Part shown: positions 1 to 64,000 of the stretch, piece by piece
How positions within the stretch are numbered: position 1 is the stretch's first letter
Layout of the letters: each line of letters opens with the position of its first letter
Assembly: GCA_009773805.1 (NCBI GenBank)
Contig: WTXA01000002.1
Span: forward strand, 496,001-560,000
Source of the DNA: Fusobacteriota bacterium
Lineage (GTDB): Bacteria; Bacillota; TC1
DNA: 64,000 bases
Direction of reading: 5' to 3'
The notes under the pieces: model-generated
Database searches by the model: none
Seen by the model: the letters and a program-made list of their open reading frames with translations, nothing else
What the model was told of the DNA's origin: nothing
Position numbers and translations under genes: made by a program

Positions 1-458
1 CGATAGAGGATAAGAGATGGCAAAATACAACATTCAATATCAAAGATGTTAGGTCCGATATTGAAGGAATATACTCGAATATTCAAACCGGAGTAAAAAT
101 TATCAAAGACAAGAATTCAGAGTTCGAAACTACTCTTCTAGATGTGTTCTTCTCTACCAGGGATTTAGACATGGTATTGAGAAAAGAAGAAAGTCTTAAG
201 AAGGCAAAGGAAGCAATGCAGGAAGCAGAAAGACTAAAGGCTGAGAAAGTAAATACTCAACCAGTTTATGCGAAGCCGGTACATACAAAACCGGTAGAAC
301 CATTAAGAAATACTATTAGTGCTGAACCTATAGAAACAGTAAACACAGATGATGGCAGATGGTATAACTTCAGTCTTTTTATGACACAAGAAAATGTAAA
401 TGAACTTAAAGAATGGATAAAAGAAAACAAAATAGAAATAAGGAAATTGGGGGAATAG
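1..458 (+). CDS. DUF1351-like phage protein, 5' truncated by window edge
   Basis: The reading frame is open from position 3 to the stop at 456-458, and 144 (GTG) is only an internal codon. The visible C-terminal part starts with RWQNTTFNIKDVRSDIEG, followed by a long charged helix (KKAKEAMQEAERLKAEK), a proline-rich linker with three PV(Y/H/E) repeats, and a short C-terminal domain. The W-N-containing helical segment just before recT is what DUF1351 phage proteins look like. Function is unknown; position suggests a partner of RecT in phage recombination. The start and N-terminal half are off the window. Confidence 0.6.
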   Translation, partial: IEDKRWQNTTFNIKDVRSDIEGIYSNIQTGVKIIKDKNSEFETTLLDVFFSTRDLDMVLRKEESLKKAKEAMQEAERLKAEKVNTQPVYAKPVHTKPVEPLRNTISAEPIETVNTDDGRWYNFSLFMTQENVNELKEWIKENKIEIRKLGE

Positions 459-462
459 AAAA

Positions 463-1383
463 ATGGCAGTAACAAATAGTTTAGCAACAAAGAAACCAAC
501 AATCAGTGCATACCTTACCGAGGGAGCAATTAAAAATAGAATCAATCAAATGATTGGAGCGAAAGAAGGACAAAGGTTCATTGCTTCAGTAGTATCAGCT
601 GTAACAACAAACCCTTCTCTTGCAGAATGCGACCAACAATCAATATTAAATGCAGCCTTTTTAGGTGAGAGTTTGAAACTAAGCCCAAGCCCACAACTAG
701 GCCAATACTACATGGTACCTTTCAATGATAATAAAAATGGCCGAAAAGTAGCACAATTCCAACTAGGTTATAAAGGATATATTCAACTAGCGATTAGGTC
801 TGGACAATATAAGAAATTGAATGTACTGGCAATCAAAGAAGGTGAATTAGTAAACTACGATCCTTTAAATGAAGAGATAGAAGTTAACCTAATGGATGAT
901 GAAGTCGCTAGAGAATCAGCTCCTACAATTGGCTACTATGCTATGTTTGAATATACAAATGGATTTAGAAAAACAATGTATTGGTCAAAGGCTAAAATGG
1001 AAGCTCATGCGATGAATTATAGCCAGGGATATAAAGCTAAAAAAGGGTATACATTCTGGGAAAAAGATTTTGATGGAATGGCATATAAAACAATGCTTAG
1101 ACAGCTGATCAGCAAGTGGGGAATTATGAGTATTGAAATGCAGGATGCCTACACTAAGGATATGGGAGTTATCCAACAAGATGGTGCGGTTGAGTACGTA
1201 GATAACGGTCCATTGACTGAAGAAAAAGCGGAAACTGTAATCGATGAGCAACCACAAGAAGGCAAAAAGGGGTCTAGTTTGAAAGCAAATAATAAAGCCG
1301 ATGAAGTACTTGGTGAAGTCGCTATAGAGCAGTCAGAGGAAGATATTGACCGAGTTTTTGGAGCATTCCCAAATGAAGCTTAA
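463..1383 (+). CDS. recT: RecT family single-strand annealing protein
   Basis: 306 aa, typical RecT length. The core matches the family: FIASVVSAVTTNPSLAECDQQSIL, then LGQYYMVPFNDNK and AQFQLGYKGYIQLAIRSGQYK, then FWEKDFDGMAYKTMLRQLISKWG. The C-terminal 60 residues are acidic and disordered, as usual. RecT anneals complementary single strands during phage recombination and normally works with an exonuclease; no RecE/YqaJ-type exonuclease is visible here. ATG follows gggggaatagaaaa, a good ribosome site. The stop overlaps the next gene by 11 bases, so the two are co-translated. Confidence 0.93.
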   Translation: MAVTNSLATKKPTISAYLTEGAIKNRINQMIGAKEGQRFIASVVSAVTTNPSLAECDQQSILNAAFLGESLKLSPSPQLGQYYMVPFNDNKNGRKVAQFQLGYKGYIQLAIRSGQYKKLNVLAIKEGELVNYDPLNEEIEVNLMDDEVARESAPTIGYYAMFEYTNGFRKTMYWSKAKMEAHAMNYSQGYKAKKGYTFWEKDFDGMAYKTMLRQLISKWGIMSIEMQDAYTKDMGVIQQDGAVEYVDNGPLTEEKAETVIDEQPQEGKKGSSLKANNKADEVLGEVAIEQSEEDIDRVFGAFPNEA

Positions 1384-1744
1384 GGTGACAGAATCTCAAA
1401 TTCAAATAATGATATTTGACTGGGCATCAATGATGATAAATAAATATCCGGAACTTAAACTAATGCATCATATACCAAATGGAACTTATAAAAGTATAAC
1501 TGGTGCAGTTAGAGCAAAGGCTGAAGGATTAAAGAGTGGAGTGCCTGACATATGTTTACCAGTACCTAAAAGTGGCTTTCATGGACTATACATAGAGTTA
1601 AAGGCAAGTAAGAAAAACAAGCCATCTGAAAATCAAGAATGGTGGCTTGAGAAACTTAAAGACCAGGGTTACAAAGCAGAGGTAGCATATGGGTTTGACG
1701 AAGCAATTAATACTATAAAGAGCTACTTAGAATTAAATAAATAA
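1373..1744 (+). CDS. VRR-NUC domain nuclease
   Basis: About 123 aa. Motifs: HHIPNGTYKSITGA, then LKSGVPDICLPVPKSGFHGLYIELKASKKNKPSENQ, the PD...(E)xK arrangement (D of VPD, E of IELK, K) of small stand-alone VRR-NUC proteins in phages. It probably cuts branched or recombination intermediate DNA. I chose ATG 1373 over the upstream 1346 because GGAG lies about 10 bases before it and the extra N-terminal residues read in the recT tail. Sits between recT and the replication genes, the usual phage place. Confidence 0.85.
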   Translation: MKLKVTESQIQIMIFDWASMMINKYPELKLMHHIPNGTYKSITGAVRAKAEGLKSGVPDICLPVPKSGFHGLYIELKASKKNKPSENQEWWLEKLKDQGYKAEVAYGFDEAINTIKSYLELNK

Positions 1745-1770
1745 TAACTATCATTCAAATAAATAAACAA

Positions 1771-1821
1771 TGGGAGCTGGAACAAGGATAATCACCTCAA
1801 TGAAATTCTCTACAGCTCCCA
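1771..1821 (+). repeat. 9-bp inverted repeat in leader of HTH gene
   Basis: TGGGAGCTG at 1771-1779 is matched by CAGCTCCCA at 1813-1821, separated by 33 bases, immediately before the AAGGAG ribosome site of the next gene. It could fold as an RNA hairpin or serve as an operator. There is no T-run, so it is not a plain terminator. Confidence 0.55.
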
Positions 1822-1835
1822 GGAAGGAGTTAATC

Positions 1836-2219
1836 ATGAAAGACATTTATTCCAATAAAATAGAACAAATACCAGAAAGTAAATATAGAGATTTATTAAT
1901 AATTTTATCTAATAGGAGATCATCGGATAGTGCAATAAGTAGGAGAGAATTAGCTTACAGAATGAATATGAGTGATAGAGAAGTTAGAGAGTTGATTACC
2001 AGGGCAAGAAAGAGTAGATTTCCAATTATTATTAATCATAATGAAGGCGGATACTATTTGAGTAATGATATTAACGAAATTCAAGAATTCAGAAGTAGAG
2101 AGTTGCATTCTAGAATTAATGACTTGAAAGCAACAGATGATGGAATGGTAGAAGCTATTGAATTTCTAAAAGAATTTTCACCTGATCAGATAACTATTGA
2201 TGAGGTGGTGAGAAGATGA
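1836..2219 (+). CDS. Phage helix-turn-helix protein
   Basis: About 127 aa from ATG 1836, chosen because AAGGAG lies 8 bases upstream; the longer frame from 1770 reads through the inverted repeat. Residues about 30-75 look like a winged helix: SRRELAYRMNMSDREVRELITRARKSRFPIIINHNEGGYYLS, which is an HTH followed by a wing (GGYYL). The rest is a helical tail. Probably a DNA-binding phage regulator or replication accessory protein. Stop and next start overlap by 4 bases (ATGA). Confidence 0.6.
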   Translation: MKDIYSNKIEQIPESKYRDLLIILSNRRSSDSAISRRELAYRMNMSDREVRELITRARKSRFPIIINHNEGGYYLSNDINEIQEFRSRELHSRINDLKATDDGMVEAIEFLKEFSPDQITIDEVVRR

Positions 2220-2437
2220 AAACATGCAGGAGATGTGAATATATTGAAAGATATTATGTGGGTTCTGAAAATTGTGAAAGTGTTAGACATGTAGGGTTTA
2301 TGTGTTGCCTGCATAATATCAATATAAGTAATTACCAGATAAATAGATATGGTTGTAAAGACTGGGAAGAAAACAGAAGTCGAATTAGTGCAGAAGCCTT
2401 AATTAAACATAAGATTGAATTCAAAGAGGTAAAATAA
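2216..2437 (+). CDS. Small cysteine-rich phage protein
   Basis: 73 aa. Cysteines: CRRCEY at the N-terminus, NCES, FMCCLH in the middle and GCKDW near residue 48, suggesting a zinc-binding fold of the type found in early regions of Firmicutes phages. ATGA overlap upstream and TAATG overlap downstream tie it to both neighbours. No function can be assigned. Confidence 0.6.
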   Translation: MKTCRRCEYIERYYVGSENCESVRHVGFMCCLHNINISNYQINRYGCKDWEENRSRISAEALIKHKIEFKEVK

Positions 2438-3207
2438 TGGATGAAGAAATTGTAAAAGGTGGCTGGATAAAAATATTCAGAACTATGCTTGAATGGGAAT
2501 GGTATGACGATATAAATGTCAAAATTGTATTCCTACATTTATTATTAAAAGCTAACTTTGAAGATAAAAAATGGAAGGGAATCAATATTAAAAGGGGTGA
2601 TTTGATAACCAGTTATGGAAATTTAGCTGATGAATTAGGTCTTACATCGATGCAAGTTAGAACAGCAATTCAGAAACTAAAATCAACAAACGAAATAACA
2701 ACCAAGACAACAAACAAATATACACTTATAACCCTTTTAAAATATAGCAATTATCAAGATTTTCAAATTGATAATAACAAGCAAGATAACAGACAGAATA
2801 ACTTTTCCGATAACAATCAAATAACAAACGAACAACAAACAAATAACAATCAAATAACAACAACTAAAGAATATAAGAATATAAGAAATAAAGAATTAAA
2901 GAAAGCAGCTATGGCCGAAGCTCAAAAAAATATCATTGAAGTTGTTGAACAAGAATTACCAGCACTTTCTGATATCGATAAAATAAAAATGCAAAATGAT
3001 ATCAAAATATTTTTAAATGATATTCCTGAAGACATGATCATAAAGGCTATCAGAGAAGGTGGTCAATATAAAGCCAAATCTTGGAATTATATTAAAGCTA
3101 TTTTAAACCGATGTATTCAGGATGGTGTTAAAGGGAAATTGGAATTTGAAAATAATAAATCAAAGAATTCTAAAACCGGTAAATACGATGATGTCTATAA
3201 AAATTAA
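2437..3207 (+). CDS. Phage replisome organizer, DnaD-like
   Basis: 256 aa. N-terminal winged-helix region: GGWIKIFRTMLEWEWY, NVKIVFLHLLLKANF, INIKRGDLITSYGNLADELGLTSMQVRTAIQKL, the standard start of phage replication initiators. A low-complexity N/Q-rich linker (about residues 108-145) follows, then a C-terminal DnaD-type helical domain ending SWNYIKAILNRCIQDGV. It should bind the phage origin and recruit helicase. No DnaC/DnaI-type loader is seen next to it. The linker is rich in AAC/CAA codons. Confidence 0.8.
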   Translation: MDEEIVKGGWIKIFRTMLEWEWYDDINVKIVFLHLLLKANFEDKKWKGINIKRGDLITSYGNLADELGLTSMQVRTAIQKLKSTNEITTKTTNKYTLITLLKYSNYQDFQIDNNKQDNRQNNFSDNNQITNEQQTNNNQITTTKEYKNIRNKELKKAAMAEAQKNIIEVVEQELPALSDIDKIKMQNDIKIFLNDIPEDMIIKAIREGGQYKAKSWNYIKAILNRCIQDGVKGKLEFENNKSKNSKTGKYDDVYKN

Positions 3208-3255
3208 TTTTAAAACTAGGTTATAAAAGGTTATATCTGAAAGGGAGTAAAGCGG

Positions 3256-3462
3256 ATGGAAAAATATATAAAAATAATTGGTGCTTTGATAATAGTTATG
3301 ACAATCGTAGCCACTACTTGGTTTATTAAAGACTTATTTATTATTAAGGCTAATAGAATTAAACATAAAGACTGGACAGAGTGCAGCTGTTGCGGTGGAT
3401 CAGTAGGAGAGAGTGGGAAGTATTGTAAGCATTGTGGAGCCAAGTTTGTGGAGGCGAAGTAA
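3256..3462 (+). CDS. Small membrane protein with C-terminal zinc ribbon
   Basis: 68 aa. One N-terminal membrane segment (IKIIGALIIVMTIVATTWFI) is followed by CSCCGG...YCKHCG, a four-cysteine zinc-ribbon. AGGGAG lies before the ATG. Its stop overlaps the next start in TAATG. Function unknown. Confidence 0.6.
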   Translation: MEKYIKIIGALIIVMTIVATTWFIKDLFIIKANRIKHKDWTECSCCGGSVGESGKYCKHCGAKFVEAK

Positions 3463-3614
3463 TGAAATATTTAAGTTGTTTATTAGGAACAGACCTTAAT
3501 GAAAATTTTTACACAAAGCCTGAGAATATAGGTGAAAATGGAACAGACCCCAAAATTATTGGAATAATGGATAGAGTTCTTATGAAATATGTTTGGGGGG
3601 TGCAAGATGAGTAA
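3462..3614 (+). CDS. Small phage protein of unknown function
   Basis: About 50 aa from ATG 3462, chosen because it overlaps the previous stop and has GAGGCG upstream. Sequence begins MKYLSCLLGTDLNENFYT. I do not recognise it. It overlaps the next gene by 8 bases, which supports it being translated. Confidence 0.45.
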   Translation: MKYLSCLLGTDLNENFYTKPENIGENGTDPKIIGIMDRVLMKYVWGVQDE

Positions 3615-3981
3615 AGAAGATAAGCTAACCTCAGAGCAGCTAGAAGATGTTTCAAAGGAATTACAAAGGCTATCTTCTAGTGCTGGAATTACAACAGAAG
3701 AAGCAATAATTAGAGCGGATGCATTAGGACAGTCAATTGATAAATATTATAAAGACCACCCAGAAGAGTATCAGGCGTTGTTAAGAAGAATACCTAGTCT
3801 TAATAGAGATATGGAGATTTTTATTGAAAGCATTAAGGATTTAGTAAATGTGATTATCGAATTGTTTAGACCTTTAATTGAAGTAATGATAAATAAACTG
3901 AATAAAGTGTTCAGTTACAAGAAAAACAAAAAGAATAATAAAAGGATTCACAGGATTAAAAGAAAATTAACTAGGAGGTAA
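3607..3981 (+). CDS. Hypothetical phage protein
   Basis: About 124 aa from ATG 3607 (GGGGGGTG lies 6 bases upstream). The N-terminal two thirds is a charged helical region, followed by a hydrophobic amphipathic stretch (DLVNVIIELFRPLIEVMI) and a very basic tail (KKNKKNNKRIHRIKRKLTRR). The basic tail could contact nucleic acid or membrane. No family recognised. Confidence 0.5.
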   Translation: MSKEDKLTSEQLEDVSKELQRLSSSAGITTEEAIIRADALGQSIDKYYKDHPEEYQALLRRIPSLNRDMEIFIESIKDLVNVIIELFRPLIEVMINKLNKVFSYKKNKKNNKRIHRIKRKLTRR

Positions 3982-3984
3982 AAA

Positions 3985-4440
3985 ATGAGCTTAGAACGAT
4001 ATCTGGACCATATTGAATGTATTAACAGTTTGATTAAAAGCAAAGAAGATCTTATTAAAAAATATGATTCTGACTTGGAGAATTGTACATCTCATTTATC
4101 CGATATGCCAAGAGCTGAATCAAGTAATAATGACAAGATGAACAGTCTGATAAATGAAAAACTAAAGATAAAAGATGAACTTACTGATAAAAGAATTGAA
4201 TTAGAAAATATCAAACATAAAATTGACAGTGCTATTAATGCTATTGATCATCCCTTATATCAGGATATATTGATTAAGATGTATTACGAGAAGAAGAGTT
4301 TCAAAGAGTTATGCAATATTTACAGTTTTGAGAAGTCTCAAATGAGTAAAAACATAGAATTGGCTAAAAAAGCATTTAATAGCGGAGTAAATCGGAGTAA
4401 AACGGAGCAAATCGGACTAAAACGGACTGTCAAGGTGTGA
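3985..4440 (+). CDS. DUF1492-like phage late transcription regulator
   Basis: 151 aa. Long N-terminal coiled coil (residues about 10-85), then a sigma-region-4-like HTH: HPLYQDILIKMYYEKKSFKELCNIYSFEKSQMSKNIELA. This layout and position, just before the packaging genes, fit the ArpU/RinA/DUF1492 group of late-gene regulators. The last 16 residues are encoded by five 10-bp repeats, so the gene's end doubles as a candidate binding site. Confidence 0.7.
   Translation: MSLERYLDHIECINSLIKSKEDLIKKYDSDLENCTSHLSDMPRAESSNNDKMNSLINEKLKIKDELTDKRIELENIKHKIDSAINAIDHPLYQDILIKMYYEKKSFKELCNIYSFEKSQMSKNIELAKKAFNSGVNRSKTEQIGLKRTVKV
4383..4432 (+). repeat. Five tandem 10-bp repeats (cggagtaaaa type)
   Basis: Consecutive 10-bp units from 4383: cggagtaaat, cggagtaaaa, cggagcaaat, cggactaaaa, cggactgtca. 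All begin CGGA and lie on one helical face. They sit inside the 3' end of the late-regulator gene. The period of one DNA turn suggests a protein-binding array (late regulator or packaging). Confidence 0.8.
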
Positions 4441-4511
4441 TATTATCATAATAGGAAGATTGAGCAATCATGATTACCTCCTTAGTATTATTTGAATAAA
4501 AGAAAAAGAAA

Positions 4512-4542
4512 AACAACTAGTGGATGGCTAGTTGTTTTTTTG
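4512..4542 (+). terminator. Rho-independent terminator after the late regulator
   Basis: Stem AACAACTAG / CTAGTTGTT with a 7-base loop, followed by seven T. It separates the early/regulatory operon from the accessory cassette. Confidence 0.9.
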
Positions 4543-4572
4543 TTTATAAACCTTACTTATTATAAATAATAT

Positions 4573-4581
4573 TGTTATAAT
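4573..4581 (+). promoter_or_regulatory. Extended -10 promoter of accessory cassette
   Basis: TGTTATAAT gives an extended -10 (TGnTATAAT) about 25 bases before the GGGGG ribosome site of the 4607 gene. No good -35 is present. Together with the terminator upstream it gives the cassette its own transcription. Confidence 0.55.
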
Positions 4582-4606
4582 ATAATTTATAATAAGGGGG
4601 TAAACT

Positions 4607-5446
4607 ATGGAAGTTACACCGAACAAATCAAAGACGTTGAAATTTTATGCATGTTTGATAGAAAATATTGAACTCTTAGTAAAAAAATCTAAACATTACA
4701 AAATACTTGATGATAAAGAAGTATTAAGGACAAATAAGAAAACGATAATGTTTAAATTAGATAGAAATGATGATGAGTATTTATGCTTTAGGCTTGGAGT
4801 TGCTAAAGACTATTGGAAACGTTATGCATTAAGAGACATTGAAACTCAAGAAATTAAAGAAAACCCTAAAAAGCTTCAGGAATCTGAAGAAATAGATTAT
4901 TATTTTTTAATTGATAAAAAGACAGGTGTTATTTTAAGAAGTGCAGATCACCAATTTAATAATGAAAATATATGTAAAACAATATGTCAATATTTTGACA
5001 TTAGTGGTATATTTGTAAAAAGCTGGTTAGATGGAAAGCAAATAAATGATTATAAAGCTACTAAGATGCAATTAACATTAGATGGTACAGATAATATGTT
5101 TGCAAAGAATTTATATAGTAGTGAATTAACTCATTTTGATTTTTTAGATCTTACTGAGACTGATTTTGGTGAGTTAAGACTAGAGTTAATTGACATTAAG
5201 AATAAGCATAGAAGTGATTTTAAAAAAATTTATGATCGTCATAAAAATTTTATTAAAAAAATTACTGTAACATATATTGATGATAAATATAGATCATATA
5301 CAGAAGATTTTGTAGAGAAAATATTTAATAAAAGCATTATTATAAATGTCGAAATTGATGATGATGGATTACCTGAAATTAATTTAGTTTATCAAAAATT
5401 ATTTGATGAGATGTACATAATAAATAATGAAGAAAGTGTGCAATAA
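4607..5446 (+). CDS. Hypothetical protein, accessory cassette gene 1
   Basis: 279 aa, soluble, no signal or membrane segment. It begins KSKTLKFYACLIENIELLVKK, has a middle part with YYFLIDKKTGVILRSADHQF, and ends in a charged helical region. The 'KFY...' opening followed by a 'fl-d-k-tgvi' strand loosely recalls DUF6731-type prophage proteins, but I cannot confirm this. Coding is much richer in A+T than the flanking phage genes. Stop and next start overlap (TAATG), so gene 2 is translationally coupled. Probably a moron; a defence role is inference from position only. Confidence 0.6.
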   Translation: MEVTPNKSKTLKFYACLIENIELLVKKSKHYKILDDKEVLRTNKKTIMFKLDRNDDEYLCFRLGVAKDYWKRYALRDIETQEIKENPKKLQESEEIDYYFLIDKKTGVILRSADHQFNNENICKTICQYFDISGIFVKSWLDGKQINDYKATKMQLTLDGTDNMFAKNLYSSELTHFDFLDLTETDFGELRLELIDIKNKHRSDFKKIYDRHKNFIKKITVTYIDDKYRSYTEDFVEKIFNKSIIINVEIDDDGLPEINLVYQKLFDEMYIINNEESVQ

Positions 5447-5988
5447 TGAATATCAAAAAAAGTTTAAAACAATTCTACTTTATAGAGTTAAATTATTTTA
5501 GTTATATTATCGATTATTTAAAGATGAAAAAGCCTCTAATTATATTTTATGAAATGTTTCTAGGTCTACTTCTTGGAATATTGAATTATTTTTATTTTAA
5601 ATTAGAGATAGATGTATATGTAATTTTAACATTTATGACCATAATATTAGGAGCGACGATTACATCTATTTCAATAATAATTACAAATAAAAAATCAATT
5701 ATTGATTCATATTTGGGTGCATTTAAACTAACTGAAGGTTTTAAAGAAAAGGAAAATGAAGTTGAAAGAATAGAGATAATAAATAATTTATTTATTAATT
5801 CAATGAATAATTTCTATTATTTGACAATTATTGAAATTATAACAATAATAGTATCATTAATATCAGAATTTACTAATGAAAATCTTATTATTAATAGTAT
5901 TTTGATTTTTATGGTAGTCTATACTATTAAAATATTTTTAAATAGTGTGAATGTATTATTTTTATTTTCAAAAAGAACTGAAAAATAA
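5446..5988 (+). CDS. Four-helix membrane protein, accessory cassette gene 2
   Basis: 180 aa with four predicted membrane segments in two pairs: about residues 29-50 (PLIIFYEMFLGLLLGILNYF), 56-80 (VYVILTFMTIILGATITSIS), 120-140 (FYYLTIIEIITIIVSLIS) and 148-172. A charged loop of about 40 residues separates the pairs. No family recognised. It is coupled to gene 1 by a one-base overlap, suggesting a complex of soluble and membrane subunits. Confidence 0.6.
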   Translation: MNIKKSLKQFYFIELNYFSYIIDYLKMKKPLIIFYEMFLGLLLGILNYFYFKLEIDVYVILTFMTIILGATITSISIIITNKKSIIDSYLGAFKLTEGFKEKENEVERIEIINNLFINSMNNFYYLTIIEIITIIVSLISEFTNENLIINSILIFMVVYTIKIFLNSVNVLFLFSKRTEK

Positions 5989-6015
5989 TATGAAAATTGT
6001 TAGGAGAATGATTAC

Positions 6016-6549
6016 ATGGATATTTATGTTTGGCTAATTGGTCCAATAATTCAAATAATTATTGGAATTGCAGGATTTTTCTTTGCTACTCAAAATATAA
6101 AAAAACAACATGAACTTGATTTAATAAAGTATCGTAAAGATATATCCTTGAATAAAATGGAGGAAATACCAGAAAAAATTACTGAGATAATTCAAAATTT
6201 ATATACTTATAGAGGTATACCTCCAGAGGGTAGATTATCATATATAAACAAACTTGAACCTATTGCTATAAAAATTATTGCATATGGATCATTAAAAGCT
6301 AATAAAATTTATTCTCATATACGTAAATGCCAATGTGAAAAGGATGAAGATTATTTTTACAAAAATTTATCATGTTTTATATTATTGTATTGCCAAATCA
6401 GATATGATTTATCAGGAGAAGAATTCAACCCAAAACTTGCTGGAGATGTTAATTTCAGAGAAGTTGGATTTAATACAGATACATATAAAAAAACAAGTAA
6501 TAAAATTGTCGATGAACTTAAATTAGATAAATATTTTAAAATTAAATAA
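6016..6549 (+). CDS. Membrane-anchored hypothetical protein, accessory cassette gene 3
   Basis: 177 aa. One N-terminal membrane segment (VWLIGPIIQIIIGIAGFFFA) followed by a basic stretch and a cytoplasmic helical domain with cysteines CQCE and SCFILLYCQ. This single-anchor plus helical domain plan is common among small phage and defence-island proteins. AGGAG precedes the ATG; 27 bases separate it from gene 2 and a terminator follows. Very A+T-rich. Confidence 0.55.
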   Translation: MDIYVWLIGPIIQIIIGIAGFFFATQNIKKQHELDLIKYRKDISLNKMEEIPEKITEIIQNLYTYRGIPPEGRLSYINKLEPIAIKIIAYGSLKANKIYSHIRKCQCEKDEDYFYKNLSCFILLYCQIRYDLSGEEFNPKLAGDVNFREVGFNTDTYKKTSNKIVDELKLDKYFKIK

Positions 6550-6569
6550 ATTAATATCAGCTTTTACGA

Positions 6570-6593
6570 AGCAACCTCAGGGTTGCTTTTTTA
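6570..6593 (+). terminator. Rho-independent terminator closing the accessory cassette
   Basis: AGCAACC / GGTTGCT stem with a TCAG loop followed by T5-T6. Confidence 0.9.
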
Positions 6594-6621
6594 ATGCAAA
6601 AAAAACAAGAAAGGATAATAA

Positions 6622-7776
6622 ATGTTAATAGAAAAAATAAACATCGAAGAATTAAAAGAGTACGAAAATAATGCCAAAGAACATCCAGAGGAACAGATAA
6701 ATCAAATAATAGAATCTATCAAGATGTTTGGGTTTAATGATCCAATAGCGATAGATGAAAATAACATGATTATTGAAGGTCATGGAAGGCTGTATGCTCT
6801 TCAGAAACTAGGATATGAACAAGTTGATTGTATTAGACTTAGTCATTTAAGCAAGAAAGAAAAGAAAGCCTATATTCTGGCACATAATAAGCTGACCATG
6901 AATACAGGTTTTGATATAGAGAAACTTAACTTAGAATTAGATTCAATCGATGATATAGATATGAGTTTATTTGGTTTTGAATTATTTGAACCAGAAGCAG
7001 AAGTGATTGAAGATGACTATGAAGTTGTTTTACCTGAAGAACCGAAAGCTAAACTAGGGGAAGTGTACGAACTAGGAAAGCACAGGTTAATGTGTGGTGA
7101 TAGCACCAAGATTGAAGATGTTAATAAATTGATGAATGGTGAAGAAGCTAACATGTTACTAACAGACCCTCCATATAATGTGGATTACCAGGGAAAGACA
7201 AAAGATGCACTCAAAATTATAAATGATAAGATGCCTGATGATAAATTCAGGCTCTTTTTATTTGATGCCTTCAAGTGTGCTAATGAAGTTATGAAAGAAG
7301 GAGCAGTATTCTACATATGGCATGCTGATTCAGAAGGCTATAATTTTAGAGGTGCTTGTTGTGATACAGGTTGGAAAATAAGACAGTGTTTAATCTGGAA
7401 TAAGAATTCTTTGATTCTAGGCAGACAAGATTATCACTGGAAGCATGAACCTTGCTTGTATGGATGGAAAGAAGGAGCAGGGCATATATGGGCCGGGGAC
7501 AGGAAACAAACAACTGTCCTTGATTTTGATAAGCCTACAGTCAATGCTGAACATCCAACAATGAAACCTGTAGCTTTATTTGATTATCAGATTAAGAACA
7601 ACACTAAAAAGAATGATAAAGTACTAGACCTTTTTGCAGGTAGTGGTACTACTATAATTGCATGTGAGCAAAACGATAGAATTGGTTATTGCATGGAACT
7701 AGATCCTAAATATGTCGATGTGATAATCGATAGATGGGAAAAACTTTCAGGAGGTAAAGCTATTAAAATTTCATAA
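6622..7776 (+). CDS. ParB-like domain fused to DNA methyltransferase
   Basis: 384 aa. Residues 1-115 are a ParB/Srx-type domain (NIEELKEYENNAKEHPEEQI, then IIEGHGRLYALQKLGY). Residues 150-384 are an amino-methyltransferase: catalytic TDPPYNVDYQG comes before the SAM motif DLFAGSGTTIIACE near residue 340, which is the beta order. It should methylate adenine N6 or cytosine N4 in phage DNA, probably as protection from host restriction. Common just upstream of terminase in Firmicutes phages. Confidence 0.9.
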   Translation: MLIEKINIEELKEYENNAKEHPEEQINQIIESIKMFGFNDPIAIDENNMIIEGHGRLYALQKLGYEQVDCIRLSHLSKKEKKAYILAHNKLTMNTGFDIEKLNLELDSIDDIDMSLFGFELFEPEAEVIEDDYEVVLPEEPKAKLGEVYELGKHRLMCGDSTKIEDVNKLMNGEEANMLLTDPPYNVDYQGKTKDALKIINDKMPDDKFRLFLFDAFKCANEVMKEGAVFYIWHADSEGYNFRGACCDTGWKIRQCLIWNKNSLILGRQDYHWKHEPCLYGWKEGAGHIWAGDRKQTTVLDFDKPTVNAEHPTMKPVALFDYQIKNNTKKNDKVLDLFAGSGTTIIACEQNDRIGYCMELDPKYVDVIIDRWEKLSGGKAIKIS

Positions 7777-7794
7777 AAGTTAGGAGGTGATATT

Positions 7795-8124
7795 TTGGCA
7801 AGGCCTCTGAAACATATTGATAAACGAGAGTTCGAGATACTCTGTGGGTTACAGTGTACCCAGGCAGAGATAGCGGACTTTTTTGATTGCGATGTAGACA
7901 CTATACAAGCATGGTGTAAACGTGAATATAAATTGAGTTTTTCCGAAGTTTTTAGACAAAAAAGGGGGAAAGGGAAAATATCCCTAAGAAGGAAACAATG
8001 GAAACTGGCAGACACAAGCCCAGCTATGGCAATATTTCTTGGTAAACAAATATTAGATCAACGTGATAATTTCAGTATTGATATACAAGAAAATAAACTG
8101 GGTTGGTACAAGGATAATGATTAA
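7795..8124 (+). CDS. Small HTH protein upstream of terminase
   Basis: 109 aa, TTG start after GGAGGTGATATT. HTH in residues 12-45: EFEILCGLQCTQAEIADFFDCDVDTIQAWCKREY. The C-terminal part (SPAMAIFLGKQILDQRD) resembles small terminase-like proteins that precede terS. It may bind phage DNA in packaging or be a regulator. Confidence 0.65.
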   Translation: MARPLKHIDKREFEILCGLQCTQAEIADFFDCDVDTIQAWCKREYKLSFSEVFRQKRGKGKISLRRKQWKLADTSPAMAIFLGKQILDQRDNFSIDIQENKLGWYKDND

Positions 8125-8142
8125 AACGATGGAGGTGGTATT

Positions 8143-8577
8143 GTGGAGCTTACAGAAAAACAAAAAAGATTTGTTGATTATTTTATAGAGCTGGGCAATG
8201 CCACCCAAGCTGCTATTAAAGCTAATTATCCACAGAAAACAGCAGCAAATGCAGGCTCTAAACTACTTAAAAATAAAAAGGTAGCATTAGAACTTAAAAA
8301 AAAGATGGAACTACTCGAAAGTGAGAGAATCGCTGATGCTAATGAAGTATTAAAATATCTAACTTCTGTAATGAGAGGAGAAGTATGCGAAGAAACAGTA
8401 GTTGTTGAAGCAAAAGGAGATTTTGAAAGTAAAGCAAGGGTAGTTAAAAAACAAGTAACACCAAAGGATAGAAACAAAGCAGCTGAATTACTAGCTAAAA
8501 GACATGGTCTGTTAAGTGATAGATTAGAATTAACTGTAACAGAAATCGGCTGGTACAAGGAAGATGATGAAAAGTGA
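8143..8577 (+). CDS. terS: Terminase small subunit
   Basis: 144 aa, GTG start after GGAGGTGGTATT. It opens with ELTEKQKRFVDYFIELGNATQAAIKANYPQKTAANAGSKLL, the hallmark of the Terminase_2 family (HTH that recognises the packaging site), and continues with a coiled-coil oligomerisation region. It overlaps the large subunit by 4 bases. Confidence 0.9.
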   Translation: MELTEKQKRFVDYFIELGNATQAAIKANYPQKTAANAGSKLLKNKKVALELKKKMELLESERIADANEVLKYLTSVMRGEVCEETVVVEAKGDFESKARVVKKQVTPKDRNKAAELLAKRHGLLSDRLELTVTEIGWYKEDDEK

Positions 8578-9800
8578 AAAAGCTAAGAAAAGAACCTTTT
8601 AATAAATGGGTTTGGAAAATCTTAGATAACTATAAGCATAGAATTGAAGTCTATTATGGTGGGGCTGGTTCTGGTAAATCCTATGGAGCAATGCAAAAGG
8701 TAATATTAAAAGCCTGCAACTCTAAAAGACGTGTATTGGTAATAAGAAAAGTACAAAGAACAATTAAGGAATCTATATTTAGGCTTACATTAGAATTATT
8801 AGGGCAAGCTGGACTAACTCAGTTTGCAAAGATAAACCGGACAGATTTCACGATTGTATTAAGTAATGGAAGTGAATTTATATTCAAGGGTTTAGATGAT
8901 CCTGAGAAAATAAAATCAATTCATGGAATAACAGATATAGTTATCGAGGAAGCAACTGATATTACTTTAGATGATTTTACCCAGTTAAATCTTAGATTAA
9001 GACCTGGTATTGATGTTAAGGACCCACAAATATTCCTAATGTTTAACCCGGTGTCAAAAGTTAATTGGGTTTATCCCTATTTCTTTGTTAATAAACCAAA
9101 AGATTGCTTAGTAATTAAGACAAACTATAAAGATAACAAGTTCCTTACCAAGGATTATATAAAAACCTTGGAAGATATGGCCTATAGAAATCCAGCATAT
9201 TATAAAATTTATGCTCTAGGTACGTTCGCTACATTAGATAAACTAGTTTATAGATATACAAAGAGAATAATACCATTCGAGGAAGTGAAAGACCTTCCTC
9301 TTTTTTGTGGCCTAGACTTTGGCTATATAAATGATCCATCAGCTTTTATCTCTGTTAGAATCGATGAAATAAAGAAGAAAATTTATATAGTTGATGAGTA
9401 CTTCAAAAAAGGAATGTTAAATGATGAAATAGCTAGGACCATTAATGACTTAGGTTACTCTAAGGAAGTTATAACAGCTGATAGTGCTGAACAAAAATCA
9501 ATTGCAGAAATTAAAAAATATGGAATATCAAGAATTAAGGAAGCGAGGAAAGGTCCTGATAGCGTTATAAATGGTATTCAATACATTCAGCAATATGAAT
9601 TGATAGTTGATGAAAGGTGTCCTAAAATTATCGAAGAATTAGACAACTATACTTGGATGAAGGATAAGAAGTCAGGAGAATACGTTAATAAACCGGTAGA
9701 TATGTTTAATCATGGTCTTGATGCTTTAAGATATGCAATAGAATCATTGATAAAAGGTGCAAATAAAATGACAGTCAGAAAGAAACCAATCGGATTATAG
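8574..9800 (+). CDS. terL: Terminase large subunit, PBSX type
   Basis: 408 aa. ATPase domain: Walker A GGAGSGKSYG near residue 30, Walker B IVIEEATDIT near 125, and a coupling motif LMFNPVSK. The nuclease domain has FCGLDFGYINDPSA, ITADSAEQKS and FNHGLDALRYAIE acidic residues. Cuts concatemers and drives DNA into the head. GTG start inside the terS stop. Confidence 0.95.
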   Translation: MKKLRKEPFNKWVWKILDNYKHRIEVYYGGAGSGKSYGAMQKVILKACNSKRRVLVIRKVQRTIKESIFRLTLELLGQAGLTQFAKINRTDFTIVLSNGSEFIFKGLDDPEKIKSIHGITDIVIEEATDITLDDFTQLNLRLRPGIDVKDPQIFLMFNPVSKVNWVYPYFFVNKPKDCLVIKTNYKDNKFLTKDYIKTLEDMAYRNPAYYKIYALGTFATLDKLVYRYTKRIIPFEEVKDLPLFCGLDFGYINDPSAFISVRIDEIKKKIYIVDEYFKKGMLNDEIARTINDLGYSKEVITADSAEQKSIAEIKKYGISRIKEARKGPDSVINGIQYIQQYELIVDERCPKIIEELDNYTWMKDKKSGEYVNKPVDMFNHGLDALRYAIESLIKGANKMTVRKKPIGL

Positions 9801-9809
9801 GAGGATGAA

Positions 9810-11120
9810 ATGGAAATATTAGAAAAGGTATTTTATAGAGCAGAAGATACTAACTTTGCTGACAAGGAAGTATTGAAGAAGCTATTTGAAGCACATGAAT
9901 CACTAATAGAGTATTATAAGAAAAATCGTGAGCGTTATTTAGGGAAACAAGATGTGTTTTTACTCAAAACAAAAGAAGGAAAACCTAATAATCAGATATG
10001 TGTCAATTTCATCAAGTATATTACCGATATGGAGTGTGGTTATTTTGCAGGACTACCTTGGACCTATAGCTTAGGTGATAAAAATATAGCAGAAACATTC
10101 TCTGCAATTAAAGATAATAATGAATTAGAAAACATCGATTATAATCATGCAGAAAACTGTAGTATTTATGGCCATAGTTTTGAACTTCAATTTATTGATG
10201 GCCAAGGTGAATATAGAATGATTGATTTGTTACCTGAGAATGTCATTATGATTTATTCTGATTCAGTTGAGAAATCAAGATTAGCTGCAATTTACTATGC
10301 TAGTAAAATCGATAGCTCTAATAAGGTTGTTCAAGTGGGAACAATATATACCAGGGATTATCAACAGGACTTTTTATTAAGTGAAGGTAATTTGTTATTA
10401 GAGCAAGAAACTGTAAATAACATAGGTAAGGTTGCCATAGTTGAGTTTAAACAAAACAAATATCGTACTTCATGCTTTGATGATATCTTAACAATGATAG
10501 ATGCATATAATAAAGGTATTTCAGAAAAGGCCAATGATGTTGAATACTTTGCAGACGCTTATCTTCTAATTGCTGGTGCTGTATTGGATGAGGACACTGC
10601 AAAAAGCCTAAAACTAGACAGATTAATATACTTAGAAGAATTAACCGATAAGTATGATATAAGATTTCTGGAAAAACCTAATGCAGATGGTAGCCAGGAA
10701 AATTTACTTGATAGATTAAGAAAAGAGATATTTACTATATCAGGTGTGCCGGATATGACAGCTGAGGACTTTGGAAATGCATCTGGTAAATCATTAAGAT
10801 ATAGGATGCTGGCATTAGAGAATTCAAGAACTAAAAAAGAGATGCAATTTAGATCAGCATTAAGACAAAGATTCAAACATCTATTAAGTTGGTTAGGTAA
10901 ATTAACTGGAACAGGTTTTAGTGGTAATAATATAGACTTTACATTCTTTAAGAATATACCTGCTGATATTGCAGAAGAGATTTCAAATGCAAAGAATCTA
11001 AGCGGAGTTGTCAGTCAGAAAACACAACTTGAAACTTTAAGTATTGTAGATGATGTAAAAGAAGAAATTGAGTTAATTAATAAAGAAAAAGGTTCTATTG
11101 ATGAGTTTCCAGGGGTTTAA
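9810..11120 (+). CDS. Portal protein, SPP1 gp6-like
   Basis: 436 aa. Characteristic stretches: NQICVNFIKYITDMECGYFAGLPWTYS, YGHSFELQFID, MIDAYNKGISEKANDVEYFADAYLLIAG and FGNASGKSLRYRMLALENSRTKKEMQF. It forms the dodecameric ring through which DNA passes. AGGAGG is 6 bases before the ATG; two bases separate its stop from the next gene. Confidence 0.94.
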   Translation: MEILEKVFYRAEDTNFADKEVLKKLFEAHESLIEYYKKNRERYLGKQDVFLLKTKEGKPNNQICVNFIKYITDMECGYFAGLPWTYSLGDKNIAETFSAIKDNNELENIDYNHAENCSIYGHSFELQFIDGQGEYRMIDLLPENVIMIYSDSVEKSRLAAIYYASKIDSSNKVVQVGTIYTRDYQQDFLLSEGNLLLEQETVNNIGKVAIVEFKQNKYRTSCFDDILTMIDAYNKGISEKANDVEYFADAYLLIAGAVLDEDTAKSLKLDRLIYLEELTDKYDIRFLEKPNADGSQENLLDRLRKEIFTISGVPDMTAEDFGNASGKSLRYRMLALENSRTKKEMQFRSALRQRFKHLLSWLGKLTGTGFSGNNIDFTFFKNIPADIAEEISNAKNLSGVVSQKTQLETLSIVDDVKEEIELINKEKGSIDEFPGV

Positions 11121-11122
11121 TT

Positions 11123-12553
11123 ATGGGAGATATAAAAGAAAAGCCTAGTAAGTATTGGGCAGATAGACAAATTGCTGATGTTAAAAAGACAGATGCTGAA
11201 GCTTTAACTGCATTTAAGGAAATGCAATCTAATTACAGTAAACTTGAAAAGGAGTTGAACAATGAGGTTGCATATTTTTATCAGAAATATGGGAAAGATA
11301 ATATTTTAGAGTTTAGTAGTCTAAGAAATAAGGCTGATAAGTCAGACCTTGATATGCTTTACCAGGACTGGGAGGGATTCGCAGAGAAATATCCAAACTA
11401 TGCACATCTTAAACCGGTACGAGAGAATATGTATAAACTTGATAGGTATGAAATGTTAATTGAGAAGTCTAGGTATCAACTAAGTGATCTTGGAGCCAAG
11501 GAAGCTGAGATAATGACTAGATCATTAAAAGAAACTGCTAAAAGTACATATTCAAGTATGGGTAAAGCATTAAGCGGTAATGTGGCCATGCTTGATGATT
11601 TGCAAGCTGATAAGATGATTGGAACTAAGTGGATTAGTGGTCAAAATTATTCTGATAGACTTTGGAAGAACAAGGATAAACTACTAGGCCATTTAGATTA
11701 TGAGTTAAGAAACGGTATTATCCGGGGTGATGACTTTATTACAATGACTGCTCACCTAAGAAATATAACTGGTGTTGGTAAATCAGATGCAGAAAGACTA
11801 ATAAGAACAGAAACTAGTTATATTGCGAATAGGGCCAATATGAAGAATTACATTGATAATGGTTTGAAATTCTATGAATATTTGGCCGTAGAGGATAGCA
11901 GAACTAGCCAGGCATGCAATGGGTTGAATGGAAAGATTTTAGAGCTAGACAAGGCAATTATAGGCTCTAATTACCCACCTTTACATCCTAACTGTAGAAG
12001 TAGAGGTTTACCGGTGAGCAATAGGAGAGCTAAAGAGTTAGGGATAGATGAAAATACAGTTATTAATAGTGATATTGTATTGAAAGACATAAATGAAAAT
12101 CAATACAATAAATACAAAAAATCTCTGGGTGATTTAGTTCCTGATTCTTTTGAAAAGTTTGTAGAATTAAAGTATAATGAAGAAAAGTGGAATAAGTTAA
12201 AATATACATATGCACTAAATAAGCATTATAGTAATTCATTAAAAAATGGAAGTTTATCACCATTGGTAGATTTCAAGGATTATATTGATATGGATCAGAA
12301 ACTGAAAGAAAAATTAATAGGTTCGACTGTAGACAATATAGAAATAAGATCTATATCAAATCATTTTATTGATAGAGTTTTTGGTAGTGTAGAACAAAAA
12401 AGAAATGGAGTGACATTAGAAGTTATAAATGATACAATGTCTAATTTCAACGAAAGAAAAGCATATGAGAAAAGTATTAGATATAGTGGTGAAAGGTGTG
12501 CTGTAACAGTTAATCCGATTACCGGTAAATTAATTCAAGTAAATCCACTCTAA
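11123..12553 (+). CDS. Minor head protein (SPP1 gp7/MuF) with C-terminal nuclease-like toxin domain
   Basis: 476 aa, longer than the usual gp7 of about 300-350 aa. Residues 1-300 are the MuF core (AERLIRTETSYIANRANM, then VEDSRTSQACNGLNGK, LHPNCRSRGLPVS). A linker follows; residues about 405-476 have an H..R helix (SISNHFIDRVFG), VTLEVINDTMSN and a VTVNPITGKLIQVNPL strand, the pattern of BECR-fold RNases (barnase/EndoU/colicin/RelE-like) found on phage MuF proteins. Such toxins may enter the host with DNA. The nuclease assignment is inference from motif pattern. Confidence 0.85.
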   Translation: MGDIKEKPSKYWADRQIADVKKTDAEALTAFKEMQSNYSKLEKELNNEVAYFYQKYGKDNILEFSSLRNKADKSDLDMLYQDWEGFAEKYPNYAHLKPVRENMYKLDRYEMLIEKSRYQLSDLGAKEAEIMTRSLKETAKSTYSSMGKALSGNVAMLDDLQADKMIGTKWISGQNYSDRLWKNKDKLLGHLDYELRNGIIRGDDFITMTAHLRNITGVGKSDAERLIRTETSYIANRANMKNYIDNGLKFYEYLAVEDSRTSQACNGLNGKILELDKAIIGSNYPPLHPNCRSRGLPVSNRRAKELGIDENTVINSDIVLKDINENQYNKYKKSLGDLVPDSFEKFVELKYNEEKWNKLKYTYALNKHYSNSLKNGSLSPLVDFKDYIDMDQKLKEKLIGSTVDNIEIRSISNHFIDRVFGSVEQKRNGVTLEVINDTMSNFNERKAYEKSIRYSGERCAVTVNPITGKLIQVNPL

Positions 12554-12571
12554 AAGATTAGGAGTAAAATA

Positions 12572-12766
12572 ATGTTAACTACAATAGAACAAAAATCAGA
12601 GTTATTAAAGTATAATTTTGATGTTGAGAAATTTAATAATAAAAGAGAACTATTATTGGCATTAGATGAGCTAATTGCAAATATTGGTTTTAATGATAAA
12701 GATGAAGTTAATGATAAAGGAATAGAATTAACTAAACTTTATGATGCCATATACTCTCAAAATTAA
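12572..12766 (+). CDS. Candidate immunity protein for the MuF-linked toxin
   Basis: 64 aa, acidic and helical (begins MLTTIEQKSELLKYNFDVEK). It starts 18 bases after the toxin-bearing gene, has AGGAG upstream and is closed by a terminator. No family recognised. Small acidic proteins directly downstream of a toxin domain are usually immunity proteins, so that is the working assignment. Confidence 0.5.
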   Translation: MLTTIEQKSELLKYNFDVEKFNNKRELLLALDELIANIGFNDKDEVNDKGIELTKLYDAIYSQN

Positions 12767-12791
12767 ATTATACAATTAAATACTAGTTATC

Positions 12792-12815
12792 AAGACACCT
12801 AAGGGTGTCTTTTTG
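12792..12815 (+). terminator. Rho-independent terminator
   Basis: AGACACC / GGTGTCT stem with a short loop followed by T4-T5. It ends the packaging/portal block before the scaffold leader. Confidence 0.88.
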
Positions 12816-12817
12816 TA

Positions 12818-12885
12818 TGCCCAAAACGTGGTGTATGGCAATAAAAGCTCCATGATTAAGGTTACAGTTTGCCCGTAAAAACTGT
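12818..12885 (+). ncRNA. Structured leader RNA before the scaffold gene
   Basis: Two hairpins can be drawn: TGCC (12818-12821) with GGCA (12837-12840), and a 7-bp ACAGTTT (12864-12870) / AAACTGT (12879-12885) enclosing loop GCCCGTAA. The second ends just before the AAAGG ribosome site of the scaffold gene. The position matches the phage leader motifs reported near GP20/scaffold genes, but I cannot align it. Treat as a candidate cis-acting RNA. Confidence 0.5.
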
Positions 12886-12904
12886 TTTTGAAAGGATGAT
12901 GAAA

Positions 12905-13471
12905 ATGACAAAGGAAATTGAAAACAAATTCAAGCTAAATCTGCAATTGCATGGGGAACCAGGTGATCCACCTACAGAACCTCCAAAAGAGCCTCCAGTT
13001 GAACCACCAAAGGAACCACCTGTAGAGCCTCCGAAAGATGAAAATTTCACTAGAAAAGATGTTAATGCAATGATTGCAGCAGCAGTAAAAAAAGCACAAG
13101 AGGAAGCTAAAAAGCAGATTGAGGAAGAAAAAAGGATTTCAACGTTATCTGCCGAGGAAAAAGCTAAAGAAGAAAAAAGAGCCTTAGAGGAGAAACTGAA
13201 AGAATATGAAAGCAAAGAGGCATATAACAATGCTTTGAGCGATACCAAAAAAGAGCTTGAGGATAGAAAGTTACCTTTGGGATTTGCTGAATTCCTAGTT
13301 GATTCAGACAGTACGAAAGCACTAGAAAGTATCAAAACTTTTGAAAAGTCTTTTAAAGAAGAAGTGCAAAAAGCGGTGGAAGAAAGATTGAAAAATCCTA
13401 ATGCACCAAAGAACCTAGAACATGGTTTAACTCAGGAAGAACAATTAAAACAAGCCTTTGGGCTTAAATAA
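12905..13471 (+). CDS. Phage scaffolding protein, DUF4355-like
   Basis: 188 aa from ATG 12905, 9 bases after AAAGG; the upstream TTG/ATG codons lie in the leader hairpin or overlap the ribosome site. Begins KFKLNLQLHGEPGDPPTEPP, then a repeated PPKEPPVEPP segment, a long coiled coil (KKAQEEAKKQIEEEKR) and a C-terminal NLEHGLTQEEQLKQAFG that should touch the capsid. It guides capsid assembly and is then removed. Sits directly before the capsid gene. Confidence 0.88.
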   Translation: MTKEIENKFKLNLQLHGEPGDPPTEPPKEPPVEPPKEPPVEPPKDENFTRKDVNAMIAAAVKKAQEEAKKQIEEEKRISTLSAEEKAKEEKRALEEKLKEYESKEAYNNALSDTKKELEDRKLPLGFAEFLVDSDSTKALESIKTFEKSFKEEVQKAVEERLKNPNAPKNLEHGLTQEEQLKQAFGLK

Positions 13472-13488
13472 GAAAGGATGATTAAAAA

Positions 13489-14376
13489 ATGGCAAATGTT
13501 GTAAATTATGCTGATAAAGTCAGTAAAGTTATTGAAGAAAAATACCTACATACATTATTAACAAAGGACTTAGGAGTAAACGACCCAACACTTGAATGGG
13601 ATGGAGCAGAGACAATTAAAGTACCTACATTAGAAGTGGGAGGATTTGGAGAGCATTCTAGAGACGGTGGATGGAACAGAAAGAGCGTCAGTAATGATTG
13701 GACTCCATATAAAGCAAGACATGACAGAGATGTTGAGTTTTATGTTGATAAGCAACAAGTAAAAGACACTAACAATGTTTTGAATATTGGTAATATTGCA
13801 AATAAATTCATTGTAACAAAGAGTGTTGAAGAAAAGGATAGCTATAGAATTTCTACAATAGCATCTGATTGGATTACAAATGGCGGAACTCCTGTAACTA
13901 CTGCTCTAACTGCAAGTAATATTTTAACAATCTTTGATGATATGATGTTTGCTATGAATGAAGCTGGTGTGCCTGAAGAAGGTAGAATCCTTTATCTAAC
14001 AAATACAACTAAGAGATTATTTACTGAGGCAATAGATGCAGCTAAAATGAGAAATATTGCAGATGGAACTACTACCATTGTTAGAGGTGTGAACAATCTT
14101 GATAATGTTAAACTTGTTCCAGTTCCTGCAGCTAGAATGAAAGATGGCTATGTTTATACTGATGGATGTGAACCTGCACCATTGGCAAAACAAATTAATA
14201 TGCTCTTAATTCATCCTTCAGCTGTAATGCCAGTATTAAAGACTCAGTCTATCTATTTCTTTGAACCAGGTCAACATACTTCAGGAGATGGATATTTATA
14301 CCAACATAGAGAATTATCAGATATTCTTGTGAAAAAATCTAAGAATTCTGGAATAGCAATTCACAAAAATGCTTAA
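13489..14376 (+). CDS. Major capsid protein
   Basis: 295 aa, abundant structural-type gene with AGAAAGGATG upstream. Recognisable stretches: VNDPTLEWDGAETIKVPTLEVGGFG, RHDRDVEFYVDKQQVKDTN, and DGYVYTDGCEPAPLAKQINMLLIHPSAVMPVLKTQ. This is the HK97-fold capsid family of SPP1-like Firmicutes phages. There is no protease gene upstream, in line with a separate scaffold. Confidence 0.9.
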   Translation: MANVVNYADKVSKVIEEKYLHTLLTKDLGVNDPTLEWDGAETIKVPTLEVGGFGEHSRDGGWNRKSVSNDWTPYKARHDRDVEFYVDKQQVKDTNNVLNIGNIANKFIVTKSVEEKDSYRISTIASDWITNGGTPVTTALTASNILTIFDDMMFAMNEAGVPEEGRILYLTNTTKRLFTEAIDAAKMRNIADGTTTIVRGVNNLDNVKLVPVPAARMKDGYVYTDGCEPAPLAKQINMLLIHPSAVMPVLKTQSIYFFEPGQHTSGDGYLYQHRELSDILVKKSKNSGIAIHKNA

Positions 14377-14394
14377 TGAAGAAAGGAGACTAAT

Positions 14395-14556
14395 ATGTTA
14401 GTAAAAAATGGAGCTAAATTTTTAAAAATTGAGCCAAAGGATCTAGGGCATTATATTGCTTTAGGTTATGAAGAATTTAAGATTGAAAATACGAAAGAAG
14501 TTAAATCTCCAAAAGACCCTAAGGAACCAAAAGTACCGGCAGGAGATAAAGAATAG
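14395..14556 (+). CDS. Small phage head protein
   Basis: 53 aa, ATG after GAAAGGAG. Begins MLVKNGAKFLKIEPKDLGHY and ends in a proline/lysine-rich tail (KSPKDPKEPKVPAGDKE). Short proteins of this type lie between capsid and connector genes in related phages. Function unknown; could be a head decoration or fibre-like cement peptide. Confidence 0.6.
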   Translation: MLVKNGAKFLKIEPKDLGHYIALGYEEFKIENTKEVKSPKDPKEPKVPAGDKE

Positions 14557-14568
14557 GAGGGTATCTGA

Positions 14569-14895
14569 ATGGATGACTCCACAATGATTAGTACAATTAA
14601 AAAATTACTATTAGCGGGTGATAGTGTCAGTGATGAGGCTATCACCTTTTATATTGGACTGGTAAAGAAAAGAATTAAAGCTAAATGTGAAGCTATTACC
14701 TATCCCACTGATATGGATGAGATAACAATTGACATTGTTGTTTCTTACATCAATCGAAGGGGTAAAGAAGGCTATTCTAATGAATCAGAAGGAGAAGTTA
14801 GCGTAAGTATGATAGGTGATTTACTAGCTCCTTATAGCGATGATTTCGAGGCTTACAAAAAGAGCCAGGGAACAGGAAAGCTGAGGTTTATTTAA
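14569..14895 (+). CDS. Head-tail connector protein (gp6/gp15-like)
   Basis: 108 aa. Helical: ISTIKKLLLAGDSVSDEAITFYIGLVKKRIKAKC, then IDIVVSYINRRGKEGYSNESEGEVS, which fits the Phage_connect_1 adaptor family that docks on the portal. Its stop overlaps the next ATG by one base (TAATG). Confidence 0.8.
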   Translation: MDDSTMISTIKKLLLAGDSVSDEAITFYIGLVKKRIKAKCEAITYPTDMDEITIDIVVSYINRRGKEGYSNESEGEVSVSMIGDLLAPYSDDFEAYKKSQGTGKLRFI

Positions 14896-15212
14896 TGATT
14901 AATATTAAGTTTTTCAAAACCGGTACCAGTCAAGAGGATGAGCTAGGTAACAAGATTAAAGTTGATACTGAAATTGGAATAACAGAAGGTAATATATCTA
15001 CAATAAAGAGCAGTATTTTAAATAATACTGCTCAAAATTCAATTAGTTATGATGTTACTAAAACAGTTCATTCTTTATCGGTTCCTTATAATGAAATGAT
15101 TTATCTTGAAGCTACAAAAGCAGAGGTTAACGGACAAATGTATGATTTGAAAGAAAAGACGATACATTCAAAAAATAATAAATTAATGATCTATTGTCAG
15201 AAGGTGAAATGA
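14895..15212 (+). CDS. Head closure protein-like
   Basis: 105 aa, beta-rich (FKTGTSQEDELGNKIKVDTEIG, then VPYNEMIYLEATKAEVNGQMYDLKEK). Length, position and the small beta-barrel-like pattern suggest the head-completion/stopper protein. Coupled to both neighbours by overlapping stop and start. Confidence 0.65.
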   Translation: MINIKFFKTGTSQEDELGNKIKVDTEIGITEGNISTIKSSILNNTAQNSISYDVTKTVHSLSVPYNEMIYLEATKAEVNGQMYDLKEKTIHSKNNKLMIYCQKVK

Positions 15213-15583
15213 TGAATGAAAATTTCAGAATCATTGGTGCGGAAAAACTTAAAAAGGTATTAGAAAATTGTGTTAATTCAAGTAATGAATTCATTGCAAT
15301 TGTAACTGATACAACCTCAGATATTATGAATGATAGCCAAAAGAACCTTAACCCTCATTATAAGACCGGAGGCTTATCAAAAAGCGGAAGTTTTAACATT
15401 AAGGGTTTAAATGGTGAAGTTGGATATTCTGTTAAGTATGCACCTCATGTTGAGTATGGTCATAGGACCAGGGGTGGTGGATTTGTGGCAGGTGTTAAAT
15501 ATTTACATAATGCTGTTGAAAACAATAGAGATGCTCATCAGAAGGCAGTAAGTGATCTTGTTAAAAAGCTAACTGGAAATTAG
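15212..15583 (+). CDS. HK97 gp10-like tail completion protein
   Basis: About 123 aa from ATG 15212, six bases after AAGGTG and overlapping the previous TGA; ATG 15209 is the alternative. Motifs: PHYKTGGLSKSGSFNIKG, YAPHVEYGHRTRGGGFVAGVKYL, typical of the HK97 gp10 family, where V-Y-G-R repeats near the C-terminus are conserved. Joins head and tail. Confidence 0.82.
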   Translation: MNENFRIIGAEKLKKVLENCVNSSNEFIAIVTDTTSDIMNDSQKNLNPHYKTGGLSKSGSFNIKGLNGEVGYSVKYAPHVEYGHRTRGGGFVAGVKYLHNAVENNRDAHQKAVSDLVKKLTGN

Positions 15584-15592
15584 GAGGATTAT

Positions 15593-16006
15593 ATGGCAAT
15601 AAAAAAATTAAACTTTAAACATGTAATTGGTGGAATTATCAGCAAATTGAAAGAAAATAGTATAAAGGCTTTTGATATTGTTGATCCAAATCAAACCACT
15701 CCTTTTTGCTATATTGAGCTAGTTAATGTAAAAGCTGCAAATACAAAAACATCAAATATGGATGTTTTCACAGTATGGATTCACGCATTTGCTGATTCAA
15801 CTAATAGTAGTATTCCGGTATTAAATCTATGCCAGGAGATTGAAGAGGCTTTAACTGAGGATATTAATATTCCAGAACCCTTTTGGTTAGTTTCTCAAGG
15901 AGTTACAGGCCTTAATTCACTTTATCAAGAAAATGAAACACAAGAAAAACATGCTGTAATAGAACTTGAATTAAAAGTTTGTTATGGTTTTGAATCCAAA
16001 GTATAG
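15593..16006 (+). CDS. Tail terminator-like protein
   Basis: 137 aa. FKHVIGGIISKLKENSIKAFDIV, YIELVNVKAANTKTSNMDVFTVWIHAFADS, LCQEIEEALTEDI and a C-terminal HAVIELELKVCYGFE match the gp17-type tail-terminator fold (DUF5072/minor capsid group). It caps the tail tube. AGGAGG precedes the ATG. Confidence 0.75.
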   Translation: MAIKKLNFKHVIGGIISKLKENSIKAFDIVDPNQTTPFCYIELVNVKAANTKTSNMDVFTVWIHAFADSTNSSIPVLNLCQEIEEALTEDINIPEPFWLVSQGVTGLNSLYQENETQEKHAVIELELKVCYGFESKV

Positions 16007-16020
16007 GAAGGAGAAATATA

Positions 16021-16743
16021 ATGGAAAAGATTGCTGGTAAAAATATAGTAATTGCTATATATGATCAGACAGGAACTAACTTGTATGCTGTTGGTGGACA
16101 ACAAGGGCTTACAGTTAATAGATCAGCAGAAAATATCGATACCTCAGATAAACTAAGTGGAGGTTGGGCTTCAGGAATGGCTGGTTTAAAAAAATGGAGT
16201 ATTGATACTGATGGAGGTATGGTTGAAGGTGACCCTGCAAAAATAATTCTTGACCAGGCATTTGAAAATAGTGACACTGTTGCTGTTAAAGTAATCAATA
16301 TTAAAACAGGCAAAGCTTTGTATGGTGGATTAGCAACAATTAGTGATTTTTCAGTTGAGGCACCTCATGATGATGTTGTTGCATGGTCTGCAACACTTGA
16401 AGGTGCTGGTCCACTTGCTGATTTATCGGGAGATGCTATTGTTGATTTACCAGTTGGTATAACTGTGCCAATTAATGATTTAGTAGCAGTTCAAGGTTCC
16501 ACAGCTGGACAAATTGCATTAACATTTAGTCCACTAACTGGAAGTACAGCAGTTGCTGTTGAAACTAAGACTGGTGTGGGTACTTGGACAGTTGCAACTA
16601 CAACTCCAACTTCAATAGGAGTAGCTGCTACTAGTGCTGTGATTACTGGTTTAACAACTGGCGTAACTTATAGTGTGAGATTAGTAGTAACCGGTGGTCT
16701 ATTCGCTGGAAACTCTAATGTAGCTATAGCTACTGCAAAATAA
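16021..16743 (+). CDS. Major tail protein with C-terminal Ig/FN3-like domain
   Basis: 240 aa. Residues 1-145 are the tail-tube domain (NRSAENIDTSDKLSGGWASGMAGLKKWSIDTDGGMVEGDP). Residues 155-240 form an added beta domain (GQIALTFSPLTGSTAVAVETK, ITGLTTGVTYSVRLVV) of the FN3/Ig-like sort often placed on tail tubes for weak contact with the cell surface. Followed by a terminator that may lower expression of the downstream tail genes. Confidence 0.88.
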   Translation: MEKIAGKNIVIAIYDQTGTNLYAVGGQQGLTVNRSAENIDTSDKLSGGWASGMAGLKKWSIDTDGGMVEGDPAKIILDQAFENSDTVAVKVINIKTGKALYGGLATISDFSVEAPHDDVVAWSATLEGAGPLADLSGDAIVDLPVGITVPINDLVAVQGSTAGQIALTFSPLTGSTAVAVETKTGVGTWTVATTTPTSIGVAATSAVITGLTTGVTYSVRLVVTGGLFAGNSNVAIATAK

Positions 16744-16745
16744 TC

Positions 16746-16776
16746 AAGGAGGGATAATACCCTCCTTATTTTTTTA
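16746..16776 (+). terminator. Terminator after major tail gene
   Basis: AAGGAGGG / CCCTCCTT stem with a 6-base loop, then an A and seven T. Confidence 0.88.
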
Positions 16777-16796
16777 AACAAGAAAGGAATTAAAGA

Positions 16797-17081
16797 ATGA
16801 ATATTGATGGTAATAAGTTAAAAGTTGGTGAACAAGATTATAGGTTTATTGTAAATACTCCCAAATTAGAAACTCTTGAAATTGCAGGAAAGAAAAGCAT
16901 TATGAACCTTATTCAAGATGCATCGATTTCAAGCATAAAACTAATGTTTACTATGTTTATTGATGTTGATAGAGATAAACAAAAGATATTTGAACAAGCA
17001 TTAGAAGAACATGGACTAGGTGGTCTATATAAATTCTTGGTTGATCAGTTACAGGAGCAGGCGGGTTTTTTGTTCCGTTAG
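16797..17081 (+). CDS. Tail assembly chaperone gpG
   Basis: 94 aa, short frame product. GNKLKVGEQDYRFIVNTPKLETLEI starts the tape-measure chaperone family of siphoviruses. It ends at TAG 17079-17081, just after a slippery run. Ribosomes that do not slip make this protein; it should coat the tape measure during tail assembly. Confidence 0.82.
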   Translation: MNIDGNKLKVGEQDYRFIVNTPKLETLEIAGKKSIMNLIQDASISSIKLMFTMFIDVDRDKQKIFEQALEEHGLGGLYKFLVDQLQEQAGFLFR

Positions 17082-17491
17082 AAGTAATTCAAAGTGATTA
17101 CTTCTGGGATGATGAAAAATCAGTAAAAAAAGATAAATATCCAGAATATGCAGAGGCAAAGAGATTTGCCTTTTTTGTTGCAAATTTTGGTTATACAAAG
17201 AGTGATTATCTGGCCCTGAATGAAGTAGAAAAGGCATTAATTGTTAAAGCATATCAAGAAAAGCAAGTGACAGAAATGTCAGGTATTAGGAATGCTTTTT
17301 ATCATGCTTATATGTCTGCTAATAAAAAGGGTTATAAAAAACCATTATACAAGAAAAGAAACAAAACTGATGTAACTCATGAAGAGATTATCGATGTTAA
17401 AAGTAAAATTCTTGAAATAGACAAGCAAGATCCTAATAAAAATTGGATTAAACTAATCAATCAAAATTCTAAAGGGAAAGGAGGTAAATAA
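16797..17491 (+). CDS. Tail assembly chaperone gpGT, -1 frameshift product
   Basis: Reading shifts -1 at 17066-17072 and continues open to the stop at 17489-17491, giving about 231 aa. The T part reads VPLEVIQSDYFWDDEKSVKK, then YAEAKRFAFFVANFGYTKSDYLAL, and ends in a lysine-rich region that should bind the tape measure. No ATG-led gene with a ribosome site explains the -1 frame (the ATG at 17276 and neighbouring starts are internal). The stop overlaps the tape-measure start. Confidence 0.85.
17066..17072 (+). promoter_or_regulatory. Programmed -1 frameshift site T TTT TTG
   Basis: In the zero frame the codons are GGT TTT TTG, so the heptamer is T TTT TTG, a standard X XXY YYZ slip site. The zero-frame stop is 7 bases further on. 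The -1 frame is open from here to 17491. Confidence 0.87.
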
Positions 17492-19866
17492 TGGCAAACT
17501 TTCTTATTAAAGCTATAGTTGGAGCAGATATAACGGAATTTGAAAAGAATCTTGGAACTGCAAATTCTAAACTTGATGGTGTGCAAAAGTCACTTAGTAA
17601 TGCAGGTAAAGTTGCAACAATAGGTCTAACTATACCTTTAGTAGCAGCTAGTGGTGTAGCTATTAATACATCTAATCAATTTAGTGAATCAATGTCTAAA
17701 ATATCAACATTATATGGTGGTATTGATGTTGATACAAATAATCTTAAAAAATCCATAATGAGCTTATCTAATCAAACAGGTATAGCTGCAAATGAAATTG
17801 CTGGTGGGTATTATGAGGCTTTATCTGCAGGACTACCAGTTACCAATGATATGAAGGACACAACAGAGTTTATGACCCAGGCGATTCAATTATCAAAGGG
17901 TGGATTTACTGATACAGCATCGGCGGTTAATGTTATGACTTCTGCTATTAATGCATATGGATTAGAAGCAAAGGATAGTAAGAGAATTTCAGATGTTTTG
18001 ATTACAACTCAAAACTTAGGTAAAACTACAGTTGATGAATTGTCAAAATCTATGGGTAACGTAATTCCTACAGCAAAGGCTTATGGAGTTAATATTGAAC
18101 AACTAGGAGCTTCATATGCTCTAATGACTGCCAAAGGTATTGATACAGCTCAATCGACTACATCTATAAATGCTATGTTGAATGAACTTGGTGATACTAG
18201 TAGTATTGCAGGAGCTAAAATATTAGAGCTAACTGGGAAATCTTTTGGACAGTTAATGTCAGAAGGTAAATCTGTTGGTGATGTATTAAAAATAATGGAT
18301 GATTATGCAAAAGCAAATGGACAGAGTATGCCTACTATGTTTGGTAGTATTGAAGCTGGTAAAGCAGCTATGACAATAGCAGGTGACGTAGGTACTTATA
18401 ATGAATTTTTAGGTAAAATGGGTGAATCTGCAGGTGCTACTAAAGATGCCTTTGACAAAATGAATAGTACTAATACAGCTAAGATTCAAAAAGCGATGGC
18501 TGAAATTACAAATGCAGGTATTAAGCTTGCTGATGTTGTTGCTCCAGCAGTTGCAAAATTAGCTGATAAAATTGGGGGGTTAGCTGCTTGGTTTGCAGAA
18601 TTAGGACCTGTTGGAAAAGGTATTGTAATTGCTTTTGTTGCATTGGGCATAGCAATTGGACCTGTTCTTGGTTTTATATCTGCTCTGATACCAATAATCT
18701 CATTTTTTACAGCTGCACAAACAGCAAATGCAACAGCTACAGGAGCAGCTGCAGTGGCAACATGGTCATTTAATGCAGCTATTTTATTGATTCCATTAGC
18801 TATAATAGCAATAATTGCTGCAATATTGTGGCTATGGAATAACTGTGAAGGTTTTAGAAATGGTGTGATGGCAATAGTAGATGCTGTTGGAGGATTCTTT
18901 AAATGGCTTGGTGGAATAATAAAGACTGTTATAGGTGTTGCAATAGATATAATAGTTGCTTATTTCAAACTATGGTGGGCTGTTGTATCAACAGTTATAG
19001 GATTTATAGTTGATATATTTAAGTTTATTGGTGGCATTATAATGGCAGTTGTAGGATTTGCTATTGATATCATTGTTGGATATTTTCAATTCTGGTGGTC
19101 AGTAGTAACAAGCGTTATAAACCTTATAGTATTTGGTTTTAAATGGCTTGGCGAGCAGATTTGGGGATTTCTTAAACCAAAAATTGACGCAATAGCAGGA
19201 ATTTTCACAAGTTTATGGCTCAACTATATTTCTCCAGTAGTAGAAAAAGTTAAAAGTGCATTTTCTATAGTTGCATCTGCTATATCTGGAGCTATTAAGG
19301 GAGCCATTGATACTGGTATTGGTCTATTTAATAGACTGAAAGATACTGTCGAAGGAATAGTTGATAAAATAAAAGGCTTCTTTGGTGGTATTTCAGGTGC
19401 AATATCAAGTGCAATAGGAACTGCTATTGATAAAGTAAAAGGGCTTATTAATAGTTATATAATCAAGCCGGTAAATAGTGTGATCAGTAAATTGAATGGG
19501 GCTTTAGGTTTTGCAGGGGTAAATATTAAATCATTCCCATATCTAGCACATGGTACAGATAATTGGGGTGGTGGTCCTGCATGGATTAATGAACAAGGTC
19601 GAGGTGAATTAGTTAATCTTCCAAATGGTACACAAGTTATTCCTCATGATTTATCAAAAAGAATGATTGATCAATACAGCACTAATATGTCTTCAATGAA
19701 TGCTAAAAATGGTGGAATGAAAGACAAAGTAGTAGTTGTCAATGATGGTGGTAATAGTTCCTTGAGATTAACTGTAAATCTTGGAGAAGATAATTTGATT
19801 GATAAAGTAATCAAGGGCATAGAAAACAAATCATTCATTAATAATGAGGCGGTGATTAAAGTATGA
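17491..19866 (+). CDS. Tape measure protein
   Basis: 791 aa, the largest gene of the prophage. N-terminal TP901-type core (FEKNLGTANSKLDGVQKSL, then MTSAINAYGLEAKDSKRISD, LGASYALMTAKGIDTAQST). Hydrophobic segments near residues 370-400 and 420-450 (IVIAFVALGIAIGPVLGFIS), then repeated WW/IVDI-type helices up to residue 560, and a C-terminal FPYLAHGTDNWGGGPAWINEQGRGE. Sets tail length and probably opens the membrane for DNA. Four-base overlap with the next gene. Confidence 0.93.
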   Translation: MANFLIKAIVGADITEFEKNLGTANSKLDGVQKSLSNAGKVATIGLTIPLVAASGVAINTSNQFSESMSKISTLYGGIDVDTNNLKKSIMSLSNQTGIAANEIAGGYYEALSAGLPVTNDMKDTTEFMTQAIQLSKGGFTDTASAVNVMTSAINAYGLEAKDSKRISDVLITTQNLGKTTVDELSKSMGNVIPTAKAYGVNIEQLGASYALMTAKGIDTAQSTTSINAMLNELGDTSSIAGAKILELTGKSFGQLMSEGKSVGDVLKIMDDYAKANGQSMPTMFGSIEAGKAAMTIAGDVGTYNEFLGKMGESAGATKDAFDKMNSTNTAKIQKAMAEITNAGIKLADVVAPAVAKLADKIGGLAAWFAELGPVGKGIVIAFVALGIAIGPVLGFISALIPIISFFTAAQTANATATGAAAVATWSFNAAILLIPLAIIAIIAAILWLWNNCEGFRNGVMAIVDAVGGFFKWLGGIIKTVIGVAIDIIVAYFKLWWAVVSTVIGFIVDIFKFIGGIIMAVVGFAIDIIVGYFQFWWSVVTSVINLIVFGFKWLGEQIWGFLKPKIDAIAGIFTSLWLNYISPVVEKVKSAFSIVASAISGAIKGAIDTGIGLFNRLKDTVEGIVDKIKGFFGGISGAISSAIGTAIDKVKGLINSYIIKPVNSVISKLNGALGFAGVNIKSFPYLAHGTDNWGGGPAWINEQGRGELVNLPNGTQVIPHDLSKRMIDQYSTNMSSMNAKNGGMKDKVVVVNDGGNSSLRLTVNLGEDNLIDKVIKGIENKSFINNEAVIKV

Positions 19867-20231
19867 CGTACTCAGGAGATTTATTAAAAATTAACGGAAA
19901 CATTATAAGTAGCATTATTGGATACAAGGTTAATAGGGTAAAAAGATGGAAAGATGCTGAAACAAATATGGCCGGGCAAATGAGAGCCACTTTACTTGGT
20001 ATATTCCCAGAAATAGAAATTGATATTAATGTTACAAGCCAAGATGAAATACAAGAGCTTGTACAATTACTTGATCAACCTTATTTATCAGTGGAATGGT
20101 TTGATGTAGTTGTTGGAGCTACCCATACAGCAGAGTATTACCCAGGGGAATTTGATATTGATATGTTATTTAAGAACAGAGGATTATATAAGCCCTTCAA
20201 GGTTAAATTACTTCCTGTAGCGAAAAGGTAG
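19863..20231 (+). CDS. Distal tail-region protein, DUF6711-like
   Basis: 122 aa. LLKINGNIISSIIGYKVNRVK, AETNMAGQMRATLLGIFPEIEID, WFDVVVGATHTAEYYPGEF. Small beta protein between tape measure and baseplate hub, where Dit-like or DUF6711 proteins sit. Function as distal tail or baseplate component is inferred from place. Confidence 0.68.
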   Translation: MTYSGDLLKINGNIISSIIGYKVNRVKRWKDAETNMAGQMRATLLGIFPEIEIDINVTSQDEIQELVQLLDQPYLSVEWFDVVVGATHTAEYYPGEFDIDMLFKNRGLYKPFKVKLLPVAKR

Positions 20232-20240
20232 GTGGTTTGA

Positions 20241-21989
20241 ATGATTAGTATAAGCAGTGCATTTAAAACTGCCATGAAAGCTCCTTTTAAAGAATTAAAG
20301 GCATATATCAAACTACCTGATAATACTTATATAAGAAGTGAAGATGATTTAATTAGTGTCAGAGTAAGTGGAGAAGGTGCTTTATGTAAAACCTTAATGA
20401 AAAAGTTTGAAGGTAAATTCCTTGGTGAATATAACTTATTAGGATTAGAGGTTAACGTAGGTATTGGAGTTAAAGTAGCTGGTGGAACATATGAATATAT
20501 CGATTATGGAAAATTCTTAATTACTGAAACAACATCAATCAAGGAATCAGAAACAACAACTGTGGTTGGATATGATTTGATGATTAAAACAATGAAGGCT
20601 TATGAACCATTTGCAACTTATCCAATAAATTTAATAGACTTTGCCGGTGGTATTGCAGGACAGTGTGGACTAACTTTAGGAAACACTGTCTTTGTTAATT
20701 CTACATGGTCGGTACCAAGTGAATTATACGAAAATATTAAAAATATATCGTATCGGGACATAATAACACAAATAGCTGAAGCTTCAGGTAGTATAGCGAT
20801 GATAGGTTCGGATGATAAGCTGTATTTTAAATCGATATATGACACTGCAGAGCAAATAACTTACGAGAATCTATTTAAGCTAAAGCTTGAACCAGAATAT
20901 GGCCCGATAAACAGTGTAGTTTTAAGTAGGCAACCACAGGAAGATAATATAGCTTTAGTAGACCAGGCGTCAATTGATTTAAATGGTTTGACTGAAGTCA
21001 AGATATCAAATAACTGGCTTGTTGATCATAACCGAGAAGATGCTATTACTCCGATATTTAATCAATTAGAAGGTATTAGATACTATCCATTTGAAGCCTC
21101 AACAGAGGGTCTAGGTTGGTATGAAGTTGGGGATATGGTAGAAATACTAAATGACCAGTCAGAAGCCTTTGGGACAATGATTTTAAGCGTCTCAATTTTA
21201 GTTGATGGTGGTATTAAGGAAACTTTTTTAACTAAGGCAATAAGCAAAACTGCAACAAATTATAGTTATGCTGGAACAGTTGATAAACGATTAACCAATA
21301 CCGAAATTAAAGTTGATAAGCAAGGACAAGAAATAGTATTAATAAACGAAGCACTTGTGAACACTTCAATAATATACAAACAAGAAGAACCGCCACTAAA
21401 TCCAGTGATTAACGATTTATGGTTAAATCTTTCGAATAACATTGTTTACAGATTTGATGGAGTTGCATGGTTAGCAACATCTGTTTCTCCAGATACTCTT
21501 TTACAATATTACACAAAGTCAGAGATAGAATTACTAAATGAAAGTATAACATCAACAGTTTCAAATTTATCACTTGGGTTAACAAATAATTATTTAACTA
21601 AAGAGCAAGTTGAAGCATTAACCAATGGTAATTCAGATGATATCGATGATTTATTTACTAAGTATTCTGAAGTTAAACAAGTTGCAGATGCAGTAAATAT
21701 CGATATTACGACAATTAAGCAAGATGGTACAACTAAATTAGATACTAAAACAGGTTTCAAATTTGACTCATCAGGATTACAAATCGATAAGGGTAGTGGC
21801 ATAGTAAGTTTGCTAGATGATACTGGTTTATATGTAAACTCAGGAAGTGAACAATTATTGAAAGTAAATAATCAAGAAATTAATGCCAAAAACGTAGTTG
21901 TCAGAACTTGGTTGACCGTTGGAAATAATGCTAGATTTGAAGATTACGAGGGTGGTGTGGGTATATTCATATTACCTTCACAATCTTAG
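20241..21989 (+). CDS. Baseplate hub / tail-associated protein
   Basis: 582 aa. N-terminal 370 residues fit the hub fold of siphophage tail proteins (FKELKAYIKLPDNTYIRSEDDL, then YGKFLITETTSIKESETTTVVGYDLMI). From about 370 a helical/coiled linker (NTEIKVDKQGQEIVLINEALV), then a trimeric fibre-like stalk ending in RTWLTVGNNARFEDYEGGVGIF. Probably host-binding platform and stalk. Confidence 0.8.
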   Translation: MISISSAFKTAMKAPFKELKAYIKLPDNTYIRSEDDLISVRVSGEGALCKTLMKKFEGKFLGEYNLLGLEVNVGIGVKVAGGTYEYIDYGKFLITETTSIKESETTTVVGYDLMIKTMKAYEPFATYPINLIDFAGGIAGQCGLTLGNTVFVNSTWSVPSELYENIKNISYRDIITQIAEASGSIAMIGSDDKLYFKSIYDTAEQITYENLFKLKLEPEYGPINSVVLSRQPQEDNIALVDQASIDLNGLTEVKISNNWLVDHNREDAITPIFNQLEGIRYYPFEASTEGLGWYEVGDMVEILNDQSEAFGTMILSVSILVDGGIKETFLTKAISKTATNYSYAGTVDKRLTNTEIKVDKQGQEIVLINEALVNTSIIYKQEEPPLNPVINDLWLNLSNNIVYRFDGVAWLATSVSPDTLLQYYTKSEIELLNESITSTVSNLSLGLTNNYLTKEQVEALTNGNSDDIDDLFTKYSEVKQVADAVNIDITTIKQDGTTKLDTKTGFKFDSSGLQIDKGSGIVSLLDDTGLYVNSGSEQLLKVNNQEINAKNVVVRTWLTVGNNARFEDYEGGVGIFILPSQS

Positions 21990-22002
21990 AAAGGAATAAA
22001 AT

Positions 22003-23898
22003 ATGTCTATTGCTACTTATATAAGCCCTACTTTTGATTGCGACCAATCGTCTTTTGTGAAGTTTAGAGTTGTTGTTGATGTTATAAGTCAAAGTAGTGT
22101 TGATAGAACCTCATATTGTCGAGTTAGATTACAAGCTTGGAGAACTAACACTGGCTACACAACTTATGGAGCGGGAACGGGTTATGTAGATGCAGATGGT
22201 TCACAACAATCTCAGTCTATTATCTCATCTCAAACAATAACTTATAATTCGTATACTGTTTTAGTTGATAAATATTTCTATGTTCAACATGGAACTGATG
22301 GGAGAAAACTCAATTGTCAATTTGGTGGGTACTTCTCAATATCATCTCCAATGAGTGGTGGTTGGGATTATTTTTACGTAACATTACCAGATATACCTGT
22401 TGCTAGTACAATAACTGCACCAAGTGGTCTTATTGAAGGAACTACCATAATATCAATTAACAGAGCAAGTTCCACATTTAAACATACATTGAAATATTCT
22501 TTTGGAAGTCCTGCGGTAGAGGGTACGATTACTTCATTAACATCTGCAACAAGTGTTGAATTTGTAATACCTACTTCATTCTATGCAAAAATACCAGATA
22601 GTAAGAATGGTATTTGTACATTAACTTGTGAAACTTATGATGCTTCTAATAATTTGTTGGGAACAAAAACAACTACATTTTTAGCGAATGTTAATGAAGC
22701 AATAAATGAACCAACAATATCTATCACGGAATTGATTGATATTAATTCGGTATCAGTGGCACTTACTAATGATAATTCTAAAATATTAAAAGGATTTTCA
22801 AACTTGAAATCTGTCTTAAATATAACCGCCAAAAACAGTGCTACATTATCATATCGTAAAATAACTTGTGGTTTAAAGTCAGCAGAAATATTTGGAGCGA
22901 CAAACCCTTGGACAAATACATTATTGGGTGTTTCTGATGGAGTAGTTACTATAATTGCGACAGATAGCAGAGGAATAACAAAAACACTCACGGTTAACAA
23001 AACATTAATAAACTATATACCATTGACTGCTAATCCTAACTTTGAAAGAGTTTCACCCACTAGCAGTGAGGTCGTTGTTACCTACGATGGTGATTACTTC
23101 AATAATACATTTGGTGTTGGTGGTGTAGCCAATACACTTACAATTGCTTGGTCATACAGGATTCTAAATGGTGTTTGGGCAGTTGGTTCAGTCCCTTTGA
23201 CAGATGTTAAAGTTGGTAATAGATATAGCAATGGAGATGACCCAATAAGTGTAGGTAGTATTTATCCTTATAGTGATTTTTATGAATTTAAAATAACAAT
23301 ATCTGATAAATTAACACAAATTGAAGTAACTGATTTAGTTAAAAAAGGTATTCCACCAATGGCAGTGAAAGATGATAGGGTTGAATTTGATGTGCCTATA
23401 TTCATTAAAAATGCTTCAGGAGTCTTGGGTAGTCTAGTAGATTTATTCTATCCAATAGGTAGCATAATTATAAGTGAGGGCAACAATAACCCTCAATCTA
23501 GATTTGTTGATACTACTTGGGAAGTATATGGAACAGGTCGAGTGTTGGTTGGATATGATGTTTCTCAAACTGAATTTAATTCTGGTGGTAAAACAGGCGG
23601 AGCCAAGGTGCATACCTTGACATCTAATGAGATGCCTATACACACTCATACTCAAGATGCACACAATCACTCGCAAAATGCACACCAACACAACATTGAT
23701 CATGATTATGATGGTGCAGGTGGGTCTAGTAGATATACTGTTCACAATGGAGCTTATGTATCTGGGGCTACAACCACAAGTTGGGTTACCGCAAGTAATA
23801 TTGCTGCAACTGCAACTAACCAAAATGCAGGTGGTGGACAAGCACATAACAACTTACCACCTTATATCGTAGTATATTATTGGAAAAGGACAGCATAA
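22003..23898 (+). CDS. Tail fibre, DUF859-like with collar-type receptor-binding tip
   Basis: 631 aa. N-terminal 460 residues are beta-rich repeats resembling DUF859 phage structural proteins (YVDADGSQQSQSIISSQTI). The C-terminal 150 residues read YPIGSIIISEGNNNPQSRF, then TWEVYGTGRVLVGYDVSQ, KTGGAKVHTLTSNEMPIHTH, followed by a histidine-rich run of alternating H residues and NNLPPYIVVYYWKRT. This is the collar/phage tip fold; H-x-H triplets in such fibres bind metal along the trimer axis. Confidence 0.82.
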   Translation: MSIATYISPTFDCDQSSFVKFRVVVDVISQSSVDRTSYCRVRLQAWRTNTGYTTYGAGTGYVDADGSQQSQSIISSQTITYNSYTVLVDKYFYVQHGTDGRKLNCQFGGYFSISSPMSGGWDYFYVTLPDIPVASTITAPSGLIEGTTIISINRASSTFKHTLKYSFGSPAVEGTITSLTSATSVEFVIPTSFYAKIPDSKNGICTLTCETYDASNNLLGTKTTTFLANVNEAINEPTISITELIDINSVSVALTNDNSKILKGFSNLKSVLNITAKNSATLSYRKITCGLKSAEIFGATNPWTNTLLGVSDGVVTIIATDSRGITKTLTVNKTLINYIPLTANPNFERVSPTSSEVVVTYDGDYFNNTFGVGGVANTLTIAWSYRILNGVWAVGSVPLTDVKVGNRYSNGDDPISVGSIYPYSDFYEFKITISDKLTQIEVTDLVKKGIPPMAVKDDRVEFDVPIFIKNASGVLGSLVDLFYPIGSIIISEGNNNPQSRFVDTTWEVYGTGRVLVGYDVSQTEFNSGGKTGGAKVHTLTSNEMPIHTHTQDAHNHSQNAHQHNIDHDYDGAGGSSRYTVHNGAYVSGATTTSWVTASNIAATATNQNAGGGQAHNNLPPYIVVYYWKRTA

Positions 23899-23919
23899 AA
23901 ATTATAAAGGAGTTGAGCA

Positions 23920-24267
23920 ATGTGCATAATAAGTCAGGAGAAAGAATGTGGTAGAGCAATTTTAAGCACAAAGAAGATAGCTGATGATCTTGTAGTCATT
24001 ACGAATGAAATGAGAACTGATATAGCTGTTTTTAAGAATAGTTTTGCTGATTTGAGTGAGTCAGTAGAAAAATTAATTAAAAAACATGAAGATGAAGAAA
24101 ATAATAAAATCAAAGAACTTAAAGAAGAATTAAAAGCCAAAGAAGAAGATATGAAAGCCAGGGAAGAATTGGCAAGGACTAAAAGGTGGCAGGTAAAGCT
24201 ATTAGCAATTTCAACTGCATTTGGTTTTATATCAACATTGGCCATGTTCATAATAAGTTTGATGTAA
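23920..24267 (+). CDS. XhlA-like lysis-associated membrane protein
   Basis: 115 aa. Long coiled coil (SESVEKLIKKHEDEENNKIK and on) followed by one C-terminal membrane segment (LLAISTAFGFISTLAMFIISL). This plan and the place just before the holin match hemolysin XhlA-type proteins that assist lysis. AGGAG before ATG. Confidence 0.72.
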   Translation: MCIISQEKECGRAILSTKKIADDLVVITNEMRTDIAVFKNSFADLSESVEKLIKKHEDEENNKIKELKEELKAKEEDMKAREELARTKRWQVKLLAISTAFGFISTLAMFIISLM

Positions 24268-24282
24268 GAAAGGAAGATAAAA

Positions 24283-24471
24283 ATGGAAAATATTAAAAAA
24301 AGATTAAAAAGCCCAGTAGTTCAAATTCAATTGATTTCAATTGTGGTAGGAGTTATTATATTTTTTGCTCCAAATGTTGAACAGGCTGTTCAAGTGGTTA
24401 GTGGAGCATTAATAGCAATAATTAACATTGTAGCAGGATTGAATAACCCTACTGATCCTGAAAATTGGTAA
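24283..24471 (+). CDS. Holin
   Basis: 62 aa with two hydrophobic segments (VVQIQLISIVVGVIIFFAP and VVSGALIAIINIVAGL) and a C-terminal GLNNPTDPENW, which is the usual ending of phi-LC3-type phage holins. Forms the membrane lesion that releases the amidase. Confidence 0.88.
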   Translation: MENIKKRLKSPVVQIQLISIVVGVIIFFAPNVEQAVQVVSGALIAIINIVAGLNNPTDPENW

Positions 24472-24472
24472 G

Positions 24473-24622
24473 ATGTGCTTTAAGGAGAGTTTTGAACATT
24501 ATCTGATCAGTAAAGAGGGATATCAAGATAAATGGATTCCCTTGGAAATGAAAGATAAATATAAGTCAGATGGCTGGAAGATTATCAAGAAGGATAATCT
24601 AAAGCGAAAGAGAGAAGATTAA
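24473..24622 (+). CDS. Small protein between holin and amidase
   Basis: 49 aa, starts two bases after the holin stop; begins MCFKESFEHYLISKEGYQDK and ends KRKRED. Highly charged. No clear ribosome site, so it would rely on coupling to the holin. The terminator hairpin overlaps its 3' end. Not recognised. Confidence 0.45.
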   Translation: MCFKESFEHYLISKEGYQDKWIPLEMKDKYKSDGWKIIKKDNLKRKRED

Positions 24623-24638
24623 TTTCTTCTCTCTTTTT
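24609..24638 (+). terminator. Weak terminator between holin and amidase
   Basis: AGAGAGAAGA / TCTTCTCTCT with a 6-base loop and four to five T. Lies before the amidase ribosome site, so it may only partly stop transcription. Confidence 0.7.
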
Positions 24639-24655
24639 ATTATAGGAGGAAAACA

Positions 24656-25648
24656 ATGAAAAAATTAACAATAGTAAATGGTATTATTCAAGACAAGTTC
24701 ATTGATGGAATACCAGTGAATATAGCCATAGTTCAACCTAGTGGTCTAAAAAACGTTAGAAGAATAGGAACTCAAATGATTCCAATAGGGGTTTGTACCC
24801 ATGAAACAGGAAACTCTAGTCCAACAGCTAATGATACAAACCATGCTATATATCTTCAAAACTTAGAAAACCAAGACAAGGTATATTTATCTGCTCACAT
24901 ATTCATTGATGATGATTCAATTACTCAGACTTTGCCACTTAATGAACCAGCCTGGCATGCAGGAGATGGGGCAAATGGTGTAGGTAACTCTAGATATATT
25001 GCAGCTGAGATATGTATTAATAGAAATGTCTTAAAAGCAAGAGCGAATGGTCAGTCTGTTATAGCTTCTTTAATAGTATCAATACCTGGATGCAATGATC
25101 TAAAACCACACCAAGCATTTTCAGAGAAAAATTGTCCTGCAAGAATACTAGCAGAGACCAATGGATGGGCTAACTTTGTGGCAGGAGTTAAGCATAAGAT
25201 GAGCTTGATTGATAGAATGTTCAACCCTATTCCAACACCTCCTAAAGCTCCAGCACCTTTACATCCTGAAGTTGATATCACAGGTTCGGTTTGGGGTTAT
25301 AAAACTGCAGCTGATGCTTTAGCTGATAGGAATAGAGTAAGATTAGTACCAGTTGGAACTTATCCAATAATGATAAAACATTCATCAGGAGCATGGAATA
25401 TTGGGGCAGGTTATATGTATTGGATTAACCCTGCTATGATCAATAAAGTGAATACGGTAGTAACTTCTAACCAGGTAACCATATCTAAGCAAGTATGGGG
25501 CTATAAAACAGCTTCAGATGCTATTAGTGCCAGGAACAAGATTAGAATAGTGCCTAGAGGGACATATCCTATAATGATTAAGCATAAGACAGGGGCCTGG
25601 AATATAGGAAAAGGTTATTTATATTGGATTAATCCAAAAGAATTATAA
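24656..25648 (+). CDS. N-acetylmuramoyl-L-alanine amidase (endolysin)
   Basis: 330 aa. Amidase_2 domain, residues 25-185: zinc ligands CTHETGN (H49), SAHIFIDD (H80) and a late CPARIL with the preceding NDLKPHQAFSEKN. A proline linker (PIPTPPKAPAPLHP) leads to two 48-residue repeats from about 211 and 278, each starting VWGYKTA.DA and ending GAWNIG.GY.YWINP, presumably cell-wall binding. Cuts the amide bond between MurNAc and L-alanine. AGGAGG upstream. Confidence 0.92.
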   Translation: MKKLTIVNGIIQDKFIDGIPVNIAIVQPSGLKNVRRIGTQMIPIGVCTHETGNSSPTANDTNHAIYLQNLENQDKVYLSAHIFIDDDSITQTLPLNEPAWHAGDGANGVGNSRYIAAEICINRNVLKARANGQSVIASLIVSIPGCNDLKPHQAFSEKNCPARILAETNGWANFVAGVKHKMSLIDRMFNPIPTPPKAPAPLHPEVDITGSVWGYKTAADALADRNRVRLVPVGTYPIMIKHSSGAWNIGAGYMYWINPAMINKVNTVVTSNQVTISKQVWGYKTASDAISARNKIRIVPRGTYPIMIKHKTGAWNIGKGYLYWINPKEL

Positions 25649-25657
25649 ATTTATTAT

Positions 25658-25684
25658 GGGGAGCTTCGGCTCCCTGTTTTTTTT
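25658..25684 (+). terminator. Terminator of the prophage late operon
   Basis: GGGAGC-TTCG-GCTCCC tetraloop hairpin followed by eight T after a G. Confidence 0.93.
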
Positions 25685-25720
25685 GTTTCATTGCTCAAGA
25701 TAGAGATTTAATTTACTTTA

Positions 25721-25729
25721 TGATATAAT
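25721..25729 (+). promoter_or_regulatory. Extended -10 promoter of the restriction-modification pair
   Basis: TGATATAAT is an extended -10 (TGnTATAAT), about 27 bases before the GGAGG ribosome site. No matching -35. Supports transcription independent of the lytic operon, as expected for a gene set used in the lysogen. Confidence 0.6.
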
Positions 25730-25765
25730 TTATATATTTATGGTGTAAATATATTGGAGGTAAAC

Positions 25766-27631
25766 ATGGCAATCGAACAATTTACAGAAAGTCTTACAAT
25801 GCAAGAGATGAAATGTGTTTTAGGAGAAAATGATTTTGGATATGTTCATCCTCAAGGTGATGTTAAAAATATAGATAAAATTGAGAAATTACTTAAAAAA
25901 GCAGGAGGTAAACCAAAAGACTGTGAATTAGAAGATTACACCAAAGGTGGATCAGGAAAAGCTAAACCAGAATTCATAATTACTTTTAATGACGATATGA
26001 ATACAATAATAGTTGTAGAATGTAAGAATGCTGCGAATAAACATAATTCTGAAAAATTTAATCATCCAAACGCCTTTTCTGTAGATGGAGTATTGTATTA
26101 TGCTAAATTTCTTAAAGAAGAATATAATGTTATAGCTGTAGCTGTGAGTGGTACTTCTAAAGAAAAAACAAAAGTTTCAACTTATTATTGGGCTAAAGGA
26201 CAAGAAGAATATAATGAACTAAAAAAAGCAAGAGATATTATATTGGAACCTAAGAACTATATTGAATTGATCAAGGGCAATAAATTAAAAAAAGCTTATT
26301 CTATAGATGAAATACGAAATACAGCTATAGATATGCATAATTATTTGAGGGAAATTAAAGTTAATGAGGCTCATAAGCCAATTTTTATAGCTGGTATATT
26401 AATAGCTTTGAATCATGAGGATTTTTTAAAGAGTTATGCTAATCTACCATCATATAATGCAGTTATGCAAAATATTCAATTAGCGATTGAAAGCGTTTTA
26501 AAAGAGAGTGAAATAAAGAATAGTCGTATTAATTATATTAAGCAAGCTTTCAAAACATTACAGGATAATTCTAAATTTTCTGAAATACCGTTAGGATATC
26601 ATAAATCAATAACTTGGTATATTGAACAATTAGAAATGAAAATCAAACCAATGATGGATTATGCAAATAGTACGGTCGATGCCTTAGGAGTATTCTATCA
26701 TGAGTTTATTAAATATTCAGGTGGGGATGGAAGTGGACTTGGTATTGTATTAACTCCACAACATTTAACAGAATTTATGTGTGATGTAGCCGGAGTTAAT
26801 AAAAATAGTCGTATTGTAGACATATGTTGTGGATCTGGTTCGTTTTTAGTTACTGCTATGAGTAAAATGTTTAAAAGTGCGAATCCTGAAGAAATTGAGA
26901 AAATAAGAAAAGATTCGCTTTTTGGTGTGGAATTTGATGATGGATTATACACATTAGCAATTGCTAATATGATAATAAGAAAAGATGGTAAGTCAAATAT
27001 TTATAAAGGTGATTGTTTTGATAAAAAAATCACTAAAGAACTAAAAGAAAAAAATATTAATATAGGATTAATTAACCCGCCGTATTCTCAAAAAGATGTT
27101 GTTGAATTAGAATTCGTTGAGCATTTACTTGGAATCTTAGTTCCGGGTGGAACAGGTGTGGTAGTTGTACCTATGAGTTGTGCTATCGGCACTAAATTTA
27201 AAGAAGTTAGAGAACGACTATTTAAGAAAAATACCTTAAAAGCTGTTTTTTCAATGCCTGATGACATTTTTTATCCTACAGGAACTAATGTATGTGTAAT
27301 GGTGTGGGAAGCTCATACTCCTCATGATTGTACTCAAGAAACTTTCTTTGGTTATTGTAAAGATGATGGATTTGTTAAGCGAAAGAAATTGGGTAGAGTA
27401 GATGCTCTCAATAAATGGGAGTCAATTGAAAATGAATGGTTAAAGTTATATCGAAATCGTGATGTCGTAGATGGTCTCTCTGCTCGTAAATGCATAAAAT
27501 ATAGTGATGAATGGCTTTGTGAAGCCTATATGCAAACCGATTATTCTAAATTAAGACAAGAAGATTTCCAGCAAACAATTAATAATTATTTATCTTATTT
27601 AGTAAGAACTGGTGAAATACATGAAAATTAG
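25766..27631 (+). CDS. Nuclease-methyltransferase fusion of a type I/IIG-like restriction system
   Basis: About 621 aa from ATG 25766 (GGAGG 6 bases upstream). Residues 65-90 have KPEFIITFNDD ... IIVVECK, a PD-(D/E)xK nuclease motif. Residues 310-500 are an HsdM-type N6-adenine methyltransferase: LTPQHLTEFMCDVAG, SAM motif IVDICCGSGSFLV, catalytic LINPPYSQ. Restriction and modification in one chain plus a separate specificity subunit is the BcgI-like layout. Overlaps the specificity gene by 11 bases. Confidence 0.85.
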   Translation: MAIEQFTESLTMQEMKCVLGENDFGYVHPQGDVKNIDKIEKLLKKAGGKPKDCELEDYTKGGSGKAKPEFIITFNDDMNTIIVVECKNAANKHNSEKFNHPNAFSVDGVLYYAKFLKEEYNVIAVAVSGTSKEKTKVSTYYWAKGQEEYNELKKARDIILEPKNYIELIKGNKLKKAYSIDEIRNTAIDMHNYLREIKVNEAHKPIFIAGILIALNHEDFLKSYANLPSYNAVMQNIQLAIESVLKESEIKNSRINYIKQAFKTLQDNSKFSEIPLGYHKSITWYIEQLEMKIKPMMDYANSTVDALGVFYHEFIKYSGGDGSGLGIVLTPQHLTEFMCDVAGVNKNSRIVDICCGSGSFLVTAMSKMFKSANPEEIEKIRKDSLFGVEFDDGLYTLAIANMIIRKDGKSNIYKGDCFDKKITKELKEKNINIGLINPPYSQKDVVELEFVEHLLGILVPGGTGVVVVPMSCAIGTKFKEVRERLFKKNTLKAVFSMPDDIFYPTGTNVCVMVWEAHTPHDCTQETFFGYCKDDGFVKRKKLGRVDALNKWESIENEWLKLYRNRDVVDGLSARKCIKYSDEWLCEAYMQTDYSKLRQEDFQQTINNYLSYLVRTGEIHEN

Positions 27632-28538
27632 TGAATTGTTTTATATGTATCAAGGCAATGGTTTAGAACTAATAAATATGACAATTAGTAATGTTTCTCC
27701 AATTAATTTTATTTCAAGAACAGCACAAAATAATGGTGTAGTAGCAAAGGTAGAGAGTTATGAAAATATAAAACCTTTTGAGTCTGGATTGATTACAGTG
27801 GCTCTAGGAGGAAGTGTTTTGTCATCCTTTGTACAAAACAAACCTTTTTATACAGCTTTTCATATTATGGTTTTAAAACCCAAAATAGAAATGACTATTA
27901 ATGAAAAATTATATTACTGTATGTGTATTCAAAGTAATGCTTATAGATATAATTATGGTAGACAAGCAAATAAATCATTAAAAGATATTGATTTACCATC
28001 TATTATTCCTACATGGATTAATACATATTCAATTAAGCCTGTTTCGACTACTAATACTTTTACAAAAAATGATTTAGATACATCAAGTTGGAAGGATTTC
28101 AATTTAACAGATCTATTCAATTTAGAACGTGGAAGTAGATTAACCAAAGAGAATAGGTTGGTTGGGGACATTCCTTTAGTAACAGCCGGATATTTAAATG
28201 AAGGTATAGCAGAAATGATATTTACCGAAGAAAATAAAATATATTCAAATAAAATTACCATAGATATGTTTGGAAACGCATTTTATAGAAATTATAATTT
28301 TTATTGTGATGACAATATAATAGTATTGATTAATAAATTTAATGCAAATAAATATATTTTATTATTCATTGTTACAATCATAAATGCTGATATTTATAGG
28401 TATTCATATGGAAGACAGTACAGGCAAAAAGATGCAAAAAATCAAGTTATTAAGCTTCCAATAGATGACTGTGGTTTTCCTGACTGGGATTTTATGGAGA
28501 GTTACATTGTGAATCTACCATATAGCGATCGAATATAA
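27621..28538 (+). CDS. Restriction-modification specificity subunit (HsdS/BcgB-like)
   Basis: 305 aa from ATG 27621 (GTG 27612 is possible). Two target-recognition halves: residues 1-140 ending RYNYGRQANKSLKDIDLPSI and residues 155-300 (WKDFNLTDLFNLERGSRLTKEN ... YRYSYGRQYRQKDAKNQVIKLPI). The repeated GRQ...K/D...LP ending is the HsdS hallmark. Each half reads one part of a split DNA site. Confidence 0.85.
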   Translation: MKISELFYMYQGNGLELINMTISNVSPINFISRTAQNNGVVAKVESYENIKPFESGLITVALGGSVLSSFVQNKPFYTAFHIMVLKPKIEMTINEKLYYCMCIQSNAYRYNYGRQANKSLKDIDLPSIIPTWINTYSIKPVSTTNTFTKNDLDTSSWKDFNLTDLFNLERGSRLTKENRLVGDIPLVTAGYLNEGIAEMIFTEENKIYSNKITIDMFGNAFYRNYNFYCDDNIIVLINKFNANKYILLFIVTIINADIYRYSYGRQYRQKDAKNQVIKLPIDDCGFPDWDFMESYIVNLPYSDRI

Positions 28539-28610
28539 AAAAATGTAAAATCCCCACAAAATCAACTAACTTCACTGCCTGGCATCGTAACCTTAACAAG
28601 GGGTGATAAA

Positions 28611-28745
28611 ATGGATCTAGAGTTGATTAAGCATCTGATAGAGGATGTTATTGACGAGTGGTACAATTATGGCGAAATAGATTTGGTTGAAGTGTCTATG
28701 TTAGAGATGGCAGTTGTTGAATTAAATAATTATTTTATTTTCTAA
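28611..28745 (+). CDS. Small acidic protein near prophage end
   Basis: 44 aa (begins MDLELIKHLIEDVIDEWY), with AAGGGGTGAT upstream. Strongly acidic and helical. Coupled closely to the HTH gene 12 bases downstream. Not recognised. Confidence 0.5.
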   Translation: MDLELIKHLIEDVIDEWYNYGEIDLVEVSMLEMAVVELNNYFIF

Positions 28746-28757
28746 TGGAGGTATCAT

Positions 28758-28940
28758 ATGGTTTTTTATAGTGCAAAAGATATAGTTTCGATAACTGGAT
28801 TAAGTGTAAGTAGTGCCAATCGAATTATTCAAGATATCAATAAAAGATTGAGAGAGCAAGGTTACTTGACTATAAGAGGCAAAGTTTTAAAATCTGCTTT
28901 TGAAAATGCATTTGGTAATATCACAAAAGATATTGAATGA
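28758..28940 (+). CDS. Small HTH protein, possible excisionase-type
   Basis: 60 aa. FYSAKDIVSITGLSVSSANRIIQDINKRLREQGY is a helix-turn-helix, followed by a short wing (LTIRGKVLKSAFENAFG). Layout resembles small DNA-binding proteins of integrative elements. Last gene before the attachment site, with TGGAGG upstream. Role in excision is a guess. Confidence 0.6.
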   Translation: MVFYSAKDIVSITGLSVSSANRIIQDINKRLREQGYLTIRGKVLKSAFENAFGNITKDIE

Positions 28941-28959
28941 ATAAAATTTTTAGCTCACT

Positions 28960-28982
28960 TTTTGACACTCGTTTTGACACTC
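28960..28982 (+). repeat. Two direct repeats TTTTGACACTC, 12-bp period
   Basis: TTTTGACACTC at 28960-28970 and 28972-28982, about 100 bases before the attachment core. Spacing and place suggest arm-type integrase binding sites. Confidence 0.7.
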
Positions 28983-29040
28983 ACTTGCTACATATAAGTT
29001 AATATTGGTATATGTAGATTAATGAAAAAATACCATCATT

Positions 29041-29073
29041 AAAAGGAATGTCCTCCAATAGGGCATTCCTTTT
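29041..29073 (+). terminator. Hairpin terminator at the prophage right end
   Basis: AAAAGGAATG-T-CCT ... AGG-G-CATTCCTTTT: 13 paired bases with one mismatch and a five-base loop, ending in TTTT. Directly abuts the tRNA-Arg fragment. Confidence 0.75.
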
Positions 29074-29077
29074 AAAA

Positions 29078-29122
29078 CTACGAATCAAGAGGTCGGGGGT
29101 TCAAATCCCTCAAGGCACACCA
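29078..29122 (+). other. attR: attR: 3' fragment of tRNA-Arg(ACG), prophage right junction
   Basis: Reads CTACGAATCAAGAGG, then GTCGGGGGTTCAAATCCC and a 3' CCA at 29120-29122. This is the anticodon loop (ACG, 29080-29082), variable region, T arm and acceptor 3' strand of tRNA-Arg. No 5' half (GTGCCTT and D arm) lies upstream, so it is the fragment carried by an integrating phage; the rebuilt tRNA gene should be at the left end, outside the window. A tRNA terminator (TAATGTC / GACATTA + T7) follows at 29134-29161. Confidence 0.85.
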
Positions 29123-29191
29123 ATCTACCTGTAATGTCATTAGACATTACGGGTTTTTTTGTTGCCTTTTTTGAATTACTCTTTTTATTTT

Positions 29192-29212
29192 TACACCCTC
29201 AACTACACCCTC
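29192..29212 (+). repeat. Two direct repeats TACACCCTC, 12-bp period
   Basis: TACACCCTC at 29192-29200 and 29204-29212, 70 bases right of the att core. Same 12-bp period as the repeats left of the two att cores, so probably another arm-type site pair, possibly the left end of a second element. Confidence 0.55.
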
Positions 29213-29253
29213 AAATTGAATCTATCCTTTTTTAGGATCTCTACAATACTGGT

Positions 29254-29458
29254 AGTGTTTATATATTCATATGTATCTTAGGTTTTGTTATTGGATTTGG
29301 AATTGAAGAAGGTTTCCTTTCAATTGAAGAAGCCCTAAGGCTGTTTTGGATAATAGCAATACTTGGACTTGGACTTGGTTTAATTAAAGCTTTAACAGGT
29401 TATCAATATTAGCAATTTTATTCTAATTAATAAAAGAAGTGATAAACTATTAGATTAA
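29254..29458 (+). pseudogene. Remnant of UMF1-type MFS transporter
   Basis: Translation reads VYIFICILGFVIGFGIEEGF, LSIEEALRLFWIIAIL, then LGLGLGLIKALTG and, after stops and a frame change, NKRSDKLLD before TAA. It matches the C-terminal third of the intact transporter at 41480-42748, with the middle 60 or so residues (SQGG...FAAILGPG) deleted. Only 205 bases remain. Confidence 0.85.
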
Positions 29459-29475
29459 ATAATTAAAAAATACTC

Positions 29476-29505
29476 TTTACATACCATAGGGGGGTATGGT
29501 ATAAT
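29476..29505 (+). promoter_or_regulatory. csoR promoter with CsoR operator
   Basis: TTTACA (29476-29481), 18 bases, TATAAT (29500-29505). The spacer is filled by ATACCATAGG then GGGGTATGGTAT, the G-tract dyad of the CsoR boxes known upstream of copZA operons. CsoR bound here would block polymerase until copper(I) releases it. Confidence 0.85.
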
Positions 29506-29525
29506 TTCAACTAAGAGGTGATTAT

Positions 29526-29819
29526 ATGAACAGTCAAATTAAGAAACCGTCTGCAAAATCTTTAATTGATCAAAAATCAGTTGTTATGAGATTAAATCGA
29601 ATTGAAGGTCAAATTGGAGGAATAAAAAAAATGCTAGAAAACGATGCTTACTGTGATGATATACTTAATCAAATTGAAGCATCAAGATCTGCGCTACATT
29701 CAGTACAAATAATTCTTCTTGAAAGCCATTTAAAAAACTGCGTCGTAGATCAATTGAAAAATGGTGATACTGATGTAATTGAAGAAGTATTAAAAACTTT
29801 TAAAAATTTAACTAAATAA
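29526..29819 (+). CDS. csoR: Copper-sensing repressor CsoR
   Basis: 97 aa, usual family length. All-helical core RLNRIEGQIGGIKKMLEND; copper ligands C43, H68 and C72 form the C-H-C site (AYCDDIL, ESHLKNC). It binds its own promoter dyad and releases DNA when Cu(I) is present. RBS AAGAGGTG. Heads an operon with the P-type ATPase. Confidence 0.95.
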   Translation: MNSQIKKPSAKSLIDQKSVVMRLNRIEGQIGGIKKMLENDAYCDDILNQIEASRSALHSVQIILLESHLKNCVVDQLKNGDTDVIEEVLKTFKNLTK

Positions 29820-29833
29820 GAAAGGCGAATATA

Positions 29834-29981
29834 ATGTATAAAAGTATAGAAAAATAAGTTTCAAAGTAGAAGGAATGTCTTGTAGTAGTTGCTCAAATAA
29901 TATAGAAAAAAATTAAATTTTTTAGGTGGAGTAATTAATGCAAATGTTAACACGTTAAATTATCTGAAAGAAAATTACTAA
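29834..29981 (+). pseudogene. Broken heavy-metal-associated (CopZ/HMA) domain
   Basis: Pieces in different frames read KISFKVEGMSCSSCSNNIEK and then LNFLGGVINANVNTLN. GMSCSSC is the HMA copper-binding loop. Stops and at least two frame changes prevent a product: the ATG at 29834 ends after seven codons. It is a decayed copZ or the old N-terminal domain of copA. Confidence 0.85.
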
Positions 29982-30002
29982 AGATTGAGGAGGATGAATA
30001 AG

Positions 30003-32138
30003 ATGGCAAAAGACCCAGTTTGTGGAATGTATGTAGATGAAAAAACAGCAATTAGCAAGGTCATTAACGGAAAGACCTACTATTTTTGTATGGAGAGTTG
30101 TCTGAAGACATTTGAGAACCCAGAAAGAGAACTAAAATCCATGAAGCGCAAGGTCGGAGTTGCTATGACCGGAGTACTACTTCTAGCTGCATTACGAGTG
30201 ATAGCAATGTTTTCTTTGGCGGCGGGTGTTACACTTGTGACCTGGGCACCGATTCCCGCATTGCCTTGGTTCACATGGGGGTACTGGCTGTTTATACTGA
30301 CAACACCGGTACAGATTATAGGCGGTTGGGGTTTCTATACTGGAGCTTTGACTGCATTAAAAGCAAAAAGAGCGAATATGGATTTATTAATTTCCATTGG
30401 AACACTTACAGCTTACTTTTTTAGTGTAATAATTTTGTTTTTTCCTGATTTACTTCCGGTCCCGGAAAAAGATGTTTACTTTGAGGTTTCTGCTGTAATA
30501 ATTGCGTTTGTTCTTCTTGGCAAATTTATGGAAGACTTTATGAAGGCAAATACGTCCTCAGCAGTTCGAAAGCTGATGGATCTAAGACCTGCGATGGCCA
30601 ATGTCATTAGGGAAGGCATTGAAGTTATAATACCAGTGGAAGAAGTTAAAATTAATGATATCCTGGTAGTACGTCCCGGTGCAAGTATTCCCACAGACGG
30701 TATAATAATTGAAGGCCAGTCCTCTGTGGATGAGAAAATGTTAACGGGAGAAAGCTTCCCGGTTGAAAAGAAAATAGGAGATACTGTTATTGGTGCGACA
30801 ATTAATAAATCGGGTATGTTTAAATTCCGCGCCGAAAAGGTTGGAGCGGATACTACTCTAATGCAGATTATCAATCTGGTGGAAGAAGCGCAGGCTTCAA
30901 GTGCCCCTATTCAGCGCATCGCAGACAGTATCAGCAGCTATTTTGTACCTGCCGTAATCGGGGTTGCTTTCCTTTCATTTGCTGGCTGGTATGTGATTGG
31001 TGGCAGTTTTACAGCAGGGTTATTGGCTTTTGTTGCAGTCCTGATTATTTCATGTCCATGTGCATTGGGTATTGCCACACCTACAGCATTGATGGTTGGT
31101 GTTGGAAAAGGAGCGGAAGCTGGGATTCTAATCAGGGGTGGTGAATACCTGGAACGGGCTGAAAAGTTAAGTACGGTTGTGTTTGATAAAACAGGTACCC
31201 TGACAAAAGGTGAGCCATCATTAACTGATATTATTGCTGTCGATAAAAATTATGTTTTGCGTTTGGCGGCAATTGCAGAAAAAGGCTCTGAACATCCTCT
31301 GGCGGAGGCGGTTCTAAAAGAAGCCAAAGCTAACGATATCACTGTACCAGATGCTGACTTATTTGAAGCACTTCCTGGCCTGGGTATTAGGGTAATCACA
31401 GAAGATAAAGAAATCCTAATGGGGAACCGTAGGTTGATGGCTGAGCGTGGGCTTGACAGCGTACCCTTTGAGTCTGAAATGCATACTCTTGAGCTGCAGG
31501 GAAAAACAGCCATGTTGCTGGCTGAGAACGGCACGATTCTAGGTATTATCGCCGCTGCCGATACAGTGAAAAAAAGTTCAGCAGAAGCAGTAGCTCAACT
31601 AAATAAGATGGGGATAGAAACTATTATGCTGACAGGAGATAACGAAAGAACAGCGCGCGCAATAGCAGTGCAAGTTGGTATTGAGCGAGTTATTGCAAAT
31701 GTTCTCCCTGGTGATAAAGCAGATGTTATTAAGCAGTTGCAATCAGAAGGAAAGGTAGTATCTATGGTCGGTGATGGCATCAATGATGCTCCTGCTCTAG
31801 CACAGTCAGATGTAGGTATTGTTGTCGGCAGTGGCTCAGATGTGGCCAAAGAAACGGGTGGTATTATTCTAATTAGAGATGACCTGCGTGATGTTGTAAC
31901 CGGTATTAAGCTCAGTAAAGTGACAATGCGTAAAATCAAGCAGAATATGTTTTGGGCGTTGTTCTATAATGTAGCTGCCATTCCGGTAGCAGCTTTTGGG
32001 TTGCTAAATCCGATTATAGCCGCAGCAGCAATGGCTTTAAGTTCCCTTTCTGTAGTCGCTAATGCAGCACTACTGAAAAACTTTAAAGTAGAGAATTCAA
32101 TTATCCCAGAAGAACCTTCCAAAGAAAAAGCAGCCTAA
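30003..32138 (+). CDS. copA: Copper-type P1B ATPase with N-terminal YHS domain
   Basis: 711 aa from ATG 30003, 9 bases after GAGGAGG. Residues 1-45 are a YHS domain ([13 protein letters not shown] ... [12 protein letters not shown]) in place of the usual HMA domains. Then eight membrane helices, the ion channel motif [14 protein letters not shown], phosphorylation [16 protein letters not shown] and [12 protein letters not shown], and the C-terminal [12 protein letters not shown]. Exports Cu(I) or Ag(I). Base composition is visibly less A+T-rich than its neighbours, pointing to recent transfer. Confidence 0.93.
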
Positions 32139-32506
32139 AACGTTTAGAATTTATGAAAAACTATATTCACATATGTTAGATTAATTCTTAAGTAAACTTG
32201 GTGTCATGTGAACCTTATCTGCTGGAGAAGAAAGATTTCACCAATAACACACAATATACAAAAATGCCATATAACATATAGGTTGCAAGAATATTAATTA
32301 AAGTTGATAAGTATCCGAAAATATCAAGTCAAAAAATATTATCATATTGGGTATGCTAATATAAAAGTGGAGTCGAAAATGGGAGCTATAAGAAGCTCCC
32401 ATTGTGACACTCAAAATAACACTCACTATGTAAGAAAATAGCCGAGATTGACTAAGTATAGCCGAGCAAAAAACACTAGCGGTGGGGAAAAACCACCACT
32501 AGTGGG
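32139..32506 (+). other. Gene-free stretch between copA and the second att remnant
   Basis: No convincing ORF. It holds a TGGGAGC / GCTCCCA hairpin (about 32380-32402) without a T-run, the 12-bp-phased repeats listed separately, and an imperfect hairpin CACTAG-C-GGTGG / CCACC-A-CTAGTG (32474-32504). Confidence 0.6.
32404..32424 (+). repeat. Two degenerate direct repeats (G/A)ACACTC, 12-bp period
   Basis: GACACTC at 32406-32412 and AACACTC at 32418-32424, followed by ACT. Same sequence, period and distance (about 100 bases) to the att remnant as the pair at 28960-28982. Confidence 0.6.
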
Positions 32507-32563
32507 CTCTGGTTCTGACTACGAACCAAGAGGTCGGGGGTTCAAATACCTTAAGGCACACCA
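32507..32563 (+). other. Second, diverged tRNA-Arg(ACG) 3' fragment (old att scar)
   Basis: CTCTGGTTCTGACTACGAACC gives the anticodon arm (ACG at 32521-32523), then AGAGGTCGGGGG, a decayed T arm (TTCAAATACCTT) and ACCA at 32560-32563. No D arm or 5' acceptor strand precedes it. The similarity to the first fragment runs on through the tRNA terminator to about 32615. T-stem mismatches show it is not a working tRNA. Confidence 0.8.
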
Positions 32564-32601
32564 TTTTAACCTGTACTGTCATTAGACATTGCGGGTTTTT
32601 T

Positions 32602-33084
32602 TTGCCTTTTTTGTTTGAATTTCAAAGTATTTTAAGCAAGGTAGAAGATAATGGTGTTATTAGTTTAGTCGTCTTTGACATAGATAGCGTGTATAAAGGG
32701 GACAAATCGATGAAAACAATTACGATTTCTATTATGGGAGGTTTAATGGATGGTGATAAATTCATTAATTCAAGTATTGGGAAAATGTTCATAGAAAAAG
32801 GAGCATCAGAAGAAGAACTTAGTAGTTTATATTCTGGAAAGAATGTTAGATTTGCAGGTTTTGAGGGAGAAATGATTCCAACAGAAGGAGAAAGCTATAT
32901 AGTTTTTGCAAGAAATTCAATAGTCAAAAAGGATATATATTATATAGTTGGTGGTGGTTATGATCAAGGATTATTACCTATAATTGATAAAAATAAAGTT
33001 GAAGAATTTAATCCTGAAAAGAGAATGATAAAAGTAGATTTAAATAATATCAGTATTGATCAATTAATAGATGAGAGCATATAA
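32602..33084 (+). pseudogene. 5'-truncated gene fused to the att scar
   Basis: The open frame starts inside the tRNA terminator with a TTG and no ribosome site. Clear protein-like sequence begins ILSKVEDNGVISLVVFDIDS, then VYKGDKSMKTITISIMGG and ESYIVFARNSI, a beta-rich fold seen in secreted proteins that carry a signal peptide. The N-terminus seems to have been removed by the integration event. ATG 32710 after AAAGGGG could still give a 124-aa product. Confidence 0.6.
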
Positions 33085-33148
33085 TTAAACTCATTATATT
33101 ATTGATTAACTTTGAATGACCAACAAAAAGTTAGAAAGGATGTATATA

Positions 33149-33264
33149 ATGAGTGATTTTGTTATTGATACTGTTTTTTTACTATTAACATTGCTTTTTT
33201 AATAATATTAATATTTGTTACAGTGTACATTTTAAGATTATTAGTAAAATATTTAAAAAAATAA
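33149..33264 (+). pseudogene. Small membrane protein gene split at a T7 run
   Basis: ATG 33149 after GAAAGGATG gives MSDFVIDTVF and stops after 17 codons. Changing frame at the T7 run near 33174-33180 opens TINIAFLIILIFVTVYILRL to a stop at 33262-33264, a single-span membrane peptide with a basic tail. Either a slippage mutation, a sequencing error or programmed slipping. Confidence 0.4.
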
Positions 33265-33313
33265 TAATAAAGTTGTTACTATTTGTTCATAAAAATTAAT
33301 ATTTTTTATCTAA

Positions 33314-33353
33314 AAAGCCATAAGTTACTGATTTAATCATAACTTATGGCTTT
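33314..33353. terminator. Bidirectional terminator
   Basis: AAAGCCATAAGTTA (33314-33327) pairs with TAACTTATGGCTTT (33340-33353), 14 bp perfect, with A/T tracts on both sides. Serves the + strand region to the left and the minus-strand gene to the right. Confidence 0.88.
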
Positions 33354-33361
33354 CTGTTTAA

Positions 33362-33652
33362 CTATTCGTTAATGCAAGTACCATCACAGTTTTCACATGA
33401 TCCATCTTGTAGTCTTTGCATTGTTCTTGTTCCAGTACCATCGCAAGCACCATTACCTCTTTTTTGTCCACTATTTTTGTTTTCCATAGTACAGTCACCA
33501 GTACAATCCGCTTGTTGTTCTTGTTGTCGTACAACCTCTTGTTGTCTGTTATCATTTCTGTAAGTGTTTGCTTCTGTTGCCATCAAGACACCTGCTGGAA
33601 TTAACAGACCAGTTGCGATTATTGTCCCTAATATTACTTTTTTCATAATCAT
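33362..33652 (-). CDS. Secreted cysteine-rich small protein
   Basis: 96 aa. Signal peptide MIMKKVILGTIIATGLLIPAGVLMA with cleavage near residue 25-27, then a Q/R-rich linker (RQQEVVRQQEQQ) and a Cys-rich end with repeated C-x-G/N-x-C motifs (DCTGDC, ACDGTGT, CENCDGTC). Three DG(T/S) units are similar to small metal-binding tails of Clostridia exported proteins. AAGGAG lies 9 bases before the ATG. Function unknown. Confidence 0.7.
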   Translation of the reverse strand: MIMKKVILGTIIATGLLIPAGVLMATEANTYRNDNRQQEVVRQQEQQADCTGDCTMENKNSGQKRGNGACDGTGTRTMQRLQDGSCENCDGTCINE

Positions 33653-33677
33653 TTTAGTTTCTCCTTTGTAATGTATT

Positions 33678-33697
33678 TAGATAAAACACTTTATCTA
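33678..33697. promoter_or_regulatory. 8-bp inverted repeat upstream of the cysteine-rich gene
   Basis: TAGATAAA / TTTATCTA with a four-base spacer, about 26 bases before the start codon of the minus-strand gene. Candidate operator. Confidence 0.4.
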
Positions 33698-33844
33698 TGT
33701 ATTTAGAATAATGTATGGATAAGTAAAAAGAAATACATACAAAGATAAGTTCAGCAAACCTTCAGTTACTTCATAAAGACTACAGACAATATCTGTTTTA
33801 ATATATATAGATTTATATATGTTGTTATTTTTATATTAATTCTA

Positions 33845-34489
33845 TTATTTGTAAAGCCAATCTATTCCTATCCAATCGAATATTTTTTTGTAGACTTTAA
33901 CTAAAGATCCAAGTGCTATAGCTACAATTATAGTCCCTTCTCCAATATCTTGTATTTTGCCAAAGGCTAGAAGAGATATTATAATCCCCAGGACTACCAA
34001 ACTACTGTCAAACATTATTTTTACATTACCAAATCTTATTTTTGTTTTTTCAGCTATAACATAAACTAAGCCTTCTGCCGAGTTAATAAGTACTTTAGCT
34101 ATAACCTGAAAATATATTCCCAAAGCTATTAACAGACAAGCTAGAAGTAAAATAAGCATTTTTTCCATGTAAGTTTCTAGATTAATATCTCTTAATAGAA
34201 ACATACCAAAATCTATAAAAAAACCAAAGAAGGGTGTAACAATTAGTTGTGAGTAGTGTTCCTTCTTAAAGTCTTTTCTAAGAATTAGCCATTCAATAAA
34301 GATGAAAAAGATACTGAAGAAAAAGGCCATGGTTCCAAAACTAAATGGCAAGATTTTTGATAGTAAAAGGGGTACACATGATATCGGTGTTGTCCCTAGA
34401 CCAGATTTGACATTCATACTTATTCCAAGCCCCATCAAGAAGATTCCAACAAGGAAGATCAAGTATCGTAGCATTAATTTTCTTTTCAT
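33845..34489 (-). CDS. YczE/YitT-like integral membrane protein
   Basis: About 214 aa from ATG 34489, chosen because GAGGTAAATAAT precedes it; the longer frame to 34555 adds a hydrophobic leader without a site. Five to six membrane segments; opening YLIFLVGIFLMGLGISMNVK, then SGLGTTPISCVPLLLS, is the YczE family signature (SxLG-xxP). These proteins are of uncertain function; some sit beside peptide synthesis or export regulators. Divergent from the PadR gene over a shared dyad. Confidence 0.75.
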   Translation of the reverse strand: MKRKLMLRYLIFLVGIFLMGLGISMNVKSGLGTTPISCVPLLLSKILPFSFGTMAFFFSIFFIFIEWLILRKDFKKEHYSQLIVTPFFGFFIDFGMFLLRDINLETYMEKMLILLLACLLIALGIYFQVIAKVLINSAEGLVYVIAEKTKIRFGNVKIMFDSSLVVLGIIISLLAFGKIQDIGEGTIIVAIALGSLVKVYKKIFDWIGIDWLYK

Positions 34490-34550
34490 ATTATTTACCT
34501 CATACTCATTATATAGCATTAAAAGGATTAGTACTATTGCAAACTCTCTT

Positions 34551-34576
34551 ATCATATGTTACGATTAACCTATGAT
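34551..34576. promoter_or_regulatory. Dyad operator between YczE-like gene and padR
   Basis: ATCATATGTTA and TTAACCTATGAT are inverted copies with one mismatch around a CGA centre. Lies in the short intergenic space and overlaps the likely divergent promoters; natural candidate for the PadR protein encoded next door. Confidence 0.65.
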
Positions 34577-34599
34577 ATTGAAAGAAAAGAGGGAGAGAC

Positions 34600-35136
34600 A
34601 TGTCATTTAACTATGCAATATTAGGATTATTAAACACCAAATCCATGACAGGATATGATCTAAAGAAGCTAATACAAAAGTCTTCCTTCCTATATTGGTC
34701 AGGTAATAATAACCAAATATACAAGGGACTGTTACATTTGCAAAACAAAGATCTAGTAACAAATGAAATAGAACACCAAGACGGGGCACCATCAAAGAAG
34801 ATATATACAATAACCCCCCTTGGTAAAAAAGAACTAAGAAAGTGGATATTAGAATCACCAAAAGAACCACCAGAATTTAAGAAAGATTTCTTAATACAAT
34901 TAGCCTGTAGTAGTGATTTAGAAACAGATGAAATTACTACTATATTAAATCAATACAAAGAATCAATAGAGATGAAAATCATAATGGAACAAGAACTTCT
35001 CCGTAGACAAGAACCAATACCTATGAGAAATAAAAATGTAGAATTCATATGGAAAATGATTAAGAAAAATCTCATATCAACATATGAAAATGAATTAGTA
35101 TGGCTAGAGACAGTGAGAAATGGGATTAAAAATTAG
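34600..35136 (+). CDS. PadR family transcriptional regulator
   Basis: 178 aa. Winged helix at residues 1-85: ILGLLNTKSMTGYDLKKLIQ, YKGLLHLQNKDLVTNE, DGAPSKKIYTITPLGKKELRKWI. C-terminal Vir_act_alpha_C-type helices (residues 100-178) for dimerisation. RBS GGGAGAG. Probably represses itself, the EF-Ts paralogue 12 bases downstream and maybe the divergent membrane gene. Confidence 0.92.
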   Translation: MSFNYAILGLLNTKSMTGYDLKKLIQKSSFLYWSGNNNQIYKGLLHLQNKDLVTNEIEHQDGAPSKKIYTITPLGKKELRKWILESPKEPPEFKKDFLIQLACSSDLETDEITTILNQYKESIEMKIIMEQELLRRQEPIPMRNKNVEFIWKMIKKNLISTYENELVWLETVRNGIKN

Positions 35137-35148
35137 AAAGGGATAAGA

Positions 35149-35991
35149 ATGAATAATCAAATTAAAGATATACAATATTTAAGAGAAAAATCAGGATTTG
35201 GAGTAATGGATTGTAAAAAAGCCTTGACTGAGGCTGATGGCAACGTAGATGTCGCATTTGCTGCACTAGAAGCCAAAGGTTTACAAATCCAAGATAAGAA
35301 AACAGAAAGAAAATCAGAAGAAGGCATTGTCTATGCGGATATACATAATAGCACTGGTATTATTCTAGAAGTAAGTGCTGAAACAGACTTTGTAGCAAGA
35401 AGCCCAGAATTTCTAAAGAATGTAATAGAAATTGGTAAATATATAACTGAAGGTAAGGATACTGATGAACTTATTCGAAGTATGGTAATCAAGTTTCGAG
35501 AGAATATACAACTGAAGAGATTTGATTTAATCGAGGATGGTTTTCCATATGCCTATAACCATGGTAATGGTAAATATGCAGTTGTCTTCAATCTGGATGC
35601 TGATCAGGTTAGCGACGAAGTGAAAAAGGATTTAGCGATGCAGATTATCGCCATGAAACCAAAGTATATTTCTAGTAAAAAGATACCAGAGGATACCCTT
35701 GAAGGTTTGAAAAATGATATTTTGCATAGTATTAAGAATGATCCTGGACTTGTAAATAAACCCCAAATTGTATTAGATAAAATACTTGTTGGAAGAATGG
35801 AGAAAGTCGTTAGGGAATTATGCCTAATTGATCAACCATATATCAAGGATGAAAAAATTTCAGTAGGTGAAATGTTGACAGAAAAAAGTAGTAGCTTAAT
35901 AAACCCTATAAGGATTGATAAATTCTTTAGATATGAAAAAGCTGATAATCCAAATAAATGCGCGTGTGCCACTAATATGTTTATAGGATAA
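35149..35991 (+). CDS. Elongation factor Ts paralogue
   Basis: 280 aa. N-terminal UBA-like domain IQYLREKSGFGVMDCKKALTEADGNVDVAFAALEAKG, then VSAETDFVARSPEF, the TDFVA motif that releases GDP from EF-Tu. The later part is more diverged and ends in C-A-C-A. It is not next to rpsB, so the housekeeping tsf is expected elsewhere. Co-transcribed with PadR. Could modulate EF-Tu under a stress sensed by PadR; that is inference. Confidence 0.85.
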   Translation: MNNQIKDIQYLREKSGFGVMDCKKALTEADGNVDVAFAALEAKGLQIQDKKTERKSEEGIVYADIHNSTGIILEVSAETDFVARSPEFLKNVIEIGKYITEGKDTDELIRSMVIKFRENIQLKRFDLIEDGFPYAYNHGNGKYAVVFNLDADQVSDEVKKDLAMQIIAMKPKYISSKKIPEDTLEGLKNDILHSIKNDPGLVNKPQIVLDKILVGRMEKVVRELCLIDQPYIKDEKISVGEMLTEKSSSLINPIRIDKFFRYEKADNPNKCACATNMFIG

Positions 35992-35997
35992 TAATTT

Positions 35998-36030
35998 AAA
36001 CTCCCAAATTAAATAATTCGGGAGTTTTTT
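35998..36030 (+). terminator. Terminator after EF-Ts paralogue
   Basis: AAACTCCC / GGGAGTTT stem with a 14-base loop followed by T-run. Confidence 0.88.
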
Positions 36031-36125
36031 ATGTTTTATTGAGAAAAAAAGTGGAAAATTTGTTAAACTTGTAAGTAACTGATTTATAAAAAGATAAAGC
36101 TTAAATAAAGGGAGTTATATAATTC

Positions 36126-38171
36126 ATGAAAACACTAATCATTGCAGAAAAACCTAGCCAAGGTAGGGATATAGCAGGCGCTATTGAGCCTAGAACCATG
36201 AGAAAAGACGGATATATTGAAGGTGATAAATATATCATAACCTGGGCTGTTGGGCATCTATTACAATTAAAGGATCCAGGTGAGATTGATGAAAAATATC
36301 AAAAATGGAACCTGGCTAATTTACCTATAATAATTGATGAGGAAAACATTATCGGCAACTATAAGCCAAATGAGAGAACTACTAGTCAACTAAAGGCAAT
36401 AGAACAGCTTCTTAAGAGGGATGATATTGAAAATTTGATTAACGCAACTGACCCAGATAGAGAAGGTGAGCTTATTTTTCAGAACATCTATGCCTACTTT
36501 AAGGTTAATAAACCTTTTAAGAGATTGATAATAAAAGATCTAACACCTGATGGTATAAAGGAGCAGTTTGCTAATTTAGAGCTGGGGGAGAAATATGAGG
36601 GTCTGAAGATGTCTGCTTATGGCAGGGCTATATCAGACTATATTATTGGACTTAACATGACTAGAGCATATTCTTGTAAATACAGAGGTGGAGGAGTATT
36701 ATCTGTTGGAAGGGTTCAGACTCCTACTTTAAAGTTGATTTATGACCGTTGTAAGGAAAATGCTGGTCATCAAAAGAAGATTGAGTATGGAATAAAAGCC
36801 AAGATACAAGGAACTGATATTGAGCTGGAGCTGGATAAATACAGGGTTGCCAAGAAAGGTGAAGCAGAGAAGAAACTTCTCGAACTTCCTGGCAAGTTGA
36901 CGATTAAATCCACCAAGGAGGATAAGAAGAAATCACCTCCTAAGTTACCTACTATTATTGATTTACAGAAATTAGCCAATAACTTCTGGAGCTATAAGGC
37001 TGATAGTACTTTAAGTATTGTTCAGAGTCTGTATGAAAAGCATAAGGCTGTTTCCTACCCTAGGACTGATTGTAATTTTATTACGCAAAATACAGCTGAC
37101 AAGTTGAATTTTAGGCTTGGTAATTTCAGTAAGGTTAAGGGTTATGAGCATATAACAACCAAAGTGATTAATGAGCAGGTTGTTGGTGAGGTAGAGGCTC
37201 ACGAGGCTATTACTCCTACTGGAATAATGCCACAAAGTTTAAGTGATGAAGAAAAAAATATTTTCAATTTGGTAGTAGCTATATTTTTAGCTAACTATTG
37301 TGATGATTATCAGTATCGTAGTATTAAGTATGAGGGTCTTATAGATGATAAGAATGTTCTAAAAGGCACTGAGAGAGAGCTGATTGATCTTGGGTATTTG
37401 AAGGTTTATAAGGATACTAGTCATACTTACAAGGAGATTTTGGCTGATGGTGAGTATGCTATTGAATATGAGATCAAAGAAATAGAAAGTAAACCTAAGC
37501 CTTTGTTTACTCAGGCTACTCTTTTGGAGAAGATGAAGAATATTCATAACGAAGAAGAAGGGGAAATCAAGGAGAAACTTAAGGAGATTAAGGGTATTGG
37601 TACTGGTGCCACTCGTGGTGCTATTATTGAGACCTTATATAAGAGGGAATATATTGCCGATCAGAAGAAGGCTATTGTTATAACTGATAAGGGTAAGCAG
37701 ATTATTGATATTTTATTGTCTGAGAATTCTAAATTATTGGATGTAGCTTATACAGCTGACTTGGAGTATAGACTTGATGGGATTATTAAGGATAAGTCTA
37801 TTTTTAATAGTTTTCTTTATGATATTAATGTTATGTGTTCTGAAATGTTGAGTACTCTAAAGGGTAATAGAAACGAGGTCAGGTTTGTAGGAGTGGAGAA
37901 GAATAGGTCAGAGTTTATTTGTCCAGTTTGTGGCAAACCTGTTCTTATTGGTGAGATGAAGTATTATTGTTCAGGATATCGTGATGGTTGTAAGTATGCT
38001 ATTTTAAAGCGAGTGGGTCAGAAGAACCTTACTGCCAATCAGCTTAAGACCCTTATAACCAAAGGTAAGACTGCTTTCATAAAGGGTTTTATCAATCATG
38101 AGGGCAAGAAGTTTGATGGGTATCTGGTGTATAACAAGGAATTGATGAGGTTGGAGTTTTCTTTTAAATAG
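36126..38171 (+). CDS. topB: DNA topoisomerase III
   Basis: 681 aa. Toprim domain (TLIIAEKPSQGRDIAGAI; later NATDPDREGELIFQNI), catalytic tyrosine in AVSYPRTDCNFIT near residue 311, and type IA helical domains (GVLSVGRVQTPTLKLIYDRC). C-terminal zinc-finger-like CPVCGKP...YYCSG. Relaxes and decatenates DNA. Codon choice drifts from A-rich in the first half to G/T-rich in the second, unusual in this window. Own terminator downstream. Confidence 0.95.
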   Translation: MKTLIIAEKPSQGRDIAGAIEPRTMRKDGYIEGDKYIITWAVGHLLQLKDPGEIDEKYQKWNLANLPIIIDEENIIGNYKPNERTTSQLKAIEQLLKRDDIENLINATDPDREGELIFQNIYAYFKVNKPFKRLIIKDLTPDGIKEQFANLELGEKYEGLKMSAYGRAISDYIIGLNMTRAYSCKYRGGGVLSVGRVQTPTLKLIYDRCKENAGHQKKIEYGIKAKIQGTDIELELDKYRVAKKGEAEKKLLELPGKLTIKSTKEDKKKSPPKLPTIIDLQKLANNFWSYKADSTLSIVQSLYEKHKAVSYPRTDCNFITQNTADKLNFRLGNFSKVKGYEHITTKVINEQVVGEVEAHEAITPTGIMPQSLSDEEKNIFNLVVAIFLANYCDDYQYRSIKYEGLIDDKNVLKGTERELIDLGYLKVYKDTSHTYKEILADGEYAIEYEIKEIESKPKPLFTQATLLEKMKNIHNEEEGEIKEKLKEIKGIGTGATRGAIIETLYKREYIADQKKAIVITDKGKQIIDILLSENSKLLDVAYTADLEYRLDGIIKDKSIFNSFLYDINVMCSEMLSTLKGNRNEVRFVGVEKNRSEFICPVCGKPVLIGEMKYYCSGYRDGCKYAILKRVGQKNLTANQLKTLITKGKTAFIKGFINHEGKKFDGYLVYNKELMRLEFSFK

Positions 38172-38178
38172 TAAAGTA

Positions 38179-38206
38179 AGGTTGGATTTAGTTCCAACCT
38201 TTTTTA
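38179..38206 (+). terminator. Terminator after topB
   Basis: AGGTTGGA / TTCCAACCT with a five-base loop followed by T6. Confidence 0.92.
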
Positions 38207-38240
38207 TTTTAAATATTAGAGAATTAATTATAAATATATC

Positions 38241-38269
38241 TTGCAATATTTAAATCAATTATATATAAT
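38241..38269 (+). promoter_or_regulatory. Promoter of the secreted-protein/subtilase operon
   Basis: TTGCAA (38241-38246), 17 bases, TATAAT (38264-38269). The start of transcription should fall near 38276, at the first base of the inverted repeat. Confidence 0.8.
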
Positions 38270-38275
38270 AAGCGA

Positions 38276-38313
38276 AACAATAAGTATATTTTAAATTGAA
38301 TATACTTATTGTT
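38276..38313 (+). promoter_or_regulatory. 15-bp perfect inverted repeat at transcription start
   Basis: AACAATAAGTATATT (38276-38290) and AATATACTTATTGTT (38299-38313) with 8 bases between. Placed just after the -10 and before the AGGAGG site. Acts either as an operator for an unlinked repressor or as a 5' mRNA hairpin; no T-run follows. Confidence 0.85.
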
Positions 38314-38339
38314 AGTAAAATTATGTAGGAGGTTATTTA

Positions 38340-39032
38340 ATGAAAAAATTCTTCAAAAAAATTATCCCTTTAAGTTTAACTATAGGTATTTTTTTAAGCT
38401 CTAGTATTGGTGCTTTTGCAAATGTATCTGAACCTGTTATAAGTAACATTGTAAATATTGAAGTCGTCAATCAACTAATAAATAATATTGAAGACGAAGT
38501 AGAAGTCACTGGAGAAGGATTATATTCAATCGATAAAAATGCAATTGAGAATGAAATTCTTAATATGGATGATAAGACACTTGAAATATTATGCATTCAA
38601 GGAGGATTCAATAGTACCGATGAAGTAGTCAATTCTTTAGTAGCTGGAATTGAAAGTGTTAATGAACAAATTGAAATTAGAGAAATAGTATTTATAGATG
38701 AAGAAAATTTAATTAGCTCAGAAGACTGTGATTACTATTTGCAGGGGGGCAGTACTTATGATTTAACTCACTGGTGGGGAAGGACTAGATATAAATCTAC
38801 TTATGCTGCTAATTGGTGGGCTGCTGACTTGAATAAACAAGCTGCTTTAAATGCTGGTACTGGGGTAATTGCTGCAGCAGTATTCGGTGGTATAGGTGGA
38901 ATTCCAAATGGTCTTACTTCAGCATACTGTTTGCATCTTGCAACTAATGTTTCATATTACAATTCTCTTTCTTCAAGAGGTATTGTGGCAAAGATTACTT
39001 GGGCCCTTGCTTATTCAATGAGGACTCAATAA
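38340..39032 (+). CDS. Secreted precursor protein with Trp/Gly/Ala-rich C-terminal domain
   Basis: 230 aa. Signal peptide KKFFKKIIPLSLTIGIFLSS with likely cleavage after AFA (residue 27). Residues 28-130 are an acidic pro-region (NNIEDEVEVTGEGLYSIDK). From about 134 comes a different domain: GGSTYDLTHWWGRTRYKSTY, ANWWAADL, a Gly/Ala-rich hydrophobic segment (GVIAAAVFGGIGGIP) and ITWALAYSMRTQ at the end. The build is that of a secreted prepropeptide whose membrane-active C-terminal domain is released by proteolysis. No family assigned. Gap to the protease gene is 33 bases. Confidence 0.65.
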   Translation: MKKFFKKIIPLSLTIGIFLSSSIGAFANVSEPVISNIVNIEVVNQLINNIEDEVEVTGEGLYSIDKNAIENEILNMDDKTLEILCIQGGFNSTDEVVNSLVAGIESVNEQIEIREIVFIDEENLISSEDCDYYLQGGSTYDLTHWWGRTRYKSTYAANWWAADLNKQAALNAGTGVIAAAVFGGIGGIPNGLTSAYCLHLATNVSYYNSLSSRGIVAKITWALAYSMRTQ

Positions 39033-39065
39033 ATTATACTACACATACTAGGAAGGGAGAAGTTT

Positions 39066-40067
39066 ATGGATTTAAGACAAATTAAACTTATCGGTGTATT
39101 GGTAGCTATACTTTCTTTAATAGTTTTATCAATAATACTAAATAAACATTTTATGCCTATGCTAAGTAAAAAAGCAAGCTATACTTTAAAAATAATTGTT
39201 ATCTTAATGATGATTGGAAGTATCTTTATTACTTATTTTACGATATTTTTTAAAGACTTTAATAAAGAATATGGTTGGAATGTTGAATACATTAATTATG
39301 AAAAAATACAAAATTATTCTACAGGCAAATCACAAGTAATAGTTTTAATTGATAGTGGTATATCAAAAAGTCAGGAAAATCAAGTTATAGAAAATATAAA
39401 TCTAACAAAAGATATTAGTAACTATGATACAAATGGACATGGAACCATGATGTTATCAATTTTAAAAGGATATAAATCAAAAATCAAAGGAATTGCGCCT
39501 GATGTGAAGGTAATTTCCATCAAAACAATGGATCAATCAGGAAAGAGTTCCAGTGAGAATTTATTAAAGGCATTGGAAATAGCTTATCAAAGAAATAATA
39601 TTTCAATAATTAATTTAAGTCTAGGCAGCTATTTAGAAGATGAAAATATTAAGAAGATGATAAATAAAATTATAGAAAAAGGAATTACCGTTGTTGCATC
39701 TACTGGTGATTATGGTACTGATAAAATGTTGTTTCCAGCATCTATGGATAATGTTATTTCTGTCGGTGCTTTAAGTGCCAACAATAAGCCATGGGATTAT
39801 ACTAATGGACTTGAGATATGTGATATATTAGCACCTGGTGACGAGATAAAGTCACTTGAGCTAAATTCAAATATTGAGCTAACTTCAGGTACATCCCAAT
39901 CCTCAATACTAATAAGCGGATATATTTCCTTATTAAAAGATTATGGACAAAAAAATAATATCAAAGTATCTAATATAGAAATAATTAATATTTTAAATAA
40001 AATCAATGCCAAAAAAATTACTTACTTCAATGGTTTTTCTGAATTAAAAAAAAGTGATTTGAAATAA
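39066..40067 (+). CDS. Membrane-anchored subtilisin-like serine protease
   Basis: 333 aa. Two N-terminal membrane helices (residues 8-26, LIGVLVAILSLIVLSIIL, and 42-61, KIIVILMMIGSIFITYFTIF) then an S8 protease domain with D96 (VIVLIDSGIS), H125 (TNGHGTMML) and S277 (LTSGTSQSS). The oxyanion-hole position, normally Asn, reads ASTGDYG, that is Asp215. No propeptide or secretion signal beyond the anchors, so the domain is tethered outside the cell. Co-transcribed with the secreted precursor, its likely substrate. Confidence 0.85.
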   Translation: MDLRQIKLIGVLVAILSLIVLSIILNKHFMPMLSKKASYTLKIIVILMMIGSIFITYFTIFFKDFNKEYGWNVEYINYEKIQNYSTGKSQVIVLIDSGISKSQENQVIENINLTKDISNYDTNGHGTMMLSILKGYKSKIKGIAPDVKVISIKTMDQSGKSSSENLLKALEIAYQRNNISIINLSLGSYLEDENIKKMINKIIEKGITVVASTGDYGTDKMLFPASMDNVISVGALSANNKPWDYTNGLEICDILAPGDEIKSLELNSNIELTSGTSQSSILISGYISLLKDYGQKNNIKVSNIEIINILNKINAKKITYFNGFSELKKSDLK

Positions 40068-40088
40068 TTAATATAATATTAGTATTTT

Positions 40089-40122
40089 AGCAGGGAGTAT
40101 TAAATTACTCCCTGCTTTTTAT
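40089..40122 (+). terminator. Terminator after the subtilase operon
   Basis: AGCAGGGAGTA / TACTCCCTGCT, 11-bp perfect stem, loop of six, T5. Confidence 0.94.
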
Positions 40123-40225
40123 TACAGTCTATTTGTACATTAAAGATAGAATAATTAACCACGATTGAGTATAATAAAATCAATAATATAAAATATAAGA
40201 TCAGTAGATATAACGAGGTAACACA

Positions 40226-41479
40226 ATGAACAATAAGAAGCTAATAATAATATCGCTAGATTCATTATCAGAAGAAGACTTAGAATACTTAAAACTACAA
40301 GAAAACTTAAAATCACTATTACCACAAGGAACACTAGTAACCAAAGTCACACCACCATTTGTAACAAACACCTACCCAATACACACATCAGTAATAACTG
40401 GATGCTATCCTGAAAAACATGGCATCATAGACAACCTTGTACATGATCCAGGAAATGACAAACCAGAATGGCACTGGTATAGAAAATACATCAAAACAAC
40501 AACCCTATATGACCAAGCAAACCTAAGAGGACAAAAAACACTTTCTATACTATGGCCTGTAACAGCAAGAGCAAATATCAGCTACAATATGCCAGAAATA
40601 TTCCCAACCAAACTACACCAAAACCAAAAAGTAATGTCCTTACTTAATGGTAGCTTTTTTATGCAACTAATTGGATTCTTGAAATATGGAGGAAAACTCA
40701 ATGGCAAAAGACAACCAGCTTTAGATAACTTCTCCGTTAAAATGCTAACAACAACTCTTGAAAAGAAAAAACCAAACCTAGCACTAATCCATTTAATTGA
40801 AACAGACTCTAACAAACATAAACATGGTCTAAAAGCCAAAAGAACAAAAGAATCACTTAAAAGAATGGATAGTCATATAGGCACAATCATGAACACACTA
40901 AACAAAATTGATAGAAATTACAATATAATCATATTTAGCGATCATAGCTCACTACCAATAGAAAAAACTATAAATCCTAATGACTATCTAAAAGAACTGA
41001 AAATTAAGACTCCAACCAAAAAAGGAGACAAGGACTGGGAAGCTTGGTTTAAAACTTGTGGTGGAACAACCTTCCTCTATTTAAAAGATAAAAATAACTG
41101 GGCTTTAAAAGATATAATAATTGAACACTTCGAAATATTGATTAAAGATAAACCGGAAATATTTAGAAGACTACTAAGTCAAGAGGAGATGAAAGAAAGT
41201 GGATTTCTACAAAAGGCAGCTTTTGGAATAGAAGCACCTGTAGGAGTTGAGTACCATAACGATGGAAATAAATTCTTAGCCAACCATGGCTACACCAATC
41301 AAAATGAAAAATACAAAGTATTCTACTTCATAAGAGGAGAAGGAATTAGAAAAAACAAAAAGCTAGAAGGTGGCAGTCTCCTAGATATAACGCAACTAGC
41401 CTGCAGACAGTTAAAAATAAAGCCATGGCATATGGATGGTAAACTAAGAAAAGATATTACACTAGGAGAAATAAAATAG
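40226..41479 (+). CDS. Alkaline phosphatase-like phosphodiesterase/pyrophosphatase
   Basis: 417 aa, cytoplasmic (no signal peptide). Metal and nucleophile motifs: LIIISLDSLSEED (Asp), VTNTYPIHTSVITGCYPEKHGI (catalytic Thr region), LIHLIETDSNKHKHG (Asp/His), IIFSDHSS (Asp/His) and FLANHGYTN. Type I nucleotide pyrophosphatase/phosphodiesterase superfamily. Its stop is immediately followed by the start of the MFS gene (TAGATG), so they form one operon. Confidence 0.85.
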   Translation: MNNKKLIIISLDSLSEEDLEYLKLQENLKSLLPQGTLVTKVTPPFVTNTYPIHTSVITGCYPEKHGIIDNLVHDPGNDKPEWHWYRKYIKTTTLYDQANLRGQKTLSILWPVTARANISYNMPEIFPTKLHQNQKVMSLLNGSFFMQLIGFLKYGGKLNGKRQPALDNFSVKMLTTTLEKKKPNLALIHLIETDSNKHKHGLKAKRTKESLKRMDSHIGTIMNTLNKIDRNYNIIIFSDHSSLPIEKTINPNDYLKELKIKTPTKKGDKDWEAWFKTCGGTTFLYLKDKNNWALKDIIIEHFEILIKDKPEIFRRLLSQEEMKESGFLQKAAFGIEAPVGVEYHNDGNKFLANHGYTNQNEKYKVFYFIRGEGIRKNKKLEGGSLLDITQLACRQLKIKPWHMDGKLRKDITLGEIK

Positions 41480-42748
41480 ATGAAAAATAAATTTACAAAA
41501 CTAGAAAAAAGCTGGATAACTTACGATTGGGCAAATTCAGTCTATGCAACCATAATGATGGCTGCAATATTCCCTGTTTACTTCACTTCAATAGTTAACG
41601 ATATTAATGGCAAAGGAGACATGTGGTGGGCGATAGGAACCTTCATCGCTACCCTTACAATGGCTGTTCTTGCACCAATACTTGGAGCAGTAGCTGACTA
41701 TAAAGGGATGAAGAAAAAACTATTAATAGCCTTTCTTGGACTTGGACTTAGTTTTACATTATTTAATGCAATAACTGACAATTGGAGACTGATGCTAGTT
41801 GGTTATGTTTTTTCCTTCATTGGTTTTCTAGGATCTAGTTTAATTTACGATTCCTTTATAACAGATATTACAACTAAGGAGAGAATGGATAAAGTATCAT
41901 CCTGGGGTTATGCAATGGGTTACTTTGGGGGTAGTACAATACCCTTCCTTGTAGCAATAGGCCTAATAATGACTTTAGAATCAAAGACCATAGCCGTAAA
42001 AAGCTCCTTGATTATAGCTGTAGTATGGTGGACAATCTTTAGCATACCAATGCTAATTAATGTTAAACAAAAGTATTACACAGAAAAGGCACCAGGAAAT
42101 ATAGTCGTCAATACTTTTAAGAATATCAAGAAAACAATGCTTGATATTTGGAGTGATAAGAAAGTACTTTATTTTCTGTTAGCATATTTCTTCTATATCG
42201 ACGGTGTGAACACTGTAATAAGTATGGCTACTGCATATGGTGCTAGTCTAGGGTTAGACACCACAGGGATGATTTTAGCCCTATTAGTGACCCAACTAGT
42301 CGCAATACCCTTTGCTATACTATTTGGTAGACTAGCTTATCGCTTTGGTTCTTTAAATCTAATACTAACTGCTGTATGTGTTTATATATTTATTTGCATC
42401 TTAGGTTTTGTCATGGGCCTTGGTATTGAAGAAGGCTTCCTGTCAATTAGCGAGGCTCTTATTCTATTTTGGATACTGGCAATACTAGTAGGAACCTCTC
42501 AAGGGGGTATTCAAGCCCTTTCAAGATCATACTTTGGTAAGCTTGTTCCACCAGAAAGGTCTACTGAGTATTTTGGGTTCTATGATATTTTCGGCAAGTT
42601 TGCCGCAATACTTGGACCTGGGTTATATGGTTTAGTAAAAGCACTAACAGGAAGATCATCTCTATCTATTCTAGCTATTATTATATTATTCGTAACAGGT
42701 GCTTTCTTTATTATAGTCAATAAGAGGAATAATCGATTGGTAGATTAA
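41480..42748 (+). CDS. UMF1-type MFS transporter
   Basis: 422 aa, about 12 membrane segments. Opening SWITYDWANSVYATIMMAAIFPVYF is the UMF1/Atg22-like (YxiO) signature; GTSQGGIQALSRSYFGKLVP and STEYFGFYDIFGKFAAILGP are the other conserved loops. Substrate unknown. Coupled to the phosphodiesterase upstream. A decayed relative lies at 29254-29458. Confidence 0.88.
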   Translation: MKNKFTKLEKSWITYDWANSVYATIMMAAIFPVYFTSIVNDINGKGDMWWAIGTFIATLTMAVLAPILGAVADYKGMKKKLLIAFLGLGLSFTLFNAITDNWRLMLVGYVFSFIGFLGSSLIYDSFITDITTKERMDKVSSWGYAMGYFGGSTIPFLVAIGLIMTLESKTIAVKSSLIIAVVWWTIFSIPMLINVKQKYYTEKAPGNIVVNTFKNIKKTMLDIWSDKKVLYFLLAYFFYIDGVNTVISMATAYGASLGLDTTGMILALLVTQLVAIPFAILFGRLAYRFGSLNLILTAVCVYIFICILGFVMGLGIEEGFLSISEALILFWILAILVGTSQGGIQALSRSYFGKLVPPERSTEYFGFYDIFGKFAAILGPGLYGLVKALTGRSSLSILAIIILFVTGAFFIIVNKRNNRLVD

Positions 42749-42773
42749 AGAATAGTAATAAACAATTATATAC

Positions 42774-42807
42774 AAAGAGCTCTAGTTATTAAACTAGAGC
42801 TCTTTTA
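42774..42807. terminator. Bidirectional terminator
   Basis: AAAGAGCTCTAGTT / AACTAGAGCTCTTT, nearly perfect 14-bp stem with a 4-base loop, T-run on the + side. Serves the MFS gene and the convergent small membrane gene. Confidence 0.92.
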
Positions 42808-42826
42808 CTTGGTTTATATTGGGAAT

Positions 42827-43045
42827 CTAAAAGAATTTAGGAAAAGCATAGAGGAGTAAAGCCATCATACTTAATCCAATACCTGAGAGATAATACTTTT
42901 TTCTGCCTTCAGATCTCATACTAATAACACCAAAGATTATTCCGATGATAGCACAAACTACGCTTAAATAAGCATTTTGACCAAAAAGAAATATAAAGAA
43001 AACTGCAACTATACCTAATAATAAACTAGCAAAGTCTTTTTCCAT
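42827..43045 (-). CDS. Small two- to three-helix membrane protein
   Basis: 72 aa. Three hydrophobic stretches: LLLGIVAVFFIFLFG, AYLSVVCAIIGIIFGVISM, and YLSGIGLSMMALLLYAFP. Resembles short DUF4190-like membrane proteins. GGAGGTGTTTTC before the ATG. It follows the importer genes but behind their terminator. Confidence 0.7.
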   Translation of the reverse strand: MEKDFASLLLGIVAVFFIFLFGQNAYLSVVCAIIGIIFGVISMRSEGRKKYYLSGIGLSMMALLLYAFPKFF

Positions 43046-43060
43046 GAAAACACCTCCAAA

Positions 43061-43092
43061 TAAAAAATAGGAGATATCGCTATCTCCTATTT
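43061..43092 (-). terminator. Terminator of the nucleoside importer operon
   Basis: On the minus strand AAATAGGAGATA, loop of four, TATCTCCTATTT, followed by T-rich sequence. Confidence 0.9.
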
Positions 43093-43103
43093 CAAATAAT
43101 TAC

Positions 43104-44603
43104 TTATTGATTTTGTCCAGCCATCATCATACCAATTCTAGTAATATCGAATTCCTCTTTTTCAAGGATTCCCATAATTCTACCCTCGTACATAACAGCA
43201 ATACGGTCAGCTAAAGTCAATACTTCATCTAATTCTGTAGAAACTAGAAGAACAGCGTTCCCTTTGTCTCTTTCAGCTACTAGACACTCGTGTACATATT
43301 CTGTAGCTCCGATGTCCAAACCACGAACAGGGTGAGCAGCAATACATAAATCTGGATCTCTTGATAATTCTCTTCCAAGAACCATCTTTTGTTGATTACC
43401 ACCAGACAACTTGCCACCAAGTTCTTGGATGTTAGGAGTCTTAACTTTAAATCTCTTAACAATTTCTTCAGAAGTTTCTTCTATGAATTTCCAGTTTAAG
43501 AAACCAAATTTTTGATAAGGCTCTTTGTAATAACTGATAAGAATCATATTTTCCTTAATGCTCATAGTTGAGACCATGCCTCTTTTATGTCTATCAGCAG
43601 GAATATGAGAAACCTTTTGCTCAAGAACTTGTCTTGGAGTAGCGTTAGTCATATCATTACCTTTGATAAAGATATGTCCTTGAGTTACTTTATCAAGACC
43701 TGTAATTGATTCAATTAAAGCATCTTGTCCATTACCATCTACGCCGGCAATACCTAAAATTTCACCTTTTCTAATATCAAGGCTTACATCATTTAATGCA
43801 CCGTGTATACCTTTAGTGAAAACATTCTCCATTTTAAGAACTGATTCACCTGGGTTGTAAGGACCTTTATCAACATTTAAGAATACTTTTCTACCAACCA
43901 TCATCTCAGCTAACTCTTCTCTAGTAGTACCAGCTGAAGGAACTGAAGGTTGAGACTTACCAAGTCTTAATACTGTAATAGTATCACAAATAGTAAGAAC
44001 CTCTTTTAACTTATGGCTGATAAAGATAATTGTTTTACCTTCTTCCTTAAGTTGTGTCATGATTTTGAATAGCTCTGTAACCTCTTGAGGAGTCAACACT
44101 GCTGTAGGCTCATCAAGAATAAGAAGCTCAGCTCCTCTGTAAATTGACTTTAAGATCTCAACTCTTTGTTGTTGACCAACTGTTAAATTTTCAATCAATT
44201 CATATGGATCTATTTTCATGCTATAACGAGCTCCTAAAGCAACAAAAGCTTCAGCATCGGTTTTCAAGTCCAAGACTTTTTTATTTTCAGGTCTACCAAG
44301 AATTACGTTCTCGATAACTGATAGTGCAGGAATCAACATAAAATGCTGATGCACCATTCCAATACCATGCTCGATAGCATGCTTTGGAGAAGTAATTTGT
44401 ATCTCTTGACCATTAAATAGAATTTGTCCACTTGATGGGGCATAGAGACCATAAAGAATATTCATCAATGTAGATTTACCAGCTCCATTTTCACCCATTA
44501 ATGCGTGAATAGAACCTTTTTCTACGGTTAAGTTAACATTGTCATTAGCAAGAACTCCTGGGAATTGTTTAACAATGTTCTTCATTTCTAAAATAGGTGC
44601 CAT
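43104..44603 (-). CDS. Nucleoside ABC importer, double ATP-binding protein
   Basis: 499 aa, two ABC domains. First: Walker A GENGAGKSTL, signature LTVGQQQRVEI, Walker B LLILDEPTAVLT. Second: degenerate Walker A GVDGNGQDAL, signature LSGGNQQKMVLGRE. This architecture with one degenerate site is typical of the NupO/YufO-type ATPases that pair with BMP lipoproteins. Powers uptake of nucleosides with the two permeases upstream on the same strand. Confidence 0.92.
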   Translation of the reverse strand: MAPILEMKNIVKQFPGVLANDNVNLTVEKGSIHALMGENGAGKSTLMNILYGLYAPSSGQILFNGQEIQITSPKHAIEHGIGMVHQHFMLIPALSVIENVILGRPENKKVLDLKTDAEAFVALGARYSMKIDPYELIENLTVGQQQRVEILKSIYRGAELLILDEPTAVLTPQEVTELFKIMTQLKEEGKTIIFISHKLKEVLTICDTITVLRLGKSQPSVPSAGTTREELAEMMVGRKVFLNVDKGPYNPGESVLKMENVFTKGIHGALNDVSLDIRKGEILGIAGVDGNGQDALIESITGLDKVTQGHIFIKGNDMTNATPRQVLEQKVSHIPADRHKRGMVSTMSIKENMILISYYKEPYQKFGFLNWKFIEETSEEIVKRFKVKTPNIQELGGKLSGGNQQKMVLGRELSRDPDLCIAAHPVRGLDIGATEYVHECLVAERDKGNAVLLVSTELDEVLTLADRIAVMYEGRIMGILEKEEFDITRIGMMMAGQNQ

Positions 44604-44621
44604 TATTATTCCTCCTCCCTA

Positions 44622-45686
44622 TTATTCTTTTGTATAAGGTACAGTAAGTGCTGCTGGTACATGGGTTTTACCTATGAAACCTGCTAATGCAACCACAGTA
44701 ACAACATAAGGAATCATGTTCATCAAGTCACTAGGGGCTTTTAAGCCAACTGCTTGAATCAAGTACTGTATTGCTTGAGCACCACCAAACACCAATGAAG
44801 CACCAAAGGCTCCAATTGGAGTATATTTACCGAAGATAACTGCAGCTACAGCAATAAAACCTTTTCCTGCAGTAACATTCTCAACGAAAGTTTTAATATC
44901 TAGTACTAATAACCCGCCTGCAAAACCTGTTAAAAGACCACTGAACAATACAGCTCCATAACGGATTTTGAAAACATTGATACCAGTAGTATCACACGCT
45001 TTTGGATATTCACCAACAGCTCTTACTTTTAATCCTAAATCAGTTTTGAATAAAACATAATTCAAGAAGAATATAAAGACGATACCAATATACATCATTA
45101 TATTTTGTGAAAATATAGTAGTTAAAAAGTTACCGATTACTGGAATTTGAGTCAAAGCCAACTCAGTTCCATTTGGAACTTCATTTGTTAATGCAGCACC
45201 AATTCCAGGGATTTTTGATAAAACATCAGAAATACTTGGGAAAGCATTCACTGTAATGTTCATAGTTTGAACAACCCTGTAAATAGTTGATGTTAAACCT
45301 AAAGCTAGAATATTTATTGAAATACCAATAACTGTTTGATTTGATCTTAAAGTAATTACCAAGAAACCAAATAGTAAAGCCATAATCAACGATGAACTCA
45401 TTCCAACTAAAATACCCAACCAAGGATTTCCGCCAAATAATGATGTTCCAATCCAAGTGAACAAAGCACCTGTTAACATCATTCCTTCAGCACCAAGATT
45501 CAAAATACCGGATCTTTGTTCATAAACCAAACCAGCAGCAGCTATTGCTAGTGGCAAGGCAATACGTAAATCTTGAGCGATAAAACTAGCTAAGGTATTT
45601 TTAATATTATCAGGAGCAAAAAATCCAACAGCCAATAAGACTACTAAGACTATTATACCTATAATTAAACCTTTTTTCTGTTTCAT
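44622..45686 (-). CDS. Nucleoside ABC importer permease (NupQ/YufQ-like)
   Basis: 354 aa, eight to ten membrane helices. Conserved EQRSGILNLGAEGMMLTGALF, then KVRAVGEYPKACDTTGINV and FGASLVFGGAQAIQYLIQA, as in BMP-type inner-membrane components. The gene lies 3 bases from the first permease and 18 bases from the ATPase. Confidence 0.92.
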   Translation of the reverse strand: MKQKKGLIIGIIVLVVLLAVGFFAPDNIKNTLASFIAQDLRIALPLAIAAAGLVYEQRSGILNLGAEGMMLTGALFTWIGTSLFGGNPWLGILVGMSSSLIMALLFGFLVITLRSNQTVIGISINILALGLTSTIYRVVQTMNITVNAFPSISDVLSKIPGIGAALTNEVPNGTELALTQIPVIGNFLTTIFSQNIMMYIGIVFIFFLNYVLFKTDLGLKVRAVGEYPKACDTTGINVFKIRYGAVLFSGLLTGFAGGLLVLDIKTFVENVTAGKGFIAVAAVIFGKYTPIGAFGASLVFGGAQAIQYLIQAVGLKAPSDLMNMIPYVVTVVALAGFIGKTHVPAALTVPYTKE

Positions 45687-45689
45687 ATC

Positions 45690-46729
45690 CTACTCCTCCT
45701 TCGGTGCTTTTGCTTGTCTAATTAATTTTCTTCTATTGTATTCATCTTGTACGAATACGCTAGCTACTACTAATATAATAACAAAAGCTTGAATAGCATT
45801 AACTATGTAAGGAGAAATCGTTCCTTTATTACCCATAGCTAAACCACCACTTTTAAGAACAGCGAATAAAATTGCTGATAGTCCCATTCCTAAAGGATGA
45901 AGCTGACCTAGTAAAGCTACAGCAACACCGTCAAAACCATAACCAGATGAGAAATCAGGTAGTATTCTTGATTGAGCGCTTAATAATTCGCTTACTCCAG
46001 CAAGTCCACCGAAACCACCAGCCATGAACATAGCCAACAATGCATTACTCTTAACTTTGATACCTGCATATTCTGCGGCTGTTGAGTTTAAACCAACAAC
46101 TCTCATTTCATAACCTTTCTTCATTTTGAAGAAGAAAATGAAATAGAAAACAAGTGCCAAAATAGCTAATACAATTGTAATTGTCATATCTGAATTTTGA
46201 ATAAAGAAACCTCTTTCGAAGCTAACTTTGAAAGCTTCAGATTGTGGATTTCCAGAGCCATCGTAAAAAGGACCGTCATATCCAATCAGATACTTGTTTA
46301 AAAATGAAGCTATATAGTTCAACATTACTGTTGTAATAACTTCATTTGCGCCAAAGGACACTTTAAGCCAACCTGCAATTAAGCCCCAAAGTCCTCCTGC
46401 AATAAAACCAGCTATGATAGCAAGTACTAATACTACAGCGCCACCAATTACTGGGATACCAAGACCAGGTGCATAAATCGCTACTAAACCAGCAGCAATA
46501 CCACCCAAATAAAATTGTCCTTCTGCTCCAATGTTCACCAAGCCACAACGGGAAGCAATAGCAAAAGCCAAAGCGGTAAAAGTCAAAGGTGCAACTCTCC
46601 CATGGCTAATCCAACATCTTTACCAAGCAATGCAATTAGAATCATACCTAATATTAATGCCACGCCCACTGCGACGATAGGTGTTAATACTTTAATCAGA
46701 ACATCTCCTGTTGAAAGTTTTTTCTTCAA
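45690..46729 (-). pseudogene. Nucleoside ABC importer permease 1 (NupP-like), frameshifted
   Basis: Translation from TTG 46729 (after AGAGGTGATG) reads LKKKLSTGDVLIKVLTPIVA ... GLAMGELHL then TGA at 46583-46585. The rest of the permease (TFTALAFAIASRCGLVNIGAEGQFYLGG to the C-terminus) is open in another frame from 46586. Relatives have roughly 30 residues between the first helix and this region, so a small non-triplet deletion near 46590-46610 has removed them. The C-terminal 298 aa look intact. Either the importer is inactive or this is an assembly error. Confidence 0.75.
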
Positions 46730-46925
46730 CCTACATCACCTCTTTATATTATTTAAAAAAAGAAAACATAATAATATGCCATGAAAGCACTTTAAATGCT
46801 AACAATTAAACATATTATATCAGAATAAGAATGATATTACTATATGTAAAATGAATAAAAATATCATTTAATCTGAATTAAATCTGTAGAAAAATTAATA
46901 TTATGTGTTGTTAATATGGATTATA

Positions 46926-46954
46926 TTGACAACATATGTTTTATTTGCTAACAT
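46926..46954 (+). promoter_or_regulatory. Promoter of the BMP lipoprotein gene
   Basis: TTGACA (46926-46931), 17 bases, TAACAT (46949-46954). The rest of the 297-base divergent space (46740-47036) is A+T-rich with no riboswitch fold that I can find. Confidence 0.55.
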
Positions 46955-47036
46955 GTACTCATTATGATACAGAAAAAAATAAATTAAAAAAACATGTATA
47001 TATAATAGAAGGAAATATCTTAACAAGGGGGCAATA

Positions 47037-48047
47037 ATGAAAAAAATAGTCTTAACGATATTGATGCTTTTCCTAAGCGTAATAATAGTTGGCTGCTTAG
47101 GAACAGCTAATAATGATAGTAATAGAGACCTAAAAGTCGCCTTAGTGCTAACAGGTGCTATTAATGACAAAGGCTGGAATCAAAAAGGTTATGAAGGGCT
47201 TGTAGTTATAGCAGCAGAATACAAAGCACAAACGGCCTACAACGAAAACACACAACCAGGGCAGTATAATCAAATAATAAGAACCTATGCCAAGGATGGT
47301 TATGAAGTAATAATTGCCCATGGAACACAATTCACTGATGCAGTAATAGAAGTAGCGGCAGAATACCCAGAGACAAAATTCTTAATATCAAGCTCAGATA
47401 GAAGTGCACAAATTGGGAACAATAAAAATATTGCCGGAGTATTAGCAGATGGTGTTGAACAAGGATTCCTACAAGGTGTAGCAGCAGGACATATAGCAGT
47501 AGAACAAGGTAGTAAAAAAGTAGGAGCTATAGGAGGAATTGAAATACCTGCAATAAAGACAACGGTAGACGGTTTTGCCGCAGGAGTAAAATATGTAGAT
47601 AGCTCCATACAAGTATTACAAGCCTACACAGGAAGCTTCGATGATGTGAACAAATTAAAAGAACAAGCAATAACTTTTATTCAACAAGGAGCTACTGTTG
47701 TAATGTCAACAGCAAATGCTGCTACTAAAGGTGGATTTGAAGCCACTAAAGATAAGAACGGTATTTCAATAGGTGCTAATTCTGATTCATTATTTGGAAC
47801 CTATAGCTTCAATCTAGCAGCTTCTGCAAATGTAGATATGTCCAAAGCACTGCTATTAGTTGTAGGGGAAATAGTTGAAGATAAATTTGAAGGCAAGAAT
47901 TACATTTACGGAATAAAAGAAGGAGTTGTAGCAATCTCATATAGTACAACTGAACCTTTAATTCAAAAAGTAAAAGCAAAAATTGATCAAGTTGTTGCTG
48001 AGATTATTAATGATAAACTAGATGTAAAAGATTATTACGGTAAATAA
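47037..48047 (+). CDS. BMP/PnrA-type nucleoside-binding lipoprotein
   Basis: 336 aa. Lipoprotein signal ILMLFLSVIIVGCLG with Cys21 as lipid site. Binding-protein motifs: LKVALVLTGAINDKGWNQKGYEGL, IIAHGTQFTDAV, VDGFAAGVKYV. It delivers nucleosides to the ABC importer encoded divergently. Followed by a strong terminator. Normally it heads the ATPase-permease operon; here it is separated and divergent. Confidence 0.92.
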   Translation: MKKIVLTILMLFLSVIIVGCLGTANNDSNRDLKVALVLTGAINDKGWNQKGYEGLVVIAAEYKAQTAYNENTQPGQYNQIIRTYAKDGYEVIIAHGTQFTDAVIEVAAEYPETKFLISSSDRSAQIGNNKNIAGVLADGVEQGFLQGVAAGHIAVEQGSKKVGAIGGIEIPAIKTTVDGFAAGVKYVDSSIQVLQAYTGSFDDVNKLKEQAITFIQQGATVVMSTANAATKGGFEATKDKNGISIGANSDSLFGTYSFNLAASANVDMSKALLLVVGEIVEDKFEGKNYIYGIKEGVVAISYSTTEPLIQKVKAKIDQVVAEIINDKLDVKDYYGK

Positions 48048-48081
48048 AGTTAAATATTTTCCATTTCCATTTCCGTTTTCA

Positions 48082-48116
48082 AAAAAAGCACATGGTTTAT
48101 CCCATGTGCTTTTTTG
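48082..48116. terminator. Bidirectional terminator
   Basis: GCACATGG / CCATGTGC stem extended by A6/T6 tracts, loop of six. Stops the BMP gene and the convergent exporter operon. Confidence 0.92.
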
Positions 48117-48123
48117 ATTATAT

Positions 48124-50139
48124 TTATGTGGTAATCAAGTCAGTGTTATCAAACTGGCTATTATATAGATTAGAGTAGAAGCCTTCTTGTTTTAATAATT
48201 CTTTATGGGTACCTTGCTCTACGATAGAACCATTATTCATAACAAGAATTAAATCTGCATTCTTAATAGTAGAGAGTCTATGGGCAATAACAAAACTAGT
48301 ACGCCCTTTCATAATATTTAACATAGCCTTTTGTATAAGTACCTCAGTTCTAGTATCTACACTACTAGTAGCCTCATCTAATATTAGAATAGGAGGATTT
48401 GCTAGAACTGCCCTAGCAATGGTTAACAATTGCTTTTGTCCAGCAGAGATATTATTTGCTTCTTCATTAATCAAAGTATCATAACCTTGAGGCAAAGTTC
48501 TAACAAAGTGATCAACATTGGCCACTTTACTTGCAGAGATTACATCCTCAAAACTAGAACCTTGTCTACCATAGGCAATATTATCTTTGATAGAACCATT
48601 AAATAGCCAAGTATCCTGCAAGACCATACCAAATTGTTTTCTTAATTCACTTCTTTTTAAGTTGGTAATATTATTTCCATCAATATATATAGAACCTGCA
48701 CCTAATTCATAAAATCTCATCAATAGGTTTACAAGAGTAGTCTTGCCTGCACCAGTAGGGCCAACAATAGCTACAGTAGCTCCTGCTTTAACTTCAATAT
48801 TCATATTTTCAATTAATGGTTTATCTGAACGATAACTGAAAAATACATTTTCAAATCTAACATCACCCTTAACATTATTAAGAGTATGAGCGTTCTCCAT
48901 TTCTTTGACTTCTTCCTCTTCATCTAATAGCAAGAATACACGCTCAGCTGCAGCAGCTGTGGATTGCAGGGTGTTAAAAATACCTGCAATGTCAGTTATT
49001 GGTTGATTAAAGGCTCTAGAGTACTGCATGAAGGCTTGAATACTACCAATAGAGAGTAAACCACCACTAGTTAGTAAACCACCTACAACTGCAACCCCAA
49101 CATAGCCAATATTACTTACAAAGAAAAGTAGAGGCATTATAACTCCGGATATGAACTGAGATCTCCAACTAGCTCTATAAAGTTTTTTGTTAATTACTTC
49201 AAATTTGGCAATTGAAGGTTGTTCCTGATTTAAGGACTTAATAACTTTATGACCACTATACATTTCTTCTACATGGCTATTCAACTTACCAAGTTGTTCT
49301 TGATTAATCTTAAATTCTTTTTGAGAAAACTTGGCAATAAAGGCTGTGATTAAAGCAGAAAGTGGTAAAGTCAAGAATGTGATTAAGGTTAACCAAAAAC
49401 TAATTGTTAACATCATAACCACTATACCTACAACAGTTACAATACTCATAATTATCTGAGTCAGACTCTGCTGCAAAGTGTTACTAATAGTATCAATATC
49501 ATTAGTAACCTTTGAAAGTATTTCCCCGTGAGTATTCTGGTCGAAATATCTCATTGGTAATCTATCTAATTTTGTACTTACGTCCCTACGTAGACTAAAG
49601 ATTGTCTTTTGGGTAATTCCTGCCATAATATAGCCCTGTATATAGTAGAAGATGCTACTTAATGCATAAAGACCAAGTACAAATAAAAGTATTTTGCCTA
49701 TACTTTGGAAATCAATTGCTGGTTTCTTAGAGACATCCATTTTTTCTATATATTCCAAATATGTCTCAGGTATTTTTGACTTGATTTTATCATCCATATT
49801 ATCAAGTAAACTTTTACCAGTCGTTCCTTCAGGAATAATTACACCTGGTGGAAGGTTTTCTTGTATTTGGTCATAGACCTTCAGTCCTATTACCCCTTCA
49901 GCTAAGGTATCAGTTGCTTGTCCAAGTATTTTTGGTCCTACTATGGAAAATATTGTACTACCAATGGCCAAGGCGAATATAAACATGAGTGCTACTTTGT
50001 ATAAACTCAGGTACTTTACTAGCCTGTTGATTGTTCCTTTGAAATCCTTTGGTTTTTCAGCAATTTTAGTAAAGGTATGTCCACTCCCAGGGCCATTAGT
50101 TTGAGGTTTTTGATTTAATTTATCTTTTTTCTCACTCAT
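48124..50139 (-). CDS. ABC exporter subunit with intact ATPase site
   Basis: 671 aa. Six-helix membrane domain with a long extracellular loop after helix 1, then ATP-binding domain: VGPTGAGKTTLVNLLM, signature NNISAGQKQLLTIARA, Walker B ILILDEATSSVDT with catalytic Glu. N-terminal tail GPGSGHTFTKIAEKPKDFKG is typical of the YheH/LmrD side of heterodimeric multidrug exporters. Overlaps its partner by 4 bases. Confidence 0.93.
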   Translation of the reverse strand: MSEKKDKLNQKPQTNGPGSGHTFTKIAEKPKDFKGTINRLVKYLSLYKVALMFIFALAIGSTIFSIVGPKILGQATDTLAEGVIGLKVYDQIQENLPPGVIIPEGTTGKSLLDNMDDKIKSKIPETYLEYIEKMDVSKKPAIDFQSIGKILLFVLGLYALSSIFYYIQGYIMAGITQKTIFSLRRDVSTKLDRLPMRYFDQNTHGEILSKVTNDIDTISNTLQQSLTQIIMSIVTVVGIVVMMLTISFWLTLITFLTLPLSALITAFIAKFSQKEFKINQEQLGKLNSHVEEMYSGHKVIKSLNQEQPSIAKFEVINKKLYRASWRSQFISGVIMPLLFFVSNIGYVGVAVVGGLLTSGGLLSIGSIQAFMQYSRAFNQPITDIAGIFNTLQSTAAAAERVFLLLDEEEEVKEMENAHTLNNVKGDVRFENVFFSYRSDKPLIENMNIEVKAGATVAIVGPTGAGKTTLVNLLMRFYELGAGSIYIDGNNITNLKRSELRKQFGMVLQDTWLFNGSIKDNIAYGRQGSSFEDVISASKVANVDHFVRTLPQGYDTLINEEANNISAGQKQLLTIARAVLANPPILILDEATSSVDTRTEVLIQKAMLNIMKGRTSFVIAHRLSTIKNADLILVMNNGSIVEQGTHKELLKQEGFYSNLYNSQFDNTDLITT

Positions 50140-51863
50140 GCAACCTCACCTTCTTCCATTTGAGATAGAACAATCTCTTTGTATGTTTGATTATTAGCAT
50201 ATAAATCTTTATGTTTTCCAATTCCTACAATTTCACCATTATCAAGGACTATTATCTGATCAGCGTTAATTATAGAAGTTACTCTTTGTGCAACTATTAT
50301 AATAATTTTGTTTTTTAGCTCTTTTCTTATAGCTTGTCGTAACATGGCATCAGTCTTATAATCCAAGGCTGAAAAACTATCATCAAAGATAAAAATCTCT
50401 GGATTTCTTGCAATTGCTCTAGCAATTGACAACCTTTGTTTCTGACCTCCTGATATATCAGTGCCACCTTGGGCTATTGGAGTGTCGAAACCATCATCTA
50501 AATTATTGATAAATTCCTCAGCTTGAGCAATTCTAGCTGCTCTTTTCACATCATCTTCACTAGCATCATCTCTACCATAACGAATATTATCGCTGACTGT
50601 ACCGCTAAAGATAACTGGTTTTTGTGGCACTAAGGCTATTTTTTCTCTTAAATCTTTAAGGTCATAAGATCTTACATCAAGTCCATCTACAAATATATGC
50701 CCTGTTTCTATGTCATAAAATCTAGGTATTAAATCTATTAAAGTGGTTTTACCTGAACCTGTTCCACCGATTATAGCAACTATCTCTCCACTTTTAGCTT
50801 TAAAGCTAATATTCTTTAATACTGGTTCCTGGGCACCTGTATATCTAAAAGTAGCATCCAAAAATTCCAAGGTAGATTCTTTAACTACAGGAGGGGCTAT
50901 TATGTTATCGGGTTGTGTTATAGTGTTTTGACTTTTTAGCACATCTACAATTCTGTTGGCAGATACTTGTGCTCTTGGTATGAAGGTGAAAATCATAGCC
51001 ATCATTAAAAAGCTAAACAAAACTTGTGTTACATATTGCATAAAGGCCATTATCGAGCCTATTTCAACTCCAGAAGTCTGTATTTGTCTGCCACCAACCC
51101 AAATTATGAGTATAGCGCTAGCATTCATGATGAACATCATACTAGGAATAAGAAAAACCATTATTCTAGTAATTTTTAAGGTGGTAATAGCCAAGTCTTC
51201 ATTAGCAACTCCGAATCTATCTAATTCAATCTTATTCTTATTAAAAGCCTTGATGACACGAAGACCTGTTAGATACTCTCTTAAAACTAAGGTGAGATAA
51301 TCTAATTTTTGTTGTAAGGCTTTAAATTTTGGTACTACTAAAAACATTGCTGAACCAATAATTGCTATTAACAAGGCAAGGACGATAAAAACTATATAGG
51401 AAAGCGTAGGTGCTTCATAAATAGCCATGATAATACCACCTATACCCATTAGAGGAGCCATAATAAGCATCCTTGATATAACAATAAATTGTTGTAATTG
51501 ATTTATATCATTAGTAGTTCTAGTAACAAGAGTAGAAGTACCAAATTCTCCAATTTGTTCTAATGAAGCATAGGTTAATTTCGTAAAAACTGCTCTTCTT
51601 AAATCAACTCCAAAACTAGCAGATATTCTAGAAAGTAGAAAACTAGCTATAACAACAGATATTCCACCCACAGCGGTAATTAAAATCATATAGCCACCAG
51701 TTCTCCAAATCATTGGAATATCATTGATCATAACACCTTTGTTTATAATCTCAGACATTAGTCTAGGCAAGCTAAGATTACTCATTACTTGAATGAAAAT
51801 CAGCACTACAGATAAAATTATAGTGAAGAGATGTTTTTTTAAAAATCCAAATAGTTTAATCAT
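50136..51863 (-). CDS. ABC exporter subunit with degenerate ATPase site
   Basis: 575 aa. Membrane domain (residues 1-310) then ATP-binding domain: IGGTGSGKTTLIDLIP, signature TDISGGQKQRLSIARA, Walker B IFIFDDSFSALD, where Asp replaces the catalytic Glu. This is the LmrC/YheI-type half: one working and one degenerate site make an asymmetric heterodimer. Translated with marR, whose stop overlaps its start. Confidence 0.92.
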   Translation of the reverse strand: MIKLFGFLKKHLFTIILSVVLIFIQVMSNLSLPRLMSEIINKGVMINDIPMIWRTGGYMILITAVGGISVVIASFLLSRISASFGVDLRRAVFTKLTYASLEQIGEFGTSTLVTRTTNDINQLQQFIVISRMLIMAPLMGIGGIIMAIYEAPTLSYIVFIVLALLIAIIGSAMFLVVPKFKALQQKLDYLTLVLREYLTGLRVIKAFNKNKIELDRFGVANEDLAITTLKITRIMVFLIPSMMFIMNASAILIIWVGGRQIQTSGVEIGSIMAFMQYVTQVLFSFLMMAMIFTFIPRAQVSANRIVDVLKSQNTITQPDNIIAPPVVKESTLEFLDATFRYTGAQEPVLKNISFKAKSGEIVAIIGGTGSGKTTLIDLIPRFYDIETGHIFVDGLDVRSYDLKDLREKIALVPQKPVIFSGTVSDNIRYGRDDASEDDVKRAARIAQAEEFINNLDDGFDTPIAQGGTDISGGQKQRLSIARAIARNPEIFIFDDSFSALDYKTDAMLRQAIRKELKNKIIIIVAQRVTSIINADQIIVLDNGEIVGIGKHKDLYANNQTYKEIVLSQMEEGEVA

Positions 51864-52311
51864 CTTTTTTATTTATCCTTTCTCCATAGGCAATCATTTC
51901 TTCCAATATATCAATAAAGGTTGAGATTCTTTCTTGTCCTAGGTTTTCTATAAAGTCGTAACTTAGATTCAAAAGATTTTGATGATGCTCCTTCACTTGT
52001 TTTAAACCTAAAGGAGTAAGTTTTACTCTCATTATCCTTCGATCTTCTTCATCAATTGTTCTGGTTACAAGCTCCTTACTTTCTAAGAAATTAATTGCTT
52101 GTGTTACGCCAGATGGTGTTTGTTGGCTCATCTCACTAATCTGTCTAACAGAAATACCTTTGATTTCATTATTGCCTTGATGATAAATAAGATGAAGCAT
52201 GCCAATTTGACCGGGAGTCAAATCGTAATTGCATTTAGTGTGAAATCCGATTTTCTTAAACCTTCTTAAGGTATCCATTAACTTAATGGCTATTTCTTTG
52301 TTATCATTCAT
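51856..52311 (-). CDS. MarR family transcriptional regulator
   Basis: About 151 aa from ATG 52311 (AGAGG 7 bases upstream); the alternative ATG 52329 lies in the operator. Winged helix: TPGQIGMLHLIYHQGNNEIK, GISVRQISEMSQQTPSGVTQ, FLESKELVTRTIDEEDRRIM. It should repress the operon it heads, marR plus both exporter genes, and respond to a small lipophilic drug or detergent. Confidence 0.92.
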   Translation of the reverse strand: MNDNKEIAIKLMDTLRRFKKIGFHTKCNYDLTPGQIGMLHLIYHQGNNEIKGISVRQISEMSQQTPSGVTQAINFLESKELVTRTIDEEDRRIMRVKLTPLGLKQVKEHHQNLLNLSYDFIENLGQERISTFIDILEEMIAYGERINKKDD

Positions 52312-52328
52312 TTTATACCTCTTTTTCA

Positions 52329-52357
52329 TTAAGTAACTTAATAATTAAGTTACTTAA
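52329..52357. promoter_or_regulatory. MarR operator, 14-bp-arm palindrome
   Basis: TTAAGTAACTTAAT (52329-52342) and ATTAAGTTACTTAA (52344-52357) around a single A, perfect dyad. Directly upstream of the marR ribosome site, where autorepression needs it. Confidence 0.88.
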
Positions 52358-52461
52358 CTAATTGTATTGTAAAAATCTAGTTTAGTCAAGGTTAAATTTA
52401 TGATATATTACTGATTAATTATTAAATATAGTATAGAATTAGCATAAGATATATATTAGCT

Positions 52462-52980
52462 TTGAAGGGAGAGATGATGAGCTTCTTCAGAAAGCAAGAT
52501 GTGAAGTTCTTAATGTTTTTAAATAAAAGACTGCATAATAAAAATGTGCAGAGATTTTTTATTGCCTATACAGAGTTAGGCGGTGTGGTTTTTTATTCAA
52601 TCTTGATTTTCTATTTATTGTTAATAAACAGATCAATTGGAATTGAGTTGCTAGTAAATATCTTTATATCACAGTTTATTGTTCATAGTATCAAGTTTAT
52701 AATAAGCAGACCACGTCCATATGTTACTTATGAAGATGTTATAATTAGAAAGGCTTCAAAGGATATAAACTCTTTTCCATCAGCGCATACAGCTTCATCT
52801 CTAATGGCAGCCTTAACCTTTACCTCAATGTTTCCAGGATTTGGCTTCATACTTATACCAGCAGCATTTTTAGTTGGTATTTCTAGAATTTATCTTGGAT
52901 ATCACTATCCTAGTGATGTTTTAGGTAGTATGGCTATAACTTTAATTACTTTCCATATAATTGTTTTAATAAGATTTTAA
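52462..52980 (+). CDS. PAP2 superfamily membrane phosphatase
   Basis: 172 aa, six membrane segments. Catalytic motifs C1 KFIISRPRPYV, C2 SFPSAHTAS, C3 SRIYLGYHYPSDVLGS, all intact (K...RP, SxxH, SRxxxxxHxxxD). Acts on lipid phosphates such as undecaprenyl pyrophosphate or phosphatidic acid at the outer membrane face. GGGAG before the start; ATG 52462 and 52474 are both possible. Confidence 0.9.
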   Translation: MKGEMMSFFRKQDVKFLMFLNKRLHNKNVQRFFIAYTELGGVVFYSILIFYLLLINRSIGIELLVNIFISQFIVHSIKFIISRPRPYVTYEDVIIRKASKDINSFPSAHTASSLMAALTFTSMFPGFGFILIPAAFLVGISRIYLGYHYPSDVLGSMAITLITFHIIVLIRF

Positions 52981-52998
52981 AAAAATTCAAAATAAATA

Positions 52999-53027
52999 TT
53001 GACTTAATTCGCTGGATGTTGTATTAT
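52999..53027 (+). promoter_or_regulatory. Promoter of the orphan riboswitch
   Basis: TTGACT (52999-53004), 17 bases, TATTAT (53022-53027). Starts transcription about 20 bases before the aptamer. Confidence 0.8.
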
Positions 53028-53055
53028 TCAGTTAGTAAAAATTAAATCATACCTA

Positions 53056-53115
53056 TTGTATATGTCGATGATATGGTTCGGCGTTTCTACAGGATCCGTA
53101 AATATCCTACTACAA
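53056..53115 (+). ncRNA. Purine riboswitch aptamer, guanine class
   Basis: All parts are present. P1 TTGTA/TACAA (53056-53060, 53111-53115), P2 GTCGA/TCGGC (53064-53068, 53078-53082) with loop containing GATATGG, J2/3 GTTTCTAC (53083-53090), P3 AGGAT/ATCCT (53091-53095, 53104-53108) with loop CCGTAAAT, and J3/1 AC. The C at 53110, just before the T that pairs with A60, is the position 74 residue that selects guanine or hypoxanthine over adenine. The L2-L3 kissing sequences are canonical. No sense gene follows. Confidence 0.93.
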
Positions 53116-53164
53116 GAACAATTCATATAATTTGAGTTGTTTTTGTAGCAGGATATTTCTTTTT
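53100..53164 (+). terminator. Riboswitch-controlled terminator
   Basis: AAATATCCT-CTACAA-G-AACAA (53100-53121) pairs with TTGTT-T-TTGTAG-AGGATATTT (53137-53158), about 21 bp with one mismatch and a G.U pair, then a T-run. Its 5' arm is the 3' strand of P3 plus J3/1 and P1, so the folded aptamer and the terminator exclude each other. Ligand should therefore prevent termination (ON switch). Confidence 0.88.
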
Positions 53165-54027
53165 GAAATATTTTTAAGGTATGTCACAGTCCAAATTGCA
53201 AAGGGAATAACCACTCGGCCATAAGTCCAGGCGGCAGCTAGAACTTGTACTCTTTCCTTTTCATTATGAAGTTCATGGAACATGCCAGGCCATTTAATAT
53301 ATTCAATATTTTCTTTGTTAGAACCAGCAAATTTTTCAATAGCTTTTAAATCAACTACATTATCAAGTTCTGCTGACATTAAAAGGGTAGGAGTTGTAAG
53401 TAGTTGTGGGTTGTTTGTAATGAATAAACCAGACACCATAATGCCTCTAGCCATGGTAGTGCAGATATAGTTATGGTACAAGCCAGAAGAATTAACCTCT
53501 TTTAGTAATTCTCTATCATGTGAAAGTGAACCAATCTTGGCTTTTATTTTAAAACTAGGACCCAGTACTTTTTCCATAATTTTCACTAAAAAAAGAGGAG
53601 TCTCCTTATACAACTTTAACCAAGGACTGGAAATCACACTACATGCTATATTGCCAGTATCTTTAGTCATTAAATATCTTAAAGCAATATTTCCACCCAT
53701 ACTGTGTCCATAAAGGACTATTGGCTTGTTTCCTTGTTCCTCGCGAATGATATTGAGGACTAATTCAATATCATTTAAGAAGGAAATATATGAATCTATA
53801 ACTCCTCTATTACCAGGTGTTAGTCCATGTCCTCTTTGATCATGGATATAGAAAGCAGCACCCTGCTCTGTAAAATACTCAGCTACCTTTCTATAACGCT
53901 CACCGAATTCTCCAAAACCGTGAATACCAAGGATGATAACTCTCGGTTCTATTGAATCAGGTTTATATATGTTAAGATTTAGTTCCTGTCCATCTGGTGC
54001 CAGTATTTTAATATTTTTATCCTTCAT
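53110..54027 (-). CDS. Alpha/beta hydrolase, monoacylglycerol lipase-like
   Basis: 305 aa. Oxyanion region GIHGFGEFGERYRKVAEYF, HDQRGHGLTPGNRG, nucleophile LYGHSMGGNIALRY, acid SAELDNVVD, and base MFHELHNEKER: the full Ser-Asp-His set of lysophospholipase/monoglyceride lipases. After HNEKER relatives soon end, but here about 45 more residues follow, of which the last 17 are read from the reverse strand of the riboswitch terminator. The tail therefore looks acquired. Confidence 0.85.
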   Translation of the reverse strand: MKDKNIKILAPDGQELNLNIYKPDSIEPRVIILGIHGFGEFGERYRKVAEYFTEQGAAFYIHDQRGHGLTPGNRGVIDSYISFLNDIELVLNIIREEQGNKPIVLYGHSMGGNIALRYLMTKDTGNIACSVISSPWLKLYKETPLFLVKIMEKVLGPSFKIKAKIGSLSHDRELLKEVNSSGLYHNYICTTMARGIMVSGLFITNNPQLLTTPTLLMSAELDNVVDLKAIEKFAGSNKENIEYIKWPGMFHELHNEKERVQVLAAAWTYGRVVIPFAIWTVTYLKNISKRNILLQKQLKLYELFL

Positions 54028-54157
54028 AATTAGTATCTCCTTTACAACCTAATTCCATTATATCAACTCCTTGTTCAAAGGCTAGTTATTCTTTACTAAA
54101 AAGCTGATTTTTGCTATAATTTTAGAATGTATATATATAGAAAGAAGGATAAGAGAT

Positions 54158-54997
54158 ATGATGTTGAAATTCACAAAAATGCATGGTCTAGGTAATGACT
54201 ATATCTATATCAATGGCTTTAAGGAACATATAGAAAATCCTAGTGAGGTATCAATTAAAATTAGTGACAGACATTTTGGTATTGGTTCAGATGGAATTGT
54301 TATGATATTACCATCGGATACTAGTGATTTTAAAATGAGAATGTTTAATAACGATGGTTCTGAAGCAGAAATGTGTGGTAATGCTACTAGATGTGTTGCT
54401 AAATATGTTTATGATAACAAGATGACTGACAAGGATGTAATAACGTTGGAAACCTTAGCTGGAGTAATGGTCCTTGATATGAAAGTTGTTGATGGAAAAG
54501 TGGAGAAAGTTACTGTAAATATGGGGCAACCAATATTAACAACAAAAGAAATACCAGCAATATTTTCAAAGGACAGAGTAATTAATGAGGCTATAGAGGT
54601 GGATGGGACACAATATAATATAACTTGTGTTTCTATGGGTAATCCCCATGCAATTACTTTTATTGAGGATGTGGACAACTTTGATGTTCATGGAGTAGGT
54701 GTCCTAATCGAGAATCATGAAATGTTCCCCAGAAGAATAAACACCGAATTTGCACAAATTATAGATAGAAATACTATTAAAATGAGAGTTTGGGAAAGAG
54801 GATCAGGAGAAACACTGGCTTGTGGAACTGGGGCAAGTGCAACTTTAGTTGCAGCCGTCCTAAATGACCTGACTGATAGAAAAGCTAAATTAATTCTACT
54901 AGGTGGAGATTTAGATATAGAGTGGAATGAAGCTGATAACAATGTTTATATGACTGGACCTGCAACTACAGTATTCCAGGGTGAGATAGAAATTTAA
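54158..54997 (+). CDS. dapF: Diaminopimelate epimerase
   Basis: 279 aa. Both catalytic cysteines are in place: [18 protein letters not shown] (Cys of MCGN) and [12 protein letters not shown]-terminal [14 protein letters not shown] is typical. Converts LL- to meso-diaminopimelate for lysine and peptidoglycan. Followed 11 bases later by dapL, so both act in one pathway. AAGGATAAGAGAT is the ribosome site. Confidence 0.97.
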
Positions 54998-55008
54998 GGA
55001 GAGATGAA

Positions 55009-56211
55009 ATGATTAAAGTTAACGAGAATTTTTTAAAGATTAAAAACAATTACCTATTTTCTGATATTGCTAAAAGGGTCAATGCCTTTTCAAGTGAGAA
55101 TCAAGATAAGAAGATTATAAGACTTGGAATAGGTGATGTAACAAGACCACTTAGCCCTACTATTATCACTTCATTACACGAAGCAGTAGACGAAATGTCT
55201 AAAATTGATACCTTCAAAGGCTATGGACCTGAGTTAGGATACGATTTTCTAATTGAAAAAATTATTGATAACGAGTTTAGACCAAGAGGGATAGAATTAG
55301 ACAAGGATGAAGTTTTTATTAGTGATGGATCAAAATCTGATACTGGAAACATCGGTGATATTCTTGGTGTGGATAATAGGGTAGCAATCACTGATCCGGT
55401 TTATCCTGTATATCTGGATACTAATATTATGGCTGGTAGAGAAAATATTACTTACTTGCCTTGTAATAAGGAGAATAACTTTGTTCCTGCACTTCCGAAG
55501 GAGAAGGTTGATATGATTTATCTATGTCTTCCAAATAATCCAACGGGTACAGTTTTAACTAAGGAACAATTAAAAGTCTGGGTTGATTATGCAAAGGAAA
55601 ATAAATCTTTAATACTATTTGACGCTGCTTATGAAGCCTTTATCACTGAAGAAAATATTCCCCATAGTATTTATGAAATTGATGGTGCCAAGGAAGTGGC
55701 AATTGAGTTTAGAAGTTTTTCTAAAAAGGCCGGCTTTACTGGTACAAGATGTGCCTATACAGTAATCCCTAAGGAACTTAAGGGTTATACAACAAATGGT
55801 GAAGCTGTATCTATAAATAAGTTGTGGAATAGAAGGCATTCAACCAAGTTTAATGGAGTTCCATATATTGTTCAAAAAGCTGCAGAAAGTGTATACACTG
55901 ATAGTGGTAAAAAAGAAGTAGCTGATATTATTAGTTACTATATGGAAAATGCCAAATTAATTAAAGCTGGTTTAGGTGAGGTAGGTATTGAAACCTTTGG
56001 TGGAATTAATGCTCCATATATTTGGTTAAAAACTCCAAATAATTTACCTTCATGGGATTTTTTTGATATTCTACTAAATAAGTTAAATATTGTTGGAACT
56101 CCAGGTGTTGGTTTTGGTCAAAACGGTGAAGGTTACTTCAGACTGACTGCCTTTGGTAGCAGAGATAATACTATAGAAGCTATGGAAAGATTCAAAAAAC
56201 TTTCTTTATAG
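55009..56211 (+). CDS. dapL: LL-diaminopimelate aminotransferase
   Basis: 400 aa, PLP fold type [16 protein letters not shown] and [13 protein letters not shown] are DapL-specific; [18 protein letters not shown] and [21 protein letters not shown] hold the PLP lysine (SFSKKAG). Makes LL-DAP from tetrahydrodipicolinate in one step, bypassing acylated intermediates; typical of anaerobic Clostridia. Pairs with dapF. Confidence 0.97.
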
Positions 56212-56222
56212 AATGGTGGTAA

Positions 56223-57395
56223 ATGTTAAAATTATTAATAAGTATCTTTATCAAGGATAAGGATAATATACAAGACAATAAAGTGAGAGAAAACTATGGA
56301 CTCCTTGCCGCTATGGTAGGGATCATTAGTAATTTGTTCTTAGTGGGGGTAAAAATTACCATAGGCTTAATAATCAATAGCTTAGCTGTTGTGGCAGATG
56401 GACTTAATAATCTTTCAGATTCAATATCTTCACTTGTTTCCCTTGTCAGCTTTAAAATATCTAATAGACCCGCTGATAAGGATCATCCCTTTGGGCACGG
56501 AAGAATTGAGTATGTTGCAGCCTTGATAGTTTCCTTCCTTATTTTACTTGTTGGGTACGAGATACTGAAACAGTCTATTGGTAATATAATAAATCCTAAA
56601 CCCTTAGAGTTTAATCTATTGTTAATAGGGTTCTTGATATTATCAGTATTTATTAAAGTTTGGCAGATGTTGGTTAATAGAAAAGTAGGAGTTATGATTA
56701 ACTCAGAGGCACTTATTGCTACCTCCACAGATAGTAGAAATGATGTGTTAGTTACTAGTGGTATGATTACTGCGATAATTATATCGTTTATATTCAATAT
56801 AAATCTAGATGGTTATATTAGTTTATTAATTGGTATTTTCATCTTATTTAGTGGGGTGAATATTGGTAAGGGCATTGTATCTGTCTTAATGGGGCAGTCA
56901 ATCAAGAAGGAAGATGCTGATAAAATAAAAGCAGCAGTTTTAAAGTATGATGGTATTCTTGGAGTCCATGACCTTATTAGTCATACATATGGTCCAACTT
57001 ACAGTATGGTTTCACTTCATGCTGAAGTGGCTGAGGATGTTTCTATTGAAGTTTCTCACGAGTTGATTGATAAGATAGAGCGTGAAGTAGGGGAGGAACT
57101 AAGTATTTTTCTTGTAATCCATATGGATCCTGTGACTATGAACGATGAAAGACTGGATAAGTTGAAGATAGTAGTTGCAGATGTCCTATATAATTATGAG
57201 GCAGAACTCTCTGCTCATGATTTTAGACTAGTAGATGGTCATGATCAAATAAACTTTATCTTTGACCTGGAACTTCCTTTTGGATTTGATGAAGAATTGA
57301 AACCAGATTTAGAGGAAAAATTGATTGAAGAAATAAAGAAAATAGATTCAAGATACAATATGGTTGTAAATATGGAGTATAGCTTTATAGGTTAG
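56223..57395 (+). CDS. Cation diffusion facilitator transporter
   Basis: 390 aa. Six membrane helices with SLAVVADGLNNLSDSISS and KDHPFGHGRIEYVA (metal site D and HxxxH/D pattern), second site TDSRNDVLVTSG. The C-terminal third is a longer than usual cytoplasmic domain with HDLISHTYGPTYSMVSLHAEV and a second ferredoxin-like repeat at the end. Exports Zn2+, Mn2+ or Fe2+. Starts 11 bases after dapL; probably the same transcript. Confidence 0.9.
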   Translation: MLKLLISIFIKDKDNIQDNKVRENYGLLAAMVGIISNLFLVGVKITIGLIINSLAVVADGLNNLSDSISSLVSLVSFKISNRPADKDHPFGHGRIEYVAALIVSFLILLVGYEILKQSIGNIINPKPLEFNLLLIGFLILSVFIKVWQMLVNRKVGVMINSEALIATSTDSRNDVLVTSGMITAIIISFIFNINLDGYISLLIGIFILFSGVNIGKGIVSVLMGQSIKKEDADKIKAAVLKYDGILGVHDLISHTYGPTYSMVSLHAEVAEDVSIEVSHELIDKIEREVGEELSIFLVIHMDPVTMNDERLDKLKIVVADVLYNYEAELSAHDFRLVDGHDQINFIFDLELPFGFDEELKPDLEEKLIEEIKKIDSRYNMVVNMEYSFIG

Positions 57396-57423
57396 TTAAA
57401 AATTAAAGTAAATAATAAAAGTA

Positions 57424-57451
57424 AAAGAGCAGTTCAAATGAACTGCTCTTT
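57424..57451. terminator. Bidirectional terminator
   Basis: AAAGAGCAGTTCA / TGAACTGCTCTTT with a very short loop. Ends the dap operon and the convergent typA gene. Confidence 0.82.
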
Positions 57452-57495
57452 ACTTAATATAAGATTTATATAAATTTACTTAAATATTTTTATTT

Positions 57496-59307
57496 TTATT
57501 TATTCTTTCTATTAACACTTTTAGCTCTCATGTTGTTGTCTAAAATTTTCTTTCTAATTCTAATGTTCTTTGGTGTAATTTCCACCAATTCATCATCTTC
57601 GATTAGCTCAATTGATTGCTCAAGTGATAGAGATCTAGGAGGGCTTAACTTCAAGGATTCATCAGCACCTGAAGAACGCATGTTTGATAAATGTTTTTGT
57701 TTACAAACGTTAATAGCAATATCTTCACCACGAGCGTTTTCTCCGACTATCATTCCCTGATAAACTTCTACACCAGAGCCTATAAATAGGGTGCCTCTGT
57801 CTTGGGCGTTAAATAAGCCATAGTCGGTAGAGGTGCCAGATTCAAAAGCAACCAGCACACCTTTTTTCCTAGTTTGAATTTCACCCTTAGCTGGTGCATA
57901 ACCAATAAAGATATGATTTAAAATACCATTACCCTTAGTATCAGTCAAGAACTCGCCACCATAACCAATCAAACTTCTTGCAGGAATTTCAAACTCAAGT
58001 CTAGTGTAACCTTTGTTACCTGTACTCATATTCTTAAGTTCGGCTTTCCTAAGACCAAGTTTTTCCATTACAACACCCATGAACTCTTCAGGAATATCAA
58101 CTATCAATTCCTCCATAGGCTCATGTTTAACACCATGGATATCCTTAAATATAATTGAAGGCTTAGAAACCATGAATTCATAACCTTCACGTCTCATAGT
58201 TTCAATTAGTATTGATAAGTGTAACTCACCACGACCAGAAACCTTAATACTCTCTTTAGAATCAGTTTCTTCAACTCTAAGACTTAAGTTAGTTTCAACT
58301 TCTTTCTGTAGTCGATCATTTAAGTGTCTTGAAGTAACAAAGTCACCTTCAAGTCCAGCAAAAGGACTGTTATTTACAGAAAAAGTCATAGAAACAGTAG
58401 GGGCATCAATATCAGTAAAATCTACAGGCATGAAATTAGCTGTTTCACCAATAGTTTCACCTATATTAATATCACCTAGACCTGAGATAGCAACAATATC
58501 ACCAGGATCTCCACTATCAACTTCAGCTTTATCCAAGCCGTTGAAAGTAAAAATCTTACCAATTTTAGCTGTTCTATTATCATCTGCAGTACCTACAGTT
58601 ACAGACATTCCCTTTTTAGGTCTACCTTGGCTGATTCTACCTAAAGCCATACGTCCTAAATATTCATTACCCTCAATATTGGAGATTAGAATCTGAAGTG
58701 GCTCATCTTCATGAGATGAAGCAGGCTCAATAGTATTGATGATAGATTCAAACAAAGGTTTCATGTTTGTACCTTCTACCAACATATCCATAGTAGCTAT
58801 ACCTTTTTTAGCCGAAGTGAAAACAACTGGAAACTCCAATTGATCATCATTAGCTTCAAGTTCTATAAATAAATCAATAACCTTATCGATACTCTCTAAT
58901 GGAGTTGAACCAGGTCTGTCAATCTTATTAATTACTACAATAGGCTTTAAATTAGCTTGAAGCGCCTTAGACAAAACGAATCTTGTTTGAGGCATTGGAC
59001 CTTCAAAAGCATCAACTAAAAGAAGAATACCATCAACCATTGATAATACCCTCTCAACCTCACCACCAAAGTCGGCGTGGCCTGGAGTATCTACTATATT
59101 GATTTTAATATCCCCATAATTTACAGAAGTATTTTTAGAAAGGATTGTTATACCTCTCTCTTTTTCTAAATCATTTGAGTCCATAACCCTTTCATCCACA
59201 ACTTGTCTTTCAGTAAAGGTTCCAGATTGTTTTAATAGTTCGTCCACCAAAGTGGTCTTGCCATGGTCAACGTGTGCTACGATGGCAATATTGATAATTT
59301 TCTTCAT
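57496..59307 (-). CDS. typA: Ribosome-associated GTPase TypA/BipA
   Basis: 603 aa. GTPase motifs [15 protein letters not shown] (G1), RGITI (G2), DTPGHADFG (G3), [11 protein letters not shown] (G4) and TSAKKG. Then EF-G-like domains and the BipA-specific C-terminal region [15 protein letters not shown] and [20 protein letters not shown]. Translation factor active in stress and ribosome assembly. Separate from the tRNA unit upstream by that unit's terminator. Confidence 0.97.
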
Positions 59308-59332
59308 TTCTACTCCTTAATTCTATCTTTTC

Positions 59333-59362
59333 ACAAAAAAAACCTTTAACTTAAGTTAAAGG
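59333..59362 (-). terminator. Terminator after the tRNA pair
   Basis: CCTTTAACTTAAGTTAAAGG is a perfect palindrome (59343-59362), followed on the minus strand by nine T and a G. Confidence 0.88.
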
Positions 59363-59368
59363 CTAACT

Positions 59369-59444
<76 letters not shown>

Positions 59445-59449
59445 AATCT

Positions 59450-59525
59450 TGGTGATCCATCCGCGACTCGAACGCGGGACACCCTGATTAAAAGTCAGGT
59501 GCTCTACCGACTGAGCTAATGGATC
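59450..59525 (-). tRNA. tRNA-Lys(TTT)
   Basis: 76 bases with encoded CCA. Acceptor GATCCAT / ATGGATC, anticodon stem CCTGA with loop CTTTTAA gives TTT, T arm GCGTTCGAGTCGC. Lies 5 bases upstream of tRNA-Phe in the same transcript. Confidence 0.97.
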
Positions 59526-59585
59526 ATTTAACGAATACGCAAGAACCATTATACAAAATATCTCAGTCGGTGTCAATCAAATTAG

Positions 59586-60878
59586 CTAAAATAAGTCAAT
59601 TATAGTGATAGTTTCGTCTCTTTTTGGACCTACAGCGATAATAGCGATAGGAACATCAATTAATTCCTCTAATTTTTTCAAATATGCTTTAGCATTTTCA
59701 GGTAATTCTTTATAGGTTTTTATACCAATAGTTGAACTATCCCATCCTGGTATTTCCTCATATATTGGCTTGGCTTTTGAAAGTTCAGCCAAAGTAGGAG
59801 GGAAGTTTTTAGTAACAACACCATCAATCTCATAAGCTGTACATATTTTTATAGTCTTTAATGAATCTAAAACGTCTAGTTTAGTAACAGCCATATGAGT
59901 TAGTCCGTTGATATTGGCAGTATAATTCATCAAAACAGCATCAAACCAGCCACATCTACGTTTTCTTCCTGTAGTTGTACCAAATTCATGACCAACAGTA
60001 CCAAGAAGATCACCAACCTCATCAAACAACTCAGTTGGGAAAGGACCTTCTCCAACTCTAGTTAGATAAGCCTTAGTAACTCCTAGAACTTTATCAATTT
60101 TAGTTGGACCTACTCCAGTACCTACAGAAGCATAACCAGCAGTAGGGTTTGAACTAGTAACAAAAGGATAAGTTCCATGGTCTATATCAAGAAGTGTACC
60201 TTGGGCACCTTCAAATAATACTTTGTCACCGATTTTTAAGTAGTTATTAAGAATAACAGAAACATCATCAACATAAGGAGCCAATAATTCTCTATAGCCC
60301 ATGAATTGATTGTAAATTTCATCATAGTCAAGCAAAGTAGACTGGTCATATAACTTGAATAGTACTCTGTTTTTTAAAGTGATATTTTCATGCAACTTGC
60401 TTTTAAAGGTTTCAACATCGACCAAGTCACAAAAACGTATGCCTACACGAGCTATCTTATCCACATAACAAGGACCAATACCTCTTTTAGTAGTACCAAT
60501 TTTAGCATCTCCACGAGCTTCTTCTTCAAGTCCATCTAATATTTTATGATAAGGCATTATTATATGGGTATGACTACTGATTTTTAGGTTTTCAGGAGAA
60601 ACCTCAACACCCTTTTCTTTTAAATATTTCATTTCATCAAGTAGAACTTGTGGGTCGACTACAACACCATTACCAATGATACATTTTGTACCTGGATAAA
60701 TAACTCCAGATGGAATCAAGTGCAGTTTGTATTCTATATCACCAACTATAACAGTATGACCTGCATTGTTGCCTCCTTGGAAACGTGCTACTACATCAGC
60801 ATATTCAGCTAGATAGTCGGTTATTTTGCCTTTACCTTCATCTCCCCATTGGGAGCCTATTAATACAACAGATGACAT
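59586..60878 (-). CDS. purA: Adenylosuccinate synthetase
   Basis: 430 aa. GTP-binding opening IGSQWGDEGKGKITDYLAEY, GNNAGHTVIV, GTTKRGIGPCYVDKIAR, FEGAQGTLLDIDHGTYPFVTSSNPT and TTTGRKRRCGWFD. Commits IMP to AMP using GTP and aspartate. Three bases from dnaB, part of the rpsF-rpsR-rplI-dnaB-purA operon layout found in many Bacillota. Confidence 0.98.
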   Translation of the reverse strand: MSSVVLIGSQWGDEGKGKITDYLAEYADVVARFQGGNNAGHTVIVGDIEYKLHLIPSGVIYPGTKCIIGNGVVVDPQVLLDEMKYLKEKGVEVSPENLKISSHTHIIMPYHKILDGLEEEARGDAKIGTTKRGIGPCYVDKIARVGIRFCDLVDVETFKSKLHENITLKNRVLFKLYDQSTLLDYDEIYNQFMGYRELLAPYVDDVSVILNNYLKIGDKVLFEGAQGTLLDIDHGTYPFVTSSNPTAGYASVGTGVGPTKIDKVLGVTKAYLTRVGEGPFPTELFDEVGDLLGTVGHEFGTTTGRKRRCGWFDAVLMNYTANINGLTHMAVTKLDVLDSLKTIKICTAYEIDGVVTKNFPPTLAELSKAKPIYEEIPGWDSSTIGIKTYKELPENAKAYLKKLEELIDVPIAIIAVGPKRDETITIIDLF

Positions 60879-60881
60879 AAG

Positions 60882-62225
60882 TTAATCCTCCTCTAAACTA
60901 CCTTCAATATTAACAAATTTAGTATATTCATTCAAGAAAACCATTTTAACCTTGCCTGTGGCTCCATGTCTATGCTTTCCTATAATGATTTCTGCAGTTT
61001 TGTCTTCAGCTGCTTCTTCACCATCTGCGGGACTCATGGACTGTCTGTAAATGAAAAGTACAACGTCGCTGTCTTGCTCCAAGGAACCAGATTCTCTTAA
61101 GTGACTAAGATTTGGTTTCTTGTCAGCACTTTGCTCGACTGCTCTACTTAACTGGGACAGTGCTACTATTGGAACATTAAGTTCTCTAGCCAGTAATTTA
61201 ATATTTCTAGAAATATCTGAAATTTCTTGTTGTCTATTTTCATTTTTTCGACCATTACCACCAGATTGCATCAATTGGAGATAGTCGATTATTATTAGGT
61301 CGAGGCCGTGTTCTTGTTGAAGACGTCTGGCCTTGCCTCTTATTTCCATTATATTTATACCAGCTGTATCGTCTATAAAGATTGGTGCTTTCAAAAGAAC
61401 ATTGGCAGCAGCAGTTAAATCATCGAATTCACTTTGACTGACTGTTCCTTTTCTTATCTTAGTTTGATCAACTAGCGCCTGGGAGGAGAGGAGTCTAAGA
61501 ACTAATTGTTCCTTGCTCATCTCAAGAGAAAAAACACCGACAGTCTTATTATGGTTTACAGCAGCATTTTCAGCGATATTTAGGCAAAATGATGTTTTGC
61601 CAACACCAGGTCTTGCAGCGACAATTATCATGTCACTTGGCTGAAAGCCGTTTAATACCTTGTCCAAATCCTTGAATGTAGGGACTCCAATAACATGATT
61701 ATCTTTGTTTTTAAGAGTTTCAAGTTTATCGAAGGCTGTATGAAGGATATCTCCAATTCTACTAAAACCGCTTCTTTTTTTCTTATTGGCAATATCTAGA
61801 ATAAATTGTTCTGAGCGATCTAGAATATTCTCTACCTCATTATCACCAGTATAAACTTCATCAGTAATTTCCTTGGCTGTAGCAATAAGCTGACGTAAGG
61901 TAGATTTCTCTGCCACAATTTTAGCATAGTACTCAGCGTGTGTGGTTACTGGAACTTCATTGGTGATAGATAACAAGTAAGAAAGACCACCTACAACAGT
62001 AAGCTGGTCTGTTTTATCTAAATATGAACTGACGGTTATAGCATCAAAAGGTTCACTTTTTCTGTTCAAACCAAGAATCGCATCATAAATTTTCTTATGC
62101 TTGTCACTGTAGAAATCATCAATGTTGATAATTTCATATACCTTGTCAAGTGTTCTTTGATCTTGTAGAAGACAACTTAATAAAGCTTGTTCAGCGTTAA
62201 GATCATGAGGTGGTATTCTATCCAA
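60882..62225 (-). CDS. dnaB: Replicative DNA helicase
   Basis: 447 aa. N-terminal HDLNAEQALLSCLLQD and DAITVSSYLDKTDQLTVVGG, then RecA-like ATPase: Walker A VAARPGVGKTSFCLNIAEN, Walker B IIIDYLQLMQSGG, NIKLLARELNVPIVALSQLSRAVEQ, and C-terminal GKHRHGATGKV. Ring helicase of the chromosome replisome. Confidence 0.98.
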   Translation of the reverse strand: MDRIPPHDLNAEQALLSCLLQDQRTLDKVYEIINIDDFYSDKHKKIYDAILGLNRKSEPFDAITVSSYLDKTDQLTVVGGLSYLLSITNEVPVTTHAEYYAKIVAEKSTLRQLIATAKEITDEVYTGDNEVENILDRSEQFILDIANKKKRSGFSRIGDILHTAFDKLETLKNKDNHVIGVPTFKDLDKVLNGFQPSDMIIVAARPGVGKTSFCLNIAENAAVNHNKTVGVFSLEMSKEQLVLRLLSSQALVDQTKIRKGTVSQSEFDDLTAAANVLLKAPIFIDDTAGINIMEIRGKARRLQQEHGLDLIIIDYLQLMQSGGNGRKNENRQQEISDISRNIKLLARELNVPIVALSQLSRAVEQSADKKPNLSHLRESGSLEQDSDVVLFIYRQSMSPADGEEAAEDKTAEIIIGKHRHGATGKVKMVFLNEYTKFVNIEGSLEED

Positions 62226-62237
62226 TTCTTGCCACTC

Positions 62238-62687
62238 CTATTCTTTAGCTTCAACCTTAACTTTGATTTCAGCTGATACGCCAGGGTAGATCTTTATTTT
62301 ACAGTGTTCAACACCTAGGTGTTTGATAGAATCTTTTAAATCGAATTTTTTCTTATCTAGGTTTAAGTTGAATTGTTTGTTAACTTGTTCACAGATTTCT
62401 TTATTGGTTACAGCTCCAAATAGACGGCCTTCAGTACCAACTTTTTCATGGAAGACAATTTCTTGTCCTTCAAGTTTAGCAGCTAGGTCTTTGGCATCTT
62501 GAAGTTCTGCAGCTTTCTTTTTATCCAGTTTTTCCTTGATGGCTTTAACTTCTCTGATACCACCATCAGTAGCAAGGATGGCCTTTTTTTGTTTTAATAG
62601 AAAGTTACGACCATATCCGTCAGCAACTTCTATAATTTGGCCTTTTTTACCTATACCTTTAATATCTTCATTTAATATTACTTTCAT
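62238..62687 (-). CDS. rplI: Ribosomal protein L9
   Basis: 149 aa. [35 protein letters not shown] is the L9 N-terminal signature; long connecting helix and C-terminal domain follow. GGAGGTTTATA before the ATG. Confidence 0.98.
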
Positions 62688-62725
62688 TATAAACCTCCTT
62701 GAAACAAAAAAGGAGCATAAAGCTC

Positions 62726-62953
62726 CTATTCGTTAGTTGTATAAGGCAATAGAGCGATATGACGAGCTCTTTTAATTGCTACAGTTAATTCTCTTTGATG
62801 AGCTGCGCAACAGCCTGTAATACGACGAGGTAAAATTTTACCTCTTTCTGTTACAAAGCGTTTTAAACGATTAGCATCTTTATAATCTATTAGTGTTTTA
62901 TCAACACAAAAAGAACAAACTTTCTTTTTAGGTCTTCTAACTTCACGTTTCAT
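62726..62953 (-). CDS. rpsR: Ribosomal protein S18
   Basis: 75 aa. KVCSFC at residues 11-16 and [12 protein letters not shown] keep a CxxC...C..H zinc-type set (C+ form). [12 protein letters not shown] is the S18 end. It binds S6 in the ribosome and on the leader RNA. Only 24 bases from rpsF; the ssb gene that usually lies between them is missing. Confidence 0.98.
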
Positions 62954-62977
62954 AAAAGGATGCCTCCTTTCTTTCTC

Positions 62978-63457
62978 TTAGTCTTGAACAGTTTCTTGAA
63001 CTGGTTCAGAAGGGGTTTGTGTTTTAACTTCTTCAGTTGTAGTAGTAGCAGTAGCGGCAGCAGCATTAACAGCAGCCTCTTGACTTGCAGCTCTTTCAGC
63101 AGCGAATCTTGCACTTCTAGCAGCTTCTCTTTCTCTTCTCTTTTGAGCGTAGAATTCAGCTTGAGCGATTTTCTTTTCGTCAACCTTAATTACGAGAAAC
63201 TTCATAACCCTTTCATCAATTCTCAAAACACGTTCTAACTCTTTGATAAAATCAGCAGGTCCATCAAATTGGATCAGTGTATAAAAACCGTCCCATTTCT
63301 TGTTTACCTCGTAAGCTAATTTTCTTTTGCCCCAGTTGGTAGCTTCAACGATAGTAGCGTTATTCTTCACTAAATCAGTGAATTTATTAACAACTTCATT
63401 GATAACTTCAAGTTCCAAACTGGCATCAGTAACAAATATTAACTCGTATTTTTTCAT
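62978..63457 (-). CDS. rpsF: Ribosomal protein S6 with long C-terminal extension
   Basis: 159 aa where about 95 is usual. Residues 1-95 are a normal S6 (YELIFVTDASLELEVINEVV, ATNWGKRKLAYEVNKKWDGFY). Residues 96-159 are an extension: a basic helix YAQKRREREAARSARFAAE, then an Ala/Thr-rich stretch and an acidic TEEVKTQTPSEPVQETVQD. The ATG has GGGAGGTG 6 bases upstream. Confidence 0.96.
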   Translation of the reverse strand: MKKYELIFVTDASLELEVINEVVNKFTDLVKNNATIVEATNWGKRKLAYEVNKKWDGFYTLIQFDGPADFIKELERVLRIDERVMKFLVIKVDEKKIAQAEFYAQKRREREAARSARFAAERAASQEAAVNAAAATATTTTEEVKTQTPSEPVQETVQD

Positions 63458-63481
63458 TGTTTCACCTCCCTTGGATTTTAG

Positions 63482-63501
63482 CCTACTCTTCGTAAGCGGG
63501 A
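63482..63501 (-). promoter_or_regulatory. Candidate S6:S18 autoregulatory leader hairpin
   Basis: In the rpsF 5' leader, minus strand: CCCGCTTAC, loop GAAGA, GTAGGC; the GCTTAC/GTAGGC stem is preceded by CCG, the bases expected in leaders bound by the S6:S18 complex. About 25-44 bases before the start codon. Confidence 0.45.
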
Positions 63502-63520
63502 TGCATTTACATGCTTAATT

Positions 63521-63549
63521 ATTCTAACATATATATATAGGTTTGTCTA
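63521..63549 (-). promoter_or_regulatory. Promoter of the rpsF operon
   Basis: On the minus strand TAGACA (63544-63549), 17 bases, TAGAAT (63521-63526). Confidence 0.65.
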
Positions 63550-63638
63550 TTAATCCGACTGCAATTTCGAAACTCCTTGTTTTAAAGGAAGGTAGGTAGT
63601 AAAATGATAACATATAATATCGTCGAAGGAGGGTTTAA

Positions 63639-64000
63639 ATGCAAATAAAAAATCTATTTAAAGCAATTGGCTTTACTTTAATGATATTGTTTATGTATTA
63701 CGCTATAAATATAGGTTTGGTATTCATAGCAGGGATAGGAATCACCTTCTATAACGTAAGTATAGGTGAAATACCTGATATAGTACAGATACAAAGTCAG
63801 TTAGAGAGTTTATTAATTCCTTTAATGTTACTTGGTAATCTGATGACTATGGGTTTTGTTATGTTGATTTTCCTAGCAAGGAAGGATAAGTTCACACAAT
63901 ATGTAGGCTTTAGAAAAATAAAAATAGCTGATGGAGCATTGATTCTTGCTTTTGGTGCCTTTTTCAACATCCTAATAACTGGTTTATTTGATCTAGCCGT
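63639..64000 (+). CDS. CPBP-type intramembrane protease, 3' truncated by window edge
   Basis: First 120 residues only. ATG 63639 follows GAAGGAGGG. Three or more membrane segments: AIGFTLMILFMYYAINIGLV, LESLLIPLMLLGNLMTMGFV, ALILAFGAFFNILITGLFDL, with FLARKDKFTQYVGFRKIKIA between. This N-terminal plan fits the CPBP (Abi/CAAX) glutamic protease family; the catalytic EExxxR part would lie beyond the window, so it is unconfirmed. Confidence 0.6.
   Translation, partial: MQIKNLFKAIGFTLMILFMYYAINIGLVFIAGIGITFYNVSIGEIPDIVQIQSQLESLLIPLMLLGNLMTMGFVMLIFLARKDKFTQYVGFRKIKIADGALILAFGAFFNILITGLFDLA

Follow-up and report, generated by a model that had tools for sequence, protein, structure and literature searches.

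Between a PAP2 family phosphatase gene and a convergent alpha/beta hydrolase gene, the + strand of the window (the whole 64,000-nucleotide stretch analyzed here, part of a 1.68-Mb genome, G000) carries a purine riboswitch with its own promoter and terminator (Table 1). In Infernal, positions 53036 to 53132 matched the Rfam purine model RF00167 at 61.1 bits against a gathering threshold of 37, with E-values of 3.9e-08 over the window and 2.4e-10 over the genome, and a whole-genome search with this model returned the match as the only purine aptamer. The loops are GATATGG and CCGTAAAT. A cytosine occupies position 74 (53110), and the J2/3 strand (53083 to 53090) follows the consensus GUUUCUAC, its letters being GTTTCTAC; among the genomes of the genus the sole departure is G003, with GTCTCTAC. 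C74 marks the guanine class (PMC11477304), and the pocket sequence suggests that the ligand would be guanine or a related purine. The promoter is sigma-70-like, and its TTGAC and -10 region are kept in all five genus genomes (G000 and four others, G001 to G004). An earlier, sequence-only reading of this DNA had described a complete purine aptamer with these loops, J2/3, and C74, together with a promoter of its own; the sequence and its conservation bear out both, and the covariance-model check that it called for scored above gathering rather than low.

Table 1. Features of the riboswitch locus, in positions of the window
Feature	Position	Strand	Basis
PAP2 family phosphatase gene, upstream neighbor with conserved synteny	52462-52980	+	Pfam PAP2, 81.3 bits
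Promoter, TTGACT-17-TATTAT	52999-53027	+	Consensus scan, 10/12 matches
Purine riboswitch aptamer, RF00167 model span	53036-53132	+	Infernal, 61.1 bits; also in 4 other genomes
Aptamer P1	53056-53060/53111-53115	+	
Aptamer P3	53091-53095/53104-53108	+	
T1, switch terminator (arms 53100-53128/53130-53158, T tract 53156-53164)	53100-53164	+	Inverted repeat, fold, paired changes
HP2, small hairpin ATATTTC/GAAATAT, available when T1 is unformed	53153-53171	+	Predicted folds
Conserved core AAGGTATGTCACAGTCCAAATTGCAAAG, the part of the small RNA proposed to be functional	53176-53203	+	89% invariant columns, 5 genomes
T2 remnant, 5' arm and loop (3' arm and T tract deleted in G000)	53206-53226	+	
Alpha/beta hydrolase ORF, monoacylglycerol-lipase-like (true body ~53227-54027)	53110-54027	-	

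No + strand open reading frame (ORF) of at least 80 amino acids lies between the riboswitch and dapF (54158), in agreement with the sequence-only reading. The same holds across the genus: in all five genomes no sense ORF of at least 80 amino acids follows for more than 1 kb, which does not fit a cis-acting leader of a purine gene. A search of 60 relatives found the aptamer in all four other genomes of the genus (60.9 to 65.9 bits against RF00167) and in the family's one other genus, and the order PAP2, aptamer, T1, hydrolase (on the - strand), dapF is identical in the five genus genomes. In the sister genus (G005), the sole aptamer lies in sense orientation after purB and before purL. At the other loci surveyed in the phylum, where some nearest ORF starts were picked mechanically, a sense ORF begins within ~390 nt, many being recognizable purine genes, and the gap to a sense ORF exceeds 1 kb only in the five members of the genus. 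One further candidate orphan in this survey (L016) was set aside once purE was found at approximately +306.

The riboswitch ends in an inverted repeat (53100 to 53158) followed by TTTCTTTTT. The predicted fold of the T1 region has an energy of -39.2 kcal/mol, with a z-score of -5.8 relative to shuffles, and across the genus there are stem pairs in which both sides have changed and pairing is kept. The P3 3' strand, J3/1, and the P1 3' strand together make up the T1 5' arm, so that both the terminator and the overlap with the aptamer are as the sequence-only reading had them. In the five genomes, the optimum fold, which contains T1, lies at -39 to -45 kcal/mol versus -21 to -24 kcal/mol with the aptamer enforced, a cost that makes the two states mutually exclusive. 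When the aptamer has just been completed, its fold is within ~1 kcal/mol of the optimum, and the ligand can therefore decide the outcome. A terminator whose 5' arm is built of aptamer 3' strands, with these energies in all five genomes, has the form of a transcriptional ON switch; the overlap and the energies support the read-through permitted by ligand that the sequence-only reading had predicted, and we infer from the model that the switch would work in this direction in vivo. The adenine riboswitch has been described with this ON design (PMC2258182), which has also been inferred for two others, xanthine-II and a nucleoside-hydrolase-associated variant (PMC9295807). The arrangement found here is like that of the pbuE adenine, xanthine-II, and nucleoside-hydrolase-associated switches in that the aptamer 3' strands form the terminator 5' arm (PMC2258182, PMC9295807). 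Those switches control coding genes, however, and the pocket here differs from theirs in being of the common guanine type (C74, GUUUCUAC). In Clostridioides difficile, all four guanine riboswitches are OFF switches (PMC11477304).

Conservation runs past T1, through the small hairpin HP2 and a 28-nt core, AAGGUAUGUCACAGUCCAAAUUGCAAAG, shared by the five genus genomes, to a second hairpin with a T tract (T2). In an alignment of these genomes, the fraction of invariant columns is 0.89 in the core, 0.77 in T1, 0.58 in the 5' part of the aptamer, 0.53 in the PAP2 gene, and 0.39 in the hydrolase gene; the core has 24 invariant columns, compared with 20 to 21 for the best 26-nt window in either coding sequence. 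G000 or G001 compared with G002 gives 28/30 identical positions at the core, while only about half of the positions match in the hydrolase coding sequence. Between G000 and G001, the linker is identical at 50/50 positions, compared with 78% identity for PAP2 and 66% for the hydrolase. HP2 was predicted in segment folds of G000, G001, G002, and G004, and its arms are present in all five sequences. T2 follows directly after the core and is complete in G001 to G004 (-13.7 to -18.5 kcal/mol plus the T tract); in the alignments, its stem in G002 shows one U-A to C-G double change. Four genomes thus carry the core with an intact T2, as expected of a riboswitch-regulated noncoding RNA, and G000 carries the core with half of T2. 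We found no second copy of the core in the genome, no copy outside the genus by an exact 19-mer search of 84,980 species or a 3-mismatch pattern search of 10 genomes of the class, and no match to Rfam families at a meaningful score. Folds of the released segment included a three-way junction, which we do not claim because this alternative fold was no stronger than those of shuffles.

Because an aptamer without a gene precedes the same conserved noncoding stretch in five species, the locus probably encodes a small regulatory RNA that, to judge from the sequence, would be turned on when guanine is plentiful. We put the probability that it is a riboswitch-controlled small RNA gene, with a purine ON switch gating a trans-acting RNA of ~170 to 200 nt, at about two in three. 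The sequence-only reading had offered a guanine-triggered antisense RNA, a short regulatory RNA, and a leftover of a lost purine gene; the second is the best supported, since a 28-nt noncoding core and a second terminator are conserved past T1.

An alternative explanation for the conserved core could be that a protein binds it and that the RNA soaks up a regulator, in the way that EutX and Rli55 act as sponges for the ANTAR protein EutV. The architecture is the same (an aptamer, then a terminator, then a short conserved module), the core is predicted to be single stranded between two hairpins, and the search for mRNA targets gave none that was significant. The dual-hairpin ANTAR site, a pair of hexaloop hairpins bound by an ANTAR protein, is however not visible in the folds; a search for ANTAR domains gave no match in the genome, with the controls equally silent. 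On balance we regard a sponge as rather unlikely.

We also consider it unlikely that the locus makes, in response to guanine, a cis antisense RNA to the hydrolase gene, in the manner of AspocR and pocR in Listeria. That reading draws on G000, in which the hydrolase gene is convergent, T2 is gone, and a consensus scan found no + strand terminator downstream. Approximately 50 bp present in the four relatives, including the T2 3' arm and the hydrolase stop codon, is missing from this genome (window 53227 to 53230; G000:C2:549226), cutting T2 after AAGT (53226); the apparent deletion may be an assembly error. Loss of the stop codon fused the hydrolase ORF to the antisense of the RNA element, such that its last ~38 codons are read from the strand antisense to the core and T1. 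The orthologues end at 275 to 280 amino acids, and of the 305 residues encoded here the Pfam Hydrolase_4 domain extends to residue 258. By this comparison, the terminal 3' part of the lipase ORF (53110 to ~53226) is a deletion artifact. Since T2 is broken, the long form in G000 probably runs on into hydrolase antisense. In the other four genomes, by contrast, T2 (-13.7 to -18.5 kcal/mol plus a T tract) separates the switch from the hydrolase gene, which shows little conservation and no obvious function connected with purines. The proposal that read-through would run antisense across the whole lipase gene is therefore right in its geometry for G000 and fails for the genus, where transcription would end at T2 before the lipase.

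It is improbable that the riboswitch is a decayed orphan which served a purine gene since lost and now drifts, even though the sense gene is absent, purine aptamers elsewhere precede genes, and G000 has a broken T2 and has lost the hydrolase stop; for G000 alone, decay is possible. Five species share the layout and have aptamers with the high scores given above, the T1 pairs are preserved through double changes, and the core is conserved above the coding sequences. The same arrangement in five species, with the sequence past T1 among the most conserved of the locus, argues that it is no relic and disfavors the leftover of a lost gene. Finally, it is very improbable that the core encodes a leader peptide or small protein (MSQSKL...) induced by guanine, for although the core ATG opens a frame of 6 to 14 codons in all five genomes, the frames stop differently (MSQSKL-stop in G002, MSQSKLQRK-stop in G003, and MSQSKLQRKITTRP-stop in G001 and G004) and AAGG lies one base from the ATG, leaving no spaced Shine-Dalgarno sequence, two features on which we rejected the core as a peptide, and all codon positions are equally conserved.

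For the riboswitch-controlled small RNA, we propose the following mechanism. A transcript from the promoter at 52999 would start with the guanine-class purine aptamer. With no ligand, T1 would form and transcription would stop near 53164, leaving the aptamer RNA alone. Binding of guanine or a related purine would hold P1 and P3 together and block T1, and polymerase would read on through the 28-nt core to T2, ~60 nt further, giving an RNA of ~170 to 200 nt. The core would then act in trans, and pairing with mRNAs for the uptake or breakdown of purines is its most likely mode of action; alternatively, it may bind a protein, as in EutX. We offer more tentatively the full version of this model, in which a genus-wide, free-standing RNA gene without any gene in cis makes a guanine-induced RNA that would coordinate the uptake and breakdown of purines by base pairing in trans.

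Genes for XdhA, 8-oxoguanine deaminase, YgeY hydrolase, carbamate kinase, Xpt, and many PnrA-like lipoproteins are present in the genome. The uncultured host probably degrades purines, and it would be sensible for guanine to switch purine breakdown on. Two purine-breakdown-like clusters (G000:C1:464-480 kb and C2:848-861 kb) hold XdhA-type genes, amidohydrolases, YgeY, carbamoyltransferase, carbamate kinase, and BMP lipoproteins, and GrdA/GrdE/GrdX-like genes lie at C1:492-494 kb. Within the window, a PnrA/BMP-like lipoprotein gene and divergent nucleoside-type ABC transporter genes (43690 to 48047) lie ~5 to 9 kb upstream of the riboswitch; xpt and an 8-oxoguanine deaminase gene lie ~11 to 13 kb downstream of it, outside the window. 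None of these genes on either side carries a riboswitch of its own. In the divergent purE/guaB intergenic region (G000:C2:764465-764651), palindrome-like motifs, AAACGTATAC / AACGTATTC, are repeated and may form an operator at which a protein regulates purine synthesis.

Ranking of leaders in G000 by predicted duplex energy with the core placed purine genes at positions 3, 4, and 15 of 1,706, the first two (ranks 3 and 4) being the leaders of a PnrA-like lipoprotein gene and of the 8-oxoguanine deaminase gene. The lipoprotein site, UGUGACgaAUACCUU, lies ~60 nt upstream of the start of a gene that adjoins xanthine dehydrogenase genes; the deaminase site is ACUGUGAUACCUUA, in the leader of the gene ~11 kb away. 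Purine genes were not enriched among the predicted targets of the core, as 19% of shuffled cores did as well. The lipoprotein site is kept in G004, no better than the whole leader (80% identical), and the alignable part of the G002 leader begins after the site. Contiguous complementarity to the core across the genome showed no excess over shuffles, and among orthologous leader pairs of G000 and G001 the top core-pairing scores fell within the shuffle range. Given the lack of enrichment over shuffles, the unremarkable conservation of the lipoprotein site in G004, and its absence from the G002 alignment, we treat these targets as weak, nonsignificant leads. The carbamate kinase leader was rejected as a target, as its match stems from the leader's own hairpin (AAGGCATAC...GTGTGCCTT).

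The closest parallels are EutX of Enterococcus and Rli55 of Listeria, B12-riboswitch-regulated noncoding RNAs that act in trans, in which, as here, an aptamer and a terminator gate a noncoding module with no sense gene (PMC5821096, PMC8079631). Here, however, the aptamer is for purine rather than B12, no ANTAR site is visible, and the logic is opposite, in that ligand binding should give a longer RNA and not a shorter one. AspocR of Listeria and the SAM-I antisense riboswitch of Clostridium acetobutylicum likewise face the 3' end of a convergent gene and have no sense gene (PMC8079631, PMC2258182), but they are OFF switches of cis antisense RNAs, whereas T2 would end the RNA described here before the neighboring gene in four of five species. 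SreA, of the Listeria SAM riboswitches SreA/SreB, is a terminated product whose riboswitch also serves a cis operon (PMC8079631); our locus has no cis operon, and its conserved module sits in the read-through product. In C. difficile, c-di-GMP riboswitches precede antisense RNAs (PMC11477304).

Riboswitches that drive noncoding RNAs rather than genes are few, those found in the papers searched being the ones for B12 (EutX/Rli55 and AspocR), SAM (SreA and the C. acetobutylicum antisense RNA), and c-di-GMP (C. difficile), and in the open-access literature searched we found no purine riboswitch driving one. We conclude that the locus is real and conserved and that it probably represents a new form of riboswitch-regulated small RNA, a proposal that its conservation pattern makes directly testable. 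It was suggested in 2007 that orphan aptamers may control antisense RNAs acting in trans or may have become orphans only recently (PMC2258182); of these two possibilities, the first is favored by the conservation seen at this locus. If our reading is true, this genus would provide a case of orphan aptamers controlling trans-acting RNAs, in which an ON-logic purine aptamer lets one metabolite sensor act on many mRNAs.
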